A stretch of DNA of 64,000 bases from Paenibacillus silvisoli (GTDB lineage: Bacteria; Bacillota; Bacilli; Paenibacillales; Paenibacillaceae), in contig NZ_CP133017.1 of NCBI RefSeq assembly GCF_030866765.1, positions 3,330,001 through 3,394,000 of the forward strand. The letters run 5' to 3'. The first letter of the stretch is position 1. Each line of letters opens with the position of its first letter. Below the pieces are notes generated by a model that was given only the letters and a program-made list of their open reading frames with translations, ran no database searches and had not been told where the DNA came from. A program made the translations under genes and the position numbers. Of this stretch, positions 1 to 64,000 are shown one piece after another.

Positions 1-1
1 G

Positions 2-1849
2 GACGGCAATGATTCGGGGGATTCAAAGTCCAGCGGCAAGATGACCGACGTCGGTACGCCGCGAAGCGAAACGTTGATCGTGGATATCTTGGGCGGACGC
101 AGCCCCGATCCGGATCGGTATAATCCGTATGTGCCGGGAGCGGTAGCGATGGATGCCGGCGTGCATCAGCTCATGTTCTCGAACTTATGGGAAATCGATA
201 CGCAGAAGGGCACGCAAATCCCGGATTTGGCGGCAACCTTCCCCGAGGCGCTCGACGGCACCAACACCAAATTCAGCTTTAAGGTGCAGGAAGGGTTGAC
301 CTGGTCGGACGGCCAGCCGTTTACGGCGCATGACGTTGAATTTACGGCAAAGATGATTACCGATTCGAAGGAGCTCGGCTACAACGGGTACTTCACCAAT
401 TTGATTAAAAGCATGAAAGCGACCGACGATTATACGATCGAGGTCGAAACCGTCAATCCGGAAACGCGATTGGCGCAGAAGCTCGGCGTCGTCATTTGGG
501 GCAACACGTTCCGCGTCATGCCGAAGCATATTTGGGAGAAAGAAGACCCTGCCACCTTCAAATTCTCGAACCCGATCGGCGTAGGGCCGTACAAGCTGAA
601 GGATCGCGATCCGCAGGGGAACTGGTTCCTCTGGGAGAAGCGCGAGGATTGGCAGAAGAGCGATATCGGCAAGCTGGTAGGCGAACCGGGCCCGAAATAC
701 ATTTTGTTCAAGTTCTTCGGACCTGAGGAGAAGCGGATTATCGCCATGATTCAGCATGATATGGACATCCTCCAGGATATTACGCCTGAAAGCTGGGATG
801 TGCTGAGACAGAAGAACGAATACGCGCAGGCTTGGTACAAGGACTTCCCGTATGCCACGATGGACGATCCGTGCGAACGCGGCATGTCCTTCAATACGGC
901 GAAAGAGCCTTACGACAATCCGGACGTCCGTTGGGCGCTCGCGCTGATGACGGATATCAAGAACGTATCGATGGCAACCTTCGGAGGCATGCTTCGCGTA
1001 TCCCCGATCCAGCTGCCGCCGATCAAGGTGCTGCAGGATAATTACCATAAGCCGATGCTGGGCTGGCTGAAGGACTTTGCGCTTGAAGACGGTTACAAGC
1101 CGTTCGACGAAAGCTATGCGGAAGGCATCGTCGATATGCTGAAGCAGCAGGGCGTCGAAGGCTTGCCGACAGATTCGAACGCAATCAAAGACACCTTCGG
1201 CGTAGGCTGGTGGAAGTTTGATCCGGCCGAAGCCGCGAAGCTGCTGGAAAAGAACGGCTTCAAGAAGGACGGCGACAAATGGCTCATGCCGGACGGCAAG
1301 CCATGGACGATGACGATCAACGCGCCTGCCAACTTCGAAGTCCAATCGATGCGTTTGGCGTTCGCGGTGGCGGACTCCTGGAGAAAGCAAGGCATCGACG
1401 TGAACGTGCAGCAGATGGAAGGCGCTTCCTTCTGGGACAGCGAATCGACGGGCGCGTTCCAAATCGGCTCCTACTGGCCGGCATGCGGCTTGCTGCCGGA
1501 TACGACGGCCAATATGACCGGCTGGCACCAGAAATACATCGTTCCGATCGGCGAGCAGGCGCCGGGGAACCGTAACCGCTGGGCTAACGACCGCGTGAGC
1601 ACGCTGCTCGACGAACTGGACGCCTTGCCGAGCGACGATCCGAAGGTCATTCAGAATATTACGGAAATCAACAAAGAATTCGTCAAAGGAATGCCGTTCA
1701 TCCCGATGTTCGGCACATCCAAATTCGTTCCCGTGGACACGTACTATTGGGACGGATTTCAAACGTCTGAAAATGCGTTCGAGGGTCCATGGTGGTGGTG
1801 GTCGCAGTTTAAGTTCTACACCCCTCACCTGAAGTCTACTGGCAGATAA
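2..1849 (+). CDS. ABC transporter substrate-binding protein, family 5 (5' end outside window)
   Basis: Extracellular solute-binding protein of the Opp/Dpp type (SBP_bac_5). The frame is open to the left edge, so the signal peptide and lipobox are missing. The first visible residues (Asp/Ser/Gly-rich) look like the flexible linker that follows the lipid-anchored Cys. At least 615 residues are present. The fold signature is a region near residue 85 reading FKVQEGLTWSDGQPFTAHDV, a classic family-5 motif. It heads an operon with two permeases, two ATPases and a GH172 glycosidase, so an oligosaccharide ligand is more likely than a peptide; several Opp-like binding proteins are known to bind sugars. 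The ligand is inferred from context only. Confidence 0.9.
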   Translation, partial: DGNDSGDSKSSGKMTDVGTPRSETLIVDILGGRSPDPDRYNPYVPGAVAMDAGVHQLMFSNLWEIDTQKGTQIPDLAATFPEALDGTNTKFSFKVQEGLTWSDGQPFTAHDVEFTAKMITDSKELGYNGYFTNLIKSMKATDDYTIEVETVNPETRLAQKLGVVIWGNTFRVMPKHIWEKEDPATFKFSNPIGVGPYKLKDRDPQGNWFLWEKREDWQKSDIGKLVGEPGPKYILFKFFGPEEKRIIAMIQHDMDILQDITPESWDVLRQKNEYAQAWYKDFPYATMDDPCERGMSFNTAKEPYDNPDVRWALALMTDIKNVSMATFGGMLRVSPIQLPPIKVLQDNYHKPMLGWLKDFALEDGYKPFDESYAEGIVDMLKQQGVEGLPTDSNAIKDTFGVGWWKFDPAEAAKLLEKNGFKKDGDKWLMPDGKPWTMTINAPANFEVQSMRLAFAVADSWRKQGIDVNVQQMEGASFWDSESTGAFQIGSYWPACGLLPDTTANMTGWHQKYIVPIGEQAPGNRNRWANDRVSTLLDELDALPSDDPKVIQNITEINKEFVKGMPFIPMFGTSKFVPVDTYYWDGFQTSENAFEGPWWWWSQFKFYTPHLKSTGR

Positions 1850-1942
1850 TGCCGAATGCTGCTTTGCGCGCATACCGGGCTGAACAAGTCCGGTATGCGT
1901 GCTTCAAAGCGGAAACCAACGCAGGCGGGGAGATGCTGCAAA

Positions 1943-2941
1943 ATGGGATTTTACAAGTTTTTGCTTTCCAGAGTGATTTCCTTTGTGCTCGTCGTTTTTA
2001 TCGGTATTACGACCGTCTTCTTCGTGCCCCGGTTCATGCCGTCGGATCCGGTGGAGGCCATGATCGGCAAGATGACGGCGAATCAAGCGTTCATGGAGCC
2101 GGAAGCCATTATTACGCTGCGCGAAACGTTAAATGAATCCTTCGGTCTTGAAGGCTCGATATGGGACCAATACGTAGGCTTCGTGAAAAGGGTAATCGTG
2201 ACGCAGGATTTCGGTCCTTCCTTGGCCAGTTATCCGAATCCGGTCAATGAGCTTATTGCAAAGGCACTGCCCTGGACGATGGGCTTGCTGTTAGTCTCGA
2301 CGATTATCGCATGGCTGATCGGCAATGTCGTCGGACTCCTCGCCGGCTTCCTCAAAGATAAATCGTACTCCAAGGCCATGGAGGCCGTCTCCATTATGAT
2401 CTATCCGATTCCGTATTACATATTGGCACTCGTGCTCATTATGCTGCTGTCGTATATTTATCCGATTTTTCCGCTTTCGGCTACCTTTCAAGGGGAAGGG
2501 TTCTCCTGGGAACATATCAAGAGTGTCGTTTACAACTCCATCTTGCCCGCGCTTTCGATGATTCTGGTCGGGACCGGCTGGTGGGTGATCAGCATGAAGA
2601 CGTTGTCTTCCGGAATCGCGGAGGAGGATTACGTTCAATTCGCCAGGCTGAAGGGGCTAAGCGAACGCAAAATCATGACCAAATACGTGCTGCCGAATGC
2701 GGCGCTGCCGCAAGTCACGATGCTTGCGCTGCAGATCGGGACGATCTTTAACGGGGCCTTGATAACGGAGATTTTGTTCGGTTACCCGGGTATCGGCACG
2801 CTCATTTATACAGGGATTCTGCAAGCCGACTACAACCTGATCATGGGGACGATTACGCTTTCCATCATCGCGGTGGCCATGGCTACGTTTATCGTCGACT
2901 TCTTATATCCGTTTATCGATCCCAGAGTGCGTTATAAATAA
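1943..2941 (+). CDS. ABC transporter permease, DppB/OppB type
   Basis: Inner-membrane permease of the importer, 332 aa with about six membrane segments. The start chosen is the ATG at 1943 (MGFYKFLLSRV), which has GGGGAG about ten bases upstream; it gives the short N-terminal helix and VFFVPRFMPSDP segment typical of DppB. The EAA-like cytoplasmic loop, which contacts the ATPase, is near residue 240 (YVQFARLKGLSERKI). It follows the binding protein by 93 bases and precedes the DppC-type partner by 23, consistent with one operon. Confidence 0.92.
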   Translation: MGFYKFLLSRVISFVLVVFIGITTVFFVPRFMPSDPVEAMIGKMTANQAFMEPEAIITLRETLNESFGLEGSIWDQYVGFVKRVIVTQDFGPSLASYPNPVNELIAKALPWTMGLLLVSTIIAWLIGNVVGLLAGFLKDKSYSKAMEAVSIMIYPIPYYILALVLIMLLSYIYPIFPLSATFQGEGFSWEHIKSVVYNSILPALSMILVGTGWWVISMKTLSSGIAEEDYVQFARLKGLSERKIMTKYVLPNAALPQVTMLALQIGTIFNGALITEILFGYPGIGTLIYTGILQADYNLIMGTITLSIIAVAMATFIVDFLYPFIDPRVRYK

Positions 2942-2964
2942 GTGTGCTTCGGAGGTGAGCTGGC

Positions 2965-3789
2965 GTGAAGCATTGGAATTTCCGTTTAAAGCTAGGCGTT
3001 TTCCTGCTAAGTATTTTCATAATCCTCGGCTTCATCGTTCCTTTCTTCTACCAGGGCAATCCGATCGAGTGGGGGACGTACTTAAAGAATGTGAAGCCGA
3101 ACAAGGAGCATATTTTCGGAACGACGAGTCTGGGCCAAGACACGTTCTGGCTGCTGGCCAAATCGATCCAAAATTCGTTTATTATCGGCATCATCGTCGC
3201 TTTCTTTGCTACCCTCATCGGCGTACTGCTTGGACTATGGGCCGGTTTTAAAGGCGGCATCATCGACCGGATCATTACCGTCATGACGGACTCCTTCATC
3301 GTCATTCCTTCGCTCCCGATCCTGATTCTGCTCGGCAGCCTCATGCAAGGCAAGGCGTCGCTCTTCATGATCGCGTTCGTATTGATCATCTTCAACTGGC
3401 CGTGGCCGGCACGGCAGCTCCGTTCCATGGCGTTGTCGCTCAGCGAGCGCGACTTCATCAGTACCGCGATCTTCTCCGGACAGAATACGCTGAAAATCAT
3501 CGTGAAGGAAATTTTCCCGTTCGTGGCCGGCTGGTCCGTCGCCAATTTCGTCAATACGATTCTCGTGGCCATCGGCTCCGAATCCGGCTTGGCCGTAATC
3601 GGGATGTCCAGCAACGAGAAGGCTACGCTCGGAACGATGATTTATTGGGCCAACCAGCATCAGGCGATGCTTTCCGAGCGCTGGTGGTGGATCGGATCGC
3701 CGGTCGTTGCCATCGCGTTAATCTTCATCGCCTTATTCCTGGTTATGACGGGCTATCAGCAATATTCTGCGTTAAGGAGAGGAAAGTAA
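2965..3789 (+). CDS. ABC transporter permease, DppC/OppC type
   Basis: Second permease of the importer, 274 aa. GTG start preceded by GGAGGTGAG. The N-terminal membrane helix is followed by the OppC_N-like motif HIFGTTSLGQDTFW (about residues 48-61), and a BPD_transp_1 region with five further helices follows. It pairs with the DppB-type protein upstream to form the transmembrane pore, and the ATPase gene begins one base after its stop. Confidence 0.92.
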   Translation: MKHWNFRLKLGVFLLSIFIILGFIVPFFYQGNPIEWGTYLKNVKPNKEHIFGTTSLGQDTFWLLAKSIQNSFIIGIIVAFFATLIGVLLGLWAGFKGGIIDRIITVMTDSFIVIPSLPILILLGSLMQGKASLFMIAFVLIIFNWPWPARQLRSMALSLSERDFISTAIFSGQNTLKIIVKEIFPFVAGWSVANFVNTILVAIGSESGLAVIGMSSNEKATLGTMIYWANQHQAMLSERWWWIGSPVVAIALIFIALFLVMTGYQQYSALRRGK

Positions 3790-3790
3790 T

Positions 3791-4750
3791 ATGCTGAAGC
3801 TGAATCAGGTAAGCGCGCAATATAACATCTTATCCGGCTACGTTCAAGCGGTAGATAAAGTCGATTTCGAAGTCCGCCGGAATGAAATCTTCGGCATTGC
3901 GGGCGAATCCGGCTGCGGGAAGTCCACGCTCCTCAAGGTCATGTACGACTTGATCGCCTATCCGCTGGAAATCGCGTCGGGCTCCGTGGAAGTGCACACG
4001 ACGGATCGAAAGGGTGCGCCTCTCATCTACCGCAACGGCGAGATCCATAAGAGCTGGTGGAAGGATATCTCTTATGTACCGCAAGGCGCCATGCACGTCA
4101 TGAACCCGGTCACGCGGGTGAAAATTCAATTTTTCGATACGATCAGCAAGTACCATGGCGTGAAGGACAAGAAGAAGCTGGAGCATGATATTACGGAGTA
4201 TCTGAAAGAGCTGGAGCTGCCGCCCGACGTGCTGAAAGCCTATCCGCATCAGCTTAGCGGCGGCATGAGGCAGCGCGTATTAATCGCGCTCGCGACGTTT
4301 CTGCATCCGAGCATCGTGCTGGCCGACGAACCGACGACGGCACTGGATGTCGTCGTGCAGCGAGGCATTCTGACCATGCTGTCGCAGGTGCAGAAGAAAC
4401 TGAAAAACTCCATGGTCATTGTCTCTCACGATATGGGCGTCCATTATCAGATCACCACCCGGATGGGCATCATGTATGCCGGCCAGATGATCGAAGTCGG
4501 GCCGACGGACCAAATCTTTAACGAGCCTAAGCATCCGTATACCAAAATGTTGATCAACGCGCTTCCGCGGATCGGCGATAACAGCCAGAAGGAAGGCATC
4601 CCGGGAACGCCTCCGAGCTTGAAAAATCCGCCTGCCGGCTGCCGTTTCGCGGCGAGATGCCCGCATGCGAAGGAGATGTGCCGGATGGTGGAGCCGGAGC
4701 GGGTGAATGTGGGAGCTGGCCATTACGCAAGCTGCCATTTGCTTAGTTAG
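3791..4750 (+). CDS. ABC transporter ATPase, DppD/OppD type
   Basis: Nucleotide-binding subunit, 319 aa. Walker A GESGCGKST near residue 38, ABC signature LSGGMRQR near 155, Walker B IVLADEPTTALD near 175, then the oligopeptide-transporter C-terminal extension (oligo_HPY) with a Cys-rich tail (CRFAARCPHAKEMC) of the kind that holds an iron-sulfur cluster in some DppD proteins. ATG start with GGAGAGGAAAG upstream. It works with the following DppF-type ATPase as a heterodimer. Confidence 0.93.
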   Translation: MLKLNQVSAQYNILSGYVQAVDKVDFEVRRNEIFGIAGESGCGKSTLLKVMYDLIAYPLEIASGSVEVHTTDRKGAPLIYRNGEIHKSWWKDISYVPQGAMHVMNPVTRVKIQFFDTISKYHGVKDKKKLEHDITEYLKELELPPDVLKAYPHQLSGGMRQRVLIALATFLHPSIVLADEPTTALDVVVQRGILTMLSQVQKKLKNSMVIVSHDMGVHYQITTRMGIMYAGQMIEVGPTDQIFNEPKHPYTKMLINALPRIGDNSQKEGIPGTPPSLKNPPAGCRFAARCPHAKEMCRMVEPERVNVGAGHYASCHLLS

Positions 4751-4795
4751 GGCTAGGCTATGCGCAAGCAATGCCAAAAGGAAGGAGGTCTTTGT

Positions 4796-5845
4796 TTGGC
4801 TGCTAACATACTGGAAATCCATCGCCTCTCAAGACATTTTAAAATCGGCGGGATGCTGCTCGGGACCAAAATTACGGCCGTGGACCACATCGATTTAACG
4901 CTGCCGGGGGATAAGCCGCAAATCATGAGCATCGTCGGGGAATCCGGCTGCGGCAAGACGACGCTCGCGAAGATGATCCTGCGCCTGCTTGAGCCGTCCT
5001 TCGGCGAAGTGGTCATTGACGGCACGCCGCTTTCCTTCTACGCCAAACGAAAAAACAAGAAGGCGTTTCTCAAGAACGTGCAGCCCATCTTTCAAAATCC
5101 GTTCTCCACGTTCAGCAGCCGTAAGACGGTGGACACGTATCTCTACGAAACGGCGCTCAATCTGGATGTCGCCGCGACGAAGCAGGAAGCAAAGGCCATC
5201 ATTACCGACGTTCTGAAGTCGGTAGGTCTGGATATCAACCATGTCGCCGGCAAATATCCGAATCAATTCTCCGGCGGGGAGCTGCAGCGGATATCGATCG
5301 CGCGGGCGCTCATTCCGAAGCCAAGGCTCATCGTTGCCGACGAGCCGGTCGCCATGATCGATGCTTCTCTGCGGATGAACGTGGTGAACCTGTTCAAGAA
5401 GCTGAAGGATGAATACAACGTCAATTTCATCTATATTACGCACGATCTGTCTACCGCTTATTACGTCAGCGATTACATTGCAACGATGTACAGAGGAAAC
5501 TTGATCGAATTCGGCAAGGCCAAGGAAATCTTGAATCACCCCGCGCATCCTTATACGGAGCTACTGCTGGAATCCATTCCGCGGGTCGGGAAGAAGTGGG
5601 ACGAAGACATGAAGCTCCCCGATATCGAGAGCAAAGAATTCGGACTCGACGGCTGTAAATTTGCAGGACGCTGCGCCCATGCCAAAGCCATTTGCCATTC
5701 GTCCAAACCCGGCATGATTCAGCTGAATGCGGATCATCAAGTGCTTTGCTTTAAACATAGCGGCTATCAAGCCGCGGCGGCCGCCGAAGCGGCGATTGGC
5801 GCTCAGGCGCTTTCGAACAGCGACAAATCCAATCTTAGCTTGTAA
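4796..5845 (+). CDS. ABC transporter ATPase, DppF/OppF type
   Basis: Second nucleotide-binding subunit, 349 aa. The start is taken as the TTG at 4796 (MAANILEIHRLSRHF) because a perfect AAGGAGGT lies six bases upstream; an in-frame ATG at 4760 lacks a ribosome site. Walker A GESGCGKTT, signature FSGGELQR and Walker B LIVADEPVAMID are present, then the oligo_HPY extension with CKFAGRCAHAKAIC. The Ala-rich C-terminal tail (residues about 325-340) is not typical of the family. Confidence 0.92.
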   Translation: MAANILEIHRLSRHFKIGGMLLGTKITAVDHIDLTLPGDKPQIMSIVGESGCGKTTLAKMILRLLEPSFGEVVIDGTPLSFYAKRKNKKAFLKNVQPIFQNPFSTFSSRKTVDTYLYETALNLDVAATKQEAKAIITDVLKSVGLDINHVAGKYPNQFSGGELQRISIARALIPKPRLIVADEPVAMIDASLRMNVVNLFKKLKDEYNVNFIYITHDLSTAYYVSDYIATMYRGNLIEFGKAKEILNHPAHPYTELLLESIPRVGKKWDEDMKLPDIESKEFGLDGCKFAGRCAHAKAICHSSKPGMIQLNADHQVLCFKHSGYQAAAAAEAAIGAQALSNSDKSNLSL

Positions 5846-5868
5846 TTTAGAAACGGAGGCTCGTTCAT

Positions 5869-6975
5869 ATGCTGCATAACCAAGGATTAGGCTTCGGATT
5901 ATCCACGGCACCGATGATGACCAATGCGAAGACCCGCTCGATCAGCGCGGAAAATCCGAAAGGCGAGGTCGGCGCGGGCGGGAAGGAAGCGAATCATTTA
6001 GGCGTTGGCCGGAAGGGACGTCCATGCATCACGCTTCAGCAGGGAGAGACCGTCACGTTAATGGAAGTGGACGGGCCGGGCGTCATCCAGCATTTCTGGA
6101 TCACGGTTACGGACCGTACGGACAAAGGCTACTTCGTGCTGCGGGATTTGATCCTGCGCATGTACTGGGACGACGAGACGGACCCTTCGGTCGAAGTGCC
6201 GCTTGGCGATTTTTTTTGCAATGGCTTTGGCAGCCGCAGCCTGGTCAATTCGCTGCCGATTGTCGTGAATCCGACCGGCGGCATGAACTGCTATTTCCCG
6301 ATGCCGTTTCGCAAGAAGGCCAAGATCACGGTCGAGAATCAGCATGCCAAAGAAATCGGAGGCTTCTTCTATCAATTCAATTACACCTTGGTCGACGGGC
6401 TGCCGGACGAAGCCGGCTGCTTCCATGCCCAGTGGAGACGGGAAAATATAACGACCGCCGCAAAGGATTTCACGATCCTTGATAACGTGAAGGGGAAAGG
6501 TCATTACGTTGGTACGTACTTGGCCTGGGCAGCCCTGGAGCGGTACTGGTGGGGAGAAGGCGAAATCAAATTCTATATGGACGGCGATGATGAGTGGCCG
6601 ACCATTTGCGGTACCGGGACGGAAGATTACTTCGGCGGAGCATGGTGCTTCTACGAGAAACGGGATGGTAAAATCGTCGAAGTGCCTTACAATACGCCGT
6701 ACTTAGGTTATCCGTATTATTCGAAAGAGGACACGACGCGCAGCGATATTTTCGGTGAAGACAGCGTCCCGATGCACGGCTTGTACCGTTGGCATTTGAT
6801 GGACCCGATTCGTTTCGAGAACGAGCTGAGAGTGACGATTCAGCAAATGGGTCACAACAGCCGAGCCTTGTTCGAACGAACCGATGACGTCTCTTCAGTG
6901 GCGTATTGGTATCAGGCCGAACCTCATGCGGCATTCCCGGCTCTGCTTCCCGTCGAACTGCGATGGCCAAGGTAA
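5869..6975 (+). CDS. GH172 (DUF2961) family glycoside hydrolase
   Basis: Cytoplasmic protein of 368 aa with no signal peptide, matching the DUF2961 family, now glycoside hydrolase family 172. Characterised members release alpha-D-fructofuranose or D-arabinofuranose from furanosides. Visible family landmarks are GPGVIQHFWITV near residue 70, VPLGDFFCNGFG near 115, and GTGTEDYFGGAW near 248, the last holding the conserved acidic pair. ATG start with CGGAGG upstream, 23 bases after the last ATPase gene, so probably co-transcribed. It would hydrolyse the imported oligosaccharide inside the cell. The exact substrate is inferred. Confidence 0.85.
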   Translation: MLHNQGLGFGLSTAPMMTNAKTRSISAENPKGEVGAGGKEANHLGVGRKGRPCITLQQGETVTLMEVDGPGVIQHFWITVTDRTDKGYFVLRDLILRMYWDDETDPSVEVPLGDFFCNGFGSRSLVNSLPIVVNPTGGMNCYFPMPFRKKAKITVENQHAKEIGGFFYQFNYTLVDGLPDEAGCFHAQWRRENITTAAKDFTILDNVKGKGHYVGTYLAWAALERYWWGEGEIKFYMDGDDEWPTICGTGTEDYFGGAWCFYEKRDGKIVEVPYNTPYLGYPYYSKEDTTRSDIFGEDSVPMHGLYRWHLMDPIRFENELRVTIQQMGHNSRALFERTDDVSSVAYWYQAEPHAAFPALLPVELRWPR

Positions 6976-6980
6976 GCTCG

Positions 6981-7694
6981 ATGGAAGCGGAGCGGATTAG
7001 AACGAGAGTACCGGGGAGAAAGCATCTAAGAGCCATCGAGAAACGAAAGCAGCAGGATCGAAAGAGGTGGCTGTTCTTCGCGATTATCATCGTCGCGGCG
7101 GCAGCCGTCGCGGCAGCGGTTGTATTCACGCCAAAACCAAAGCCGGTTGCGTTCGACTATGCGGCGCTTCCCATGTTAGGGGCTGCCGATGCACCGGTCA
7201 AAATCGTGGAATTCGGGGACTTTAAGTGTCCGGCATGCCGCTACTTCAGCCAGGAGATCAAGCCGCAGCTGGTTCGGGACTACATGGATCAAGGAAAAGC
7301 AGCCTTATACTTTATCAATCATACGATTATCGGACCGGATTCCTTCGCGGCCGCGATGGCCGGCCAATCGATCTATCATCAGAACAAAAAGGAATTTTGG
7401 GCTTTCTATGATGCGATTTATAAGAATCAAGGCGACGAACGGCAGTTATGGGCGACGCCGGAGTTTCTCGTCGAGCTTGCCAAGACCTCGCAGCTTCAAG
7501 TCGACTACGAGAAGCTGAAGCAAGATATCGAGAGCGAGGCGTACGCCGATGAAGTGATCAAACAGAACGCGAAGGCCGAAAAACTGGTTTCCGCTACGCC
7601 GACCCTTTTTATTAACGGGGTTAAGTTTACGGACTTCGCCGATTACGACAAACTGAAGAAAGCGATTGCTAAAGCTGAGAAAGAAGCCGATTAA
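6981..7694 (+). CDS. DsbA-like thioredoxin-fold oxidoreductase, membrane-anchored
   Basis: 237 aa (alternative start at 6963, which overlaps the GH172 stop). A basic N-terminus (KHLRAIEKRKQQDRKRW) precedes one membrane helix (about residues 36-55), then an extracytoplasmic thioredoxin_4 domain with the active-site motif CPAC (FKCPACRYF) and the cis-proline loop SATPTLFINGV. It resembles the BdbD group, which oxidises or isomerises exported protein thiols. ATG at 6981 is chosen for the AAGGTAAG seven bases upstream. A rho-independent terminator follows. No functional link to the sugar operon is apparent. Confidence 0.85.
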   Translation: MEAERIRTRVPGRKHLRAIEKRKQQDRKRWLFFAIIIVAAAAVAAAVVFTPKPKPVAFDYAALPMLGAADAPVKIVEFGDFKCPACRYFSQEIKPQLVRDYMDQGKAALYFINHTIIGPDSFAAAMAGQSIYHQNKKEFWAFYDAIYKNQGDERQLWATPEFLVELAKTSQLQVDYEKLKQDIESEAYADEVIKQNAKAEKLVSATPTLFINGVKFTDFADYDKLKKAIAKAEKEAD

Positions 7695-7710
7695 TGAATT
7701 TACGATGGAG

Positions 7711-7740
7711 GTCCGCCGAGAGGCGGGCTTCTTTTTTTTC
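7711..7740 (+). terminator. Rho-independent terminator after the DsbA-like gene
   Basis: A 7-bp stem (GTCCGCC / GGCGGGC) with a GAGA loop, followed by CTTC and a run of eight T. It ends the sugar operon/DsbA-like transcription unit. Confidence 0.85.
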
Positions 7741-7749
7741 ATAAAAGCA

Positions 7750-7806
7750 TTGACTTTCAACCGAATTAAAAATAATCTATTAGTGCACTAGTTCAATAGT
7801 GCACTG
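7750..7806 (+). promoter_or_regulatory. Promoter and twin operator of the GntR-ABC operon
   Basis: TTGACT (7750-7755) is a good sigma-A -35 box; the -10 is weaker, around 7771-7778. Just downstream are two near-identical palindromes, TAGTGCACTA (7781-7790) and TAGTGCACTG (7797-7806), 16 bp apart centre to centre, so on the same DNA face. This is the layout expected for an autoregulated YtrA-type GntR repressor, whose gene begins at 7833. Confidence 0.7.
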
Positions 7807-7832
7807 GTTCGCGGTCTAAAGGAGGATCGGAC

Positions 7833-8210
7833 GTGCAGCTGAATTTTGACAACCCGAAACCGATTTATTTGCAAATGGTCGATGAAGTCAAGAAGGCGCT
7901 GGCCAGAGGAGAGCTCTCGCCTGGCGATAAAATCCCTTCACATAAAGAGAGGGCGCAAATGTCGCAAGTAAACCCCAATACGGTGCAGCGGGCCTATCAG
8001 GAGATGGAGCGTGAAGGGCTGACGGAAACGCTTCGCGGCCAAGGCACGTTTATCCGCAACGATCCGGCTTTGCTGCTGAAGATCCGATCGGAAATGGCGA
8101 TGGCGGCGGTGAAGCTTTTTATCGAAGAAATGCGCGGACTCGGCATTGAGCCGGGGGAAACGGAGCGGATGCTTCGCAGTGAACTATACGAGGAGAGCGA
8201 GGAGGGATAA
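7833..8210 (+). CDS. GntR family regulator, YtrA subfamily
   Basis: Transcription factor of 125 aa. The N-terminal winged helix-turn-helix (about residues 10-75; PIYLQMVDEVKKALARGELSPGDKIPS is the family hallmark region) is followed by a short helical tail, the size and shape of YtrA-type GntR proteins. These repress operons for ABC exporters that respond to cell-wall stress or antibiotics. GTG start with AAAGGAGG upstream. First gene of the ABC operon; two matching palindromes lie in its own promoter. Confidence 0.88.
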   Translation: MQLNFDNPKPIYLQMVDEVKKALARGELSPGDKIPSHKERAQMSQVNPNTVQRAYQEMEREGLTETLRGQGTFIRNDPALLLKIRSEMAMAAVKLFIEEMRGLGIEPGETERMLRSELYEESEEG

Positions 8211-8213
8211 GTC

Positions 8214-8930
8214 GTGGACACGCTGGATCAGCTTCCGAACATGATTGAATTAAAAGGCGTACATAAACGGTATTTGTTAAAACAAGCGTTAAACGGAGTC
8301 GATCTTCAGATCAAGACGGGCAGCATCGTCGGTTTACTAGGCCCTAACGGAAGCGGCAAATCGACCTTGCTCAAAATGATGGCCGGTTTGATTTACCCTA
8401 CATCCGGTACGATCCGCGTCAACGGAAGAGAGCCCGATGTTCGTAATAAACGCCATATTGCTTATCTGCCGGAAATCGATCATTTATACAACTGGATGAC
8501 GGTCAAGGAAACGCTCCAGTTCATTTCGGGGTTTTACGGCGATTGGCAGGAGGAGAAAGCGGCGCAAATGCTGCGTGAGATGGAGCTTGACGAGCGGCAG
8601 AAGGTCCGCAACCTCTCAAAAGGGATGCGGGCGCGGTTAAAGCTTATTGCCGCATTGGCTCGAAAGGTCCCGCTCGTTCTGCTGGATGAGCCGTTCTCGG
8701 GCATTGACCCGATGTCGCGGGCGAAAATCATCCAATCGATTCTTAGCCAGTTTCAAGCCGAGGAGCAAACGATCCTGTTGTCCACCCATTCGGTGAAAGA
8801 GTCCGAGCCGATGTTCGATGACGTCATTTTCCTGCAAAATGGTCGGATTAAGCTTCATGACACCGCCGAAAACCTGCGTTCGTCGTACGGCTGCTCGCTT
8901 GAGAATATATGGGAGAAGGTGTACACGTAA
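8214..8930 (+). CDS. ABC transporter ATPase (YtrB-like)
   Basis: Nucleotide-binding protein of 238 aa, GTG start three bases after the GntR stop. Walker A GPNGSGKST near residue 42, signature LSKGMRAR near 130, Walker B LVLLDEPFSGID near 150, switch His in LSTHSVKES. It pairs with the permease encoded directly downstream, probably as an exporter. Substrate unknown. Confidence 0.9.
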   Translation: MDTLDQLPNMIELKGVHKRYLLKQALNGVDLQIKTGSIVGLLGPNGSGKSTLLKMMAGLIYPTSGTIRVNGREPDVRNKRHIAYLPEIDHLYNWMTVKETLQFISGFYGDWQEEKAAQMLREMELDERQKVRNLSKGMRARLKLIAALARKVPLVLLDEPFSGIDPMSRAKIIQSILSQFQAEEQTILLSTHSVKESEPMFDDVIFLQNGRIKLHDTAENLRSSYGCSLENIWEKVYT

Positions 8931-9680
8931 ATGGCATTCCGGAAATTGTTCATGAAGGAATGGAGAAGCATTCTCCCCTTGTACGGCGTTTTTGCCGCGG
9001 TAGTGCTTCTGCTGCATGTGTTCGTTCTGTTTAAAAGCGGCGCTTGGAGCGATGACATCTTGCTCATTCTCTCCGTCTTTCTGCCGTTTCTGTTTGCGGG
9101 CGTCATCGCGGTCGGAACCGGCTACTATCAGCTTCATACGGAGTGGAGAACGAATTCGATCTACCTGCTCATGTCATTGCCCGTACGCGGCTGGAAGGTG
9201 CTGATGGCCAAATGGACGGCTACGCTGTCCTTGTTGATTCTAACGAGCATATGGATCGGAGGCAGCTTCATGATGCTGCTGCTGTGGGCCAAATGGGATG
9301 GCTGGAAGACGAGCGAAGATTTGCCGGAGCTGCTTCCGATGCTGATGAAGATATCCGCCAACGGATTTCTGCTGTACTGCTTTACGGTTGCTTTCCTGCT
9401 GATCGTCGTCCAATTCGCTTATTTGTGCGGCCAGCTGGTAGCCAAGCTGAAATGGCTTGTCATTCTCGGCGCGTTCTGCGGCGCGTTGTGGCTCGTATTG
9501 CGCATTAGTCCGCTGTTATCGGGACTTCTGCTGTGGACGCCTGATTTATACATCGTAAGCGATACCGATAACAGCGATGTGCTGTACTTGCACTCGGGTC
9601 CTTTTATCGGGCTGGTGATACTGGGCGCAGGCTTAGTTTGGTTGAACGGCTACATTTTTGAACAGGAAGTGGAGGTGTGA
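8931..9680 (+). CDS. ABC-2 type membrane permease
   Basis: 249-aa hydrophobic protein with about six membrane segments, starting at the base after the ATPase stop. No catalytic motifs. It is the expected transmembrane partner of the preceding ATPase; the gene order GntR-ATPase-permease is that of ytr-like operons. Confidence 0.85.
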   Translation: MAFRKLFMKEWRSILPLYGVFAAVVLLLHVFVLFKSGAWSDDILLILSVFLPFLFAGVIAVGTGYYQLHTEWRTNSIYLLMSLPVRGWKVLMAKWTATLSLLILTSIWIGGSFMMLLLWAKWDGWKTSEDLPELLPMLMKISANGFLLYCFTVAFLLIVVQFAYLCGQLVAKLKWLVILGAFCGALWLVLRISPLLSGLLLWTPDLYIVSDTDNSDVLYLHSGPFIGLVILGAGLVWLNGYIFEQEVEV

Positions 9681-9685
9681 AGGAG

Positions 9686-10759
9686 ATGTTTCGCAAAAAA
9701 AGGACGCTTCTTCTAGCCTTGATCCCCGTTGTGATTTTCTTCTTGATCGTGGATATTTGGACGAAAGACGCGCAGCTGTTCGGGAATTTCGCTCGTCAAT
9801 TCGTGAATGAGCAGAAGATGAAGGATTACGAAGCCGCGCATAAGATGGCCACTGCCGCGGCAACTAGAGAGATTGCCGTGGATGGTCGGGAGCTGAAGCA
9901 AGTGTCGCTCTCGGGCGCGGGAGGCGCGATTTCGGTGCACCGGTCGTCGGAGCCCGAGGTGCGCTTGAGCTATACGGTTACCATATCCGCCGCCAATCAG
10001 GAGAAAGCCGATCGGATACGAGATGCGGTCAACGTCAAAGAGGAAATTACGGATGGGCGGTTGACGTTCGTTACTTCTGCGGATGGAGAAAATGTCGATT
10101 ATCATTCGACCACGATCGATTACGTGCTCTCGATCCCGGATGGAATGAAGCTTTCCGTTGCTTCCGAGCATGGTTCCGTGCGCATCGATGGGCTTCAAGG
10201 GGATGTCGAGGTCAACTCAGTCAACGGGTTGCTGGAGATGGTCCGCTTGGCCGGAACGATTTCCGTCTCGTCGGATTATAGCAGCGTCTACCTATCCGAT
10301 ATTAAGGGAAAGGTCGGCTTAACCAACCAAAACGGCGATGCAAACTTGGATCAAATCGCAGGCGGCATTACGCTTGACTCTGAATCCGGCCGCATTTTCG
10401 TTTCGCGAAGCAAGGGCGGCATTACAGGCGAAACAGAAGACGGCCCTGTGTATTTGAGCGAGATAGCCGGTACCGTCAAGCTCAAAGGCGAGGATGCTGC
10501 CATTCAACTGGATCAGATTCTGGGCGACACGCAGATTAGATCCATTACCGGCCAAACCAAGCTGATTTTGGCTGACAACCAAGGCTATACGCTCCATGCG
10601 AAAACAAGCGGGGGAAGCATACGCACGCATCTGCCGCTTCCAATCGAGCAGAATCAGAATGAGGACGACTCGAAGCAGCTGAGCGGCGTAGTCGGCGACG
10701 GTACTTGGAAGGTCGACGTGGAGACGATTTCCGGCAACATCGTCATTAATGCGAAATAA
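9686..10759 (+). CDS. Membrane-anchored DUF4097-type beta-repeat protein
   Basis: 357 aa. One N-terminal membrane helix (LLLALIPVVIFFLIVDIW) then a long extracytoplasmic region of repeated strands (SVRIDGLQGDVEVNSVNG, VGLTNQNGDANLDQIAGG, and so on), characteristic of the DUF4097/DUF4098 putative adhesin fold. The ATG at 9686 is chosen because GGAGGT lies nine bases upstream; a GTG at 9677 overlaps the permease stop. Its position between two ABC exporter pairs suggests a sensor or accessory role at the envelope, but the function is unknown. Confidence 0.8.
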   Translation: MFRKKRTLLLALIPVVIFFLIVDIWTKDAQLFGNFARQFVNEQKMKDYEAAHKMATAAATREIAVDGRELKQVSLSGAGGAISVHRSSEPEVRLSYTVTISAANQEKADRIRDAVNVKEEITDGRLTFVTSADGENVDYHSTTIDYVLSIPDGMKLSVASEHGSVRIDGLQGDVEVNSVNGLLEMVRLAGTISVSSDYSSVYLSDIKGKVGLTNQNGDANLDQIAGGITLDSESGRIFVSRSKGGITGETEDGPVYLSEIAGTVKLKGEDAAIQLDQILGDTQIRSITGQTKLILADNQGYTLHAKTSGGSIRTHLPLPIEQNQNEDDSKQLSGVVGDGTWKVDVETISGNIVINAK

Positions 10760-10787
10760 TAGTTGATCTTTAAGGGAGATGAGAGGC

Positions 10788-11717
10788 ATGAGCAAGGAAT
10801 CGGTTGTTAGCTTACGCAATGTTACGAAACGGATTGGACGTACGACGATCATCGACAATTTGACGTTTGACGTACCGCAAGGGGAAATTTTCGGATTTTT
10901 GGGACCGAACGGCGCGGGGAAGACGACGACGATCCGGATGATGGTCGGCTTAATGTCGATTTCGCAAGGCGAGATCGTCATTAAAGGCAAAAATATTAAG
11001 AGCGAGTTCGAGCAAGCGATCCGCCACGTCGGCGCCATTGTCGAAAATCCGGAAATGTACAAGTTTTTGAGCGGCTACCGCAACTTGATCCATTATGCTC
11101 GCATGGTACCTGGCGTAACGAAAGAGCGGATCGACGAAGTGGTGAAGCTGGTCAAGCTGGAGAACCGGATTCACGATAAGGTCAAGAAGTACTCGCTCGG
11201 CATGCGCCAGCGGCTCGGCGTTGCACAGGCCTTGCTCCACAGACCATCGCTGCTCATTTTGGACGAACCGACGAACGGGCTTGACCCGGCAGGCATTCGC
11301 GAGCTGCGCGACTACTTGCGTTATTTGACCCGGGAAGAAGGGATCACCGTGATCGTTTCCAGCCATCTCTTGTCCGAGATGGAGCTGATGTGCGACCGCG
11401 TTGCGATCCTTAAGCACGGCAAGCTTGTTGATGTGAAGCTGATCGAGGATTTCATCGGCTCGAACGATCGGACGCAGACCTATCTCATCGAGGCCTCCCC
11501 GGACGGCGAAATCATTGCGGAAATTAAGGCGATGGCCGGCGTCGCCGATGCGAAAGCCGTTCCGGAGGGACTTGAGGTCATTACCGAGCGTGATCGGATA
11601 CCGGACATTTTATCGCATTTAATGAAGCAGAACGTGAACATTTACGGTGCACGCGCCGTACGCCAATCGCTGGAAGATCGATTCTTGGAAATGACTGGGG
11701 GCGAGCAAATTGGTTAA
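10788..11717 (+). CDS. ABC transporter ATPase (BcrA/CcmA-like)
   Basis: 309-aa nucleotide-binding protein of the antibiotic and lantibiotic exporter type. Walker A GPNGAGKTT near residue 40, signature YSLGMRQRLG, Walker B LLILDEPTNGLDP, switch His in VSSHLLSEME, and a C-terminal domain typical of BcrA-like ATPases (DUF4162-like). ATG at 10788 has AAGGGAG nine bases upstream. The downstream permease overlaps its end. Confidence 0.9.
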   Translation: MSKESVVSLRNVTKRIGRTTIIDNLTFDVPQGEIFGFLGPNGAGKTTTIRMMVGLMSISQGEIVIKGKNIKSEFEQAIRHVGAIVENPEMYKFLSGYRNLIHYARMVPGVTKERIDEVVKLVKLENRIHDKVKKYSLGMRQRLGVAQALLHRPSLLILDEPTNGLDPAGIRELRDYLRYLTREEGITVIVSSHLLSEMELMCDRVAILKHGKLVDVKLIEDFIGSNDRTQTYLIEASPDGEIIAEIKAMAGVADAKAVPEGLEVITERDRIPDILSHLMKQNVNIYGARAVRQSLEDRFLEMTGGEQIG

Positions 11718-12654
11718 TTTGGTGCTTAATGAAAATATGAAACTGTACCGCCGCACGCGGACGTGGGTCATGATCGGGCTCATGATCGCCGCTGTTCTCG
11801 TCGGCAGCTTCGTGGAATGGTATTACGACGGCAAAGAGGCGAAAACAGCTACTTGGCAGCAGCAGCTGACGGAGGAGAATCAACGCCTGGATCAGCTGTT
11901 GAGCGATCCGAAGCTAGACGCGGAGAACAAGTCGTATATCGAAGGATCGAAAGCGGTCAACGAATATCGGTTGGAGCATCAGATCCGTCCCACGGATAAT
12001 ACGATGTGGGAAGGCATAAACGGTTCCGCGGAGATGGTTGTCTTGATTACGTTATTTACGGTCATCGTCGCTGGAGACAGTCTTGCCGGCGAATTCGCGA
12101 CCGGCACGATCAAGCTGCTGCTCATTCGGCCGGCAAGCCGGCTTAAAATTCTCGTGTCCAAATATATCTCGATGATTATGTTCGGATTCGCTCTGCTCAT
12201 TATATTGTTCATTGTCTCCGTGCTCGTTAACGGACTGCTCTACCAGTTCGCGAATATGGATTTGCCTTTGTTGGTTCATAACGCGGATGGAGAAATCATT
12301 CAGAAAAACATGGTCGCCAATCTGTGGCAAACGTATTTGCTCAATGGCGTATCGACGATCATCTTCGTCACGATGGCGTTCATGATCTCATCCGCGTTCC
12401 GCAGCAGCACGATGGCAATCGGCTTCTCCATCTTTGCCTTGTTCGCGGGCTCTATCCTGATGGAGCTGCTGCAGATCTACGATTGGAGCAAATATATGCT
12501 GTTTGCTAATATCAATCTGTCGCAATACTTGAGAGGCAACCCGTATCAGGAGGGAATGACGATGGGTTTCTCCATTAAGATGCTCGTTGCTTATTACCTG
12601 GTCTTCAATCTGGTATCATGGGCGGTCTTTACGAAAAGAGACGTCGCTGCTTAG
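11710..12654 (+). CDS. ABC-2 family permease (BcrB-like)
   Basis: 314 aa, TTG start overlapping the ATPase stop by eight bases. One N-terminal membrane helix, a hydrophilic extracytoplasmic stretch of about 80 residues (QQQLTEENQRLDQLLSD), then five further helices, with EFATGTIKLLLIRP in the first cytoplasmic loop, a hallmark of ABC-2 exporter permeases. It forms an exporter with the preceding ATPase. Confidence 0.87.
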   Translation: MVNLVLNENMKLYRRTRTWVMIGLMIAAVLVGSFVEWYYDGKEAKTATWQQQLTEENQRLDQLLSDPKLDAENKSYIEGSKAVNEYRLEHQIRPTDNTMWEGINGSAEMVVLITLFTVIVAGDSLAGEFATGTIKLLLIRPASRLKILVSKYISMIMFGFALLIILFIVSVLVNGLLYQFANMDLPLLVHNADGEIIQKNMVANLWQTYLLNGVSTIIFVTMAFMISSAFRSSTMAIGFSIFALFAGSILMELLQIYDWSKYMLFANINLSQYLRGNPYQEGMTMGFSIKMLVAYYLVFNLVSWAVFTKRDVAA

Positions 12655-12666
12655 GGGGAGATGAAC

Positions 12667-13200
12667 ATGCGCTTCTTCCGAATGAAAGCCGAGTCGGAAG
12701 GCAATAACGGCTTGCAGCAATTTCTGGAGCAGCATTATATCAGCTGTGGCCGGCCGGGGAGCAAGGAGGCGGAGGATTTCGTTCTGTTCGCTAGCGTGAT
12801 GCAGGATGGCGATTACATCGTCGTTACCGATGGAGACCGTATCGTATTGGGAGATCTTGGCGACTATTTTTACAATGCCGATTGCGACAATGATGAGGAT
12901 AAAAGCGGTCATCGACGCGGCGTCACCTGGCTGCGAAGCTTGGACAAGGATGAGCTGCATCCGGAGCTGATCTCATTCCTCGAACAGGAAGGGAAGATCG
13001 GCATGCTCGATCGCGAGGTGAGCAAGGAGCAGGTGGAACGCTTCTTGCGGCCCTCACCACCCGGAGAAGGCTTAATCGATGAAGCTGCCATTTCCGAAGC
13101 GATCCGCATTCTGAAAACGGCGATGAGAAGCGAAGATGCCGAGCGCAGAGAACGTGCCGCGATAGCCATATTACAGGCAGCTCAATGGTTCAGAAAATAA
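12667..13200 (+). CDS. Hypothetical soluble protein
   Basis: 177 aa, soluble, acidic. I do not recognise a named family with confidence. The central part (YIVVTDGDRIVLGDLGDYFY, then HRRGVTWLRSLDKDELHPEL) resembles the small N-terminal beta-rich domain seen in front of some Mrr/McrB-type restriction proteins, but no nuclease or NTPase motif follows. ATG at 12667 fits the AGGGGGAG site better than the ATG at 12661. It may be the last gene of the ABC operon, because only six bases separate the permease stop from the first ATG, and a terminator follows. Confidence 0.55.
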   Translation: MRFFRMKAESEGNNGLQQFLEQHYISCGRPGSKEAEDFVLFASVMQDGDYIVVTDGDRIVLGDLGDYFYNADCDNDEDKSGHRRGVTWLRSLDKDELHPELISFLEQEGKIGMLDREVSKEQVERFLRPSPPGEGLIDEAAISEAIRILKTAMRSEDAERRERAAIAILQAAQWFRK

Positions 13201-13203
13201 GGC

Positions 13204-13242
13204 AAAACCACCGCCCTGCATTTCAAGCAGCGGCGGTTTTTT
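13204..13242 (+). terminator. Rho-independent terminator
   Basis: GC-rich stem with CCGCC/GGCGG and CTGC/GCAG segments, a short A/T loop and six T. It closes the GntR-ABC operon. Confidence 0.85.
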
Positions 13243-13371
13243 GTGCAAATGTCAGTTATTGAATTTCCTTTTACACACCAAATTATGAAACGATCACCAT
13301 ATGAAAAATTCACACTCATTGAGAAAATAAAAGCAATTCGCGCTCCTAGCAGCTTTTACCTGTATCCATAC

Positions 13372-13433
13372 TTGACAATCGGACTTAGAATCTGCGAGAA
13401 TATCACTATTATAACAGTGAACAAATGTTCGCA
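13372..13433 (+). promoter_or_regulatory. Promoter region of rtp with palindrome and LexA-like box
   Basis: The 330-base gap before rtp is AT-rich and holds no convincing gene. TTGACA (13372-13377) with GAGAAT 18 bases later is a plausible sigma-A promoter. Over the expected start lies an imperfect palindrome (13404-13421; arms TCACT...AGTGA around TTATAA), which could be an autoregulatory RTP site. It runs into GAACAAATGTTCGCA (13419-13433), whose GAAC-N4-GTTC core fits the Gram-positive SOS box. The same 15-mer recurs at 40330 beside xerS. Confidence 0.55.
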
Positions 13434-13532
13434 TGGACAGATTGTGCTCCTTTTCAGCTACGACCCGCATGGAAGACGGTTTTTCGCAAGACCTTATGAC
13501 GATGGGACATTGCTTATAAGGAGGGCGACAGA

Positions 13533-13883
13533 ATGGGTTTCATGATCGCGCAGCGTGCGTTTATTAAGCTGTACATGATTACGTTGGTCGAGAAGCATCG
13601 CGGCTACGGGTATCAAATGCTGGAGGAATTAAAGCAGGACTTCAAAGCGTTAGGGTACGAGCCTCCGCAATCCGAGATCTACCGATCGCTGCATGACTTG
13701 GTGGAGGATGGCATTTTATACCGGACTCGACATCGGAAGCTGGACGTCGATTATCAAGAAGTCATCATGTATCATTTTACCGACGACGGCATGGAGAAGG
13801 CGCGTCTGTATAAAAAGCTGGTCAAAGAAGACTTAGACCGGTGCCAGGCATTGTTACATAAGGCAGTGAAGGATAACTTTTGA
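13533..13883 (+). CDS. rtp: Replication terminator protein homolog (RTP)
   Basis: 116-aa winged-helix protein. From memory of the Bacillus subtilis protein it aligns over almost the full length: QRAFIKLYMITLVE, EIYRSLHDLVEDGIL, YKKLVKEDLDRCQALL and the C-terminal KDNF all have close counterparts. RTP dimers bind Ter sites and stop replication forks moving in one direction, and RTP represses its own gene. ATG at 13533 has GGAGGG seven bases upstream. A PadR-like regulator with the same fold is the main alternative, but the match to RTP is stronger. No B. subtilis-like Ter core is visible nearby. Confidence 0.82.
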   Translation: MGFMIAQRAFIKLYMITLVEKHRGYGYQMLEELKQDFKALGYEPPQSEIYRSLHDLVEDGILYRTRHRKLDVDYQEVIMYHFTDDGMEKARLYKKLVKEDLDRCQALLHKAVKDNF

Positions 13884-13897
13884 TCGAATCTACATAA

Positions 13898-13930
13898 GAA
13901 AACGCCTCGTCCCAGGGACGAGGCGTTTTC
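13898..13930. terminator. Bidirectional terminator between rtp and the SPFH/RHH genes
   Basis: Near-perfect 15-bp stem (GAAAACGCCTCGTCC and its complement) with a two-base loop and A/T flanks on both sides. It serves the two convergent units. Confidence 0.85.
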
Positions 13931-13932
13931 TG

Positions 13933-14131
13933 TTATGGAGCGGAGCCGGGCGAGGAGGGCCGTTTCGGCTGACCGGGCAGCCGGTTCGCCTGCTTTAACG
14001 CTTCACGGATAATAAATTCGAGATGCCCGTTTACGCTGCGGAATTCATCGTTCGCCCATTGCTCCAGCGCTCGGTAAATTTCCGGATCGAGGCGCAGCGG
14101 AAATGCTTTTTTATCGGTCGCGATAGGTCAT
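13933..14131 (-). pseudogene. Ribbon-helix-helix (Arc-like) regulator, start frame broken
   Basis: Reading leftward from about 14122, an open frame encodes a ribbon-helix-helix domain: KKAFPLRLDPEIYRALEQW, then NGHLEFIIREALKQANR, and a Pro/Ser tail, about 59 residues. Such small Arc-like proteins are often encoded directly after SPFH genes. The only ATG with a ribosome site (14131) is in another frame and stops after six codons; no ATG, GTG or TTG opens the domain's own frame. One missing base near 14,120 would restore it. It is therefore either a recent frameshift, a sequencing error, or an unusual start. Confidence 0.6.
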
Positions 14132-14137
14132 CACACC

Positions 14138-15007
14138 TTACGTGTACAGCGTGCCCGTGTTAATGACGGGAGTCGCGCCTTTATCGGATACAATCGCCAC
14201 CATCAGATTGTTCGTCATCGCCGCGCGCCGCTCGTTGTCCAGCACGATGCCGTTCTCTTCAAGCTGGCGCAATGCCATCTCGACCATGCCGACCGCGCCT
14301 TCAACGATGAGGTGCCGAGCCGCCACGATGGCGGATGCTTGCTGACGCTGGAGCATGGCGCTTGCAATCTCTTGCGCATATGCCAGATGGGTGAGGCGGG
14401 TTTCTAAAATCTGCACGCCGGCAATGGCTAACCGGTTCTGCAGATCGGACATCAATTCATGCGCCACTTCGTCAGCGTTGCCGCGAAGCGAGATGGAATC
14501 GTGATCCTTGAAGTTGTCGTACGGATACTGCGCGGCGATATGACGGACGGCCGTCTCGCTCTGGATCTCAACAAACTTCTCGTACTGATCTACGTCGAAC
14601 GTGGCCTTCGCCGTATCGACGACCTTGAAGACGACAACGGCGGCGATTTCCACCGGATTCCCTTCGGCGTCGTTCACTTTAAGCTGTTGGCTGTTAAAGT
14701 TACGCACCTTCAGCGAAACGGTTCGCTGCATCGCGAACGGCATGACCATCCAGAAGCCGCTTTCCAGCACGGTGCCGGCATATTTGCCGAAGAAGGTCAT
14801 GACCTTGCTCTGGTTCGGATGAACGATGACGAGCGAGCTCAAACCGATCAGAAATAGCAGAATGAGGGTGGCGGAACACAGAATGAGCCCCCAGTTCGGC
14901 TCTTCGGCGATTCCGTTAACCAAACAGGCAACGGCGCCGGCAGCGATGACTGCGAGCAGTAACAAAGCGATGAATCCATTGACATACCAGGCTTTTCTTT
15001 CGCTCAT
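14138..15007 (-). CDS. SPFH/band 7 domain membrane protein
   Basis: 289 aa. Two N-terminal membrane helices (about residues 8-27 and 40-60), then an SPFH (stomatin/prohibitin) domain starting at IVHPNQSKVMTFFGKYAGTV and a helical segment rich in Ala/Gln (ASAMLQRQQASAIVAARHLI), as in slipin-like proteins. SPFH proteins scaffold membrane microdomains. ATG at 15007 is chosen over the TTG at 15016 by spacing from the GAAAGTGAG site. A long palindrome just upstream is a likely operator. Confidence 0.85.
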   Translation of the reverse strand: MSERKAWYVNGFIALLLLAVIAAGAVACLVNGIAEEPNWGLILCSATLILLFLIGLSSLVIVHPNQSKVMTFFGKYAGTVLESGFWMVMPFAMQRTVSLKVRNFNSQQLKVNDAEGNPVEIAAVVVFKVVDTAKATFDVDQYEKFVEIQSETAVRHIAAQYPYDNFKDHDSISLRGNADEVAHELMSDLQNRLAIAGVQILETRLTHLAYAQEIASAMLQRQQASAIVAARHLIVEGAVGMVEMALRQLEENGIVLDNERRAAMTNNLMVAIVSDKGATPVINTGTLYT

Positions 15008-15029
15008 GGGCGACAACTCACTTTCCTAA

Positions 15030-15055
15030 ATATCATCATGATATAATGATGATAT
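15030..15055 (-). promoter_or_regulatory. Palindromic operator upstream of the SPFH gene
   Basis: Perfect 10-bp inverted repeat (ATATCATCAT and its complement) around a six-base GATATA centre, directly upstream of the SPFH start codon. A position over the promoter suggests a repressor site, possibly for the ribbon-helix-helix partner encoded at the other end of the module. Confidence 0.6.
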
Positions 15056-15193
15056 CACTTTTAGGAGATATTTACAATTCATTTGTCCGCGATTATTTTA
15101 CGTCATTAAACAGCATATAGACTTTCCTAGCTGAATTTCATATTATATAACGTACAAATAGATATTATATTGAACGCGGAGAGGAACAAGCAG

Positions 15194-15925
15194 ATGCAAG
15201 AGAATGTTCAAATCAATCGAAAAGGAGTCGAAATTAACGAAGAAAGCTTCCTGCAAGGCGTAAAAGACTGCATCCCGACGTTATTGGGTTATTTGAGCAT
15301 CGGATTTGCCGCCGGCGTGGTAGAAAAAACAGCCGGGTTAAGCATAACGGAAATTACGCTCATGAGCGTGCTGATCTATGCCGGATCTGCTCAATTTATC
15401 ATTGCTGGGATGATCGCAGCGCATGGTTCGGCCGCGGCGATCGTTTTTACGGTGTTCTTCGTTAATCTTCGCCACCTCTTACTGAGTGCGGCTTTATCGC
15501 CTTACTTCCGCCATCTGACCCCATTAAAGAACGTGCTAGTCGGATCTCTATTAACGGATGAAACGTTTGGCGTTGCAATCAATCAAACGGCGAATAAGCA
15601 GTCGATCAGCGAGAAATGGATGCATGGCTTGAATATTACCGCTTACCTGAATTGGATCGCGGCGAATATTGCTGGAGCTTTTCTTGGCCAGTGGATTACG
15701 AATCCCGAGAAATTCGGCCTCGATTTTGCATTGCCGGCCATGTTTATCGGGCTTCTGGTGCTGCTGATCGTGAGCCGGTCCAAAATCGCGGTTGATATCA
15801 TCGTTGCAATTGCCGCAGTCCTTATAGCTGTGGGCGTATCCTTCGTTTCCTCTGCAAGCATCGGCGTCATTGTGGCGACCATCGTTGCCGCTGCAATCGG
15901 AATGGCGGTGGAAAAATGGAAGTAA
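15194..15925 (+). CDS. azlC: Branched-chain amino acid exporter large subunit, AzlC
   Basis: 243-aa membrane protein of the AzlC/YgaZ family with the hallmark LLGYLSIGFAAGVVEK near residue 30 and FFVNLRHLLLSAALSPY near 95. With AzlD it exports branched-chain amino acids or analogues such as azaleucine. ATG at 15194 has GGAGAGG nine bases upstream. The azlD start overlaps its end by ten bases, which indicates translational coupling. Confidence 0.9.
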   Translation: MQENVQINRKGVEINEESFLQGVKDCIPTLLGYLSIGFAAGVVEKTAGLSITEITLMSVLIYAGSAQFIIAGMIAAHGSAAAIVFTVFFVNLRHLLLSAALSPYFRHLTPLKNVLVGSLLTDETFGVAINQTANKQSISEKWMHGLNITAYLNWIAANIAGAFLGQWITNPEKFGLDFALPAMFIGLLVLLIVSRSKIAVDIIVAIAAVLIAVGVSFVSSASIGVIVATIVAAAIGMAVEKWK

Positions 15926-16242
15926 GATGGTCGATTCTACTCATTATAATGGGGGCATCCTTGGTCACGTTCATTCCAAGAGTGCTGCCGCTTGTTGTTC
16001 TGAGCCGCGTCCGATTGCCTGACTGGGCCATGCGCTGGTTGAGCTTCGTTCCGATCGCCGTCATGGCTGCTTTGGTAGGTCAGGAGTTATTGATGGAGGA
16101 CGGGGAGCTGGCTGCGATCACAAACAACGTGGAATTAGTTGCGGCATTGCCTACTTTTCTAGTGGCGATATTGACGCGAAGCTTGTTGGGAACTGTCTTG
16201 GCGGGCATTATTACGATTATGGTGCTTCGTTATTTCTTTTAG
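15916..16242 (+). CDS. azlD: Branched-chain amino acid exporter small subunit, AzlD
   Basis: 108 aa, four hydrophobic segments, family motif TFIPRVLPLVVLSR near residue 20. It is the obligate small partner of AzlC, encoded with a short overlap. A strong terminator follows. Confidence 0.9.
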   Translation: MEVRWSILLIIMGASLVTFIPRVLPLVVLSRVRLPDWAMRWLSFVPIAVMAALVGQELLMEDGELAAITNNVELVAALPTFLVAILTRSLLGTVLAGIITIMVLRYFF

Positions 16243-16259
16243 TCGCAATTCACGAATCG

Positions 16260-16301
16260 AAAAGGCAGCTGATCCATGTTGATCGGCTGCCTTTTCTTTT
16301 G
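16260..16301 (+). terminator. Rho-independent terminator after azlD
   Basis: 15-bp stem (AAAAGGCAGC TGATC with its complement) and CTTTTCTTTT tail. Confidence 0.85.
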
Positions 16302-16362
16302 TTGCGGAATCGGGGGTTCCATGCGGTGGGGATCTGGAGAGTACGTATTGGCAAGGTACTGA

Positions 16363-16752
16363 TCAAGCAAGCTCGATCGCGAAGCAATCCGCTATGGCGC
16401 CGAAGAGCCTAGCGTCTTGATGTATCTCGCCTGGGCGGCATCCCGGCGCGGCGACTACAAGCTGCAGGAAACCTATATGCGCAGCGCGGTACGATTAAAT
16501 CCGGATGAGAAGCAGTACCAGGACGAATATTTGGAATCGCTGCGCCATCAGTTTTTACTCTATCGCATTTGCTTGTGGCCGAATCGATTCCTCCGTAAAA
16601 TGAAGCCTTGGCAGATTTTGATCACATGGGCTGTTTGCTGGATCTTGTTCAAGCCGCTAGTTATTCTGTTCATCATCCTTCATTTTCTCGCCCATTGGTC
16701 CACGAGAGCCATTATTCATGTCAAAGTTTTCGGCTGGCGCCGACGGCGGTAA
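16363..16752 (+). pseudogene. C-terminal remnant of a TPR-containing membrane protein
   Basis: The open frame begins right after a stop at 16360 and has no ribosome site; a TTG/ATG pair at 16417-16420 is the first start. The translation (EEPSVLMYLAWAASRRGDYK...) looks like the last tetratricopeptide-like helices of a larger protein, followed by a membrane hairpin and an Arg-rich end (about residues 60-111 from 16417). I read it as the 3' end of a gene that lost its N-terminal part, though expression from 16417 cannot be excluded. Confidence 0.5.
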
Positions 16753-16851
16753 CACTCCGAGGGACGCAGAGGTTAGGCTTTCGAGAGAGTCGTTCACATT
16801 ACCGTTGCTCAGCTAATGCCGGGATAGCGACGAGATCGTCGAGGCTCGTAC

Positions 16852-17036
16852 AATAACGGTTGCCACGTACGCTATTTAATCTTATAAGGCCGTTTTGAAT
16901 TTCTAACGGTTGTCAGGAACGTTATTTGGCGAATTGGACAACGAATTGTGCCGATTGAGTCATATAACCTCTGTGGCAACCGTTAGATGTCAAAAAGGGC
17001 TGTTTTTGAGCAAATAAGCGCTAGAGCAACCGCTAG
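16852..17036. repeat. Four-copy dispersed repeat, two copies in each orientation
   Basis: The 465-base gap before the RNase H-like gene has four variants of a unit starting CTAACGGTTG(C/T)CA and continuing to a TATTT-like end: forward at 16852-16877 and 16903-16931, reverse at 16963-16985 and 17014-17036. Spacing is about 50 bases. The inner pair can fold back on itself. It is non-coding on both strands and resembles a small interspersed repeat family, not a CRISPR array. Confidence 0.6.
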
Positions 17037-17066
17037 ATGATTCAGGCGCGCTCTAACTCGACTTTG

Positions 17067-17091
17067 ACCGCGGGCCCCGCGGTATTTTTTT
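17067..17091 (+). terminator. Terminator-like GC hairpin with T tract
   Basis: Stem ACCGCGG/CCGCGGT with a three-base loop, then A and seven T. No intact gene ends directly upstream on this strand, so it may end transcription through the repeat cluster. Confidence 0.65.
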
Positions 17092-17217
17092 ATTAGACTT
17101 ATATGGATAACCATACGAAGGAGTCTGCTAATTGCCAGAACATCCGCCATCCTCGCACGGCAATGAAAACCATACTCGAACATTTCGGGCCAAGGTTCGA
17201 TTTAGGAGACTAAAGCA

Positions 17218-17622
17218 ATGATTGACGTTTATTTCGATGGCGCAAGCGCCGGCAATCCCGGTCCAAGCGGCGCGGGCATCTTTATCAAAAAACACGGTGA
17301 AGTCGAACGCTTCTCCCTTCCATTAGGCGAATTGGATAACCATGAAGCTGAATTTCATGCGTTTATCGCCGCACTGAAGCTATGTATCGAGAAGGGTTAC
17401 AAATCCGTGTCGTTTCGGACGGATTCCCAGCTCGTAAGCCGGGCCGTCGAGAAGGAATACGTGAAAAACAAAAGATTCGCGCCTTTGCTTCAAGAAGCGC
17501 TCGCGCTCGTCAAGCAAATGGACATGTTTTTCATCCTATGGGTGCCAAGCTCGGAGAACAAAACAGCGGATGAATTGTCGAAGGCGGCGATCATAAAGCA
17601 GGCTAAAAAACAAGAAAGATGA
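17218..17622 (+). CDS. RNase H-like protein (YpdQ/YpeP type)
   Basis: 134 aa, RNase HI fold. The first catalytic Asp is in VYFDGASAGNPGP, the Glu in HEAEFHAFIAAL, a third acidic residue in FRTDSQLVSRAV and the last Asp in TADELSKAA, so the DEDD set appears complete. It lacks the basic handle region of E. coli RNase HI, as do Bacillus YpdQ-type proteins, several of which show no RNase H activity. ATG start with GGAGA upstream. Confidence 0.85.
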   Translation: MIDVYFDGASAGNPGPSGAGIFIKKHGEVERFSLPLGELDNHEAEFHAFIAALKLCIEKGYKSVSFRTDSQLVSRAVEKEYVKNKRFAPLLQEALALVKQMDMFFILWVPSSENKTADELSKAAIIKQAKKQER

Positions 17623-17702
17623 ACCGGAACGCCTAACTTACAAGCATTACGCTTCCCGATCGAATAAGGTGGTGTAACGCGAAATGAGTGGGGGAGTGGG
17701 GA

Positions 17703-18614
17703 TTGAAGAAAATCACGATCGCCGCCGTCGGAGACTTGTTGATCAAGAAGAAGATGATCGCCGCTGCCAAACGGGAAGGCGGCTTCGCTCCGATGTTAGC
17801 CAAAGTGCGACCTTATCTGCGTAAAGCCGATTTGACGATCGGCAACCTGGAAACAACCTTATCCGGCCCCGGTTTCCGCTACGTCCCCGGTAAACTGTTG
17901 TTCAGCGCCCCGGATTCCTTTGCCGCGACGCTCAGGAGCTCGGGCTTCAATGTGTTGACCACGGCCAATAACCATTGTATGGACGGGAAAACAGCCGGCT
18001 TGAAGCGGACCTTAAACGTCCTCGACCGACATGGTTTGCGGCATACAGGCACGTTTCGCTCGGCCGTCGAAGCACGCAGAAAACGGATCCTGAACGTAAA
18101 CGGGATTCGAATCGGTATCGTGGCGTACACGAAAGGAACGAACGGGATTTCCGTGCCGAACACTTGGTTAGTCAACCGGCTGCACCGGAACAAAATGATA
18201 GCGGACGTGCGCAGCTTGAAACGCAGCACCGATTTCATTATCGCTTGCCTGCATTTCGGGAAAGAATTTCGAGCCTATCCCGATCGCAGCCAAATCCGGC
18301 TCATGCGGCTGTTATTTCGGAATGGCGTGAACGTCGTGCTTGGCGCGCATCCCCATGTGCTGCATCCGATAAAAATGTCGAAGATGACAGACATCGACGG
18401 CCGCATGCGGAATCGCGTATCGGCGTCCTCGCTGGGAAATTTCGTATCGAGCGAGCTCCCGCAGCATACCGCTAGATTGCGAGGCACGATCCTGCTTCTA
18501 ACCGTAACGAAGAACGCAAAAGGGAAGACGGATGTAAGGAGCATGTCTCGCGTGCCAACGCGGATAATGCAGCCTAACGGAAAGAACAAGGTGTATCGGA
18601 TTGTGCCGGGATAA
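17703..18614 (+). CDS. CapA-type metallophosphatase-like protein
   Basis: 303 aa of the CapA (PGA_cap) family, which has a calcineurin-like fold and is linked to poly-gamma-glutamate capsule assembly. Metal-ligand style motifs are AAVGDLL at the N-terminus, IGNLETTL near residue 45, TTANNHCMD near 90, ACLHFGKE near 180 and GAHPHVL near 213. No signal peptide is visible. The start is TTG at 17703, behind a GGGGAGTGGGG run; GTG at 17688 is an alternative. No capB/capC genes are nearby, so capsule synthesis is not implied. Confidence 0.78.
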   Translation: MKKITIAAVGDLLIKKKMIAAAKREGGFAPMLAKVRPYLRKADLTIGNLETTLSGPGFRYVPGKLLFSAPDSFAATLRSSGFNVLTTANNHCMDGKTAGLKRTLNVLDRHGLRHTGTFRSAVEARRKRILNVNGIRIGIVAYTKGTNGISVPNTWLVNRLHRNKMIADVRSLKRSTDFIIACLHFGKEFRAYPDRSQIRLMRLLFRNGVNVVLGAHPHVLHPIKMSKMTDIDGRMRNRVSASSLGNFVSSELPQHTARLRGTILLLTVTKNAKGKTDVRSMSRVPTRIMQPNGKNKVYRIVPG

Positions 18615-18618
18615 CGAA

Positions 18619-18654
18619 AAAGGATGAGCAGGCGAAACAGCCCGCTCATCCCTT
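18619..18654. terminator. Bidirectional terminator between capA-like and gbsR-like genes
   Basis: GGATGAGC / GCTCATCC stem with A-rich left and T-rich right flanks between two convergent genes. Confidence 0.75.
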
Positions 18655-18671
18655 TGTCATTAGAGGAAGTT

Positions 18672-19232
18672 CTATTCTTCTTTCGGTATAAACTCGTAGA
18701 TGTCGCCGGATTCGAAGGAATCGATTAACCGCTGGAGCCATCTGTAATATTGTAAAGCCTCGACGATTTTCTGTTCATCGATGGCCGTGATCGATTGAAG
18801 CGCTTCGTGTTCCGGATCGGATTCCCGGAGCGCCCGAATTTCCTTCAACGACTTTTGCAGCGAGGCCATGTTGCTCTCGACCGCTTTCCGCCACTTGATG
18901 GAGAAGAAGTCGGTAAAGTTTTGGTGCCAATCCGGCACGACCTCGTAAAAGTCTTTCCGCGAGCCTTTTCCCCATACCTTATCGATCATCTTCAAATCCA
19001 TCAACGTGCGCATGCCCGTGCTCATCGACGTCTTGCTCATGCCCATCGTTTCGCTCATCTGATCCAGCGTGATGGGGCTGTTTCGAAAGAACATATACCC
19101 GTATAAGTGCCCGATGGATAAAGTGACGCCATACAGGTCCATATTTTTGCCTATGGAATCGATCACGCGCTGTCGCGACAACTGCAAGGACCGGATCTGT
19201 TCCGCTGTTAAACCGTCTAATTCCCCCGCCAT
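18672..19232 (-). CDS. GbsR/MarR-family transcriptional regulator
   Basis: 186 aa, MarR-like winged helix (TLDQMSETMGMSKTSMSTGM is the recognition-helix region, about residues 57-76) with a long C-terminal helical part, as in GbsR/OpcR regulators. These control choline and glycine betaine uptake or synthesis. The start has AGGAGGCACT upstream. The upstream DNA (19281-19298) carries ACATTT/AAATGT half-sites that could be its operator. A fragment of a binding protein follows on the other strand, consistent with a decayed betaine transport locus. Confidence 0.82.
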   Translation of the reverse strand: MAGELDGLTAEQIRSLQLSRQRVIDSIGKNMDLYGVTLSIGHLYGYMFFRNSPITLDQMSETMGMSKTSMSTGMRTLMDLKMIDKVWGKGSRKDFYEVVPDWHQNFTDFFSIKWRKAVESNMASLQKSLKEIRALRESDPEHEALQSITAIDEQKIVEALQYYRWLQRLIDSFESGDIYEFIPKEE

Positions 19233-19311
19233 AAGTGCCTCCTAAGGACATGGTAGTCCAACTTATTGCTAATGTAATCACATTTCAAAATAAATGTAAA
19301 GAATCGTATCT

Positions 19312-19487
19312 TGCAGGAAAAGGGAGCATACGGGCGCATACTCCACCATATTTTCGTGACGCCCGCCGATATGGTAGAGGTCATGGTTGCGATTCAAGAA
19401 GGCAAGTCGCCTGAAGATGCCGCCAAGGAATGGGTGGACAGCCATGAGGAGCTGGTCAAGACATGGATTACGGCGACCAAATCTTAA
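19312..19487 (+). pseudogene. 3' remnant of a glycine betaine-type ABC binding protein
   Basis: About 57 codons remain, ending in VMVAIQEGKSPEDAAKEW and VKTWITATKS, the kind of C-terminal helix pair found in quaternary-amine binding proteins (OpuAC type). No start codon or ribosome site precedes it, and the rest of the gene and its transporter partners are absent. It lies next to a GbsR-type regulator, which fits loss of an osmoprotectant importer. Family assignment rests on a short segment. Confidence 0.5.
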
Positions 19488-19495
19488 CGTAGGTA

Positions 19496-19525
19496 AGGAT
19501 CGTCCGCATTTGCGGGCGATTTTTT
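19496..19525 (+). terminator. Rho-independent terminator
   Basis: ATCGTCCGC / GCGGGCGAT stem with ATTT loop and a T6 tract. It survives downstream of the binding-protein remnant. Confidence 0.8.
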
Positions 19526-19639
19526 ATTTTTACTAATGTGATAAAGTTCACAACATTTGAAGCGCAAATCACGCATACTGGAATTGCGGTAGGGAATACC
19601 GATTCAAACGAGTTCAATTCCCGAAGGGAGATGACCGTT

Positions 19640-20125
19640 ATGGTCATGCAATGGTACAGACAACACAAATGGGCGGCGCTGCTGGTTACGCTAATACGGG
19701 TTTATATCGGATGGCAATGGCTGGACGCAGGCATTCGCAAGCTTACGAATGGCTTCGATGCAACAGGGTTCTTGAAAGGGGCCGTTGCGAAGCCCGTCAT
19801 CGATCATGCGACGGAAGAAGCCGTGTACCCGAACTATATTTATTTCCTCAACCATTTCGCTATACCGAACGCGAAGCTGATCAATGTGCTGATCCCGTTA
19901 GGCGAATTCCTCATCGGCGTCGGGTTGATCGTCGGCGGACTGACGCTTGCCGCGGCCTTCTTCGGCATGATGCTGAACTTCATGTTCCTCTTCGCCGGCA
20001 CGGTAAGCACGAACCCCTGGCTGCTGCTGCTCGCCATGCTTGTCTTCGCGGCAGGAGCTAACGCCGGGAAATTTGGGCTGGACTACTACTTGGTCCCGCT
20101 GATCCGTAAAGGCTGGAAACGATAA
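19640..20125 (+). CDS. DoxX-family membrane protein
   Basis: 161 aa, four membrane segments, DoxX/DoxD-like: LIRVYIGWQWLDAGIRKL near the start is the family signature. ATG at 19640 is chosen because AAGGGAG lies eight bases upstream; longer readings have no ribosome site. Function in bacteria is poorly defined (thiosulfate:quinone oxidoreductase-like or redox-stress membrane complexes). Confidence 0.82.
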   Translation: MVMQWYRQHKWAALLVTLIRVYIGWQWLDAGIRKLTNGFDATGFLKGAVAKPVIDHATEEAVYPNYIYFLNHFAIPNAKLINVLIPLGEFLIGVGLIVGGLTLAAAFFGMMLNFMFLFAGTVSTNPWLLLLAMLVFAAGANAGKFGLDYYLVPLIRKGWKR

Positions 20126-20179
20126 TGTCACCCGGACGCCTTCAGTCATACGATATGACAAAGGAAGGTGATCACCATC

Positions 20180-20332
20180 ATGCGCGTAACCATTACGCTT
20201 GCATGCACGGAATGCGGCGACCGAAATTACATGACGACCAAGAACAAGAAAAACAATCCGCAGCGTCTGGAGCTTCGTAAATATTGCCCGTCCCATAGAA
20301 AAGTAACGCTTCATCGAGAAACGAGATCCTAA
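20180..20332 (+). CDS. rpmG: 50S ribosomal protein L33
   Basis: 50 aa, begins [20 protein letters not shown] and ends TLHRETRS, clearly L33. The first zinc knuckle CTEC is intact; the second is CPSH rather than CxxC, so zinc would have to be held by three Cys and one His, or not at all. Bacilli often carry zinc-binding and zinc-free L33 paralogs, so this could be an intermediate form. AAGGAAGGTG precedes the ATG. Confidence 0.93.
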
Positions 20333-20344
20333 TTTCTCATATGA

Positions 20345-20374
20345 AAAGGCCGCGAGAATCGCGGTCTTTTTGCT
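20345..20374. terminator. Terminator between rpmG and the ger operon
   Basis: AAGGCCGCGA / TCGCGGTCTT hairpin followed by TTTTTG between two convergent transcription units. Confidence 0.75.
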
Positions 20375-20379
20375 GTCGG

Positions 20380-21465
20380 CTAATGCGCATGCCGTTTCTT
20401 TAGCCTAGTTAACACCACGATCAGAATGTTAATGGTAACGGCCGGAATGATCACCGTAAACGGCAATATTTTGAGATCATAATCGACTAAGTCCGTAAAG
20501 TGAAAATAACTGTTCATGGAGAGGGCAAGAAGGATGCCGCCCATCGGTATGATGAAAGACTGCGTATTCGTTATCGAGAAGAGCTTGCCTATGACTTTGA
20601 TTAACGCATATTGAACGATAATGATTTCGAATAACGTAAATATCGTCCAAATCCCGATTATGATGATTTCCATTCGTTCGAGATACTCGCCGAATTTGAC
20701 CAATTGAATGGCGGAGAAGAACGGGAATGACGAGGCGGCGAATAGATTCATGCCCAGCGACCCCATTGCTAGATAGGTCGATGTAAGCAGGTACGCGCAC
20801 GACAAAACGACTCCGACGCTGCAGCTTAGAAAGATCTTCTTCTTATTCGTCACCTCGGAGAACAGGAGAAAAATGACGCCCATTTTCCCGAACGGAAACC
20901 CGAAGGAGATCATGGCTCCGTAATAGATTTGCTGAACCGGCTTTTGAAAAAGAGGAAGAAACGGATTTATGTCCACATTGCGAAAGCTCAGGATGCAGAT
21001 CACCGCGATTAAGATCAAAAACATCGGCAGAATGACGAGCACGGAGCGTACGATCGTTCCGAGACCCAGCGAAACGGCATAAGTAGTCACTACTAGGATC
21101 AAGAACATGATCAGAGTAGGAGACGTTTTCGGAAGAATAGCCGTTATATAGAAGAACGAAAGAGATCGGAGGGAGAGTACGCCCAATCCAAGCAAGCTAA
21201 CGACGTAGATGCCGTAAATGAATTTGGAAATCCACTTCCCGAATAGCAGTTCGATAATGTCGAGCATGTTTTTATCGCCGAATTTATTTTGTACGTAAGC
21301 GATCATATACACGATGATGATAATGACCGTCACCGCGGAAATGTTGGCCATCCACGCATCCTGCTTCAACATTTGGGCTTCCAGCAAATATAAAGTCGAA
21401 AATCCCGACATGAACGTGAAACTTAAGGCGCCAAGCTGGAAGGGGGATATTTTATCTAAATTCAC
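20380..21465 (-). CDS. Spore germination permease, GerAB type (ger locus 1)
   Basis: 361-aa polytopic protein (about ten helices) of the spore germination branch of the APC superfamily; GerAB-type proteins sit in the spore inner membrane and bind nutrient germinants. Start motif ISPFQLGALSFTFMSG is characteristic. GTG start overlaps the stop of the small upstream gene by four bases (GTGA), with GGAGGATC upstream. Last gene of an A-C-D-B operon. Confidence 0.9.
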   Translation of the reverse strand: MNLDKISPFQLGALSFTFMSGFSTLYLLEAQMLKQDAWMANISAVTVIIIIVYMIAYVQNKFGDKNMLDIIELLFGKWISKFIYGIYVVSLLGLGVLSLRSLSFFYITAILPKTSPTLIMFLILVVTTYAVSLGLGTIVRSVLVILPMFLILIAVICILSFRNVDINPFLPLFQKPVQQIYYGAMISFGFPFGKMGVIFLLFSEVTNKKKIFLSCSVGVVLSCAYLLTSTYLAMGSLGMNLFAASSFPFFSAIQLVKFGEYLERMEIIIIGIWTIFTLFEIIIVQYALIKVIGKLFSITNTQSFIIPMGGILLALSMNSYFHFTDLVDYDLKILPFTVIIPAVTINILIVVLTRLKKRHAH

Positions 21466-21713
21466 GTATAATGATCCTCCGAAGAAATATTCAGAACGGC
21501 ACGTACATACTCGGAAACCGGCTTATAGATCCACGTGTTCAACGATTCCGTCGTGGGCAGGAATTCGCCGATAACCGGAACGAAGTAACAGACGATTACT
21601 GCCGTAATACAAGCAAGCACGACGGCATCGCGCCTATGGTTTCGTTTCCAAAGTCCGATCGCGACCTTTAGCTCGAAACCGAGGAAAACGGCGCAAACGA
21701 TGTAGATCAGCAT
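21462..21713 (-). CDS. Small two-helix membrane protein in ger locus 1 (D-subunit-like)
   Basis: 83 aa with two membrane helices (about residues 1-18 and 28-48) and a polar tail. I recognise no domain, but small two-helix proteins encoded within or beside gerA-type operons (GerKD-like D subunits) are known to modulate receptor function. AGGAGGAAG precedes the ATG, which overlaps the gerAC-type stop (TAATG). A protein of similar size and topology occupies the equivalent position in ger locus 2. Confidence 0.7.
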   Translation of the reverse strand: MLIYIVCAVFLGFELKVAIGLWKRNHRRDAVVLACITAVIVCYFVPVIGEFLPTTESLNTWIYKPVSEYVRAVLNISSEDHYT

Positions 21714-22867
21714 TAGCTTCCTCCTATAATATCGCTCATTCCAAGCGTAAAGATATTCACGTCAACGTTCACTTTGATCGGGAACGAGGTGTACCGGTTA
21801 TCCCAATCGGTCTTCAATGTTTTCCATTCTTTTGGTTCATGGCGGCGCAAATAATCGGAGAATCCGACCACGTCTACCTTCAACCCGCGCTGGAAGTAGG
21901 CTAAGCTTTGATCTAAGTTTTGTTTGACCTGCGCAGCCGTTTCCGTTTCCAATCGGTGTATGGTTTGCGGATCCGTGAGGGGCAGCTTCCGCTCCACATT
22001 GACCAGCTGACCTTTCAAATGCAATTCAATTTCTAATTGGAGCTTGCCGTCCGCGCGGCTGGATCGGATCGTTTTTTTGATCGGCTGCAATAGCACCGTT
22101 ACCTGCGAATCCATGAACGGCAGGCTGAAGGGGAACTCGAGGTGGTCGAGCTCTTTTTTCTTCGTTAACAAATGAAGGGACAGGACGTCATCGCTCTTTA
22201 ACCAGCCAACCAATTTTCCCTTGTTGAATACGGAGCCTCCTTGCATGAGGAGAACATCGCGAGCGCTGTCTTTCGTTTGCGAGCTGATCAGCCTGCCGGC
22301 TACGAATCCGCGGAAAGGATCGTTGTAGTAGTTTGCGACGTCCTTCACCTTTAAAGAGACGCTTTTCCCCCAAGCGACCTCGTTGATTGTTTTTCCGAGA
22401 AACTCGTTGGATAACAAGTCCCCGGTTTCGGAACGGATTTTCAATTTATCGGCGGCCATGCCTTCGCTCACGATCACATAGCTCGACATGCGGATTTCGC
22501 GGGAACGGGTCAATAGATCCACGACTTCATAGAACGAATGCCGGGCGGCGTTTTCCCCGATAATAAAAAACTTATCATGATTCGCGATCATCATCTTTCC
22601 GGCGCGCCCTTGCAAATTGCGGGCGGCATCCATGAGGGAATTTCCGGATGCGCTTGCCAGCCATTCCTTGTTGTCCGTTTTATCCGTGCCCTTCGTCGTC
22701 GCTTGGATGCAATAGTTCGTAAGAACATAGGTATGCTTCTTGTCGTCGTAGTCGATTCCCGTGATCATAATTAAGGCTACGTCGCTGATCTCGTGCTCGT
22801 CGGGGGAGCAGCCCGCCGTGAATAGGAATAGAGCGATCCAAAGCATGCGCCTTCTAACGATCTTCAT
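21713..22867 (-). CDS. Spore germination lipoprotein, GerAC type (ger locus 1)
   Basis: 384 aa. Signal peptide with lipobox FTAGC (lipid-modified Cys near residue 20) and a C-terminal Spore_GerAC region of three mixed domains ending DNRYTSFPIKVNVDVNI. It would be anchored to the outer face of the spore inner membrane as the C subunit of a germinant receptor. ATG at 22867 has AGGTGG at proper spacing and overlaps the gerAA-type stop by 14 bases. Confidence 0.9.
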   Translation of the reverse strand: MKIVRRRMLWIALFLFTAGCSPDEHEISDVALIMITGIDYDDKKHTYVLTNYCIQATTKGTDKTDNKEWLASASGNSLMDAARNLQGRAGKMMIANHDKFFIIGENAARHSFYEVVDLLTRSREIRMSSYVIVSEGMAADKLKIRSETGDLLSNEFLGKTINEVAWGKSVSLKVKDVANYYNDPFRGFVAGRLISSQTKDSARDVLLMQGGSVFNKGKLVGWLKSDDVLSLHLLTKKKELDHLEFPFSLPFMDSQVTVLLQPIKKTIRSSRADGKLQLEIELHLKGQLVNVERKLPLTDPQTIHRLETETAAQVKQNLDQSLAYFQRGLKVDVVGFSDYLRRHEPKEWKTLKTDWDNRYTSFPIKVNVDVNIFTLGMSDIIGGS

Positions 22868-24332
22868 GTTCGTGGCCACCTATTGAAGAAAGTGCATCCT
22901 TCTTCGAAATGCTTCTATGCTTAATAGGAAGAAGGACGTATTGCTGAATGACTTCTCTCCAGCCGCGGAGATCGAATGCAGGCAAGTACAGCCTGCCAAA
23001 CGACTTTAGCGAGCACAAGTGCAGAATGATGACGTACATGCCGAGGGCAAGTCCGAATACGCCCGTCCAAGCCGCAATAAAAATAAGCGGAAACCGAAGC
23101 AATCGCAGCGAAATCGCCGTGTTGAAAGAAGGGATCGTAAACGAAGCGATCCCCGTCATCGCGACCACGATAACCATCGGTCTGGATACGATTCCCGATT
23201 GAACGGCGGCTTCGCCGATGACGAGCGCGCCGACAATGCTTACGGATTGTCCGATGGCACGAGGCAGCCGGACGCTGGCTTCCCTTAGCACTTCGAATGC
23301 GACTTCCATAATGAACGCTTCGAGAAAGGTAGGCAAAGGAATGCCCGCTTTGGACGACAGAAACGTTTGCATTAACGGGGTCGGAATCATCTCGAGGTGG
23401 AATGTCGTCAACGCAATATAGAGCGATGGCCCGAATAAGGACACGAACAGCGTAACTAATCGCAAAAGGCGCAGGAAATTGGCAAAATAAAATTTTTCGT
23501 ACAGATCCTCGCTGGGATGCAAAAAATCGGTAAACGCGGCGGGAGCAAGGAGCGCGCTCGGGCTCCCGTCCGATAAGATGGCGACCTTCCCTTGATTCAA
23601 GGCCGTAGCAACCCGGTCGGGCCGTTCTGTATTTTGAATTTGCGGAAACGGCGAATAGGGACTGTCTTGAATCCATTCCTCGATTTGAGCATTATCGACG
23701 ACCACGTTAAGACGGATGGATGCCATTCTTGCTTCCACTTCGGCTAGCACTTGCTTGTCTACTTGATCCTCTAAATATAAGATCATGACATTCGTTTGAC
23801 TCTCGATTCCCACGACATAGGATTTAGATTTAAGCTTCGAAGTTTTCAAGCGGCGATAGACTAAACCCAAATTCACCTGAAGATCTTCGATGAACCCTTC
23901 GCGCGGCCCGCGAACGTTCGGCTCCAGCTTAGGCTCGTCTACCGAGCGCCTTTCATAGCCTGGCAAAGCGAAACCGTATGCCTCGGAGCGGCCTTCTATA
24001 AAGACGACAATGCCGGCGGAGGAGATCATTTGCGCGGCGGAATTCAGCTTCGGCAACGCAGACACCAATCCGAAGGTGCGTATCGCTTCCAGAACGGTTT
24101 CTTCCTCGGAATGATTGGAATCGAATAGCGCTTCGTGGATTTTAGGAACGATATATTGATAAAACCGCTGCTCGTCGATGAGCACGCTTAGATAGGCGAT
24201 CGCCGCGCATCGCATGCCTTTGGAGTTAACGACAGGCTGGAAGGAAATAAGCGCGTTATCCGAAAATAATTGCCTTAGTTGGGCCATATTCCGTTCAACT
24301 GAAGGATCGATCGCATCCAATTGAGTATCCAA
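22854..24332 (-). CDS. Spore germination receptor A subunit, GerAA type (ger locus 1)
   Basis: 492 aa, TTG start with GGGGGG upstream. A soluble N-terminal region (about residues 1-285) precedes a membrane domain of roughly five helices that contains the conserved TTFHLEMIPTPLMQTFLSSK and SIVGALVIGEAAVQSGI segments of the GerA family. With the B and C subunits it forms the germinant receptor. A sigma-G-like promoter lies just upstream. Confidence 0.92.
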   Translation of the reverse strand: MDTQLDAIDPSVERNMAQLRQLFSDNALISFQPVVNSKGMRCAAIAYLSVLIDEQRFYQYIVPKIHEALFDSNHSEEETVLEAIRTFGLVSALPKLNSAAQMISSAGIVVFIEGRSEAYGFALPGYERRSVDEPKLEPNVRGPREGFIEDLQVNLGLVYRRLKTSKLKSKSYVVGIESQTNVMILYLEDQVDKQVLAEVEARMASIRLNVVVDNAQIEEWIQDSPYSPFPQIQNTERPDRVATALNQGKVAILSDGSPSALLAPAAFTDFLHPSEDLYEKFYFANFLRLLRLVTLFVSLFGPSLYIALTTFHLEMIPTPLMQTFLSSKAGIPLPTFLEAFIMEVAFEVLREASVRLPRAIGQSVSIVGALVIGEAAVQSGIVSRPMVIVVAMTGIASFTIPSFNTAISLRLLRFPLIFIAAWTGVFGLALGMYVIILHLCSLKSFGRLYLPAFDLRGWREVIQQYVLLPIKHRSISKKDALSSIGGHEHEDR

Positions 24333-24368
24333 GTAAAGCCCCCCAAAAACAGACGAAGTAGTTGTTGG

Positions 24369-24398
24369 GAGTATTCGCCCGCTTAACCAATAATATAC
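24369..24398 (-). promoter_or_regulatory. Sigma-G-like promoter of ger locus 1
   Basis: On the minus strand GTATA (24398-24394) fits the forespore -35 (GHATR), then 18 bases, then AATACTC (24375-24369), which matches five of seven positions of CATXHTA. Forespore transcription is expected for gerA-type operons. Confidence 0.5.
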
Positions 24399-24544
24399 AA
24401 AGCGACTACGGGCGGTTTTGCGACATGTCTGCTTTTAAGCTGGCCTAATCAGTACGCTCGTGCTAGAATTCATTCGTATATGTTGATGATTGATCGAACG
24501 GTTTGACGGAGCTGCACGTAATTACAAATGAAGGAGGCGATCGT

Positions 24545-24778
24545 TTGAAAACCTTTTTATTGATCCTCGGCATTATTTTGTTCGGTCTAGGCGTGCGCGG
24601 CCTTATCGTCGGACTTGTACACGGATCGGCCGGATCGTTCCTGCTTTACAAACAGCTGCCGGATAGCATCGAGCTGTATGCCAACAATGGCATGATCCTC
24701 ATAAGCCTAGTCATCCTGGGATTATCTCAAAATAAAAGAAGGCTTAGCGCTGTAAAGGAGCGAAACGCAAATGAATAA
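24545..24778 (+). CDS. Small membrane protein
   Basis: 77 aa with two hydrophobic segments (LLILGIILFGLGVRGLIVGL and MILISLVILGL). TTG at 24545 follows GAAGGAGG at seven bases; the earlier in-frame start at 24503 has none. It overlaps the CopC-like gene by eight bases, so the two are probably translated together. No family recognised. Confidence 0.65.
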   Translation: MKTFLLILGIILFGLGVRGLIVGLVHGSAGSFLLYKQLPDSIELYANNGMILISLVILGLSQNKRRLSAVKERNANE

Positions 24779-25430
24779 ATGGCTGGCAGCCGGGTTGATC
24801 CTGTTCATCGCGCTGCTTCTTCCGCAGGTCGTATCTGCCCATACGGATTTGAAAGCTTCAACGCCGGCAAAAGGGGAGACGGTCACGACCGAAATCAAGG
24901 AAATCCAATTGAATTTTGCCACCGAGATCGAGCCCGTCGTCGTACTGAAGATTAGGGATGCTTCCAATACCGAAATTCCGGTCCAGGTTGAAGCCGGCAC
25001 GGATACGATGACAGGCAAGCTCGAAGCCCCTCTGGCGGATGGGACTTATACCGTTAATTGGCGGATTATAGGCGAGGATGGCCACAATATTAAAGGAGAC
25101 TACTCTTTTACGGTTGCGCTGCCTAAGGAGCCGGAAGAGGCGCCCGCTCCAGATCAGTCGGCAGTTCCAGGTCAGACAACCACAGAGAATTCTCCTAGCA
25201 GTAATACCGCGAACGAAGGCAGCGCGAACGCGCAGAACGATTCGAGCACGACCACCGGCAATGAGACGACAACGGTCGTAGAGGAGAAACCTGCCGAAAT
25301 CGTTCTGCCCGAACAGTTTACGGAAGCAGCGGACACCGGAGCGAATCAAAGGAAGATATGGACGGCTATCATTGCGGTCGCATGTCTCGGTGCACTATTG
25401 CTGCTGTTTAGATCGGTAATGAAAAAATAG
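24771..25430 (+). CDS. CopC-domain protein with C-terminal membrane anchor
   Basis: 219 aa. Signal peptide ending VVSAHTDL, so the mature chain starts with His as in CopC/YcnJ proteins, where the N-terminal His helps bind Cu(II). The CopC domain covers about residues 24-120 (HTDLKASTPAKGETV ... DGHNIKGDYSFTV), then a Ser/Thr/Asn-rich spacer and one C-terminal helix with Lys end. Most Gram-positive homologs are fused to or encoded with a CopD domain; none is seen here, so it may act as a surface copper-binding protein. Confidence 0.82.
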   Translation: MNKWLAAGLILFIALLLPQVVSAHTDLKASTPAKGETVTTEIKEIQLNFATEIEPVVVLKIRDASNTEIPVQVEAGTDTMTGKLEAPLADGTYTVNWRIIGEDGHNIKGDYSFTVALPKEPEEAPAPDQSAVPGQTTTENSPSSNTANEGSANAQNDSSTTTGNETTTVVEEKPAEIVLPEQFTEAADTGANQRKIWTAIIAVACLGALLLLFRSVMKK

Positions 25431-25442
25431 CATGATCAAATA

Positions 25443-25485
25443 AAAGCAACCGACTCTAGAACGCTAGAGTCGGTTGCTTTTTTTG
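25443..25485 (+). terminator. Rho-independent terminator after the CopC-like gene
   Basis: 17-bp perfect stem (AAAGCAACCGACTCTAG and complement) with AACG loop and T7-rich tail. Confidence 0.9.
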
Positions 25486-25514
25486 GCATAAATTCCACGA
25501 TCTCTGGGAAAATA
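25486..25514 (+). promoter_or_regulatory. Possible sigma-G promoter of ger locus 2
   Basis: GCATA (25486-25490) fits the forespore -35; 17 bases on, GAAAATA matches five of seven -10 positions. Weaker than the others but correctly placed 36 bases before the gerAA-type start. Confidence 0.4.
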
Positions 25515-25549
25515 GGCATGTTAGTCTCAGACAGAAGGGGGATGCTCGA

Positions 25550-27136
25550 ATGAAACGGTTTAGGAAATGGATGCGCATGAAACCTAGAACGCCACTCATT
25601 CCGGCTGAACTGGAACCAGAAGAAACGGGATCCGCTCAAACCGAGCTCACGTCCAATCTGGAGCAAAACGAGCTTATCTTCCGTCATATTTTCCAAAATT
25701 GCTCCGATATTCAATACCGCAAAGTAGAGCTAGAAGGCAATAAAGAGCGGCTGGTTCTTTTTTTCTCGACGCTCGTTGATGAACAGGTCGTTGAAGAGCA
25801 TATCTTGAAGCCGCTCATTGCCAATAGCTTAGACTTAGAGCATGCAAACCCAAAACCCGACGATCAAGTGATCACAGCCAGTACGGTCAAAAGCACGCCA
25901 AACGTGCAAGAAATCGTGAAGCAGGTATTGAACGGGTATGCAGCGGTTCTGCCAAGCGATAACGACAGTGCCATGCTGGTCAAAGCAAGCGGGAGCAAGC
26001 AGCGCAGCCTGGAAGAGCCTTCTTCCGAGCCGGTCATTCGCGGTCCAAGGGATGGATTTATCGAAAATATCGCAACGAACATGGGGCTATTGCGAAACCG
26101 GCTGAAAACGCCGAAGCTCAAGCTGGAATCCTTTACGCTTGGCGAGTTTACGCAAACGCAAGTCATCATGGCATACGTTGACGGCATTGCTTCCGAAGCG
26201 TTGATCGAGGAAGTACGGGAACGCGTCTCTCGCATCAAAATGGACGGCATTCTCGACTCCGGCTACGTGGAAGAGTTCATTGAGGATATGCCTTACTCGC
26301 CATTTCCTCAAATTCACAGCTCCGAGCGGCCCGACGTCGTTGCCGCGGAGCTATTGGAAGGCAGAATCGCGATTCTTGTCGACAACACGCCGTTCGTGCT
26401 GGTCGTTCCCATGACATTATGGACGGGGCTTCAAGCCAGCGAAGATTATTATGTGCGCTGGCCGATCGCCACCTTCGTGCGATGGATCCGCTTCTTGTTC
26501 ATTTTCATCGCGATCTTCGCGCCTCCGCTATACGTCGCGGTCACAACCTTCCATCAAGAGATGATTCCGACGAACCTCGTGCTAAGCATCGCGTCCGCCA
26601 GAGAGGCCGTCCCTTTTCCGGCACTCATAGAAGCCTTATTAATGGAAATCATTTTCGAGGCGCTGCGTGAAGCCGGGATTCGGCTGCCGAAACAAATCGG
26701 ACAAGCCGTTAGCATTGTCGGCGCGTTAGTCATCGGGCAATCGGCGGTACAAGCGGGCATCATATCGGCGCCGGTAGTCATCATCGTATCCATTACCGGC
26801 ATTGCGGCTTTCACGATACCACGTTACAGCTTCGGCAACGGCATCCGATTGCTGCGTTTTCCGATGCTGTTCTTGGCCGGCACGCTCGGATTATATGGCA
26901 TCGTGCTTGGTTTTCTAGGCATCGTGCTGCATGTCACTTCGCTTCGGTCGTTCGGCATCAATTATTTTACGCCGATCACGTTCAATAATCTGAAAGATGT
27001 TCTCATGCGAGCGCCAATATGGGCGAAAACCAACCGCCCGCATATCGCAGGCGTGAACCGGCAGGTGCGCGAGCCCGCCGGCCAAAAGCCTAGTCCGGCG
27101 CGAAGAAATCCGTCATCCGGGAGACTACCAGAATGA
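25550..27136 (+). CDS. Spore germination receptor A subunit, GerAA type (ger locus 2)
   Basis: 528 aa. Basic N-terminus, a soluble domain to about residue 300 (FRHIFQNCSDIQYRKVEL, RGPRDGFIENIATNMGLLRN), then about five membrane helices with VAVTTFHQEMIPTNLVLSIA and SIVGALVIGQSAVQAGI. The C-terminal tail is long, basic and Pro-rich. ATG start behind AGAAGGGGGA. It overlaps the C-subunit gene by four bases. The matching B-subunit gene lies downstream on the opposite strand. Confidence 0.92.
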   Translation: MKRFRKWMRMKPRTPLIPAELEPEETGSAQTELTSNLEQNELIFRHIFQNCSDIQYRKVELEGNKERLVLFFSTLVDEQVVEEHILKPLIANSLDLEHANPKPDDQVITASTVKSTPNVQEIVKQVLNGYAAVLPSDNDSAMLVKASGSKQRSLEEPSSEPVIRGPRDGFIENIATNMGLLRNRLKTPKLKLESFTLGEFTQTQVIMAYVDGIASEALIEEVRERVSRIKMDGILDSGYVEEFIEDMPYSPFPQIHSSERPDVVAAELLEGRIAILVDNTPFVLVVPMTLWTGLQASEDYYVRWPIATFVRWIRFLFIFIAIFAPPLYVAVTTFHQEMIPTNLVLSIASAREAVPFPALIEALLMEIIFEALREAGIRLPKQIGQAVSIVGALVIGQSAVQAGIISAPVVIIVSITGIAAFTIPRYSFGNGIRLLRFPMLFLAGTLGLYGIVLGFLGIVLHVTSLRSFGINYFTPITFNNLKDVLMRAPIWAKTNRPHIAGVNRQVREPAGQKPSPARRNPSSGRLPE

Positions 27137-28311
27137 AACCTTTTCTATGCATCTGCCTGCTCTTTGCCGTAATGCTCCTGAGCGGCTGCTGGGATCGCAC
27201 GGAGATCAACGATCTTGCGTTCGTTACGGGAGCTTCATTCGACCTAGCGGATAATGGGGAGTACAACCTATCCCTGCAAATTGCCATACCTTCACCCGGG
27301 CAAGGGGGAGCAGGTGGCGGAGGGAACGGGCATTCGGAGACGTTCTTCGTGCTGTCCGCGGTCGGCAAAAACGCGAATGAAGCGTTTGAAATGATCCAGA
27401 AGCAAAGCTCGCGGAAATTATTTACCGCGCATCGGAGCGTTATCTTCATTAGCGAAGCGTGCGGCAAACATGGAATCAACGATATTCTCGATGTATTCAT
27501 TCATGATCCGCGGCAGCGGCTGAAGACGTATATGTTGGTCGTCAAAGGCGGAACCGGCCGCGAAATATTAGAAACGAGCTATCCCTTTGAACAACTGCCG
27601 GTAGAGGCGATCAAGGAGATGGAAGGGATCGGCGGCGAGCTGGCGACGACGCTGCGGGATTTCTTTATCGCCGCGTCCAGCCCTGGCATCAACCCCATTA
27701 TGGGCGTCATCGAAGACGCGCGGGAGTCGAAGGTGAAGAAGGATTTGAATAAAACGCTCAAGCTTGCGGGAAGCGCGATTTTCAAACAGACGCAGCTCAT
27801 CGGGTTGCTCGACGGGAACGAAACCGCCGGGTTGCTTTGGGCTACCGATCAAATGAAAAACGGCAGAATCAGCGCTAAGCTTCCGGGCGGCAATGGCATT
27901 GTCAGCATGGTGTTAAGCCATTCGAGCCGGCGAATGATCACCGAGATCCATGGCGAACGCATTAAAGTCACGTTTCTCTTGGAAGGAAAAGGGAGCTTGG
28001 TCGAAAATATTTCCAATTTCGATATTAGCCGGCCCCAATACTTGAAGCTGGCGCAAAACGTAATGGAACAATCGGTTCAGAACCAAGTCAAGACGGTCGT
28101 AAACAAGCTGCATAAGCAATACAAAGTGGACAGCGTCGGCGTCGGCCAGGACATCTTCCGCAATCACCCCCGGCAGTGGAAAACGCTGCAGAACCAATGG
28201 GAGAACAGACTCCCCGGAATTGAAGTCGCGGTGAAAGCGAAGCTGTCCATTGGCGGAGCCGGAATGGCAGGCGCTCCTCTGCAGCTCAAAGAAAAGGAGA
28301 TCATCAAATGA
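27133..28311 (+). CDS. Spore germination lipoprotein, GerAC type (ger locus 2)
   Basis: 392 aa. Lipobox LLSGC at residues 16-20 followed by WDRTEINDLAFVTG, the usual start of mature GerAC proteins. The C-terminal Spore_GerAC domain ends near residue 380. A Gly-rich loop (GQGGAGGGGNGH, about residues 56-67) is an unusual insertion. It overlaps the genes on both sides by four bases (ATGA). Confidence 0.92.
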   Translation: MKPFLCICLLFAVMLLSGCWDRTEINDLAFVTGASFDLADNGEYNLSLQIAIPSPGQGGAGGGGNGHSETFFVLSAVGKNANEAFEMIQKQSSRKLFTAHRSVIFISEACGKHGINDILDVFIHDPRQRLKTYMLVVKGGTGREILETSYPFEQLPVEAIKEMEGIGGELATTLRDFFIAASSPGINPIMGVIEDARESKVKKDLNKTLKLAGSAIFKQTQLIGLLDGNETAGLLWATDQMKNGRISAKLPGGNGIVSMVLSHSSRRMITEIHGERIKVTFLLEGKGSLVENISNFDISRPQYLKLAQNVMEQSVQNQVKTVVNKLHKQYKVDSVGVGQDIFRNHPRQWKTLQNQWENRLPGIEVAVKAKLSIGGAGMAGAPLQLKEKEIIK

Positions 28312-28538
28312 TCGTACAAACCGCAGGCTACGTCATCGTACTGGCCGTTTGGTCCTATATCCGGATCAATCGCCTGCTCGATTGCAATAAACGCAAAGAA
28401 GCAGCCGTATACGGCTGCTTGATGGGAATCGCTGCGTTTATCGGCGCCATCTTGATTGCGCGGATGGACGTACCAAGCTTTATCGTTCCGTTCCAAATGC
28501 TGTTAGAACCGATCGGCAAGAAACTGTTAACTTCGTGA
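28308..28538 (+). CDS. Small two-helix membrane protein in ger locus 2 (D-subunit-like)
   Basis: 76 aa, two membrane helices (about 5-18 and 33-50) and an amphipathic tail (PFQMLLEPIGKKLL). Start overlaps the gerAC-type stop (ATGA), with AAAAGGAG upstream. Same size, topology and position after gerAC as the small gene of locus 1, which points to a D-type receptor subunit. Its 3' end overlaps the convergent gerAB-type gene by 12 bases. Confidence 0.68.
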   Translation: MIVQTAGYVIVLAVWSYIRINRLLDCNKRKEAAVYGCLMGIAAFIGAILIARMDVPSFIVPFQMLLEPIGKKLLTS

Positions 28539-29627
28539 GCGTTCCCCGATCCTTCTGCCGGAGTCAATCATGAGCAGCAGCAAAGGAATGAGGCTCTGAT
28601 TGATGAAAGCTAGAAACGGGAACGTAAAGATCAAATAATTCAGAAGCTCCGACCCGTTGTGGAAAATCCAAACCGAGCCGATGATGGAAATGAGCGTGGC
28701 GGGAAGCACGATATCGCGATAGCTTTGAAGTCCGAAGATCTGCTGGATGCAAATGCACAGGATGAACAACGAAACCGCGGTTTTAATAAATACGCCGAGC
28801 ACCCATATGGAAACGGCGATCGCCTCAAGCCGCTCGAAGGAGCCTTCAATCCCGATATATTGAATGACGCTTAAGAAGGAATAGGTCAGTCTGCCGGTCA
28901 ACGGACCGAGGACCATGATCGAAAGCGAAACGATGATGAAGATAAGCACGGCCATGCTGGCAAACGCGATCAGCGACACTTTGCGGTCCTTTTTCGGTTG
29001 ATTGAGATACGGCAGGAGCCAGCCTAGTATAAACACCTGATTCATAAACGCGCCTGCCGGCAGCAGCGCTCCCTTGAGAACCGGAACGATCCCATCCGGC
29101 ATGATCGGCTTCAAATACGCCGGATCCGCTTCTTTAAACGTGAGAAGAAAGAGCGGAAGCACGAAAACCAAGAGCAGCGGGGTCAGAAACTCATTGCTTC
29201 GTCCGATTACTTCGATTCCCGCAAGAACCGCCAGGCCGCATAAGACCAATAGTGTCATGCTTGAAATGATCGTAGGGCTCTTAGGCAGGAGCAGCGTATT
29301 TATGAAGGCAGAGTGCTGAAAGCTGATCGTCGTAATCGAGATGAACCAATAGATCACGTAATTCAATCCCAAGACCGTACCGATCCATTTGCCAACGATT
29401 TTCGAGCTGTATTGAATGATGCTCATGCCCGGATAACGGCGCGAGAGCGCGGTCATGACCCAAATGCCGATCAATCCGGTTGTAACTGCCGGTAATACGG
29501 ACAACCAGGCATCCTGCTTCGCAAACATGACCATTTGTCCGGGGACGGTTAAGTTGATGGTCGATACGACGAACGTAAATAAAATGAAGCCTAGCTGAGA
29601 TCCCGTGATCTTCGTTACCGATTGCAT
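28527..29627 (-). CDS. Spore germination permease, GerAB type (ger locus 2, opposite strand)
   Basis: 366 aa, about ten helices, APC-superfamily germinant permease beginning ITGSQLGFILFTFVVS. ATG start with AAGGGAG upstream. It is convergent to the A-C-D genes of locus 2 and divergent from locus 3, so it needs its own promoter in the 180-base gap to 29808. It most likely completes the locus 2 receptor, which otherwise lacks a B subunit, after an inversion of the B gene. Confidence 0.88.
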   Translation of the reverse strand: MQSVTKITGSQLGFILFTFVVSTINLTVPGQMVMFAKQDAWLSVLPAVTTGLIGIWVMTALSRRYPGMSIIQYSSKIVGKWIGTVLGLNYVIYWFISITTISFQHSAFINTLLLPKSPTIISSMTLLVLCGLAVLAGIEVIGRSNEFLTPLLLVFVLPLFLLTFKEADPAYLKPIMPDGIVPVLKGALLPAGAFMNQVFILGWLLPYLNQPKKDRKVSLIAFASMAVLIFIIVSLSIMVLGPLTGRLTYSFLSVIQYIGIEGSFERLEAIAVSIWVLGVFIKTAVSLFILCICIQQIFGLQSYRDIVLPATLISIIGSVWIFHNGSELLNYLIFTFPFLAFINQSLIPLLLLMIDSGRRIGERSRS

Positions 29628-29743
29628 GTCGTTCGCTCCCTTGGCACACAGAGGTGTTCCAAGTATTTACAGGTAATCTTGCAGTTATACGAAAATCCGC
29701 GGAAACGCGTTTTATCGCTTTGTGCAAGGAGCTGCCTTTTCCC

Positions 29744-29773
29744 GAATAAGGAAAACCATATGTTCACAAAATA
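29744..29773 (+). promoter_or_regulatory. Sigma-G-like promoter of ger locus 3
   Basis: GAATA (29744-29748), 18-base spacer, CAAAATA (29767-29773): a full match to the forespore -35 GHATR and six of seven at -10, 35 bases before the gerAA-type start. Confidence 0.65.
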
Positions 29774-29807
29774 ACACCTACATTTTGGGAAAAGGGAGGG
29801 GACTGCC

Positions 29808-31205
29808 TTGGAGCCAAGTTTTCCGGTCGAAGTGAACGAAAGGCTGGACATCAACTATAAATCGTTGAGCCGGATTTTTCACAATTGCGCGGACATCGTA
29901 TTTAGACCTCTGAAGCTTACGGATAACTCGGACATTTTACTTGTTTATATTGAAGAGCTGACGGATTCGAATAAATTGGAGCAGATTATTTCGGCCTGCA
30001 TTATTAGTCGTGATCATGACCGGCTGACGCAATTTAAAGCTGTCGTTCACCTATCGGAGATCGTTGCAAAAGTGTTGAAAGGCGGCACGGCCATATTAAT
30101 AGACGGCAGCCCTTATGCGTACTTAGCCGATCTAGCCGCTTTCAAACAACGCGCCATAAGCGAGCCCTCCAATGAGGCTTCGATTCGCGGGCCGCGCGAA
30201 GGGTTCACCGAGGATCTCAAAACCAATTTAGGCCTGATTCGCAGAAAAATAAGCCATCCCAAGCTGAAATTCGAACGCCATCAAGCAGGCGAGCTTACCA
30301 ATACCGATTTTGTCGTGGCTTACATCGAAGACAAAGTCAAACCGGAGCTGCTTCAGGAGGTCCACGCCAGACTTCAAGCTATTCATACGAATCAGCTGAT
30401 GGACTCCGGATATATCGAAGAATATATCGAGGACAAATCGTTGTCCCTGTTTCCGCAAATTCAAAATACGGAACGCCCGGACACCGTGTCCGCGAGCTTA
30501 TTAGCCGGCAGAGTAGCCATCATTGTGGACGGCTCTCCAAACGCGTTGCTGCTGCCCATGACGTTCTGGTCTGGCTTCCAAGCCGCGGAAGACCATTACG
30601 AACGCTTCTTGTACGTCACGGCGGTCAGACTTTTACGGCTGCTGCTCGCTATTATGTCTTGCCTTCTTCCTTCGGTCTATGTAGCGCTCACGACGTTCCA
30701 TCCGCAAATGATTCCGCTTGCATTAATGCTCAGTATCTCGGCTTCGAGAGAGGGCATTCCATTTCCAACCGTAATCGAAACCTTGTTAATGGAATTGATG
30801 TTCGAAGGCTTGCGGGAAGCCGGACTTCGGCTGCCGAAGGCAATCGGGTCGGCGGTAAGTATCGTAGGCGCGCTGGTCATTGGCGAAGCCGCTGTCCAAG
30901 CGGGCTTTATTTCCGCGCCGATTGTGATGATCGTTGCCGGCACCGGCATTGCATCCTTTGCCTTTCCGAGCTATAGCTTGGCATTGCCGTTCCGCATTCT
31001 GCGGTTTCCGCTCTTAATCGTAGGGGGATTTCTAGGGTTATATGGCGTTGCCATCGGGGTCATCTTCATCTTGATTCATCTTGTGACGCTTAAATCGTTC
31101 GGTGTTCCTTATTTAAAACCCGTAGCGCCGATCGGACGACATTTCTGGAAGGACGCGCCGATCCGAATGAACAAACGCTATGCATCCGCGCAGCGAAAAC
31201 AATGA
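29808..31205 (+). CDS. Spore germination receptor A subunit, GerAA type (ger locus 3)
   Basis: 465 aa, TTG start after GGGAGGGG. Soluble domain with IFHNCADIVFRPLKLTD and IRGPREGFTEDLKTNLGLIR, then the membrane domain with VALTTFHPQMIPLALMLSIS and SIVGALVIGEAAVQAGF. Slightly shorter at both ends than the locus 2 paralog. The C-subunit gene overlaps its stop by four bases. Confidence 0.92.
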   Translation: MEPSFPVEVNERLDINYKSLSRIFHNCADIVFRPLKLTDNSDILLVYIEELTDSNKLEQIISACIISRDHDRLTQFKAVVHLSEIVAKVLKGGTAILIDGSPYAYLADLAAFKQRAISEPSNEASIRGPREGFTEDLKTNLGLIRRKISHPKLKFERHQAGELTNTDFVVAYIEDKVKPELLQEVHARLQAIHTNQLMDSGYIEEYIEDKSLSLFPQIQNTERPDTVSASLLAGRVAIIVDGSPNALLLPMTFWSGFQAAEDHYERFLYVTAVRLLRLLLAIMSCLLPSVYVALTTFHPQMIPLALMLSISASREGIPFPTVIETLLMELMFEGLREAGLRLPKAIGSAVSIVGALVIGEAAVQAGFISAPIVMIVAGTGIASFAFPSYSLALPFRILRFPLLIVGGFLGLYGVAIGVIFILIHLVTLKSFGVPYLKPVAPIGRHFWKDAPIRMNKRYASAQRKQ

Positions 31206-32353
31206 GGAAACTAAGCTGTACGTTATTGCTTATCGGTACGCTGCTCATTTCCGGATGCTGGGATCGCAACGAAATCAACGATTATGCGTTCTGGATCGGC
31301 ACAGCTCTCGATTTATCGGAGAACGGCAAGCTTCAGAAAAGCGCTCAAGTCGCCGTTCCGGCCGATTTCAAGGGAGAGAAGGGGAGCGCGCAGCGAGCTA
31401 ACATCGTCATCACGGCAACCGGCTCTTCGATCGTCGATTTGACGCAGCAGGTACAAGACAAACTGCCCCGCAGAGTGTTTCTTGGACATCGCAGGTCTAT
31501 TTTCATCGGAGAAGCTCTGGCGCGCAAAGGGTTAACCGAAGTTATGGATCAATTTTCGCGCAATACCGATACGCGCATGCGCACGGATATATTCGTCGTG
31601 AATGACGGGAAGGGCAGCGATATATTGAAAATCAACAGCCCCTTTAATCCATTTTCGGCGATCGTAGCCGTTGATCAAGACCGGTATTGCCGCTTAGGAG
31701 ACTCTGCCTTGCGGGATGTGCTGCTGGACGTTGGGCGCGATGGCATCCGGCCGGCCATGCCGATGGTGAATACGACGCCGTCGAATGAACTAGAGAAACA
31801 TAAAATTCTTGAAGTGAAGTCCGTCGCGATTTTCAATAAAGACCTGCAAATGGTCGGGGAAGTGAGCGGCAGAGAATCGCTGGAGCTGTTCTGGGTGAAA
31901 GGCGTATTGAAAAATCAGTTTGTGACGGAAGAAATCGAGGAAGGCACGATTTCGTTGTACGAATCCAATTTGAAAAAATCGATCCGCACCGTATTCGACG
32001 GCAATAAAATTAAGGCTTACATCAAGCTGGAGGGAACCGGGCGGGTCCTTGAAAACAACACCGATATCGATCTTTCCGTATCCGCCGAACGTCTGCCTAT
32101 TGAACGCAAGCTCAATGAAATCAAAGCCAAGCAAGTAGAAGCGACCATTAAGCGAATTCAGCTTCTATATGGCCAAGACGTGTTCGGTCTCGGAGAAGAG
32201 GTTCATCGCGAGCACCCTTACCGTTGGAAAAAAATCCGGACGAAATGGGATCAATTGTTCCCGACGATCGAGGTATCGGTAAAGGTGAAATTGAAAATGC
32301 AGAATACCGGGGATATCGGCAGACGCATACCGGGAATAGGAGATCGAAAGTGA
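31202..32353 (+). CDS. Spore germination lipoprotein, GerAC type (ger locus 3)
   Basis: 383 aa. Lipobox LLISGC (Cys near residue 19) followed by WDRNEINDYAFWIG. GerAC domain to the C-terminus, ending in a basic tail. The ATG overlaps the A-subunit stop (ATGA); the downstream B gene overlaps its end by four bases. Confidence 0.92.
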   Translation: MRKLSCTLLLIGTLLISGCWDRNEINDYAFWIGTALDLSENGKLQKSAQVAVPADFKGEKGSAQRANIVITATGSSIVDLTQQVQDKLPRRVFLGHRRSIFIGEALARKGLTEVMDQFSRNTDTRMRTDIFVVNDGKGSDILKINSPFNPFSAIVAVDQDRYCRLGDSALRDVLLDVGRDGIRPAMPMVNTTPSNELEKHKILEVKSVAIFNKDLQMVGEVSGRESLELFWVKGVLKNQFVTEEIEEGTISLYESNLKKSIRTVFDGNKIKAYIKLEGTGRVLENNTDIDLSVSAERLPIERKLNEIKAKQVEATIKRIQLLYGQDVFGLGEEVHREHPYRWKKIRTKWDQLFPTIEVSVKVKLKMQNTGDIGRRIPGIGDRK

Positions 32354-33438
32354 AAATTTCGTCCTGGCAGTTGTTTTGGATGTTCACGACCTTAGAAATT
32401 TCAATGAGCATCTGGCTCACCGTTTCACCCACGATCGAGATCGCCAGACAGGACGCATGGATCTCCCTTACGGTCGCGGGGATGATCGGACTTGTCATCA
32501 CGTTGATATTAATCCGAGTGAGTCAACGGCATGCTTCGCATACCTTGGTGGAGTTTGCCCCAAAGCTGTTCGGGAAGTGGATCGGCAAGCTTATCGGCGC
32601 GTTGTACATTATCGTCTGGTTCTCCGTATCCGCAGATATATTGCGCATCTTCTGCTTGTTTATCAAGCAATTTCTGTTTCACGATACGCCGATCTGGATT
32701 ATCGCGGCTCTAATGGTAGCGGCTATGGTATACATCAACTATGCGGGAAGCGTCGAAGCGATCGCCCGCTTCAGCGAAATGGCCGGGCCGCTGCTTCTAA
32801 CCGGCATTCTCATTACGTTTGGACTTAATTTATCGAATCTGCATCCGTCGTTACTATTCCCGGTCTACGCGGACTCGGGGGTATTATCGATCATGAAAGG
32901 TTCATTCGTGAACGCATCGTTTCTAGGCGAGTCGATGATGATCATGATGCTGACGCCTTTTATCGCAAACTCGCAGAAGATGCTGAAACCGACGCTGCTG
33001 GCGATTTGCATCCCATCCATAATCGCCGTCATTACGGCGATTATGGTCATCATGACCTTCGGTACGAATATCGGGTCCACATTGATCTTCCCGTATTTTG
33101 GCATGGTACGATTTATTAACTACCTCGAATTCATCCAAAATATGGATGTTTGGATTATGTTCATCTGGATATTCAGCGTCTTCGTCAAGCTGGCGATCTA
33201 CTTATTCATCAACAGCTACGGTACGGCGCAGTTGATCGGCGTCAAAAACTGGCGGGCTATCATTTGGATTGCCGCAGCGATTATTTTCACCATTTCGTTA
33301 GTGCCCGCTAATCTATTCGGCTTGCTGGACTACGCTAAATTCATCTGGATTATATACATTTTCCCGATTTTCATCGTCGGACTGCCGGTTCTGATGCTGC
33401 TCCTTAGTCTCATCAGAGGCAAAACGGTCGCGCATTGA
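32350..33438 (+). CDS. Spore germination permease, GerAB type (ger locus 3)
   Basis: 362 aa, about ten helices, starting MKISSWQLFWMFTTLEISMS. The GTG at 32350 is chosen because it overlaps the C-subunit TGA (GTGA) and gives the normal N-terminus; an in-frame ATG at 32224 would lie well inside gerAC. Locus 3 thus has the order A-C-B with no D-like gene. Confidence 0.9.
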   Translation: MKISSWQLFWMFTTLEISMSIWLTVSPTIEIARQDAWISLTVAGMIGLVITLILIRVSQRHASHTLVEFAPKLFGKWIGKLIGALYIIVWFSVSADILRIFCLFIKQFLFHDTPIWIIAALMVAAMVYINYAGSVEAIARFSEMAGPLLLTGILITFGLNLSNLHPSLLFPVYADSGVLSIMKGSFVNASFLGESMMIMMLTPFIANSQKMLKPTLLAICIPSIIAVITAIMVIMTFGTNIGSTLIFPYFGMVRFINYLEFIQNMDVWIMFIWIFSVFVKLAIYLFINSYGTAQLIGVKNWRAIIWIAAAIIFTISLVPANLFGLLDYAKFIWIIYIFPIFIVGLPVLMLLLSLIRGKTVAH

Positions 33439-33498
33439 AAATTTAAGGTTGACTCCGTAAAAGAAATCCGATATTATATGAATTCTGATGGTTGTTTT

Positions 33499-33575
33499 GG
33501 CGGTCGTGGCGAAGGGGTTAACGCACCGGTTTGTGGATCCGGCATTCGTGGGTTCAAGTCCCATCGGTCGCCCCA
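33499..33575 (+). tRNA. tRNA-His (GTG)
   Basis: Full cloverleaf with encoded CCA. Acceptor GCGGTCG pairs with CGGTCGC, the extra G at position -1 (33499) faces C73, as is unique to tRNA-His. Anticodon GTG at 33533-33535, T-arm GTGGG TTCAAGT CCCAT. One T-T mismatch closes the anticodon stem. Confidence 0.95.
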
Positions 33576-33597
33576 TACTAACCATTCATCAGCTTGT

Positions 33598-33672
33598 TGG
33601 GGATTAGCCAAGCGGTAAGGCAACGGACTTTGACTCCGTCATTCCTAGGTTCGAATCCTAGATCCCCAGCCA
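33598..33672 (+). tRNA. tRNA-Gln (TTG)
   Basis: Full cloverleaf with encoded CCA. Acceptor TGGGGAT/ATCCCCA, anticodon TTG in GGACTTTGACTCC, T-arm CTAGG TTCGAAT CCTAG. It lies 22 bases after tRNA-His in a small tRNA operon. Confidence 0.96.
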
Positions 33673-33727
33673 TTTTTATGAAACATCGGGGGATGCCCCG
33701 TTATCAACAACTGCATATAAAATGATC

Positions 33728-33762
33728 AAGGACATCTTCCTATAGGGAACGATGTCCTTTTT
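33728..33762 (+). terminator. Terminator after the tRNA pair
   Basis: AAGGACATC / GATGTCCTT stem with 14-base loop and T tract, 55 bases after tRNA-Gln. Confidence 0.8.
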
Positions 33763-33897
33763 GTCATGCCCTGTCAAACGAACAAATTCAACCGGACTAG
33801 TGGAATGACTCAAGCAATCCTCCTACAAACTGTATACGCTAGTTAGAATGAAAAATTTAATAGATTTAAAAAGGATTAGGAGGAGGAGGATGGAGCG

Positions 33898-34053
33898 ATG
33901 AAGTTCATTATAAACGAGAGAGAACTGAAGGAGTATTTCGATGGGCTTGCACGTCTGCTCGTGCAGCGTAAAGCGGAGCAGCCGCCGTCATCCGACCCGC
34001 TTGACATGTCTGAGCTCGTCACCTTTCAACTGACGGGAAAGCAGGTGGAATGA
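33898..34053 (+). CDS. Small hypothetical protein
   Basis: 51 aa (MKFIINERELKEYFDGL...), soluble, preceded by a strong AGGAGGAGGA site. The stop overlaps the start of the next small gene (ATGA), so the two are translationally coupled. No family recognised. The coding case rests on the ribosome site and the coupling. Confidence 0.6.
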   Translation: MKFIINERELKEYFDGLARLLVQRKAEQPPSSDPLDMSELVTFQLTGKQVE

Positions 34054-34244
34054 TGGTTGAAGAGCTGCTATCGCTCGTGAACAAAGAGGTTCAAATTGCG
34101 AGCGCCTTGGAAACGATCAGCGGTACGCTGGTGTCGGTTGACGGCACCGCGGTGACGATCCGCACTTCGGAGGTATTCGGCTATGAAAGCGGCAGCTATG
34201 CGATCATTCAGCTGCGCTTCATGTCTTATATTCGGCTTCTGTAA
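34050..34244 (+). CDS. Small protein, DUF2642-like
   Basis: 64 aa. The pattern GTLVSVDGTAVTIRTSEVFG followed by IIQLRFMSYIRLL resembles DUF2642/YuzF-type small beta-barrel proteins of sporeformers, which are of unknown role. The start overlaps the previous gene. Same operon as the glycosyltransferases downstream is possible (29-base gap). Confidence 0.55.
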   Translation: MMVEELLSLVNKEVQIASALETISGTLVSVDGTAVTIRTSEVFGYESGSYAIIQLRFMSYIRLL

Positions 34245-34273
34245 ACAAGATGGAGTAAAAGGAGGAGAGGCAA

Positions 34274-35002
34274 GTGTCGTTTCAACGTGTACCGGGACTC
34301 GTCAGCATTGTCACTACCGTCTACAACAAGCTTCCCTATTTAGAGGAATGCTTGACAAGCCTGCTCAAGCAGACGTATTCAAGCTGGGAGCTCATTCTCA
34401 TCGACGATGCATCCACGGACGGGTCTTACGAATATGTCATGAACTGGCTGAACAGCAATGAGCCATTACTGCGGGAAGGCAAAGGCATCTATACGCTGCG
34501 GCTTCCGCGAAACGCAGGCTATGCCGGCGCTATAACGGCCGGGATGTATTTGGCCAAAGGCGAGTTTATCGCCATCCAGGATGCGGACGATCTGTCTCAT
34601 CCTGACCGGCTGGCACGACAGGTTCGCTATTTAAAAGACAATCCGGGGATCGATCTGCTCGGCTCGAATTACGAAGTGTTCGAGGATGGGCATCCGGAAC
34701 GCCGGACGCCGGTGCATTGGCTTAAATACGGCGAGCAAATCGGGAAGGTTTACGCCAAAGGCGGGCACTGCATCTGTCACGGAACGGCCATGTTCCGAGG
34801 AACGGTGTTCGATCGCATCGGCGGTCATACGAGAAGGATCGAAGGTGCCGAGGATTACGAGTTTATCGCGAAAGTGATCAAGCCGGGAGCGCGCAACGCG
34901 GCCAATTTGCGGGAGGTGCTGTATTACTACCGCAAGCATCAGAAGCAGCGCTCACGCAACTATTTCGGCAAATCGCAGAACGAGCACGGCCATGAAACGT
35001 AG
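34274..35002 (+). CDS. Glycosyltransferase family 2
   Basis: 242 aa, GT-A fold. Start GTG behind GGAGGAGAGG. SIVTTVYNKLPYLEECL at the N-terminus, DDASTDGS near residue 50, and the metal-binding DxD motif as IQDADDLSHPDR near 101 define GT2. It would transfer a sugar from a nucleotide-sugar donor to a surface glycan. It overlaps the next glycosyltransferase gene by 11 bases. Confidence 0.9.
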   Translation: MSFQRVPGLVSIVTTVYNKLPYLEECLTSLLKQTYSSWELILIDDASTDGSYEYVMNWLNSNEPLLREGKGIYTLRLPRNAGYAGAITAGMYLAKGEFIAIQDADDLSHPDRLARQVRYLKDNPGIDLLGSNYEVFEDGHPERRTPVHWLKYGEQIGKVYAKGGHCICHGTAMFRGTVFDRIGGHTRRIEGAEDYEFIAKVIKPGARNAANLREVLYYYRKHQKQRSRNYFGKSQNEHGHET

Positions 35003-35676
35003 TCGGATTCGGCTGCTCATGGTGATGGACAGCTTGGCGGTCGGCGGCACGGAAACGTACGTGCTGAGCCTGGTCAAAGCATTCCCATCGCTTGGCGTCA
35101 TGCCTGTATATGCAGGAGGAACCGGCGTCATGTATGAAGCGTTTGCCCGGGCGGGCTGTCCGATTCACCGCGTGGATTTAACGGCGGAGCAGCTGCTGGA
35201 CCCGAAGCGCCAGGAGCAGGCGGAACGCGCGCTGACGCAGATTATGCGCAGCCGCAATATCGATGTGGTGCATATTCATCAAACGCCGTCCGGGCTGTAT
35301 GCCGCGGATGCGGCAAGGAAGCTGGGCATCCCGGTCGTGTTCACGGTGCATGGCGCTTACTATCCATTGGACCAGCTTCAGCGGATGAGGGACGCCGGCT
35401 GTTCCTTCGTTAGCGTTAGTGTTTCTGTCCAAGCTTATTTGGAGCATCAAGGCATTCCGTCCCATCTCATAGCGAACGGTATCGATTTTGAACAGTATCG
35501 TTCCGAAACCTCTAACGCGCTGCGCTCGCGGCTTCGCATTCCGGACGGCGAGAAGGTGGTCGTCTATGCGTCCCGCCTGTCGTAACGCCGTTTCGAGAGC
35601 GGTTAATTTAACAAAATATGGAACGGGATTCGATCACCGCGACTGGGTATCTGCATATCATGAAGCAAATCGATAG
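34992..35676 (+). pseudogene. GT4-type glycosyltransferase, C-terminal domain lost
   Basis: The first 197 codons give the N-terminal Rossmann domain of a GT-B glycosyltransferase (MDSLAVGGTETYVLSLV, VHIHQTPSGLYAADAARKLG, HLIANGIDFEQY) and stop at 35585 just where the donor-binding domain should start (VVVYASRLS). The missing domain carries the E-x7-E donor site, so the product should be inactive. Another frame ending at 35676 (TKYGTGFDHRDWVSAYHEA) reads like the last helix of such an enzyme, which suggests an internal deletion with frameshift. Confidence 0.7.
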
Positions 35677-35693
35677 GAAATGGGGATGTCCAT

Positions 35694-36176
35694 TTGTATT
35701 ACGCTCCGTACTACAACGCTGGTTGGGGTTTTCGTCAAACGGGGATGCCGATTCCATACACCGCTTTGCAGGAATCGATTCAAATTATGCACGACGCGGT
35801 GGCTGGAGAAAGCAATATGGAAGCCTATTATCGTAATCTGATTGAATTGGCGCCGTCCGATACCGAACGAACCATCATCGCTTCCATCCGTGACGACGAA
35901 CGAAAGCATCTGCAAATTTATCGGGAAATTTACAAGGCATTTACGGGTAATGAGGTTCAGGTAACGGTTCCGCTTACCCCGTTAAATGAGGCGACATCCT
36001 ACGAGGATGCTTTGAAGAAAGTATTATTTCATAAATGGAACATGCTGCAGAAAGCAGGCAGCATTTTGGCGGCGATGCCTACAGGCTACTATCAAAATTT
36101 ACTTGCTAAAATTGCGGTCGATAATGTGGCGATTGTTTCGAAATGGAGTTTTTTGCTCTCAAGTCTCCGTCGCTGA
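35694..36176 (+). CDS. Ferritin-like domain protein
   Basis: 160 aa. Tyr-rich N-terminus (YYAPYYNAGWGFRQ) then a four-helix ferritin-like core with ligand-style motifs AVAGESNMEAYYRNL and IRDDERKHLQIYREI, i.e. E-x6-Y and ExxH typical of rubrerythrin/CotJC-like di-iron proteins found in sporeformers. TTG start with a weak GGGGAT site. The metal function and spore location are inferred. Confidence 0.72.
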   Translation: MYYAPYYNAGWGFRQTGMPIPYTALQESIQIMHDAVAGESNMEAYYRNLIELAPSDTERTIIASIRDDERKHLQIYREIYKAFTGNEVQVTVPLTPLNEATSYEDALKKVLFHKWNMLQKAGSILAAMPTGYYQNLLAKIAVDNVAIVSKWSFLLSSLRR

Positions 36177-36192
36177 AATACACGAAGCATAC

Positions 36193-36250
36193 CCGGGTGA
36201 CGAGTACGTTACCCGTATGAAGTCTGCGGAATACGCGGGCTTTTTTATTT
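36193..36250 (+). terminator. Terminator after the ferritin-like gene
   Basis: Two consecutive hairpins (GGGTGACG/CGTTACCC and CCCGTAT/ATACGCGGG) and a TTTTTTATTTT tail. Confidence 0.7.
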
Positions 36251-36347
36251 TATTCGGCATACCGGCAGACCGGGCGGCATTGCATAAATTGGAGTCCAAA
36301 TACACAATCTAGATTTATCTTTGCAGCAGAAAGGAAGTTAAACATAA

Positions 36348-36515
36348 GTGGCAAACCAAAAAGATAGCAACAAATACGATCGTACCGACAATAACGATCA
36401 GCGACAGAATGACGTGCATGGCGGAGAATTTCGCAATGGACATCTAAGCCAAATCAAGAATAACAATCCAAACGGTGATGACGTTCAGAATGAGTATTTA
36501 AGTCAAAAGGAATAA
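36348..36515 (+). CDS. Small Asn/Asp-rich hydrophilic protein
   Basis: 55 aa, GTG start with AAAGGAAG upstream and a terminator eight bases after the stop, so very likely a real gene though too short for most gene finders. Composition is dominated by Asn, Asp, Gln and Lys with no hydrophobic core (YDRTDNNDQRQNDVHGGEF), so it is probably disordered. It contains a loose internal repeat, GHLSQIKNN and EYLSQKE. Possibly a small sporulation or desiccation protein; function unknown. Confidence 0.6.
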   Translation: MANQKDSNKYDRTDNNDQRQNDVHGGEFRNGHLSQIKNNNPNGDDVQNEYLSQKE

Positions 36516-36522
36516 TCGCAGG

Positions 36523-36545
36523 GAGCCGCGTTTGCGGCTCTTTTT
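36523..36545 (+). terminator. Rho-independent terminator
   Basis: GAGCCGC GTTT GCGGCTC hairpin with five T. Confidence 0.85.
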
Positions 36546-36634
36546 ATTGCCATGAGTACAAGCGTATTCGCATTTCCCCGTTGACTTGCAGCCGATCTTG
36601 CTGTAACTTATTGATCAACATTCAATTGTTGAAC

Positions 36635-36886
36635 GACCGTTATCAAGGACATGCATTCTTGAGAAGCTGCGCGCAGAGAGGGAGACCACCGGCTGAGAGC
36701 CTCCCCGCAGCTGCTAGAATCGCCCCGCCTTGTAGTCGCTGCAAGGAACCTTCAGTAGCCGTATTTGCAGCCGGGCACGCCCCGTTATCAGGACAAAGAG
36801 AGCCGCATAGCTATAGGCGGCTGAATTTTGGGTGGTACCACGAGCACGCACTCGTCCCTTAACCAGGGATGGGTGCGTGTTTTTTC
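36635..36886 (+). promoter_or_regulatory. T-box riboswitch leader of proS
   Basis: The leader holds the T-box consensus as GGGTGGTACCACG (36830-36842), a stem I distal arm with AGAGAG (about 36674-36682) and the CCCCGTTATC linker before stem III. A terminator (36846-36886, ACGCAC...GTGCGT with T6) competes with the antiterminator that uncharged tRNA stabilises. Because proS follows, the sensed tRNA should be tRNA-Pro; a CCT at about 36751 is a possible specifier but I could not fold the stem with certainty. Confidence 0.88.
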
Positions 36887-36914
36887 ATATTCAGACAAGG
36901 AAAGGGCGATCCCC

Positions 36915-38657
36915 ATGAGACAAAAATCAGCTTTTCTCCCAACGATGAGGGAGGTGCCTGCAGACGCGGAAGCGATCAGCCATAAGTGGCTCGTTAAAGG
37001 CGGCTTTATCCGCCAGCTATCGGCAGGCGTATATTCGTTCCTGCCGCTTGGCCGGCGCGTGCTGCGCAAGGTGGAAGCGATCGTGCGGGAAGAAATGGAG
37101 CGCACCGGCGCGCAGGAGGTGCTGCTGCCAGCGCTGCAGCCTGCCGATTTGTGGCAGCAGTCAGGCCGTTACGAGGTGTACGGTCCGGAGCTCGTTCGTC
37201 TGGAGGACCGCAATGGCCGCGAGTTCGCTCTTGGACCGACGCATGAGGAAGTCATTACGCAGCTGGTCGGTCAGGAGATCTCGACTTACCGCAAGCTGCC
37301 TGTGACGCTGTTCCAGCTGCAGACCAAATTCCGCGACGAGCGCCGGCCCCGCTTCGGCCTGCTTCGCTGCCGGGAGTTCGTGATGAAGGACGCGTATTCG
37401 TTCGACAGCGATTGGGAGGGACTGGATGCGACGTATCAGGCGATGTACGAGGCGTATCATCGTATCTTCGAACGGTGCGGCTTGCAGTTTCGGGCCGTTC
37501 ATGCCGATGCTGGCGCGATCGGCGGAGAGGGCGGCACACACGAGTTTATGGCGATTGCCGAATCCGGCGAGGACGATGTCGTGACTTGCAGCTCGTGCGG
37601 CTATGCGGCGAATATGGAGAAAGCGCAGAGCCGTTCCGCCGCGCAGTTTGATGCAACGGGTGCAGGCGCTAAACGCGATGCCGAGGCGGATGCGAAGCAA
37701 GCGGCTATGGAAAAGTTCCATACGCCGCAGCTGAAATCGATCGATGACCTGGTTACGGCACTCGGTCTGGCGCATGAGCAATTGATCAAGACGCTTATCT
37801 ATGTGGCGGACGGCAAACCGGTCGCGGTTCTCGTTCGCGGCGATCACAGCATCAACGAAACGAAAGTGTTGAATGCGCTGAACGCGATCACGCTTTCGCT
37901 GGCCGATGCCGATACGGTCCGTGCGGTTACCGGCGCACACACCGGTTTTGCCGGTCCTGTCGGGCTATCGATTCCGCTGCTCGTCGATGTGGAGGTAAGC
38001 CGCATGGCAGCTGGCGTGGCCGGTGCCAATGAAACCGACTTTCATGTCCGAAACGTCGTGCCGGGTCGGGATTTCTCGCTTGAACGGACAGGCGATTTCC
38101 GCAATATCGAGATCGGCGATTGCTGCCCAAGCTGCGAGGAAGGTAAACTGCAAACGACTAGAGGCATCGAAATCGGCCATGTCTTCAAGCTCGGCACCAA
38201 ATACAGCGAGAAGCTTGGCGCGCAATTCGTTGGACCAGGCGGCGAAACGAAGCCGATTATTATGGGCTGCTACGGCATCGGCGTCACGCGGCTGCTCTCG
38301 GCGATCATTGAGCAGCACCATGACGGGAACGGGATGATTTGGCCGTCCTCGGTCGCTCCGTTTCATGTCCATCTCATTCCGGTTTCGCTGCAGGATACGA
38401 TGCAGATGGAGGCGGCAGAACGGTTGTACGCGCAGTTACGTGACGCCGGTATCGAGGTGCTGCTGGACGATCGCGACGAGCGGCTTGGCGTGAAGCTGAA
38501 GGACAGCGATTTGATCGGCATCCCCATTCGCATCGTTGTCGGCAAAGGAATTGCCGAAGGCGAAATCGAATATAAACAACGGCGCGATGAAGCTGCGCAG
38601 CGTAAGCCGGTTAATGAAGTGCTTGAGCTCGTAAAAGCGGTTATTCGAGGAGTGTGA
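36915..38657 (+). CDS. proS: Prolyl-tRNA synthetase
   Basis: 580 aa, bacterial-type ProRS. The ATG at 36915 (MRQKSAFLPTMREVPADAEA) is chosen; upstream in-frame codons belong to the T-box. Class II motifs: GVYSFLPLGRRVLRKVE (motif 1 region), FRDERRPRFGLLRCREFVMKDAYSF (motif 2) in part, and GCYGIGVTRLLSAI (motif 3). The insertion (editing) domain lies about residues 225-390 (VLVRGDHSINETK), and a C-terminal anticodon-binding domain follows. It charges tRNA-Pro in the cytoplasm and is controlled by the T-box. Confidence 0.97.
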   Translation: MRQKSAFLPTMREVPADAEAISHKWLVKGGFIRQLSAGVYSFLPLGRRVLRKVEAIVREEMERTGAQEVLLPALQPADLWQQSGRYEVYGPELVRLEDRNGREFALGPTHEEVITQLVGQEISTYRKLPVTLFQLQTKFRDERRPRFGLLRCREFVMKDAYSFDSDWEGLDATYQAMYEAYHRIFERCGLQFRAVHADAGAIGGEGGTHEFMAIAESGEDDVVTCSSCGYAANMEKAQSRSAAQFDATGAGAKRDAEADAKQAAMEKFHTPQLKSIDDLVTALGLAHEQLIKTLIYVADGKPVAVLVRGDHSINETKVLNALNAITLSLADADTVRAVTGAHTGFAGPVGLSIPLLVDVEVSRMAAGVAGANETDFHVRNVVPGRDFSLERTGDFRNIEIGDCCPSCEEGKLQTTRGIEIGHVFKLGTKYSEKLGAQFVGPGGETKPIIMGCYGIGVTRLLSAIIEQHHDGNGMIWPSSVAPFHVHLIPVSLQDTMQMEAAERLYAQLRDAGIEVLLDDRDERLGVKLKDSDLIGIPIRIVVGKGIAEGEIEYKQRRDEAAQRKPVNEVLELVKAVIRGV

Positions 38658-38663
38658 CGTCCG

Positions 38664-39116
38664 ATGACGGTATCGGTAAGTTTTGTCGATGAGGCCATTT
38701 CGTTCACGTTGTACGGCTATTCGAAAATTCATGAAGCAGGAACGCCGTATAGCGCCGATGTTCAGGAGCTAATGGGAAAGCTGTGGATGGAGATCCGGAC
38801 AAACGGCTTAGCGCACCGGGGCATTAATCATATGGTGTATGAATCCGGAGGACGCGTGTTCGCTGGCGTTGAGCTGGAGCCCGTCTCGGCTGAATCCGGC
38901 GAGCATGGACTGGAAAGCTTTCACCTGAACATGCCGCAGTATCTACATGGCAAGCATATCGGCCCGTATGACCGTTTAGGCGAAACGTATAACGTGATGC
39001 GCGCGCGGCTTACAGCCCAAGGGAAGACCGAAGCGCTGCCGCTCGTGGAAGTATACGGTCATTGGTCAGACGATCCGGCGAAGCTTGAGACCGACATCTA
39101 CATGTCCTATAAATAG
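38664..39116 (+). CDS. GyrI-like / AraC effector-binding domain protein
   Basis: 150 aa single-domain protein of the GyrI-like small-molecule-binding fold, recognisable from the central MVYESGGRVFAGVELEPVS and the C-terminal LVEVYGHWSDDPAKLETDIY; the latter is the usual end of this family. It has no DNA-binding part. Such stand-alone domains bind or sequester hydrophobic ligands. It begins seven bases after the proS stop. Confidence 0.75.
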   Translation: MTVSVSFVDEAISFTLYGYSKIHEAGTPYSADVQELMGKLWMEIRTNGLAHRGINHMVYESGGRVFAGVELEPVSAESGEHGLESFHLNMPQYLHGKHIGPYDRLGETYNVMRARLTAQGKTEALPLVEVYGHWSDDPAKLETDIYMSYK

Positions 39117-39126
39117 TTCGATCATG

Positions 39127-39174
39127 AAAAAGAGCCCCACACCGTCATTAATTCGCGGTAAGGGGCTCTCTTTC
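39127..39174. terminator. Bidirectional terminator between the GyrI-like gene and xerS
   Basis: AGAGCCCC / GGGGCTCT with inner ACCG/CGGT pairing, A-rich and T-rich flanks; convergent genes on both sides. Confidence 0.8.
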
Positions 39175-39183
39175 TATGCACGA

Positions 39184-40266
39184 TTATGCTTCTTTCGGAC
39201 GGTCGATCGCTTCGGCCATCGTCTTGTCGGTCAAATGCGCATAGATTTGCGTCGTCTCCGGCGAAGCGTGGCCGAGCTGCTCCTGCGTCTTATACAAGTC
39301 GTTGCGTAAGTAGTAATCCGTTGCGAAGGAATGGCGCAGCTTATGCACGGACAGATAAGGCTTGCCGAACCGCTTCGCATATTTGATCACCATCTCTTGG
39401 ATCGCGCGCTTCGTCATGCGGGCGCCTTCCTTCTTGCCGTTCGCAATGGCGAGGAAGAGCGCTTTTTCCCGCTTCGGCGCTTTGTATTGCGAATCCCGCT
39501 GCGACATATAGAGCTGCAAATCACGCAGCGCCTCTTGCCGGAAATAGACCGGCGTCTTGAATGTATCGTCGTTCTTCCCTTTGCGATACACATAGAGCAG
39601 CCGCTTCTTCAGATCGATATCCTCGACATTCATATTGAACAATTCCGAAACCCGCAGACCGGAGTTCAGAATAAGACTGACAATCGATGTGTCGCGCGTG
39701 CGGTTATTCGTATAGGCATACAGCGCCTGCTTATTGTTCGCAATTTCCGTGCCATAATCCTCGTTAATGTACCGGATAAATTCGTCGATCTCCTGCTCCT
39801 GCAGCAGCTTGCCTTCCAGCTTCGCCGCCGTATCCTTCGGCTTTGCGGTCCGCTTGATCGACACCTTCGCCATGACGTTGCGCTTCAGAAGCGGGTAGAA
39901 ATTCTCGTCCTCCGCGATTTGGCTCAAATAATGGAACAACGAGCGGAGCGAAGAGAGCTTGCGGGAAATGGTCGTACGGCTGTTGGATGACTCCGGCCGA
40001 GTAGCCAGAAACATTTTAAAATGATCGATGCTGTCCATATGAAGCTTCTCCAGCTCCTCCAGCGTCACGTCTCGGATCGTCGGACCGGCCGCGAGACCTT
40101 CCGCCAGCAGCCAGGATAAGAACGCATCGTAATCCCGGACATATTCAAGCAAAGAAGACGGGGAGAGATCGGGCAGCTTAAAATTGATGAATTTCTCGAT
40201 ATACCAAGGCATGGTCGGCGTACGCCGGTCGAGCTCCTGCCGATCCCTGATTTTAATAATATTCAA
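39184..40266 (-). CDS. xerS: Tyrosine recombinase XerS
   Basis: 360 aa. SAM-like core-binding N-domain starting with the XerS hallmark TMPWYIEKFINFKL, then the catalytic domain with Arg in LNSGLRVSELF, HKLRHSFATDYY (H-x2-R), and GHASPETTQIYAHLTD preceding the tyrosine (IYAH Tyr). The XerS group resolves chromosome dimers with a single recombinase in some Firmicutes; many Paenibacillaceae also carry XerC/D or CodV/RipX, so its exact role here is open. It lies 25 kb from the RTP gene. A LexA-like box lies 63 bases upstream. Confidence 0.9.
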   Translation of the reverse strand: MNIIKIRDRQELDRRTPTMPWYIEKFINFKLPDLSPSSLLEYVRDYDAFLSWLLAEGLAAGPTIRDVTLEELEKLHMDSIDHFKMFLATRPESSNSRTTISRKLSSLRSLFHYLSQIAEDENFYPLLKRNVMAKVSIKRTAKPKDTAAKLEGKLLQEQEIDEFIRYINEDYGTEIANNKQALYAYTNNRTRDTSIVSLILNSGLRVSELFNMNVEDIDLKKRLLYVYRKGKNDDTFKTPVYFRQEALRDLQLYMSQRDSQYKAPKREKALFLAIANGKKEGARMTKRAIQEMVIKYAKRFGKPYLSVHKLRHSFATDYYLRNDLYKTQEQLGHASPETTQIYAHLTDKTMAEAIDRPKEA

Positions 40267-40329
40267 GCGCGGCCACCTCCATATGGTTCTATTTTAATCC
40301 AGCCGATAGGTAAAGTAAACCAGTCAACA

Positions 40330-40344
40330 GAACAAATGTTCGCA
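40330..40344. promoter_or_regulatory. LexA-like box between xerS and the RCC1-repeat gene
   Basis: GAACAAATGTTCGCA, with the GAAC-N4-GTTC core of the Bacillus SOS box, in the divergent intergenic region. Identical over 15 bases to the site before rtp at 13419. Confidence 0.5.
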
Positions 40345-40434
40345 CGCCGTGGAAAGTCGTAACTTTATCGCCCTATGCTGCGTCTAATCTCGTAGAATGG
40401 CTGGAACATGATCGTTCGGAAGGAGATATCGTAC

Positions 40435-41919
40435 ATGGTTCATGAACAAATTCGGCGCCGTCGCCTTGCCCGCTTGCTGATTGCCGCTTCGCTGCTGGCC
40501 ACTATTTTAACAGGCGCTGGCTTGCCAGGTGACGCATATGCGGAACAATCCGCCGCCGTGACCGTTCAGAAGCCCGACAATCGGTTTCTCGAGGTAGAAG
40601 CGGGAAAGTATTACTCATTGGCATTACGCAGCGACGGCTCGGTCTGGACGTGGGGCCGGAACTTATGGTCGGAGCTTGGCATTCAAGAGCAAATGACCGT
40701 CACGTCGATTGCAGTTCCGACGCGTTTATCCGGTCTTGGCGGGATTGTCTCGATCGCAACTAACGGTTCCGGGTATCAGCTAGCGGCCAAAGCGGATGGA
40801 ACGGTCTGGGAGTGGGGCAGATCGATGGAATCGGTCTTGCATGGGATAAAGCCGAGACAGGTTACAGGTATTAGCGGCATAACGAAGGTGGAAGCCGGCG
40901 GGACGACAGGGCTCGGCATCAAGAAGGACGGCACGGTATGGACATGGCCGCGCGAAGGCACCGCAGCCTTCGCCGCCGGTAAAGGTCCAGCTCAAGCCGC
41001 AGGCATTGCCGGTGCGGTTCAAGTGACGTCCTACGGAGATATCGCGTCCGCGGTAACGAAAGACGGCGCTGTCTGGATGTGGTCCGCGTCGGGCGAGGAT
41101 GCTGCTTTCAAGCCGACGAAGCCGATTCGCGTGCCGGGTCTGCCGAAAATGAAGCAAATCGCCATGCTTTGGGATACGGTGAATGGTGTTGATGAGAACG
41201 GCCGCGCGTGGTCATGGACGTATAGCAGAACCATGAACGGGAACATGGTTAAAGCCATCCAATTAGACAGCAAGGCCAAACAAGCTCATTCCGGAATGAA
41301 AATGAAGGAAGTCAAAGCAGGCGATGGCACCGTCCTATTCGTCACGACGAGCGGGCAAGTATGGACCGACAGCCGCATCCAATCCGGCAAGCTCACCAAA
41401 CGAACCGGTCTTCCCGCCGCGCAGGCAGTCGCCGCTGGTGACTATCATGGACTTGCGTTGGATGCGAACGGGAAAATCTGGGGCTGGGGAGCGGACAAGT
41501 GGAACGAGATCGGCACGCCGCCCACTTCACCGGACGGCATGATTTATAAGCCCGTGCCAGTGTCGCGTGAAATCAACATGATGGTAAACGGGAAAGAATT
41601 AGGTTCGATTTTTCCGGCGATTCAGATTAACGGCTCGGTATTCGTTCCATTGAAAGATGCGGCGCTCGCTGCAGGCGCATCCTTCCAAGCCAAAATCAAC
41701 ACCGATTTCCAGCAGGTAATGACGCTCGAATACAAAGGAAATACAGCCGAGCTCATGTGGGATAAAACGAAGCTTGTCGTGAACGGCAAGGAGAGCGAGA
41801 TGAAATCGCCGATCGAATCGAGGAGCGGCGTCACGCTTGTTCCGTGTTCGCTGCTCAAAATGTTAGGCTTCAGCATCAGCTGGGATGCTGGCAGCCGGAC
41901 GGTTTCGATTTCCGGGTAA
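40435..41919 (+). CDS. Secreted RCC1-repeat protein with copper-amine-oxidase-like N domain
   Basis: 494 aa. Signal peptide after a basic start (RRRRLARLLIAASLLATILTG), probable cleavage after DAYA. About six RCC1/BNR-type blade repeats follow, each with the SLALRSDGSVWTWGRN pattern, forming a beta-propeller. The last ~115 residues (MMVNGKELGSIFPAIQINGS to SWDAGSRTVSISG) form the stalk-like Cu_amine_oxidN1 domain common in Paenibacillus surface proteins. Start at 40435 is set by the AAGGAGA nine bases upstream. Binding partner unknown. Confidence 0.82.
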   Translation: MVHEQIRRRRLARLLIAASLLATILTGAGLPGDAYAEQSAAVTVQKPDNRFLEVEAGKYYSLALRSDGSVWTWGRNLWSELGIQEQMTVTSIAVPTRLSGLGGIVSIATNGSGYQLAAKADGTVWEWGRSMESVLHGIKPRQVTGISGITKVEAGGTTGLGIKKDGTVWTWPREGTAAFAAGKGPAQAAGIAGAVQVTSYGDIASAVTKDGAVWMWSASGEDAAFKPTKPIRVPGLPKMKQIAMLWDTVNGVDENGRAWSWTYSRTMNGNMVKAIQLDSKAKQAHSGMKMKEVKAGDGTVLFVTTSGQVWTDSRIQSGKLTKRTGLPAAQAVAAGDYHGLALDANGKIWGWGADKWNEIGTPPTSPDGMIYKPVPVSREINMMVNGKELGSIFPAIQINGSVFVPLKDAALAAGASFQAKINTDFQQVMTLEYKGNTAELMWDKTKLVVNGKESEMKSPIESRSGVTLVPCSLLKMLGFSISWDAGSRTVSISG

Positions 41920-41936
41920 CGCCTATCGAGTGAAGG

Positions 41937-41970
41937 AGCCCCTAATCCATTTGGTGATCGGGGGCTTTTT
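41937..41970 (+). terminator. Rho-independent terminator
   Basis: AGCCCC / GGGGGCT stem and a T5 tract after the RCC1-repeat gene. Confidence 0.75.
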
Positions 41971-41976
41971 CGCCGC

Positions 41977-42006
41977 TTGACAACTTACTTACTAGTAAGT
42001 TAATAT
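41977..42006 (+). promoter_or_regulatory. Promoter P1 with TetR operator O1
   Basis: TTGACA (41977-41982) and a TAATAT-like -10 near 42001, with the palindromic core ACTTACTAGTAAGT of the operator filling the spacer. It is the first of three copies of the same operator around this TetR gene. Confidence 0.7.
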
Positions 42007-42055
42007 TCAGAAGCGGAACTTACGCCTCACACCATCGCGAAGGAGAGACGTGTAT

Positions 42056-42084
42056 TTGACTTTTACCTACTAGTAAGTTATATT
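42056..42084 (+). promoter_or_regulatory. Promoter P2 with TetR operator O2, leaderless
   Basis: TTGACT (42056-42061), 17-base spacer, TATATT (42079-42084). The spacer carries ACCTACTAGTAAGT, the same operator core. The expected start of transcription coincides with the tetR ATG at 42091, so P2 should give a leaderless mRNA. Upstream, AAGGAGAG followed by GTG could open a seven-codon leader peptide on the P1 transcript (42050-42073). Confidence 0.7.
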
Positions 42085-42090
42085 GCGTTT

Positions 42091-42654
42091 ATGGAAAAAG
42101 AAAACCGTAAAACTCAAATCTTAGATCTGGCGCTCCGTCTGATTCGCGAAAAAGGTTACGTAGCCATCAGCTACGATGATTTGTCTAAACAATTAGGCGT
42201 AACGAAGGCAAGCATCCATTATCATTTCGAGAAAAAGGAGGATTTAGGCGTCGCCGTTACCGAAAGGATTCAGCGCAATTTGGAGAGCTTCTTGGCCTCG
42301 ATTTCGGATTCCTCGATGTCGGTAGAGGAGAAGCTCAAGCAGTTCATTGCACGTCAATTCGCGATGATCGGCGAAGGGATTTGCCCCATTTCATCCTTAC
42401 AATCCGATTTCTTATCTCTGTCGGAGCCAATGAAGGAGAAGGTTCGGGAAATAAGCCAGTTGGAATTGAACATCCTCATAACGATAGTAACGAATGGGCA
42501 CAATGAGGGTAGCGGTCAACCTGCAGAAGCGATTGAAGCGCAGGCCGTTACGATCCTTTCGTGCATCAAAGGCGCTCTGCAATATAAGCGTACATTGGGC
42601 AAAGATGTCATGCCGCAAATTCTAGATCAATTAAACCGTCTAATTCGATTGTAA
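42091..42654 (+). CDS. TetR-family repressor
   Basis: 187 aa. N-terminal helix-turn-helix (ILDLALRLIREKGYVAISYDD ... GVTKASIHYHFEKKEDL, about residues 9-56) and an all-helical ligand domain. No ribosome site precedes the ATG, which fits a leaderless transcript from P2. Operators in its own promoters and before the efflux gene imply autorepression and control of that gene, with release by the pump's substrate. Confidence 0.9.
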   Translation: MEKENRKTQILDLALRLIREKGYVAISYDDLSKQLGVTKASIHYHFEKKEDLGVAVTERIQRNLESFLASISDSSMSVEEKLKQFIARQFAMIGEGICPISSLQSDFLSLSEPMKEKVREISQLELNILITIVTNGHNEGSGQPAEAIEAQAVTILSCIKGALQYKRTLGKDVMPQILDQLNRLIRL

Positions 42655-42667
42655 GAGGCGGTTTTTT
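42634..42667 (+). terminator. Terminator overlapping the tetR 3' end
   Basis: AACCGTCT / AGGCGGTT hairpin with T6; the left arm is inside the last tetR codons. It separates tetR from the efflux gene, which has its own operator. Confidence 0.75.
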
Positions 42668-42679
42668 ATCGAATATAAC

Positions 42680-42697
42680 TTACCTACTAGTAGGTAA
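42680..42697 (+). promoter_or_regulatory. TetR operator O3 before the MFS gene
   Basis: Perfect 18-bp palindrome TTACCTACTAGTAGGTAA, 25 bases before the MFS start. It shares the CTACTAGTAG-type core with O1 and O2. Confidence 0.8.
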
Positions 42698-42721
42698 TAG
42701 GAATTGGAGAGAACTACAACG

Positions 42722-43900
42722 ATGAAAAGCATGCTTTGGGTCGTTCTTATCATGTCCTGCGGAGCAACGTTTATATCCTCGCTGTTTCCTTTGTACGGCG
42801 AGCATTATAAGCTGAGCAGTTTGGAGATCACGATTCTGTTTGCCGTGTATGCCGCAGTCTTGCTGCCGACATTGCTGGTCGTCGGTGCAAGGGGGAACGC
42901 TTGGGGTTTGAAAAGGGTGCTGCGCTACAGCATTTGGATCTCCGTTGCCTCGACGCTGCTCTTTCTGTGGAATGAGAACATCTGGATGATTTACGCAGCC
43001 AGGATACTGGAAGGCATCGCATACGGGGCATTTACGGGTACGGCCAGCGCATTTCTAATCAAACAAACGTCCAAAGAAAAGCTGGGTACGGCCATCAAGC
43101 TGTCAGGCGTTATCGTAAACATCGGCTTTGGTTTAGGTCCGGCCATATCCGGTCTAGTCATTCAATATTTGCAGATCGATCCGCTGCGGCTGCCTTACTG
43201 GTTTTTACTTGCGATGCTGGCGAGCTCCCTAGTCGTTCTTGAAATGCTGCCGAAGCACGAAGATGCAGCGGCGAAGAAGCCGGCTAAAATGAAGCTGTCG
43301 CTCGGTATCCCGACCGAAATTCGTTCCCATTTCTGGTCGGTCATCGGACTGCCGATCTTCACGGTGTTCACGTTAGGCGGAATCGTATTATCGCTCATTC
43401 CGTCCTTCGTGAAGAACGTGATTCACACCGACAATCTGTCGGTATCCGGGCTGTTAATCCTGGTGCTGCTAGGCTACGGAGCCTTGATGCAGTTCTTTCC
43501 ATGGCCGCGAAATCCCGTTCTGCGAATGCGCCTTAGCATTCTGTTTCTTGCGATTGGGTCGTGGATTATCGTTGTTTCCGGCCAAAACGAGAGCTTATTC
43601 CTGCTCTGGACCGGCATTTTCGTTCAAGGAATCGGGGCAGGGTGGACGTTTCAAACTTCATTACGGTTTGCGACCCAGCTGCCGAAGCCGGAAGAACGGC
43701 CGCGCGTTATTTCAGCCTTTTATTTATGCGCCTACGCAGGTTTTATTGTGCCTCCGGTAGGCGTCGGCGTACTGACACAATTTTTCGACTTGAATCTGTC
43801 GCTGATTCTTTTGAACATTTTTGCGGCGCTGATCGTCGTCTACGTACTCGCCTATTCGGTCCGATTTCACCGCCATTACGTTAAATCAACCGTGCAGTAA
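42722..43900 (+). CDS. MFS efflux transporter
   Basis: 392 aa, twelve hydrophobic segments, major facilitator fold. The ATG at 42722 is chosen because GGAGAG lies about ten bases upstream. Loop 2-3 has the GARGNAWGLKRVLR basic motif (motif A region), and RILEGIAYGAFTGTAS is the motif C-like region. Likely a drug or metabolite exporter regulated by the adjacent TetR protein. Substrate unknown. Confidence 0.87.
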   Translation: MKSMLWVVLIMSCGATFISSLFPLYGEHYKLSSLEITILFAVYAAVLLPTLLVVGARGNAWGLKRVLRYSIWISVASTLLFLWNENIWMIYAARILEGIAYGAFTGTASAFLIKQTSKEKLGTAIKLSGVIVNIGFGLGPAISGLVIQYLQIDPLRLPYWFLLAMLASSLVVLEMLPKHEDAAAKKPAKMKLSLGIPTEIRSHFWSVIGLPIFTVFTLGGIVLSLIPSFVKNVIHTDNLSVSGLLILVLLGYGALMQFFPWPRNPVLRMRLSILFLAIGSWIIVVSGQNESLFLLWTGIFVQGIGAGWTFQTSLRFATQLPKPEERPRVISAFYLCAYAGFIVPPVGVGVLTQFFDLNLSLILLNIFAALIVVYVLAYSVRFHRHYVKSTVQ

Positions 43901-43944
43901 ACCGCATTGCTATCATCATACGGAATAAAGGGAGATGGATCATC

Positions 43945-44424
43945 ATGAGAAAAGAATTCGTATTTCACCTGTACAATGTCGAGCACGCAAACTTCTTGAA
44001 ATTGTTGGCTAAATGTCCCGAGGAGCTGCGCAAGGCAACACCTGAAGGCTTCAACACCAGCTTGTACTGGCATTTGGGTCATGTGCTTCGGATAACCGAG
44101 TTTCATGTGTTTGATCTTGCGCAGCAACGCTCGACGCGTCCGCTTCCCGAAATCTACAATGACTTGTTCTTCTATGGCACGAAGGCTACGGAATGGAAGG
44201 AAGAGCTGCTGGCGCAGCAGCCTTCATGGGAGGAAATGATTGATTTGCTGCATGAACAGCGCGATCTTATTTACAGCTCCATGAAGGACAGACTGGAAGA
44301 GCCTGTGCCGGAAAATTTCAAAAAAGCCGAAACCTTCAGCGAGCTGATTGTGACGACCGCGGCGCATTTATCCAATCATAATGGCGTGGTTGCTGCAATG
44401 CTGCAAGTGCTTCAGCAGAAGTAA
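43945..44424 (+). CDS. DinB-superfamily protein
   Basis: 159 aa, four-helix DinB/YfiT-like fold: the His-bearing segments YWHLGHVLRITEFHVFD (about residue 48) and TTAAHLSNHNGVVAAML (about 140) supply the three metal-binding His typical of the family. Many Paenibacillus paralogs exist; they are linked to thiol-dependent transferase activity rather than DNA repair. GGGAGATGG precedes the ATG. Its terminator has been duplicated by the neighbouring IS. Confidence 0.82.
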   Translation: MRKEFVFHLYNVEHANFLKLLAKCPEELRKATPEGFNTSLYWHLGHVLRITEFHVFDLAQQRSTRPLPEIYNDLFFYGTKATEWKEELLAQQPSWEEMIDLLHEQRDLIYSSMKDRLEEPVPENFKKAETFSELIVTTAAHLSNHNGVVAAMLQVLQQK

Positions 44425-44432
44425 GTTAACGA

Positions 44433-44459
44433 GAAGACCTCAATTGTGAGGTCTTCCTT
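44433..44459 (+). terminator. Terminator of the DinB-like gene, left copy
   Basis: GAAGACCTCA AT TGTGAGGTCTTC hairpin. The T tract has been cut short by the IS that begins at 44460; the intact copy with T6 is at 46019. Confidence 0.75.
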
Positions 44460-44570
44460 CAGGCTGTCGAGAAAGTCTCGACAGCCTTTCTTATACTTAT
44501 ATATTTTAAGACATCACCGCGTTAATGTTGTATAATATAACTGACAATAATTGAACGGTAGGTGTCATTC

Positions 44571-45143
44571 ATGCTGCGACCTAATCGGGAAAAGCAACAG
44601 AATTACGAACTGGTCTCCATCGAGGATTTAGTTCCCGCTGATCATTTGCTTCGCAAAATTGACAAGTACATTGACTTCTCTTTCATTGATGAAAGGGTTC
44701 GTCATCTCTACTCGCAAGATAACGGTCGACCTGCCATCGATCCATTGGTTCTCTTCAAGATGATCTTTCTCGGGTACTTTTACGGCATTCGTTCTGAACG
44801 CCAGCTCGAACGTGATATTCAAACCAACCTGGCTTACCGTTGGTTTCTTGGACTTGGCTTAGCTGACCGCGTTCCTGATCACACAACGATTAGTTGGAAC
44901 CGTCGTACGCGGTTTAAGGACACGACTGTTTTCCAAGATATTTTTGATGAGATTGTGCTGCAGGCTATCTCACAACGCATGGTTGGCGGCCGAGTCCTTA
45001 TTTCGGATTCGACGCATCTGAAGGCTAATGCAAATAAACATAAGTACACCAAAGAACAAGTGAAGCAAAACACGCGCGATTATCTCGACGAATTAAACGC
45101 TGCGGTCGAGACGGACCGAAAAGCACAAGGAAAAAAGCTCTAA
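44571..45143 (+). CDS. IS1182-type transposase, N-terminal part
   Basis: About 190 aa. DUF772-type N-terminal domain (ENYELVSIEDLVPADHLLRKI-like start; VLFKMIFLGYFYGIRSERQL) and the first catalytic Asp region of the DDE nuclease (VLISDSTHLKANANKHK). The frame ends at 45143 just after GGA AAA AAG, and the rest of the protein continues in the -1 frame. The GTG at 44562 is another possible start. Confidence 0.82.
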   Translation: MLRPNREKQQNYELVSIEDLVPADHLLRKIDKYIDFSFIDERVRHLYSQDNGRPAIDPLVLFKMIFLGYFYGIRSERQLERDIQTNLAYRWFLGLGLADRVPDHTTISWNRRTRFKDTTVFQDIFDEIVLQAISQRMVGGRVLISDSTHLKANANKHKYTKEQVKQNTRDYLDELNAAVETDRKAQGKKL

Positions 45144-45157
45144 AACCGCGAGAGGAG

Positions 45158-45931
45158 GTGAACGAAGACAAAGAGGTTAAGGTTAGCACGACTGACCCTG
45201 ATAGTGGCTACATGGTGCGAGAAGGCAAACCGGAGGGTTTCTTCTACTTAGATCACCGTACCGTCGATGTGAAGTACAACTTGATTACCGATGTCTTCGT
45301 CACCGCAGGAAACGTTCATGATTCCGTTCCTTATCTGAGCCGTCTTGATCGTCAACGAGAACGTTTTGGTTTCGGAGTAGAAGCAGTTGCCTTGGATTCC
45401 GGCTATTTAACAACCCCGATATGCAAAGGACTGCAAGACCGCAAGATCTTTGGTGTGATTGCACATCGTCGTTTTCATCCTACGCAAGGTCTTTTCCACA
45501 AATGGGAGTTTACGTACAATGTGGAGCAAGATGTGTATGTGTGCCCGCAAAAGCAGGAGTTGCCTTACCGAACGACGGATCGTCACGGTTACCGGCATTA
45601 CGCGTCAGACCCTAAACTATGTGCTGTATGCCCGATGCTTGAGCACTGTACTCGCTCCAAGAACCATCGCAAGCTAGTAACACGACATATTTGGGAGGAC
45701 AGCAAGGAACAGGTGCGACAAAACCGGTTAACCAAATCCGGAAAAGGGCTCTACCGAAAACGAAAAGAAACGATTGAGCGAAGCTTCGCGGACGCTAAAC
45801 AGCTCCATGGGTTTCGCTATTGCCGTTTGCGGGGACTGCGGAATGTGATGGAGCAAGCGCTCATGACCGCAGCCGTGCAGAACATGAAAAAGATCGCCTT
45901 CCATCTGGATAGGAAGGCGAAGGAGGGTTAG
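45158..45931 (+). CDS. IS1182-type transposase, C-terminal part (-1 frame)
   Basis: 257 aa as listed, but the frame is open upstream to the end of the N-terminal part. It holds the rest of the DDE domain: STTDPDSGYMVREGKPEGFF, LVTAGNVHDS-like second Asp region, and the last Glu near KETIERSFADAKQLHGFRY, plus a Cys-rich segment (CAVCPMLEHC). A fused full-length protein would need a -1 shift at A AAA AAG (see findings) or repair of a one-base deletion. Confidence 0.8.
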   Translation: MNEDKEVKVSTTDPDSGYMVREGKPEGFFYLDHRTVDVKYNLITDVFVTAGNVHDSVPYLSRLDRQRERFGFGVEAVALDSGYLTTPICKGLQDRKIFGVIAHRRFHPTQGLFHKWEFTYNVEQDVYVCPQKQELPYRTTDRHGYRHYASDPKLCAVCPMLEHCTRSKNHRKLVTRHIWEDSKEQVRQNRLTKSGKGLYRKRKETIERSFADAKQLHGFRYCRLRGLRNVMEQALMTAAVQNMKKIAFHLDRKAKEG

Positions 45932-46018
45932 GCCTCCCTTAACACCTCGAAGCACTACCCCAAAAACAAAGAGAAACCCAACGTTTTGAAAAAAACGTGG
46001 GTTTCTCTACAGCCTGGA

Positions 46019-46048
46019 GAAGACCTCAATTGTGAGGTCTTCTTTTTT
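46019..46048 (+). terminator. Terminator of the DinB-like gene, right copy
   Basis: Same hairpin as at 44433 with a complete T6 tract; displaced from its gene by the IS. Confidence 0.8.
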
Positions 46049-46076
46049 GTTGTTCGCGGAAGTTAGAAAGCACCTA

Positions 46077-46125
46077 TTGACGTTGAACCGCATTACCTAT
46101 ATAGTTAGTTACATGAGTAACTAAC
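46077..46125 (+). promoter_or_regulatory. Promoter and operator of the second GntR-ABC operon
   Basis: TTGACG (46077-46082), 17-base spacer, TATAGT (46100-46105). A perfect inverted repeat with 9-bp arms GTTAGTTAC around ATGA (46104-46125) covers the -10 edge and start site, as expected for autorepression by the GntR protein encoded at 46144. Confidence 0.78.
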
Positions 46126-46143
46126 CAGTATGGTGGTGTAGCG

Positions 46144-46506
46144 ATGGGAATTATGATGGATGACAGCCGTCCCATATTCGTCCAAATTGCCGAACGCATC
46201 GAGGATGACATCATAGCAGGCGGATTGCCGGAGGAATCGCAGGTTCCTTCCACGAATCAATTCGCCGCCTTCTATGGCATTAATCCGGCTACGGCAGCCA
46301 AAGGCGTAAACTTGCTTGTTGATGAAGAAATTCTATACAAGAAACGAGGGATTGGCATGTTTGTTGCAACGGGGGCCAAAGCAAGGCTGATGGAGAAGCG
46401 AAGAGAGCAGTTTTACGAGCAATATGTCGTCACGATGATTCAAGAGGCCGAGAAGCTGGGCATCTCAATCGAGCAATTAACGGATATGATCCGTAAGAAA
46501 GGGTGA
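46144..46506 (+). CDS. GntR family regulator, YtrA subfamily
   Basis: 120 aa, winged helix at about residues 8-75 (PIFVQIAERIEDDIIAGGLPEESQVPSTNQFAAFYG) and a short helical tail. Controls the ABC pair encoded downstream; its own promoter has a matching palindrome. The operator is unlike that of the first GntR operon (7.8 kb), so the two systems should not cross-regulate. Confidence 0.88.
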   Translation: MGIMMDDSRPIFVQIAERIEDDIIAGGLPEESQVPSTNQFAAFYGINPATAAKGVNLLVDEEILYKKRGIGMFVATGAKARLMEKRREQFYEQYVVTMIQEAEKLGISIEQLTDMIRKKG

Positions 46507-46511
46507 TTCAA

Positions 46512-47405
46512 ATGTCGAATATTGTGGAAGCGAAGCATTTGACCAAGATCTATGGCCAGCATACCGCGGTCGATCAAGTCAGCTTCACGATCGAAGCGAA
46601 CAAAATTTACGGCTTGCTCGGACGGAACGGCGCGGGCAAAACGACGGTCATGCATATGATTACCGCGCAGCTGTTTCAAACGAGCGGCGAGCTTCGCGTC
46701 TTCGGAGCAGAGCCCTATGAGAATAATGATGTGCTGCGGCAAATGTGCTTCATTAAAGAAAGCCAGAAATACCCGGACAGCTTCCGGGTCGTCGATGTGC
46801 TGGAGACCGCGTCATTATTTTTCCCTAATTGGGATAAGGCTTATGCGGCTGAACTCGTCGAAGCGTTCAAGCTGCCTGTCAAACGCAGAATCAAGAAGTT
46901 ATCGCGCGGTATGCTGTCTTCCGTAGGCATCATCGTCGGCCTCGCGAGCCGGGCACCTCTTACGATATTCGACGAGCCCTACTTGGGGCTGGATGCGGTA
47001 GCGCGTTCGATCTTCTACGATAAACTGATGGAGGATTATGCCGAGCACCCTCGCACCGTCATCTTGTCGACCCATCTAATCGATGAAGTAAGCCGGCTGC
47101 TGGAGCATATTCTCGTCATTGATCATGGCAAGCTGCTGCTGAATGAGGAAGCGGACGCGCTGCGCGGCCGGGCATATACGGTAACGGGACCGGTCACACG
47201 AATTGAATCGTTCACCGCCGGCAAGAAGATCATTCATAACGAAGGCTTAGGCGGTTTTCGCTCCGTAACGATTTACGGAAGCTTGCTTGCAAGCGACCAG
47301 AAAGCGGCAGAATCGATGGGCTTGGATATTTCGCCGGTGACCATTCAGCAGTTGATCGTCTATTTAACGAGCGGCACGGCGAGCAAGGAGGCGAATGTAC
47401 AATGA
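46512..47405 (+). CDS. ABC transporter ATPase
   Basis: 297 aa. Walker A GRNGAGKTT near residue 40, signature LSRGMLSS, Walker B LTIFDEPYLGLD, switch His STHLIDEV. The C-terminal ~85 residues form a small regulatory domain. ATG at 46512 has AAAGGGTGA at good spacing; the GTG at 46503 overlaps the GntR stop but has poor spacing. The permease overlaps its stop. Confidence 0.9.
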   Translation: MSNIVEAKHLTKIYGQHTAVDQVSFTIEANKIYGLLGRNGAGKTTVMHMITAQLFQTSGELRVFGAEPYENNDVLRQMCFIKESQKYPDSFRVVDVLETASLFFPNWDKAYAAELVEAFKLPVKRRIKKLSRGMLSSVGIIVGLASRAPLTIFDEPYLGLDAVARSIFYDKLMEDYAEHPRTVILSTHLIDEVSRLLEHILVIDHGKLLLNEEADALRGRAYTVTGPVTRIESFTAGKKIIHNEGLGGFRSVTIYGSLLASDQKAAESMGLDISPVTIQQLIVYLTSGTASKEANVQ

Positions 47406-48091
47406 ATATGGTCCAAAGCGTAATGAAGATGTACATGCGGGATAAGTGGGGATGGTTCTTTCTTCCTTGGATTATTTTGTTCTCCAGCTTTCTCGTGAAT
47501 TTTTTAATCGCGTCTTTGCTACCGATGGAGGAGAATATCGTCACGGGCGGATTGATGTCCATCTTCATCTACATGATGGTCGCCGGCATTCTCACGATGT
47601 CGCAGACGTTCCCATTCGCGCTGGGCATGAGCGTGAGAAGGCGAGATTTCTACATGGGTTCCATGCTGATGATCTTGTTGGTCAGCATCTGGATTTCCGT
47701 CACATTAAGCATCCTCTCCTATATCGAGGGCAGCGTAATCGATGGCTGGGGCGTTAGGCTGTACTTCTTCCATCTCCCTTATCTCAGTGCGGGCGGTTAT
47801 TTGTCACAGCTCGTAATCTTCATCTCGACGATGCTGTTCTTGTATATGCTCGGCTTCCTGTGCGCCAGTATTTTCCGCAGATTCGGGAAGACCGGCATGT
47901 TTGGATCTGCAATCGTGAGCGCTCTTGTTTTAACGGTTGTCATCTATATGGCCAATTATTTCGGCTGGTGGGCTTCCGTCTTCAACGCCGTGAAAGACCT
48001 TACCGCTCTGGACATTGCACTAATTCTGTTCCCGCTTTCGGTTTGCTTGTCGGTGGTGTCTTACGTGCTGCTGAGAAGAGCAACTGTTTAG
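47402..48091 (+). CDS. ABC transporter membrane subunit
   Basis: 229 aa, six hydrophobic segments, starting four bases before the ATPase stop. PFALGMSVRRRDFYMGSMLM is a cytoplasmic loop seen in bacitracin/lantibiotic-type permeases. Partner of the preceding ATPase; the export substrate is unknown. Confidence 0.84.
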   Translation: MNMVQSVMKMYMRDKWGWFFLPWIILFSSFLVNFLIASLLPMEENIVTGGLMSIFIYMMVAGILTMSQTFPFALGMSVRRRDFYMGSMLMILLVSIWISVTLSILSYIEGSVIDGWGVRLYFFHLPYLSAGGYLSQLVIFISTMLFLYMLGFLCASIFRRFGKTGMFGSAIVSALVLTVVIYMANYFGWWASVFNAVKDLTALDIALILFPLSVCLSVVSYVLLRRATV

Positions 48092-48144
48092 GCTGGTACG
48101 ATTTGTAAGTATGAGAACTTTTTCAGTTCATTAGAATTTCCCCT

Positions 48145-48174
48145 TAATCCGCATGCGAGGCTGCGTACATGCTA
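48145..48174 (+). promoter_or_regulatory. Possible forespore promoter of the SleB-like gene
   Basis: CATGCTA (48168-48174) fits the sigma-G/F -10 CATXHTA fully; TAATC 18 bases upstream is a partial -35 match. Forespore expression fits a cortex hydrolase. Confidence 0.45.
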
Positions 48175-48217
48175 CAATCAGCCTCATACCATACGTGATG
48201 GAGGGATTTCATACACC

Positions 48218-48874
48218 ATGTTCAATCAGAAAAGGTTGGCAGCGGCACTTGTATTCTTCGTGCTTCTCTCTGGCGCTTCGCTTTATGGTACGAAGACACA
48301 GGCTGCTGCCGCGCCAACGCTACAAAAAGGCAGTAAGGGGGGCGACGTCGCGGATCTGCAGTTCCGCTTGCAGACGCTCGGTTTTTTCAAAGCAAAAATT
48401 ACGACCACATATGGCATGGCCACACGCAATGCCGTCGCAAACTTCCAACGCGCGAACGGCTTGAAAGCAGATGGCGTTGCCGGACCGAAGACGTGGGGAA
48501 AGCTGAAGAAGTTGTCCGTCAATAAGCCGGAATTGTCGAAGCTGGCTCGCATCATTTATTCGGAAGCACGCGGCGAGGTTTACAAAGGTCAGGTTGCGGT
48601 AGGCGCAGTCGTCATGAACCGGCTGAAATCGCCGTTGTTCCCGAAGACGCTGTCCGCCGTCATTTTCCAGCCTTATGCGTTCACGGCGGTTGCTGACGGT
48701 CAGTATTGGCTGCTGCCGAATAACTCGGCGTTTTTGGCGGCGAAGGACGCCGTACGCGGCTGGGACCCGACGAAAGAAGCGCTATACTACTACAATCCCG
48801 TCACAGCCAAGTCGGAATGGATCCGATCGCGCAAAGTGACGACGAAAATCGGCCGACATGTATTCGCTATCTAA
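48218..48874 (+). CDS. sleB: Spore cortex-lytic enzyme, SleB type
   Basis: 218 aa. Signal peptide ending AAAA, a PG_binding_1 domain (about residues 35-88; GGDVADLQFRLQTLGFF ... NGLKADGVAGPKTW) and a Hydrolase_2 domain beginning LARIIYSEARGEVYKGQ, where the Glu of SEARGE is the catalytic acid of this lytic transglycosylase family. It degrades muramic-delta-lactam-containing cortex peptidoglycan in germination, acting after the Ger receptors. No ypeB partner gene follows, so an outgrowth or vegetative paralog is possible. Confidence 0.85.
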   Translation: MFNQKRLAAALVFFVLLSGASLYGTKTQAAAAPTLQKGSKGGDVADLQFRLQTLGFFKAKITTTYGMATRNAVANFQRANGLKADGVAGPKTWGKLKKLSVNKPELSKLARIIYSEARGEVYKGQVAVGAVVMNRLKSPLFPKTLSAVIFQPYAFTAVADGQYWLLPNNSAFLAAKDAVRGWDPTKEALYYYNPVTAKSEWIRSRKVTTKIGRHVFAI

Positions 48875-48892
48875 TGGAATCGAAGCATCGAA

Positions 48893-48919
48893 AAAATCCG
48901 CCCTTGAGCGGATTTTTTT
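48893..48919 (+). terminator. Rho-independent terminator after sleB
   Basis: AAAATCCGC CCTTGA GCGGATTTT hairpin with T tail. The 195 bases up to the next gene show nothing else recognisable. Confidence 0.88.
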
Positions 48920-49114
48920 GTGCCTTCAGCATGCAACTTATTAGTGAAGCGCTTCGTTTGAAGGGTAGATGAAAGCGCGAAAGGCAGTAATGGTTACAGT
49001 TAACGGTATTAAATACAAAATGTTCCTATTCACCCCCGTAAATCTGCTCATGGCGACGAAATGTATCTGTAGTGAGCGCGTTTTCACTAATTTATGGTGT
49101 AGGGAGAGAGGTTC

Positions 49115-50533
49115 ATGAAGAAGTGGACAGTCGTCATGCTAGTCCTTTCCATGTTTCTACTTGGCAGCGGCACCGCACTTGCGAAACATGGAGATGACGA
49201 TCGTGGCAGGGACGATAATCGGCAGCAGCAATTGCAGTCCTGTAAAGATGTCGTATCCCGGCTGAATTTGGTACTAGCGAAGGTTAAGAATGAGCGGACC
49301 CGTACGATTTTGAAAAAGATGATCGCTCAATTTAAGTCGGAATGCGAATCTACCGGCAGCAGCACGAACCAACAGGATGCGGCAAAGGCGAATGCCGACA
49401 AAGCCGCGCTCGCGATCCAATTTCTCGGCAATGACCATGCAGGCTCCGTCACCATCCCCGTCATCCTTGCTGCGAAAGGCAAGAACGGCTCCGCGATCAC
49501 TTGGACATCCAGCAATCCTTCCATCATTTCGAACAACGGTTTCATGATCAACCGTCCGAAAAATAATGATGCCGCCGTCGATTTAACGGCCGTTATCCGC
49601 TACGGCAGCGCATCTACCAGCAAAACGTTCCGCGTTATCGTGAAGTCCACGGCGCCTCCGATGGCGGACACCGATCGCGTTGCGAAGGATAAAGAGGCGC
49701 TTCAAATCGTGTTTAACGGCTCCGATAATACCGATAACGTCACGCAAGCAATGAAAGAGCTTCCATCTAAAGGCGTGAACGGCTCCTCGGTTACATGGAC
49801 CTCTACGCTCCCGAACGTCGTCTCGCACGACGGTAAAGTTGTCAATCGTCCGGCAAACGGCTCCGGCGATACGAAGGTCGTCATTTATGCTTTGATTAAG
49901 TCAGGCAATTACTCGGATATGAAGCTGTTTGTCGTGACGGTTAAGCAGCAGATGCCGGACGCTCAGAAGGTCTCGGCCGATAAAGAGGCGCTCCAAATCG
50001 ACTTTGGCGGTTCGGACACGATCAATCGTGTGACGCGTCCGCTGGACGGCTTGCCTACGATAGGCGTGAATGGCTCGAAAATTGCATGGACCTCCAGCAA
50101 CACAGCCGTATTGTCGGCTGACGGCAAAACATTTCATCGTCCGGCTGCCGGCTCCGGCGATGTGTTCGTAGCGTTGACTGCGATCATCACAAGCGGACCG
50201 GCGTCCGACGTGAAGGTGTTCATTCTCGATGTGAAGCCGGAGTTTTCAAGCACGGAGAAGGTCGCCGTCGATAAAGCGGATCTTGCTATCGCGTATAAAG
50301 ATAAGGACAACGCAGCATCCGTGACGAATTCGATCGGTTTGCCGACAAAAGGGTACTACGGCAGCACGATCGTTTGGTATTCCAGCAACACGTCGGTACT
50401 CGCGAATAACGGCACCCTCATCAGCCGTCCTTCCCATGGCAAAGGCGATGCGACCGTGAACTTGACCGCGTTTATCAGCCATAATGGAGTCGGCGATGTG
50501 AAGACCTTTACGGTTGTCGTGAAACAATATTAA
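49115..50533 (+). CDS. Secreted protein with four atrophied Ig-like repeats
   Basis: 472 aa. Signal peptide (WTVVMLVLSMFLLGSGTALA), a charged helical segment (about 28-85), then four tandem ~95-residue domains of the bacterial Ig-like aBig_2 type, each with D-K-x-A-L-x-I at the start, NGSxxxWTSS in the middle and RP near the end. Such repeats are stalks in surface or cell-wall enzymes; here no catalytic or anchoring domain is present. ATG start behind AGGGAGAGAGG. Confidence 0.78.
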   Translation: MKKWTVVMLVLSMFLLGSGTALAKHGDDDRGRDDNRQQQLQSCKDVVSRLNLVLAKVKNERTRTILKKMIAQFKSECESTGSSTNQQDAAKANADKAALAIQFLGNDHAGSVTIPVILAAKGKNGSAITWTSSNPSIISNNGFMINRPKNNDAAVDLTAVIRYGSASTSKTFRVIVKSTAPPMADTDRVAKDKEALQIVFNGSDNTDNVTQAMKELPSKGVNGSSVTWTSTLPNVVSHDGKVVNRPANGSGDTKVVIYALIKSGNYSDMKLFVVTVKQQMPDAQKVSADKEALQIDFGGSDTINRVTRPLDGLPTIGVNGSKIAWTSSNTAVLSADGKTFHRPAAGSGDVFVALTAIITSGPASDVKVFILDVKPEFSSTEKVAVDKADLAIAYKDKDNAASVTNSIGLPTKGYYGSTIVWYSSNTSVLANNGTLISRPSHGKGDATVNLTAFISHNGVGDVKTFTVVVKQY

Positions 50534-50646
50534 GCTTCTGAATCTATTGAACTTTACGCTGGCCGGCGCTATGATAAACGAAGCTGAGATCTAGCACGTC
50601 TACTAGCGGCAGTTCAATTCGGACGATTCGGGAGAATGATACGACG

Positions 50647-51210
50647 ATGGGAATCAATTATTGTATGACATGCGGAGCTCCGCTTGAAGTCAGAGACGTT
50701 GACGGTACGCCTCGCAAAGCTTGCACGGCTGAAGGCTGCAACTTCGTGCATTGGGGCAATTACAGCGTCGGCGTCGGCGCGCTTGTTGTCCGTAACGAGA
50801 AGGTGTTGCTCGTACGGCGGGCGCAGGAGCCTGGCAAAGGCTTTTGGACGAATCCGGGCGGTTACATTGAGCAGCATGAGCTGATTCATGAGACGATCCG
50901 CCGCGAAGTGCTGGAGGAGTCCGGCATCGAGGCGGAAGTCCGGAATATCGTTGCCGTTCGCGATTACCCGCGGAACATCCACAATGTGTACATCGCCTTC
51001 GCGATGGACTACGTTGCCGGCGAGCCGGTGCCGGATGGCGTTGAAGTCGATGCCGCAGGCTTTTACAGCCTGAAGGAGATGGAGACGATGAACGTCGCCG
51101 GGTTTACGAAGTGGCTGGTCGATGTTGCGCTTCATGGACAGGGCGAAGGGTTGAAGGAAGACAAGGAGCCGATCGTTCAGTTCGACGGTTATGGGCTATT
51201 CCGAGTGTAA
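50647..51210 (+). CDS. Nudix hydrolase with N-terminal zinc ribbon
   Basis: 187 aa. A short zinc ribbon (CMTCGAPL ... CTAEGCNFVHWGNY) precedes the Nudix fold. The Nudix box is complete: G-x5-E-x7-REVLEESGI in GGYIEQHELIHETIRREVLE. This domain pair is like NudC/ADP-ribose-type pyrophosphatases; the substrate cannot be told from sequence. ATG start; no strong ribosome site apart from GGGAGAATG. Confidence 0.88.
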   Translation: MGINYCMTCGAPLEVRDVDGTPRKACTAEGCNFVHWGNYSVGVGALVVRNEKVLLVRRAQEPGKGFWTNPGGYIEQHELIHETIRREVLEESGIEAEVRNIVAVRDYPRNIHNVYIAFAMDYVAGEPVPDGVEVDAAGFYSLKEMETMNVAGFTKWLVDVALHGQGEGLKEDKEPIVQFDGYGLFRV

Positions 51211-51221
51211 GGCCGAAAAAG

Positions 51222-51274
51222 AAAAGCCTGTTCTGCGGTGCATGCAATGATGCTTCGCGAACAGGCTCTTTTTA
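51222..51274. terminator. Bidirectional terminator
   Basis: AAGCCTGTTC / GAACAGGCT outer stem with an inner GCAT/ATGC pairing and T5 tail, between two convergent genes. Confidence 0.78.
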
Positions 51275-51283
51275 TTGTGCAGA

Positions 51284-51769
51284 CTAGCTTAAAACGCGTC
51301 TTGCAGTTACATAGGAATTTTTCCAGTAGCCGGTCGACATGTCCGAAATCGCGACACCTTTGCTGGCGCTGTGCAAAATCTTATTGTTGCCGGCATAGAT
51401 GGCGACGTGGCTGATGCCAACGCCGTTCGTTTTGAAGAAAACGAGATCGCCCATGCTGAGGTAGCCTTTCGCAATCTTCGTTCCTTTCGCTGCTTGGTCG
51501 AGCGATGTCCGCGGCAGATTAATATTAAAGTTATCGAACACGTATTGGGTGAAGGACGAGCAGTCAAAAGCATTCGTCAAATAGGGTACTGCGCCATATA
51601 AATAAGGTGTACCTATGTACTTCTCTCCGTAGGAGATCAGCTCTTTCGCTTCCTCCGTCGCGGCATTCGCTTTCGTGGAATTGCCTATTACTAGTGCGGT
51701 AAATCCAACTGCGGCGCAAAGGCTCACATTTAGGATGCTCTTGAGTAAACGATTATGTGTTGCTTGCAT
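51284..51769 (-). CDS. NlpC/P60 family cell-wall endopeptidase
   Basis: 161 aa. Signal peptide (LLKSILNVSLCAAVGFTALV, cleavage after KANA) and a single NlpC/P60 domain with catalytic Cys in FDCSSFTQYVF and His in GISHVAIYAG; the third residue is probably the His of ILHSAS. It would cut D-gamma-Glu-diaminopimelate bonds in peptidoglycan. No wall-binding domain is attached. GGAGGG precedes the start. Confidence 0.88.
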   Translation of the reverse strand: MQATHNRLLKSILNVSLCAAVGFTALVIGNSTKANAATEEAKELISYGEKYIGTPYLYGAVPYLTNAFDCSSFTQYVFDNFNINLPRTSLDQAAKGTKIAKGYLSMGDLVFFKTNGVGISHVAIYAGNNKILHSASKGVAISDMSTGYWKNSYVTARRVLS

Positions 51770-52024
51770 GTTGTTTAATCCCTCCAGCTCTTCAAAGTGC
51801 CATTTGTGTCTTTACACTATAACACATGTAAAAACCGTTGATTTTGGCCCATTAGGAGGGAAAACCGAGCCATTCGTAGGGGTTCTCATCTTTATGAGAA
51901 TTACGTGAGAAATTTCTCAGATTCGGGTAAAAATAATGAGAATGGTGTCGTTTGGAAAGAGAGCTCCGCTCTGATATGATAGAACCAGTGCAATTTCGAC
52001 AGAAAGAAAGGGGAATATGGACCA

Positions 52025-53017
52025 ATGAGTGAACAAACAAATGCGAATTTTGACGCTCAATCGAAGAGCCGCTTGGAGCAGGCAACCTTTGCCGGGGGCT
52101 GCTTCTGGTGCATGGTGACTCCTTTCGAGGAGCAGCCGGGCATCGTAAGTGTGGTATCCGGTTATATGGGCGGACACACTGAAAATCCGACGTACAAAGA
52201 AGTCTGCTCGGAAACGACCGGACATGCCGAGGTTGTACAAATTACGTTCGATCCTGCGATCTACCCGTACGAAAAGCTTCTTGGCGTGTACTGGCAGCAA
52301 ATCGATCCGACGGACGCCGGCGGACAGTTCCATGATCGCGGCAACTCCTATCGCAGCGCTATTTTCTATCATAGCGAGGATCAGCGGGTCGCTGCCGAGC
52401 GATCGAAGCTGGAATTGGGGCAAAGCGGCCGTTTCGATAAGCCGATCGCGACGGAAATCGTCCCTGCGGCGCCTTTTTATCCGGCTGAAGATTATCATCA
52501 AGACTATCACCACAAAAATCCGCTCCGCTATCGGATGTACCGCCAAGGCTCAGGCCGTGACGCGTTTATCGAGCGGCATTGGAACACGCCTAAGGATCGC
52601 GAAGCGAGAAGAGCGATTCTTACGCCGATTCAATATGAAGTGACGCAGAACAACGGCACCGAGCCGCCTTTTGCCAATGAATACTGGGACTTCAACGGTG
52701 AAGGGATCTACGTGGACATCGTCTCCGGCGAACCGCTGTTCAGCTCGAAGGATAAGTTCGACTCCCATTGCGGCTGGCCGAGCTTTACGAAGCCGGTCGT
52801 GAACGCGAATGTGAAAGAGAAGCAGGATCTCAGCCATGGCATGATCCGCATGGAGGTTCGCAGCAGGGAAGGGAATTCCCATCTTGGCCATGTATTCGAC
52901 GATGGTCCAGGCCCGACGAGACTGCGCTATTGCATCAATTCCGCGGCGCTGCGCTTTATACCGAAGGATGAGATGGAGCAGGCAGGATATGGGCATTATT
53001 TGAAGGATTTTGAGTGA
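52025..53017 (+). CDS. msrAB: Bifunctional methionine sulfoxide reductase MsrA-MsrB
   Basis: 330 aa fusion. MsrA domain about residues 18-175 with the active site GGCFWCM and the conserved [12 protein letters not shown] and [10 protein letters not shown]. MsrB domain about 195-325 with [40 protein letters not shown] where the Cys of RYCIN is catalytic. The usual CxxC zinc sites of MsrB are not evident. It repairs both epimers of oxidised Met in the cytoplasm. AAAGGGGAATATGG precedes the ATG; a terminator follows. Confidence 0.95.
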
Positions 53018-53022
53018 GTGAT

Positions 53023-53054
53023 GCGCATCCCGTTTAGTGGGATGCGCTTTTTTT
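53023..53054 (+). terminator. Rho-independent terminator after msrAB
   Basis: GCGCATCCC / GGGATGCGC stem with a seven-base loop and T7. Confidence 0.88.
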
Positions 53055-53169
53055 GTTTTGTCTAGAATAGGAGTTAGTTTACATAATTATTGTTATGTTA
53101 TTTAAACAATAAGTTTGTAAACGTTTACATACATATTGGAAACTGAGTAAATGATATATAACGACCAGT

Positions 53170-53600
53170 GAACCTACAATCAAAATCAAAATTGATCTGA
53201 GATTGAAAATCCAAAACAAAGCTGACGGATCATAAAGTCTAAAAATCAAAAGTCTTGATCTGAATATTGAAATCCAACAAGCTGACGAATCAATCCAGCT
53301 GATGATTAGCTGACAAAGATTGAAAATCCAAACAAAGACTTAGATAAAAAAATCATAACTAAAAGCTGCTGCGCAAAATCTTGATCTGAGATTGAAAATC
53401 AATCGATCAAAAAAAGCGAATCTGCAAAAAAAGCTGACGAATTTCGACGATGATTAGCTGACAAAGATTGAAAATCCAAACAAAGACTTAGATAAAAAAA
53501 TCATAACTAAAAGCTGCTGCGCAAAATCTTGATCTGAGATTGAAAATCAATCGATCAAAAAAAGCGAATCTGCAAAAAAAGCTGACGAATTTCGAACATT
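53170..53600. repeat. A-rich repeat field with an exact 148-bp tandem duplication
   Basis: Non-coding on both strands and far richer in A/T than the flanks. Copies at 53301-53448 and 53449-53595 are identical over 147 bases. Inside and upstream, shorter motifs recur: TTGATCTGAGATTGAAAATC (at about 53191, 53380 and 53528, with a variant at 53253), GCTGACGA(A/G)T(C/T) and AAAAATC, so the field looks like repeated duplication of a ~60-bp ancestor. No hairpin-forming unit or regular spacer is seen, so it is not a CRISPR array. Function unknown. Confidence 0.85.
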
Positions 53601-53740
53601 TTCACAAAACCCGTATTTTATACATATGTCTTTATGTAGAATGAAAGTCCCGCTTCTTCAGTTAAAATTTAACTGTCGGATGTCCAATGACACAAATTCA
53701 TCCTCAATGATGACTCAACGCTACCCCCTTTAATTTTTTT

Positions 53741-53779
53741 GACACAATAATCCCGCATTGATTGCGGGATTATTGTGTC
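53741..53779. other. Perfect 17-bp hairpin in intergenic DNA
   Basis: Arms GACACAATAATCCCGCA and its exact complement around TTGAT. A T7 run precedes it on the plus strand (53734-53740), so neither strand has the usual hairpin-then-T order. It may be an operator, a folded RNA element, or a relic of a mobile element end. Confidence 0.6.
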
Positions 53780-53928
53780 ATCATCACTGACCCCATAGTT
53801 ATGAGCTACTGTTCGCAACTGTGGTTAAGAATACTTTTCAAACAATGTTCCGTTCCTCCGGTGGACGGATTTCCATATTTACCTTAAGTCTGAGTGAACT
53901 TCATTCTTTCGAAGATTTCCAATCGTTT

Positions 53929-53981
53929 GTTTAAAACTCGATCCAGAAAAGCATAATAAAGGAAATCTCAGCGCGCGCTGA
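53929..53981 (+). promoter_or_regulatory. Possible sigma-G promoter and palindrome of ger locus 4
   Basis: GTTTA, 18 bases, CATAATA (53952-53958; full match to the forespore -10). Ten bases on, the perfect palindrome TCAGCGCGCGCTGA (53968-53981) occupies the expected 5' untranslated region just before the ribosome site AGGGGTGA. Confidence 0.5.
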
Positions 53982-53995
53982 TTCAGGGGTGAACG

Positions 53996-55420
53996 ATGAC
54001 AACAATCTCTTTAGAAGCTTTAAAGCAACGCCTCGCCCTAATTGAGGACGCGGAGATAATTGATCGAGAGACTACCGACGGACTTCGTTTGACATTTATT
54101 TATCTTGGAACCTTAATCGATCAGGAGCGTCTTAACGAATCGATTCTTGTGCCTCTCGTTCGATCATTCCAAAGCTCGGTGGAAAAAAGCCTGACCACCG
54201 CCAAAATTACACGTTTATCCAATTTGGAGCAAGCCCTCCAGTATCTCATGAAGGGCTCAGTGCTAGTTCACGACTCATCCAGCGGGCGATGGCAAGCTAT
54301 TATGCTCCCCAACTCGCTCAGCCGGTCCATCGAAACCTCAGAGACGGAAACAATAATGTTCGGCCCAAAAGACAGTTTCAGCGAGCAGCTGGAGCAAAAC
54401 ATCTTGCTGATTAGAAGAAGGCTTCCTTTAACAGCGCTCAAAACAGAGAGATACTCCGTCGGCTCCTTAACCCAAACAACCGTAGTCCTTATGTACATCG
54501 ACGGGCTAATCAATCCAGAATTTGTAGCGGTCGCGAAAAATAAGCTTTCCAGCATCGACTTCGATATGTTCTTGGACTCTTCACATGTTGCAGCGTTTAT
54601 GGAAGACCATTATCACAGCATCTTTCCTCAATATCTTCAGACCGATCGACCGGATTCCTGCGCGTATTCACTAGGCATCGGAAAATTGGTCATTTTCGTC
54701 AATAACACTCCTTTCGCCTTAGTCGCTCCGATTACGCTGTTTCACTTGTTTCAGTCGCCGGAGGATTATATAAACCGCTGGTTGGTAGCTAGCTTTTTGA
54801 GGCCGTTACGCTATCTCAGTTTCCTTCTTTCCATTACTCTAATTCCAATTTACGTGGCATTAACGACTCATCATTATCAAATGCTTCCCCTGCAAATTTT
54901 ATATGTAATCATCGAGTCTCGTAGCAAACTGCCGCTATCCCCCTTCTGGGAAGCGTTTATTATTCTTATTACGCTAGAAATTATCAAGGAAGCCAGCCTA
55001 AGAATGCCGACCAAAACGAGCCAAAACTTGGGGGTAATTGGAGGAATCGTTATAGGACAAGCTGCGGTAGAAGCCGGATTTGCAAGCAAAGTGCTAATCG
55101 TATTGGCAGGCATTTCGGCGATTTCCACTTTTCTCGTTCCAAACTATCTGGTCACCAAATCCAGTTTACTACTTCAATTCATATTCTTGATTCTCGCGAC
55201 CTATTTAGGCATTCCCGGTATCTTGCTTGGACTCGTCGGCATGTTTGCCCATCTGAACGGGCTTACGTCCTTGAACCAGCCCTACTTGGCGCCGGTATCT
55301 CCGTTTTATTGGAGAGATTGGGTCGATCTTTTCGTCCGAGGGCCGTTACACGCTATGCGCATTCGTCCTGAAGCATTGCGTCCTTTGAACAAGTATCGTA
55401 TTAGCCGAAGGAGTAAATGA
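53996..55420 (+). CDS. Spore germination receptor A subunit, GerAA type (ger locus 4)
   Basis: 474 aa. More divergent than the other three paralogs: the usual RGPRxGF motif reads FGPKDSFSEQLEQNILLIRR, and the membrane segment reads VALTTHHYQMLPLQILYVII and GVIGGIVIGQAAVEAGF. About five C-terminal helices. Codon use is more AT-rich than loci 1-3. ATG start. The B-subunit gene follows after four bases. Confidence 0.9.
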   Translation: MTTISLEALKQRLALIEDAEIIDRETTDGLRLTFIYLGTLIDQERLNESILVPLVRSFQSSVEKSLTTAKITRLSNLEQALQYLMKGSVLVHDSSSGRWQAIMLPNSLSRSIETSETETIMFGPKDSFSEQLEQNILLIRRRLPLTALKTERYSVGSLTQTTVVLMYIDGLINPEFVAVAKNKLSSIDFDMFLDSSHVAAFMEDHYHSIFPQYLQTDRPDSCAYSLGIGKLVIFVNNTPFALVAPITLFHLFQSPEDYINRWLVASFLRPLRYLSFLLSITLIPIYVALTTHHYQMLPLQILYVIIESRSKLPLSPFWEAFIILITLEIIKEASLRMPTKTSQNLGVIGGIVIGQAAVEAGFASKVLIVLAGISAISTFLVPNYLVTKSSLLLQFIFLILATYLGIPGILLGLVGMFAHLNGLTSLNQPYLAPVSPFYWRDWVDLFVRGPLHAMRIRPEALRPLNKYRISRRSK

Positions 55421-55424
55421 ACCC

Positions 55425-56546
55425 ATGCAAGCTATATCGCTGTTTCGAAAAACCTCACATCAAGAAAGCGGTTTTTACGCGCTCTTCCTCACCAATAGGA
55501 TTCAAATGCTTTATTACATGATTGTCATGCCCTCAGCCCTTGTTCAACCGTATATGTTGTTGGCGATTGTAGCAATGGGCATAGCCTCCCAATTTTGCTT
55601 ATATATGCTGTCCAAGTGGTTCGCAACACCCTACGCCGCCCAAGGGTACCAGGGTTTTGAAAAATTATTCGGAAAAAGAGGCATCAAAATTTTAGCTTTG
55701 GCAAGCTTGCCTCTCCTTTTGCTTAAGATCTCTTTCATTTCAATCAGTTATGCCGAAATCATGCAGCAATTTGTTTTTCCCTCTATGGATCGAGAATGGC
55801 ACATTGTGTTTCCTTTTATCCTTAGCTGCTATTTGGCGCTGTTTGGAATGGAAAACATGGTACGGTTCGTAACGATCGTGTTCATTGGAACGATATGGAT
55901 CTTCTTTTTGTATACTCCGTATTTTTTGGTGCAATCAAATTCGATTCACGATCTATACCCTCTCATCCCCATTGGCCCAGAGCCGTTTGCATGGAAATCC
56001 CTACTGCTCGTTTTTTCGTCGTTTTCCGGACCAGAATTTTTAATCGCTATTTCATATTGGCTGAATCCTCAACGGAAAATGCTCAAATATTTGACGATAG
56101 CTAACGCCATCTCGGTCGGCGAGTATCTCTTTATTTCCATTGCGTCCTTGCTCTTCTACGGCTCCAAATACTTGCCAACCATCAAATACCCGAACGTGGA
56201 GATGGGGCGCTACCTGCAATCTCCTGTATTCGAACGGGTCGATATTATCCTGATCTCGGCATATTCGTTCAGCTTCCTTTACTCAATCGCCTTGTTCGTG
56301 TTAATGATATATGGCGCATCTCGTTTGCTAGGCAAGACGAAAACAAACACTACGCTTATTGGGCTGATCGTTAGCGGCTGTGCGGCGATGGCCGTCACTC
56401 TTCCGATCAGTAAATGGTTTTGGGAGCCCGGGCTCGAACAGTCCTTTTGGCTCGACCTACAGATGTGGGCAGGATCCGCCACTTATTTGTTAGTGCCACT
56501 TCTCGTCTGGATCGCAATCAAGCGCAAAGCCAGGACAACGTCATGA
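55425..56546 (+). CDS. Spore germination permease, GerAB type (ger locus 4)
   Basis: 373 aa, about ten helices, GerAB/APC fold but without the ITxxQLGxFxF opening of loci 1-3 (here HQESGFYALFLTNRIQMLYY). The ATG has AAGGAG upstream. It lies between the A and C genes, giving the order A-B-C as in the B. subtilis gerA operon, unlike the A-C-B order of the other loci here. Confidence 0.88.
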   Translation: MQAISLFRKTSHQESGFYALFLTNRIQMLYYMIVMPSALVQPYMLLAIVAMGIASQFCLYMLSKWFATPYAAQGYQGFEKLFGKRGIKILALASLPLLLLKISFISISYAEIMQQFVFPSMDREWHIVFPFILSCYLALFGMENMVRFVTIVFIGTIWIFFLYTPYFLVQSNSIHDLYPLIPIGPEPFAWKSLLLVFSSFSGPEFLIAISYWLNPQRKMLKYLTIANAISVGEYLFISIASLLFYGSKYLPTIKYPNVEMGRYLQSPVFERVDIILISAYSFSFLYSIALFVLMIYGASRLLGKTKTNTTLIGLIVSGCAAMAVTLPISKWFWEPGLEQSFWLDLQMWAGSATYLLVPLLVWIAIKRKARTTS

Positions 56547-57634
56547 AGCGCTTCGTACGAGCAACGCTTGTGCTGCTTTCATTTTCTTTGTTGACATTCG
56601 CATGCAGCTGCGTCCCCATACCGGAAAACAATATAATCGAAGAAATCACGCCGATCATTTTCTGGTCCGTACAGGGTGGAGGAGAAGAAGACGGAAAGAT
56701 AACAATCAGCACGCTCGTCCCTCCTCTTATCAAGGTGAAGAAGCGAGTCCTTTCCCTTAAGGTCTCTCTATTGAATGAAGGCAATAAGGGGTTTAATTTG
56801 ACCTATTATAACGAATTGAAAGCCGGTCAAATCCGCTTGCTGTTCGTGGACGAAGCTTATGCGAAACGGGGACTGACTCGTCTTATCAATACCGTTCTGA
56901 CCGATCCGAACATTTCGCAACGGCTGTACTTAGTCATTACGAAAGGCAACTTTAATCAATTCCTCGCCAAGCACTTGGGTGAAACAGATAATATCGATTA
57001 TTACCTTTATCGCATGTTCAAACATTATGAGAAGAAAAAACAAGGCGAAATTACTGTCGTCAATTTGCACCAGTTTATGAAAATGCTGTACTCCCAAGTT
57101 TCCGATCCCCAGCTACCCGTATTTCGCGCGGAAGGCGAACAGTTCTTGTACGAAGGCACAGCATTTTTTGACCGGGACAGTATGGTTGCGGAGATACGTG
57201 GAAAGGACGATCAAATAAACCAATTGTTGTATAGGGACAGATTCGTACGATATTTAGTCCTTCCTGACCTCGCGGTTACGCTAGGGCATATTCGCGCGCA
57301 TACTCATAAGAAACTGACCCCGGATTTATCATCCATGTCCATTGAAATCGACGTGAAGGGTAGAATTGACGAATTGGATTCGCTCGCAAGAATCGAGGAT
57401 AACTTCCAATTTGCCGCTCTCACACAAAAAATCGAACGGTACTTGGAGGAGAATGTCATCCGCTTGCTATCCCAAATGCAAAAATTGCAGATCGACCCCC
57501 TTCAAATCGGGGGGTTGACTGCTAAACCGTTCTCCAAACCAATAACCAGAGATACATGGGATCGGCATTGGTCTACAATGAAGATTAATGTAAAAGTGCG
57601 GCTACATTTAGAGCCTCTGACGAAGGTGAAATAG
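56543..57634 (+). CDS. Spore germination lipoprotein, GerAC type (ger locus 4)
   Basis: 363 aa. The ATG at 56543 overlaps the gerAB-type stop (ATGA); signal peptide with lipobox LLTFAC (Cys near residue 21). The mature chain lacks the WDRxEIND start of loci 2 and 3, and the C-terminal GerAC domain ends RDTWDRHWSTMKINVKVRL. It belongs to a divergent GerAC branch, matching the divergence of its A and B partners. Confidence 0.86.
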   Translation: MKRFVRATLVLLSFSLLTFACSCVPIPENNIIEEITPIIFWSVQGGGEEDGKITISTLVPPLIKVKKRVLSLKVSLLNEGNKGFNLTYYNELKAGQIRLLFVDEAYAKRGLTRLINTVLTDPNISQRLYLVITKGNFNQFLAKHLGETDNIDYYLYRMFKHYEKKKQGEITVVNLHQFMKMLYSQVSDPQLPVFRAEGEQFLYEGTAFFDRDSMVAEIRGKDDQINQLLYRDRFVRYLVLPDLAVTLGHIRAHTHKKLTPDLSSMSIEIDVKGRIDELDSLARIEDNFQFAALTQKIERYLEENVIRLLSQMQKLQIDPLQIGGLTAKPFSKPITRDTWDRHWSTMKINVKVRLHLEPLTKVK

Positions 57635-57706
57635 GAAGATGGTATCTTGTTCAAAGACTGTTGCTGTCTTATTGAATTCAGAGGGAGATCACAATAGTTT
57701 CAAATT

Positions 57707-57832
57707 CTAATCCCATTTGAGGAATGACGAGTAGATGGGTAAAATCACTTCAACAAAGGTTCCTTCGTTGACCGTGCTTTCGATGCGAATACTCCCTCCG
57801 TGTTCGTGGACAATCTTGTTGCTGACCATTAG
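57707..57832 (-). pseudogene. 3' stump of a sporulation-type sensor histidine kinase
   Basis: Reading leftward, the last ~41 codons encode the end of an HATPase_c domain (LMVSNKIVHEHGGSIRIES, then EGTFVEVILPI) with a normal C-terminus. The match begins abruptly at 57832: the preceding GLG motif, the rest of the ATPase domain and the dimerisation domain are absent, and the DNA turns AT-rich. The KIV-EHGG-I pattern resembles KinA/KinE-type kinases. The junction is the best candidate for the left boundary of the Tn7-like element. Confidence 0.75.
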
Positions 57833-57859
57833 AATAATTGATATAATTTCCAATTATTC
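57832..57859. repeat. Inverted repeat at the kinase-stump junction
   Basis: GAATAATTG (57832-57840) and its complement CAATTATTC (57851-57859) around a ten-base AT loop, followed by CTTTTTG. It sits exactly at the point where kinase homology ends; it may be part of the transposon end, or the terminator of the leftward PIN/tns operon. Confidence 0.55.
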
Positions 57860-57892
57860 CTTTTTGATTCATGTACTTACAAATGTCAAAAG

Positions 57893-58924
57893 TTATGTAT
57901 CTAACATATCCCATTCATCACCAAGTACCCAACGTAATGCAGAAAGCTTGCCGTTAATCATTCCCCACTCAAAATCATCCCAAGGTCCTAGGTGTTCTAA
58001 GCCCATTCGTTCTTCGACTCTTGCCGCCGCCCTAAGTGCACCCTCCCATACATTACGTTGAATTGGTCGAGTAGCATGATCTTTTATGGGAAAGGTCTCC
58101 TTCTCGACAATTTCAGTAATACCTTCTTCAATCTTTTCTCGAAGCACCTGATGACGGTTATACCAAACCTTTGTAACAAGCTCATCAATAGCTTCGATGA
58201 TCTCCGTCAGCCTTCTCGGTTCCTCAGCCCAATTATGTTCAATCATTATGTCATCAAAATGTTCTGGTTCGATGTGCTGAAGCGCTTCACTAAGAGTAAT
58301 AAAATAATACGATTTTGTTAGTGAAAAACACAATTCAATATCAGGGTGAGGTAATTTTTTACTCGCATTTGGGTGGCTAAAATCATTAGTGTTATGCGAG
58401 ATAAAGGCAAACCGATTATCAGATGATTCGTCTTCTCTAATAACATCCGTGTAAACCTCAAAAAGAATCGCATCGTCTATTCCATTGCGTTGTCTGTGAA
58501 AGGGAGCGAGTTTGTCGATAGCTCTTTGCGCTGCCCGGAGCTTCACAGAATCTGAAATTTCATTAATTGTAGATCTTTCAAATAATTTTTCAATCCGGTC
58601 AATTGTTTCTACTGCAGCCTCTCCCAACATAGGAAGACGATGATCAACATCATTAAGCTGTGTAATTACACTGTTTTTTTGTTGTGGATCGCCGAACTTT
58701 TCCACAACTTCTTAAACACGTTTAAAAGTACTGGACAGACTACGAGTGCTCTGCTCTATAACACGATCTTTATTTCGAGCAAATTCTTCAACTACAACTC
58801 TTGGAAGAATTAATTCAATATGCCTCTGATCAATTAGGTCTTCTAGAGCAGTCAGAATCGTCTGTTGATGGTAATCCTTCGCGAGATCAAGCCAAACGCA
58901 AGTATCAATAAGAATTCTATACAA
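57893..58924 (-). pseudogene. PIN-domain nuclease (DUF4935-like), interrupted by an in-frame TAA
   Basis: One frame of about 343 codons broken by a TAA at 58712-58714. Before the stop: RILIDTCVWLDLA with the first catalytic Asp and PRVVVEEFARNK with the Glu. After it: NGIDDAILFEVY and SHNTNDFS, the remaining acidic residues of a PIN active site, then a ~170-residue helical C-terminal region. PIN enzymes cut RNA; ones this size are often toxins or phage-defence effectors. The two pieces stay in frame (73 codons apart), so a single substitution explains the break. It is the only cargo next to the tns genes. Confidence 0.75.
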
Positions 58925-58969
58925 AAACCATCAGTCCTTTCAAAATTTTGAAATATAGAAGGAGGCAAT

Positions 58970-60421
58970 TTAGAACGGGCATACCAAATCGGGTTTGTGT
59001 TGCCGATGGTCCTTAAGCCACCAATGGAACTCTAGTTCCTTTTCATTGTCACGAGGTAGTTTGATCAGAAAAAACGGAACGTTTTCGTAACGAAATGGAA
59101 CATTTTCAAATTCCAAACCAAGTGATTCCGTATTCTTACCGATTTCTAACCAGCTGTAAAAATGATTGAGAGCAAAATGAGAAAGTACTCTGTTGATAAT
59201 CCAAATTGTTGCTGTGAGATGTTTATACCTCCAATAGGGCTTGCCGTATTCCCATTTGGTAAGAATGTCCCATAATGCAGAGTCATCTTGTTTAGACATG
59301 AACTCCATTTCATATTTGCTTCGTTCTCTTGAAGGCCGATATTTATTGTCTACCTGTCGCGTATGTGTATGTCCTTCAATAATTTTTTTCCAATTTACAT
59401 ATGCAAAAGCATAAGGGCATTTGGTATCAAACAGTTCTAACTTTCTAACACACGTGATATGATCCCGAAGAATTGTAGCTCTCAAGTGTTTAGCAATCGC
59501 GTAGAATGTGCTTCTATTGCTCTGATAAATGAGTTCGTTTATTTTTTCAATAAATCCGAGGTATCTCTCGTCGCTGCCGGACTCTCGAATGGATTCGAAT
59601 TCTTTATAATAATTTCCATAAATCATGATTTTTGACGGCGACTTAATCACATAATGTTTTTCAGGTTGAATTGATTTATAACTTGGATCGACTGCCTGCA
59701 AAATAAAATTCATACCACCTTGTAAATTACGGAACGAAATTTCACTAGACAAAATGAGATCATTAAAATTGATCTTTTGTTTATAGTACATGGATATCCA
59801 ATTCGTCACTTCGGTTGATTTGATTACGGGTTTGGATTCCCATAACTCTGAATAATTACAAGTACCGCTTAAATATTGATGACCACAGGAACATTGAAAC
59901 GGTGCAGTTAAGGCGTCATCACCGAGACGATACGGATAAGATTTATCGCATATCGGACAGCGGTCCGACAACGGTTCTCCATGGATAGGACATTCATGGA
60001 TTAACGAGAATTGGTTTAATATGCTGTGAAAGCCGTTCTTCATGCACGCTAAGCAGAATGTCAGCTGTTTGCGAAAAAAATCTTGATAAGGACGATGTCT
60101 CGGAACAAATGTCATCAGGTTCATAAACTCTTGATTCCTAGCTTTTACGTCTAATTTCAAGATGTTTGTAATACTTTCATTGTTCAATCGGGGCATATCA
60201 ATTAGATTGCAATTCTGTTGACTGTAACTTATGGATCTTCTACTTAATACTTCCTCGTTACCGAATTGGAACAGAATATCTTTCGCCGTAACGCAATTTG
60301 CGTACTTAAATTTTTCGAAAATTCCCCAAGGTGATTCGTAATCTGAGATCCAGTCCGGATTCCAAGTGAATTGCCTCTGTATTTCTTTATACTCAGGAAA
60401 TACACATTTAAGTTTTCTCAT
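58970..60421 (-). CDS. tnsD: TniQ-family target selector (TnsD-like)
   Basis: 483 aa. N-terminal TniQ domain, recognisable by three zinc-ligand clusters: CLACMKNGFHSILNQF and HECPIHG, DRCPICDKSY, and FQCSCGHQYLSGTC (about residues 125-215). The C-terminal half (about 230-483) is basic and helical and should bind the target DNA. In Tn7, TnsD picks a fixed chromosomal site and recruits TnsC. The start overlaps tnsC by four bases (ATGA). A TniQ from a CRISPR-associated system would be shorter, and no cas genes are visible. Confidence 0.85.
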   Translation of the reverse strand: MRKLKCVFPEYKEIQRQFTWNPDWISDYESPWGIFEKFKYANCVTAKDILFQFGNEEVLSRRSISYSQQNCNLIDMPRLNNESITNILKLDVKARNQEFMNLMTFVPRHRPYQDFFRKQLTFCLACMKNGFHSILNQFSLIHECPIHGEPLSDRCPICDKSYPYRLGDDALTAPFQCSCGHQYLSGTCNYSELWESKPVIKSTEVTNWISMYYKQKINFNDLILSSEISFRNLQGGMNFILQAVDPSYKSIQPEKHYVIKSPSKIMIYGNYYKEFESIRESGSDERYLGFIEKINELIYQSNRSTFYAIAKHLRATILRDHITCVRKLELFDTKCPYAFAYVNWKKIIEGHTHTRQVDNKYRPSRERSKYEMEFMSKQDDSALWDILTKWEYGKPYWRYKHLTATIWIINRVLSHFALNHFYSWLEIGKNTESLGLEFENVPFRYENVPFFLIKLPRDNEKELEFHWWLKDHRQHKPDLVCPF

Positions 60422-61428
60422 ACCACTTCGTGGTATGTCTCGGCTTCAATGTAACCAGAGCTAGTTATCGAGGATTTCCATTGCTCATTGTTCAGCCAGT
60501 GAAGATCCTCCCCATTTGCTCCAAAATGACGCAGTGCATTTTCAACTGTAAGCGTTAAATATTGCATTGGTATTTCGGTTGCTCTTGTAAGTCCGTGTTC
60601 CTTGCGAAGATTCGTAAATATGCTAAATAGATCCTTTGCACAATTCTCAAGACGACATCCATGATGATCAAACCCTTCTGGAAAAAAGTAACGGGTAAAG
60701 GACCATCCGCTCTCTTCGGGATATTCTGAAATATTGTCGTAACCGGACAAACAAACTGCCATATCATCGGCGTCAACTATTCCTTTAAAATTGTATTCGT
60801 GAACCATAAATCTTCCGATTATCTGAGCTTTCTTGGCTTGAATAAATGCGCTGCGTTGATGAACAAGTTCCTCCTGTCCAACCAAGATAACTGTCATGCT
60901 AATGCCGGCACTATCAAGTTCGTTGTAAATATCCATCAACCAGCCATATTGAATTTCAAAAAGACGTTGAGCGTCATCGATGAACAAAATAATTCGTTTT
61001 TGAGCTGAGCGTTCAGCCTTTTCTACAAAGTATCGATAGAGTCGGTCTCTCTTTAAATTGGCTTTTCCGTTAAAGGGCAAAGCGTGCCCCACATCATTCA
61101 ATAGATCTTCAAAGAAGCTACTCTCACTCGGTTGTTTGTATTGTCGACATTTCATAGTAAATATAGGGAGATGTGTACCGAATTCATTCGGAAGTTCGTA
61201 TGTAAGATACGTAATGGCTCTTGATTTTCCGAGTCTCGGTCTGCCATAAATCATCCCGCCGGGTGAACGATTTGTGATCCATTGGGCAACGGTATCATAC
61301 ATACGAATAATTTCGTTCGTCGGCAGCAGGTATCTTCCGGTCTCAATGGGATGAGTACCTCGAGCCACATAAGGTCTTGGCGGTGACAAGGCAGAACTTT
61401 TTTCGATGGGACTAGGTTGATTTACCAT
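60418..61428 (-). CDS. tnsC: TnsC-type AAA+ ATPase
   Basis: 336 aa, AAA+ regulator. Walker A GRPRLGKSRA near residue 61, Walker B RIILFIDDAQRLF near 142, sensor region MTVILVGQEEL near 175. TnsC polymerises on target DNA and links the target selector to the TnsAB transposase, and it prevents insertion close to the element itself. It lies 13 bases after tnsB in the operon, with GGAGGGAG before its ATG. Confidence 0.9.
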   Translation of the reverse strand: MVNQPSPIEKSSALSPPRPYVARGTHPIETGRYLLPTNEIIRMYDTVAQWITNRSPGGMIYGRPRLGKSRAITYLTYELPNEFGTHLPIFTMKCRQYKQPSESSFFEDLLNDVGHALPFNGKANLKRDRLYRYFVEKAERSAQKRIILFIDDAQRLFEIQYGWLMDIYNELDSAGISMTVILVGQEELVHQRSAFIQAKKAQIIGRFMVHEYNFKGIVDADDMAVCLSGYDNISEYPEESGWSFTRYFFPEGFDHHGCRLENCAKDLFSIFTNLRKEHGLTRATEIPMQYLTLTVENALRHFGANGEDLHWLNNEQWKSSITSSGYIEAETYHEVV

Positions 61429-61441
61429 GGCTCTCCCTCCG

Positions 61442-63406
61442 TTAATAAGTAATTGTCCTAAACCGTTTTCGATCTATATTCATACTCTTTTTAGTGGAAG
61501 CTTCAATTAATGGAACAACATTTTCGCTCTGAGTATCATCAGGAAGAACCTCTTTGGAGTCCGCTTTCTCTTTCTCCTTTTTTTTACTTCGTTGAAGTGC
61601 AGCTAACCGATTACGATCCGATCGACTCGTTTTAGCCTGTTCTTGTAAATATCTGTGATAACATTCAATCGGATCATCATAATTGGTGAAATGCAGTATT
61701 TTCAAATTTCTTAATTTGTTTATCTGTTTTCTAACTTGAAGTGAATGCGGCGTAATACCCCATTTTCCATTGGCCGAAAGTACGCCAAACTCACTGCCAT
61801 CAGGCAAAAATGCTCTAATTACTCGGAGATCGTCGATATTCACCAGTAGATCTAATTGGGTGCCAATAAGTTCAGGACTTCGTGATAATACTTCGTTACG
61901 ATATTCAGTCCCCTCGTAATAAATAAAAGGGCGCTTTCCTTGGCTAATGTTTCCTTGAACAACTCGGTTTGCGGCGAGAGAAAGAAAAGCGATTTCCTGT
62001 CTTTTTTCCTCAGTCATAACTCGTGGAAGCAAACCTCTGTTTAAACGCTGTTCTAAACATTGCAGCGGTGTCAAAAGATTTATTCCTTCATGTTTCGTTC
62101 CGTTGTAGTTGGATATGAGTACATCTGTCAGTTCTTCTATGTGCTCAGCGGTAATCCGATATTTCACTGCTTTTTTCTCCGGATCCTGTCGTCGTGGATC
62201 TCTAGGGTTGCTGCCGGTTGTGTTTACTAGACGATGGAACCCATTTTCTTCTAACGTTTCGAAAAATCTTTCAATTATTCCTCTTCTCATTGGCAATGCC
62301 ACAGGACCAGCATTAACCGAGCAGCCTATAGTTCGTTTAAGTCGGTCTCTGACTTGATTCGCTAAATTAGATTTACCATTATCCAGATGAAACTCATCCC
62401 ACAAAGCCCATTCCATTTCAGGAAACAGCCTTGATGCAAAACCGCCATTCGGATGATAAGTTAATCCTGGGATCGTTAATTGAAGCACTTCTTTGGGAAT
62501 GACAGCTTTTTTAATGCAATGCAGTACATCGCTAGCGGAATACTCCTTATTAAAGCTAAGATGGTGACCCAAGATGAGTCTTGTTGCAACATCAATTATG
62601 CAGAGTAACCAGAGCCGATCCATTACCTCCACAATCTCATCGCCTTCTGGCGTGTGAAACACGATAGCAATTGAACAGTCTATTCGATGTCCATCAAATT
62701 GAACACGTTCTAAAGGTCTAATTGATAATGGAGCATTCGGTGCGCCTATTCCTGTATGTCTTGCTTTTTGACTTGCATTCTCACCGTAGCGTTTAGCGGC
62801 TTCACCAAAGTGCCGTTGTTCAAGACTCTCAACATAACGATATAACGACCGTTTACCTAAATCACCACTAATAAATGGATATTCACTGGTTGTAATACCT
62901 GCCTTGGTGCAGGCTTCCAAGAGTTTAACATGAAGATCTTTCACACTAATAATAGGTGATCGTACTTCTCGTTTTTTATTTCTACCCAAATATAAATTGT
63001 CAATCGTATCTTTAACGGCAGGGTACTGCTTTAACAGCAATGTAAAAGCGCCCGTCATATTGGATAAATCGTCTTGCTTTGATAATATAGGCAGAGACTT
63101 GCGTTCATATTGTTTTAATCGTTTCCGGGGAATAAGTGCTCTATAACCCCAGATTCTACCTTGGTCATCGTAAGATAGGCATCTCTTCACAAATGCCAAT
63201 ATATCTTTCCTGTCAATGAGTGTAACGGCGCTAATTTCATGGAGTGGGCGCTCATTCTTCATATACATGTCGATGGCCTTTTTTCTCGCAATAAAAGTCT
63301 CTTTGTCATTAGAATCCAATTTATCTTCATGAACAATCGGCCAGATTGATGTATCTAAATGTGCCGGATCAATTTTCTCATTCTCAATCCATCTTTTTTT
63401 AGGCAT
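61442..63406 (-). CDS. tnsB: TnsB-type DDE transposase
   Basis: 654 aa, retroviral-integrase fold. Catalytic residues read as D238 (ERVQFDGHRID), D342 (EFHLDNGKS) and E379 (RRGIIERFFETL), with the DVATRLILG strand between. An N-terminal region of about 200 residues should hold the end-binding domains, and the Lys-rich C-terminus (KKKEKEKADSK) precedes a tail that would contact TnsC. TnsB cuts and joins the 3' ends of the element. The start overlaps the tnsA stop by eight bases. Confidence 0.92.
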   Translation of the reverse strand: MPKKRWIENEKIDPAHLDTSIWPIVHEDKLDSNDKETFIARKKAIDMYMKNERPLHEISAVTLIDRKDILAFVKRCLSYDDQGRIWGYRALIPRKRLKQYERKSLPILSKQDDLSNMTGAFTLLLKQYPAVKDTIDNLYLGRNKKREVRSPIISVKDLHVKLLEACTKAGITTSEYPFISGDLGKRSLYRYVESLEQRHFGEAAKRYGENASQKARHTGIGAPNAPLSIRPLERVQFDGHRIDCSIAIVFHTPEGDEIVEVMDRLWLLCIIDVATRLILGHHLSFNKEYSASDVLHCIKKAVIPKEVLQLTIPGLTYHPNGGFASRLFPEMEWALWDEFHLDNGKSNLANQVRDRLKRTIGCSVNAGPVALPMRRGIIERFFETLEENGFHRLVNTTGSNPRDPRRQDPEKKAVKYRITAEHIEELTDVLISNYNGTKHEGINLLTPLQCLEQRLNRGLLPRVMTEEKRQEIAFLSLAANRVVQGNISQGKRPFIYYEGTEYRNEVLSRSPELIGTQLDLLVNIDDLRVIRAFLPDGSEFGVLSANGKWGITPHSLQVRKQINKLRNLKILHFTNYDDPIECYHRYLQEQAKTSRSDRNRLAALQRSKKKEKEKADSKEVLPDDTQSENVVPLIEASTKKSMNIDRKRFRTITY

Positions 63407-64000
63407 TGCTCCACACCTCTGTTTTTGAATCTAGTGGTTTGTGAGTGATTGTAGAGTCCATCATTCCCCGATAAATCAGCTGATACAAAGTCTCCCGTAT
63501 CCGTTGACGACCAAGAACCGGAAGCGCTTGTTCTATTTCTTCTATCGTGGTTTTGGAGGTCCTGCCAAGAACTTTCATGATTTGATATTGGACCGTTTCC
63601 ACAAGAACAGGGCGTTGTTGAATGTAAGGGATAATCGTTTTCAAATTATTCAAATAAATCAAGTTGGATCGGATGTCTTTATCAGTTCGAATGAGATGAT
63701 TATACCCATTTTCTTGGCACCATTTTGCTTGAGCATTCGTTTGTTTATAAGATCTTGATGAAAATCTTTTGTCGTTAGGGTCAAGTTCAGAAGCATATTT
63801 CACTTCCAAGAAGCACTCCGTTCCGTTCATTCGCTGAATCCACATGTCAAAAATGGATTCTACTAATTCTCCTTCCATTCTACTTGTATTCGCATGGGTT
63901 GTTCACAGAAGGCAACAATGTCCAAATCAGCTTCAACGAGAATCCAATGATCGTATTCCAGATCGCTAAAAAACCGCACATCGCGGTTCATTTTGTTGCT
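63399..64000 (-). pseudogene. tnsA: TnsA-type endonuclease, frame broken; 5' end outside window
   Basis: TnsA cuts the 5' ends so that the element leaves its donor site. From the window edge the frame reads RDVRFFSDLEYDHWILVEAD and FCEQPMRIQVEW, the N-terminal half of the nuclease with the catalytic Glu, then hits TAG at 63863-63865. From 63878 the -1 frame continues GELVESIFDMWIQ and ECFLEVKYASEL with the catalytic Asp and Lys, and runs to the C-terminal winged-helix part. One G missing from a run near 63875 explains the split. An internal ATG at 63878 would give a 159-aa product lacking the Glu. Confidence 0.8.

Follow-up and report, generated by a model that had tools for sequence, protein, structure and literature searches.

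We asked what kind of element carries the transposition genes at the right edge of a 64,000-nucleotide stretch of Paenibacillus silvisoli DNA (the window), where it begins and ends, and which site it occupies. A preliminary description had read these genes as part of a Tn7-like transposon, and the genes, ends and target duplication bear that out. The element is 10,588 bp long, and its right end was found 268 bases beyond the window, just past 64000 as had been anticipated. Two identical 16-bp TGT...ACA termini bound it, and the TnsB-site repeats and 5-bp target duplication forecast alongside such ends are also present (Table 1). A search across the window with the right-end repeat did not locate the left end; it was located by comparing the window with a relative, G012. 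Joining both flanks in an empty-site reconstruction yields 55 bp identical to the left end of a relative, and the element is nested, sitting 7 bp within the left end of an older element. We treated this outer element, whose right end is at window-equivalent 89917 and has no duplication to match, as a remnant; the P. silvisoli genome has only two known TnsB copies.

Table 1. Features of the element and its surroundings, in window positions
Feature	Position	Strand	Evidence
Tn7-like transposon	53681..64000, continuing to window-equivalent 64268	-	16-bp inverted termini, fully identical, with TCGGA duplicated (5 bp)
Target duplication TCGGA, perfect 5 bp	left copy 53676..53680; right copy 64269-64273, outside window	.	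sequence comparison
Left end, three TnsB-like sites, two forming an inverted pair	53681..53780	+	TGACACAA/TTGTGTCA at 53688, 53740, 53773
tnsA, frameshifted near 63872-63875	63402..64000, continuing to 64063 (ORF 63399-63878)	-	Pfam, translation, PDB
tnsB transposase	61442..63406	-	profile match to solved TnsB, 3e-9
tnsC-like AAA ATPase	60418..61428	-	Pfam AAA_22, 9.1e-14
tniQ/tnsD-like target selector	58970..60421	-	TniQ model and match to solved structure
PIN_12 gene, in-frame TAA at 58712-58714	57893..58924	-	ORF list and Pfam; one gene split
Histidine-kinase-like C-terminal remnant (putative)	57640..57826	-	translation, read by eye
gerAC-like subunit (cargo)	56414..57634	+	Pfam Spore_GerAC_N, Spore_GerAC; first domain from residue 87
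gerAB-like spore permease (cargo)	55425..56546	+	Pfam Spore_permease, 2.3e-20
gerAA-like germinant receptor subunit (cargo)	53996..55420	+	Pfam GerA, 4.7e-140
dif-like attachment site (XerS/difSL type), outside element	53596..53630	+	motif conservation, terminus position
Host xerS, outside element, 13 kb from motif	39184..40266	-	NF003462, 381 bits (cut-off 267)

The leftward operon tnsA-tnsB-tnsC-tniQ, described as having overlaps or short gaps, is confirmed by the open reading frames and by family matches, and the identities of TnsA, TnsB and TniQ are backed by matches to solved structures. The N-terminal part of tnsA reaches beyond the window, past the frameshift; the window TnsA scores just below the Pfam cut-off, and the TnsA of G012 scores above it (2e-7) with a PDB match at 7e-4. 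The TnsB match to a solved structure was obtained with a profile built from 18 relatives, and the single window sequence had no match in Pfam or NCBIfam. TnsC has a TniB match below the cut-off beside its AAA_22 match and had no match among PDB sequences. Residues 279-436 of TniQ gave no match above background, and we claim no DNA-binding fold for them.

The preliminary description had taken 57832..64000 as a very small element with a PIN-domain gene as its sole cargo. The PIN gene does lie 45 bases after tniQ on the same strand, and a PIN gene of the same family is an intact cargo gene (343 aa) in G012. However, the element extends leftward past the ger operon to an end that has the matching duplication, which means that the proposed interval covers 58% of the true length, and the PIN frame is interrupted rather than intact. 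These boundaries contradict a compact PIN element, an account to which we give almost no credence. The sharpest shift in base composition was found at about 53.0 kb, where GC changes from 0.55 to 0.32, and not at the 57.8-kb junction where it had been placed. Because the left end lies beyond these genes, gerAA, gerAB and gerAC, which by their family matches make up a whole gerA-type operon, are the main cargo; the gerAC-like gene probably starts nearer 56540. A germinant-receptor operon is found as transposon cargo in two distant hosts, which offers a possible route to horizontal change in spore germination behavior. The kinase stump reported beyond the PIN gene is present on a by-eye reading of the translation, and this remnant is carried as cargo together with the ger genes. 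The PIN gene had no match in PADLOC, and since its frame is interrupted, the suggested defense or addiction role for a working RNase is unsupported for the P. silvisoli copy. Together, the broken PIN gene and the frameshifted tnsA suggest that this copy is probably inactive now, and because of the frameshift it is probably also immobile.

The dif site, where chromosome dimers are resolved and linked sister chromosomes are separated, lies at the replication terminus; it is non-coding, single-copy in most circular chromosomes and important for segregation. A 35-bp motif resembling dif lies 50 bp from the left end of the element. The attachment site had been expected at the right (tnsA) end, whereas this conserved site borders the element on the left, at its tniQ/cargo end. 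Within 3 mismatches the motif was found in 22/22 genomes of the genus and 188/197 of the family, almost always once per genome (two copies in only two of the family genomes), and its core is conserved across 53 loci. The motif lies opposite dnaA, 0.477-0.53 of the chromosome away, in 9/9 genomes of the genus assembled into at most three contigs (the best-scoring DnaA was used for G017 and G008, where a second DnaA scored above the cut-off), and GC skew switches sign at it. XerS is encoded in 13/13 genomes that carry a dif-adjacent element. With a single copy at the terminus and XerS in the genome, the motif is a candidate dif of the XerS/difSL type. Its arms are difSL-like by comparison with the available part of PMC5357621, and xerS lies 34-76 bp upstream at 6/77 motif loci.

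Classical XerCD dif was found in 0/22 genus genomes within 3 mismatches, and the identity of the motif as dif is deduced from its sequence; both points favor the alternative that it is some other terminus-linked, single-copy site, for replication arrest or terminus organization, that transposons target. We consider this improbable given the difSL-like arms and the adjacent xerS genes, and given that relatives in XerCD hosts keep the same spacing, there measured from classical dif. XerD-arm-like sequences were separately noticed by eye at window position 53076 and beside the G001 motif.

The association of such elements with dif recurs across genomes. The motif followed by the left-end pattern after a gap of 30-58 bp occurs in 60/394 family genomes, versus 1/394 when the gap is made 100 bp longer. 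Left ends begin 33-56 bp after dif at 25/30 dif loci and take one orientation relative to it at 28/30, the opposite one being seen at L156 and L162. TnsB is encoded within 25 kb of dif in 13/14 TnsB-bearing family genomes, on opposite strands in 13/13. Among hosts of the XerCD type, classical dif adjoins six relatives of the element; in the class, the count is 14/398 genomes. It could be argued that nothing is targeted, and that the terminus, which often gathers mobile DNA, simply tolerates insertions so that elements pile up there, as the nesting of the P. silvisoli element in an older one might suggest. The narrow spacing, the single orientation and the near disappearance of the pattern with the shifted gap make this very unlikely.

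Matching ends with a 5-bp duplication were found for five further elements at dif; the null for this combination was 6/5911 random TGT starts. A duplication scan returned pairs at only 5/41 loci, and one of these five is a repeat of the G012 element. Relatives with TGTCGG ends gave no clean pair and were not counted; right-end-like stretches were seen among them, two in G141 and one in G016. G140, where fragments of a broken tnsB lie close to a motif with 6 mismatches, was also excluded from the counts. L198 was dropped as a classical dif site, since it has 7 mismatches and shuffled sequences give one match at that threshold over 50 loci. At 50/80 named TnsB loci no dif was found in the flanking DNA searched, some of these flanks being short. 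Copies off dif in the family are the second P. silvisoli copy, those on G008 contig 2, G011 contigs 4 and 27 and G020 contig 10, and that of G053; outside the family they are those of G092, G107 and G139. No dif was found near the operon in G092, G107, G139 or G053.

The boundaries, the 5-bp duplication and the narrow, one-orientation spacing to dif of both the XerS and the XerCD type are established directly from the sequences. On this evidence we consider it highly probable that the element is a Tn7-like transposon of a mostly Bacillota lineage with dif as its attachment site. TniQ would bring TnsC and TnsAB to dif: its C-terminal part would read the dif DNA itself, or TniQ would sense dif with Xer bound, and insertion would land beside dif and leave it intact. 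Being present in a single copy and important to segregation, dif would act as a safe harbor where elements stack. Dozens of relatives carry related elements at this site, which points to a landing site that is new for the Tn7-like family, and no description of dif as a Tn7-like attachment site was found in the literature searched, the coverage of which was partial. If so, dif would represent a new class of safe harbor that integration tools might use as a landing pad, and transposon targeting would be linked to dimer resolution, with the testable question of whether TniQ reads dif DNA or dif-bound Xer. The spacing between element and dif could also be used to annotate dif in Paenibacillus relatives.

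The element has TnsA, TnsB, TnsC and TniQ in common with Tn7 and with Tn7-like elements that have a single TniQ/TnsD. Like them, it is bounded by TGT...ACA termini that carry several TnsB sites, is flanked by a 5-bp duplication, and lies at a fixed spacing from a conserved site and in a fixed orientation to it. The attachment sites named in the available parts of the sources are genes, namely glmS, tRNA, parE, guaC, yciA, ffs and rsmJ (PMC11406308) and comM (PMC10293859), whereas the P. silvisoli element would use dif, flanking its tniQ/cargo end. The use of a single TniQ to steer insertion to a recombination site would be shared with the Tn5053 family, the res site hunters, as described in the available part of PMC11406308. 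Unlike the P. silvisoli element, which has a tnsA, albeit frameshifted, Tn5053 is without TnsA, encodes its own resolvase for cointegrates and targets the res sites of Tn3-family elements.

IMEX elements that use dif and Xer are known (PMC5357621, in the part available) and share dif as the chromosomal entry point, which raises the possibility of an IMEX-like element that entered dif through Xer recombination and carries the tns genes as passengers. IMEX elements recombine at dif through host Xer, whereas P. silvisoli-type elements transpose beside dif with their own transposase. dif is single-copy in the P. silvisoli genome and therefore does not flank both sides of the element, and the TGT...ACA ends and duplication lie 50 bp away from it. 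These boundaries contradict an IMEX-like origin, which we regard as extremely unlikely.

Elements of a sister lineage carry a XerS paralogue, in most cases located toward tnsA, that is catalytically degenerate in 7/7 copies (343-368 aa); no XerS-like gene was found in the P. silvisoli window element, which thus has no TnsF-like counterpart. TnsF of Tn6022 is an inactive tyrosine recombinase that serves as target selector, according to the available part of PMC10293859, and the sister lineage is similar in encoding a degenerate tyrosine recombinase with its tns genes. TnsF has N-terminal zinc fingers and targets comM, whereas the paralogue is without fingers, its role is putative and its target would be dif; it probably supplies dif binding in the sister lineage. 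A broader view, on which we are evenly divided, is that Bacillota-wide "dif hunters" read the dif/Xer complex, with the inactivated XerS paralogue as selector in one branch and the terminus as a stacking dock. Reading this complex and not a fixed sequence would account for one transposase lineage beside both XerS-type and XerCD-type dif. The captured XerS paralogue would then be a second, independent recruitment of a dead tyrosine recombinase by a Tn7-like element, and the dock would move germinant receptors, arsenic genes and defense-like genes between spore formers. A XerS tree, from which the G020 host XerS (one TAG in the assembly) was left out and which carries a long-branch warning for G032t, G032t2 and G011t, places G011t, its duplicate L175 and G032t2 outside the main element-linked clade. 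The remaining 16 of the 19 element-linked rows form that one clade (12 different sequences, support 100/97).

The Tn7-like transposon (tnsA-tnsB-tnsC-tniQ) proposed in the preliminary description was borne out; the element starts with TGTCCAATGACACAAA, ends with the exact 16-base inverse of that sequence and has TCGGA on either flank. Both ends were located by comparison with G012, the closest relative, and each end carries three TnsB-like sites, an inverted pair among them. At 10,588 bp the element is bigger than the very small one first envisaged, and the PIN gene is not its only cargo: a germinant-receptor operon of the GerA/GerB/GerC set (gerAA/AB/AC) and, by eye, a kinase remnant also lie inside. 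The PIN frame is split by an in-frame TAA and tnsA is spread over two frames; without help in trans, this copy can probably no longer move.

Coordinates of the element, its surroundings and related loci (positions in the sequence named; window positions above 64000 are window-equivalents)
Feature	Sequence	Position	Remark
XerS gene	window	39184-40266	
XerD-arm-like sequence	window	53076	classical dif, by eye; ~500 bp from the XerS-type motif
Tandem repeat	window	53300-53595	~150 bp stretch in two copies, immediately left of dif
dif-like motif	window	53596-53630	35 bp
Left end of element	window	53681	
Last base of element	window	64268	
Apparent remains of older dif element	window	64269-89917	surrounds the window element
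Right end of older element type	window	89917	
Second tnsA-tnsB-tnsC set	L006	11523-15167	source chromosome (G000:C1), about 4.88 Mb, away from dif
xerS gene upstream of dif	L139	19401-20471	
gerABC operon	L151	9275-12995	B. pumilus dif-linked Tn7-like element
Serine resolvase	L151	8321-8869	B. pumilus dif-linked element

The left flanks of the window and G012 elements have a motif in common, in which inverted arms enclose a 6-bp centre (ACAAAA-CCCGTA-TTTTGT in its G form). Comparison of 53 loci revealed a conserved core of ~35 bp with variable flanks. Within 3 mismatches, the motif was found in 22/22 genus genomes and 188/197 family genomes, only two of which hold two copies. We expressed the distance from the best-scoring dnaA to the motif as a fraction of the chromosome for the 9/22 genus genomes with three or fewer contigs and obtained 0.502 (G000, the source genome, a single chromosome of 6,734,763 bp in which the window spans C1:3330001-3394000), 0.506 (G001), 0.487 (G012), 0.52 (G021), 0.523 (G017), 0.477 (G013), 0.486 (G002), 0.53 (G009) and 0.483 (G008, contig 1), with several genome sizes rounded and a second DnaA above the cut-off in G017 and G008. 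GC skew changes sign at the motif, from +0.056 across 53.6 kb on its left to -0.093 across 45.7 kb on its right. XerS scored above the curated cut-off in 13/13 dif-element genomes tested, compared with 1/14 control genomes. The motif resembles difSL both in its left arm, TTTCACAAAA, which is close to the arm TTTCCGAAAA given in a passage of PMC5357621, and in having, at 6/77 motif loci, a XerS gene of the same orientation 34-76 bp upstream, an arrangement described for difSL in the same source excerpt. Because the motif is near-universal, mostly single copy, opposite dnaA and at a skew switch, and because of XerS, the difSL-like arm and the upstream XerS genes, we conclude from these sequence features that it represents the dif site of this family. 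The six loci with upstream xerS are L139, L093, L096, L098, L099 and L162. In L139 and L162 the gene has intact catalytic residues and is distinct from the usual host XerS (42% identity to the window XerS); it may represent a second dif system or be the integrase of a different element.

Of the 14 family genomes in which TnsB was matched, 13 have a copy within 25 kb of dif, always on the opposite strand (13/13); another six TnsB copies in this set, the second source-genome copy included, do not lie near dif. That second set is diverged (39-44% identical), and at the expected place of tniQ, which was not found at this locus, are IS-like transposase frames (by eye). Among the named TnsB loci (the best 80 of 174), 30 contain dif, 24 of XerS type and 6 classical (XerCD type). 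Left ends that read TGT-N5-GACA, or nearly so, start 33-56 bp past dif in 25/30, and one strand relation is common to 28/30, the exceptions being L156 (left end reversed) and L162 (without left end). No dif was present in the DNA examined at the other 50, where some stretches end early, and part of these may be true off-dif copies. Six loci without dif in the DNA examined (L161, L163, L171, L191, L192 and L194) have two TniQ-like genes each. The pattern of dif, a gap of 30-58 and a left end occurs in 60/394 family genomes, and a control gap of 130-158 in 1/394, a genome that also has the normal pattern. Matching ends with an exact 5-bp duplication were found in six different elements (window, G012, P. 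algorifonticola, P. profundus, Virgibacillus at classical dif, and G070), and random TGT starts passed the same test in 6/5911 cases; 36/41 loci scanned gave no such pair.

Hosts with classical dif (B. pumilus, Aneurinibacillus, a Bacillus, Fictibacillus, Brevibacillus and Virgibacillus) show the same arrangement beside the classical sequence, a version found in 14/398 class genomes. A quick TnsB tree (73 rows) places all 25 XerS-dif rows within one group of 35 (support 90), separate from the four classical-dif rows that had sufficient length. These sequences indicate that a single transposon lineage follows dif in both of its sequence forms, an argument for recognition of dif as such or of the Xer-bound site. 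That the window element belongs to a lineage with dif as its attachment site is well supported. Tn7-like attachment sites listed in a section of PMC11406308 are glmS, tRNA, parE, guaC, yciA, ffs and rsmJ, with resolution sites for Tn5053, and an excerpt of PMC10293859 adds comM. Among open-licence PMC papers, our searches turned up neither a Tn7-like insertion at dif nor a Tn7-like element with germinant receptors, and in excerpts of the cargo survey PMC8649781 germination genes have 0 occurrences.

A sister lineage carries a XerS-like gene on the tnsA side of the tns genes (G011, G020, G026, G032, G044 and G141), with a further one between the left end and tniQ in G032. The HxxR histidine and the H/W after it are missing from 7/7 of these element-linked copies, the lysine from 6/7 and the first arginine from 4/7, and the tyrosine is kept in 7/7; R-K-H-R-H-Y is kept in the 13 other XerS rows of the alignment. 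Degenerate copies lie 1.0-3.5 kb upstream of tnsB at 12 of the best 80 of 174 loci, which are partly the same genomes, 3/12 being without dif in the DNA examined. In a XerS tree that carries long-branch warnings, 16/19 element-linked rows (12 different) form a clade apart from host XerS (100/97). The degenerate XerS is similar to TnsF, an inactive tyrosine recombinase through which Tn6022 targets comM (PMC10293859, in part), and we infer that the degenerate XerS could take part in finding dif. The window element contains no XerS-like gene, so TniQ there would find dif alone or with the host XerS.

The G012 (10,672 bp, with its own duplication) and P. algorifonticola (10,157 bp) sister elements are close to the window element in TnsB (95-96% identical) and TniQ (91-95%) but differ from it in cargo. 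G012 carries an ABC-type ATPase (UvrA-like by eye), a serine-hydrolase-like gene (by eye), an intact PIN gene and a GNAT acetyltransferase; P. algorifonticola carries an OLD-like nuclease and other genes. A germinant-receptor operon is also present in the B. pumilus dif element, and its A subunit is 28% identical to that of the window; the two operons therefore look like separate captures. In B. zhangzhouensis, a nearly identical TnsB comes with cargo that by eye is of arsenic type.

The empty-site comparison suggested in the preliminary description found a match: when the flanks of the element are joined with one TCGGA, they agree over 55 bp with the undisrupted left end of the sister-lineage element in G020. 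The window element has therefore landed within an older dif element, 7 bp into its left end; we treat this older element as a remnant because it has no matching duplication. Between the window element and the right end of the older type are arsenic-related-looking genes (by eye).
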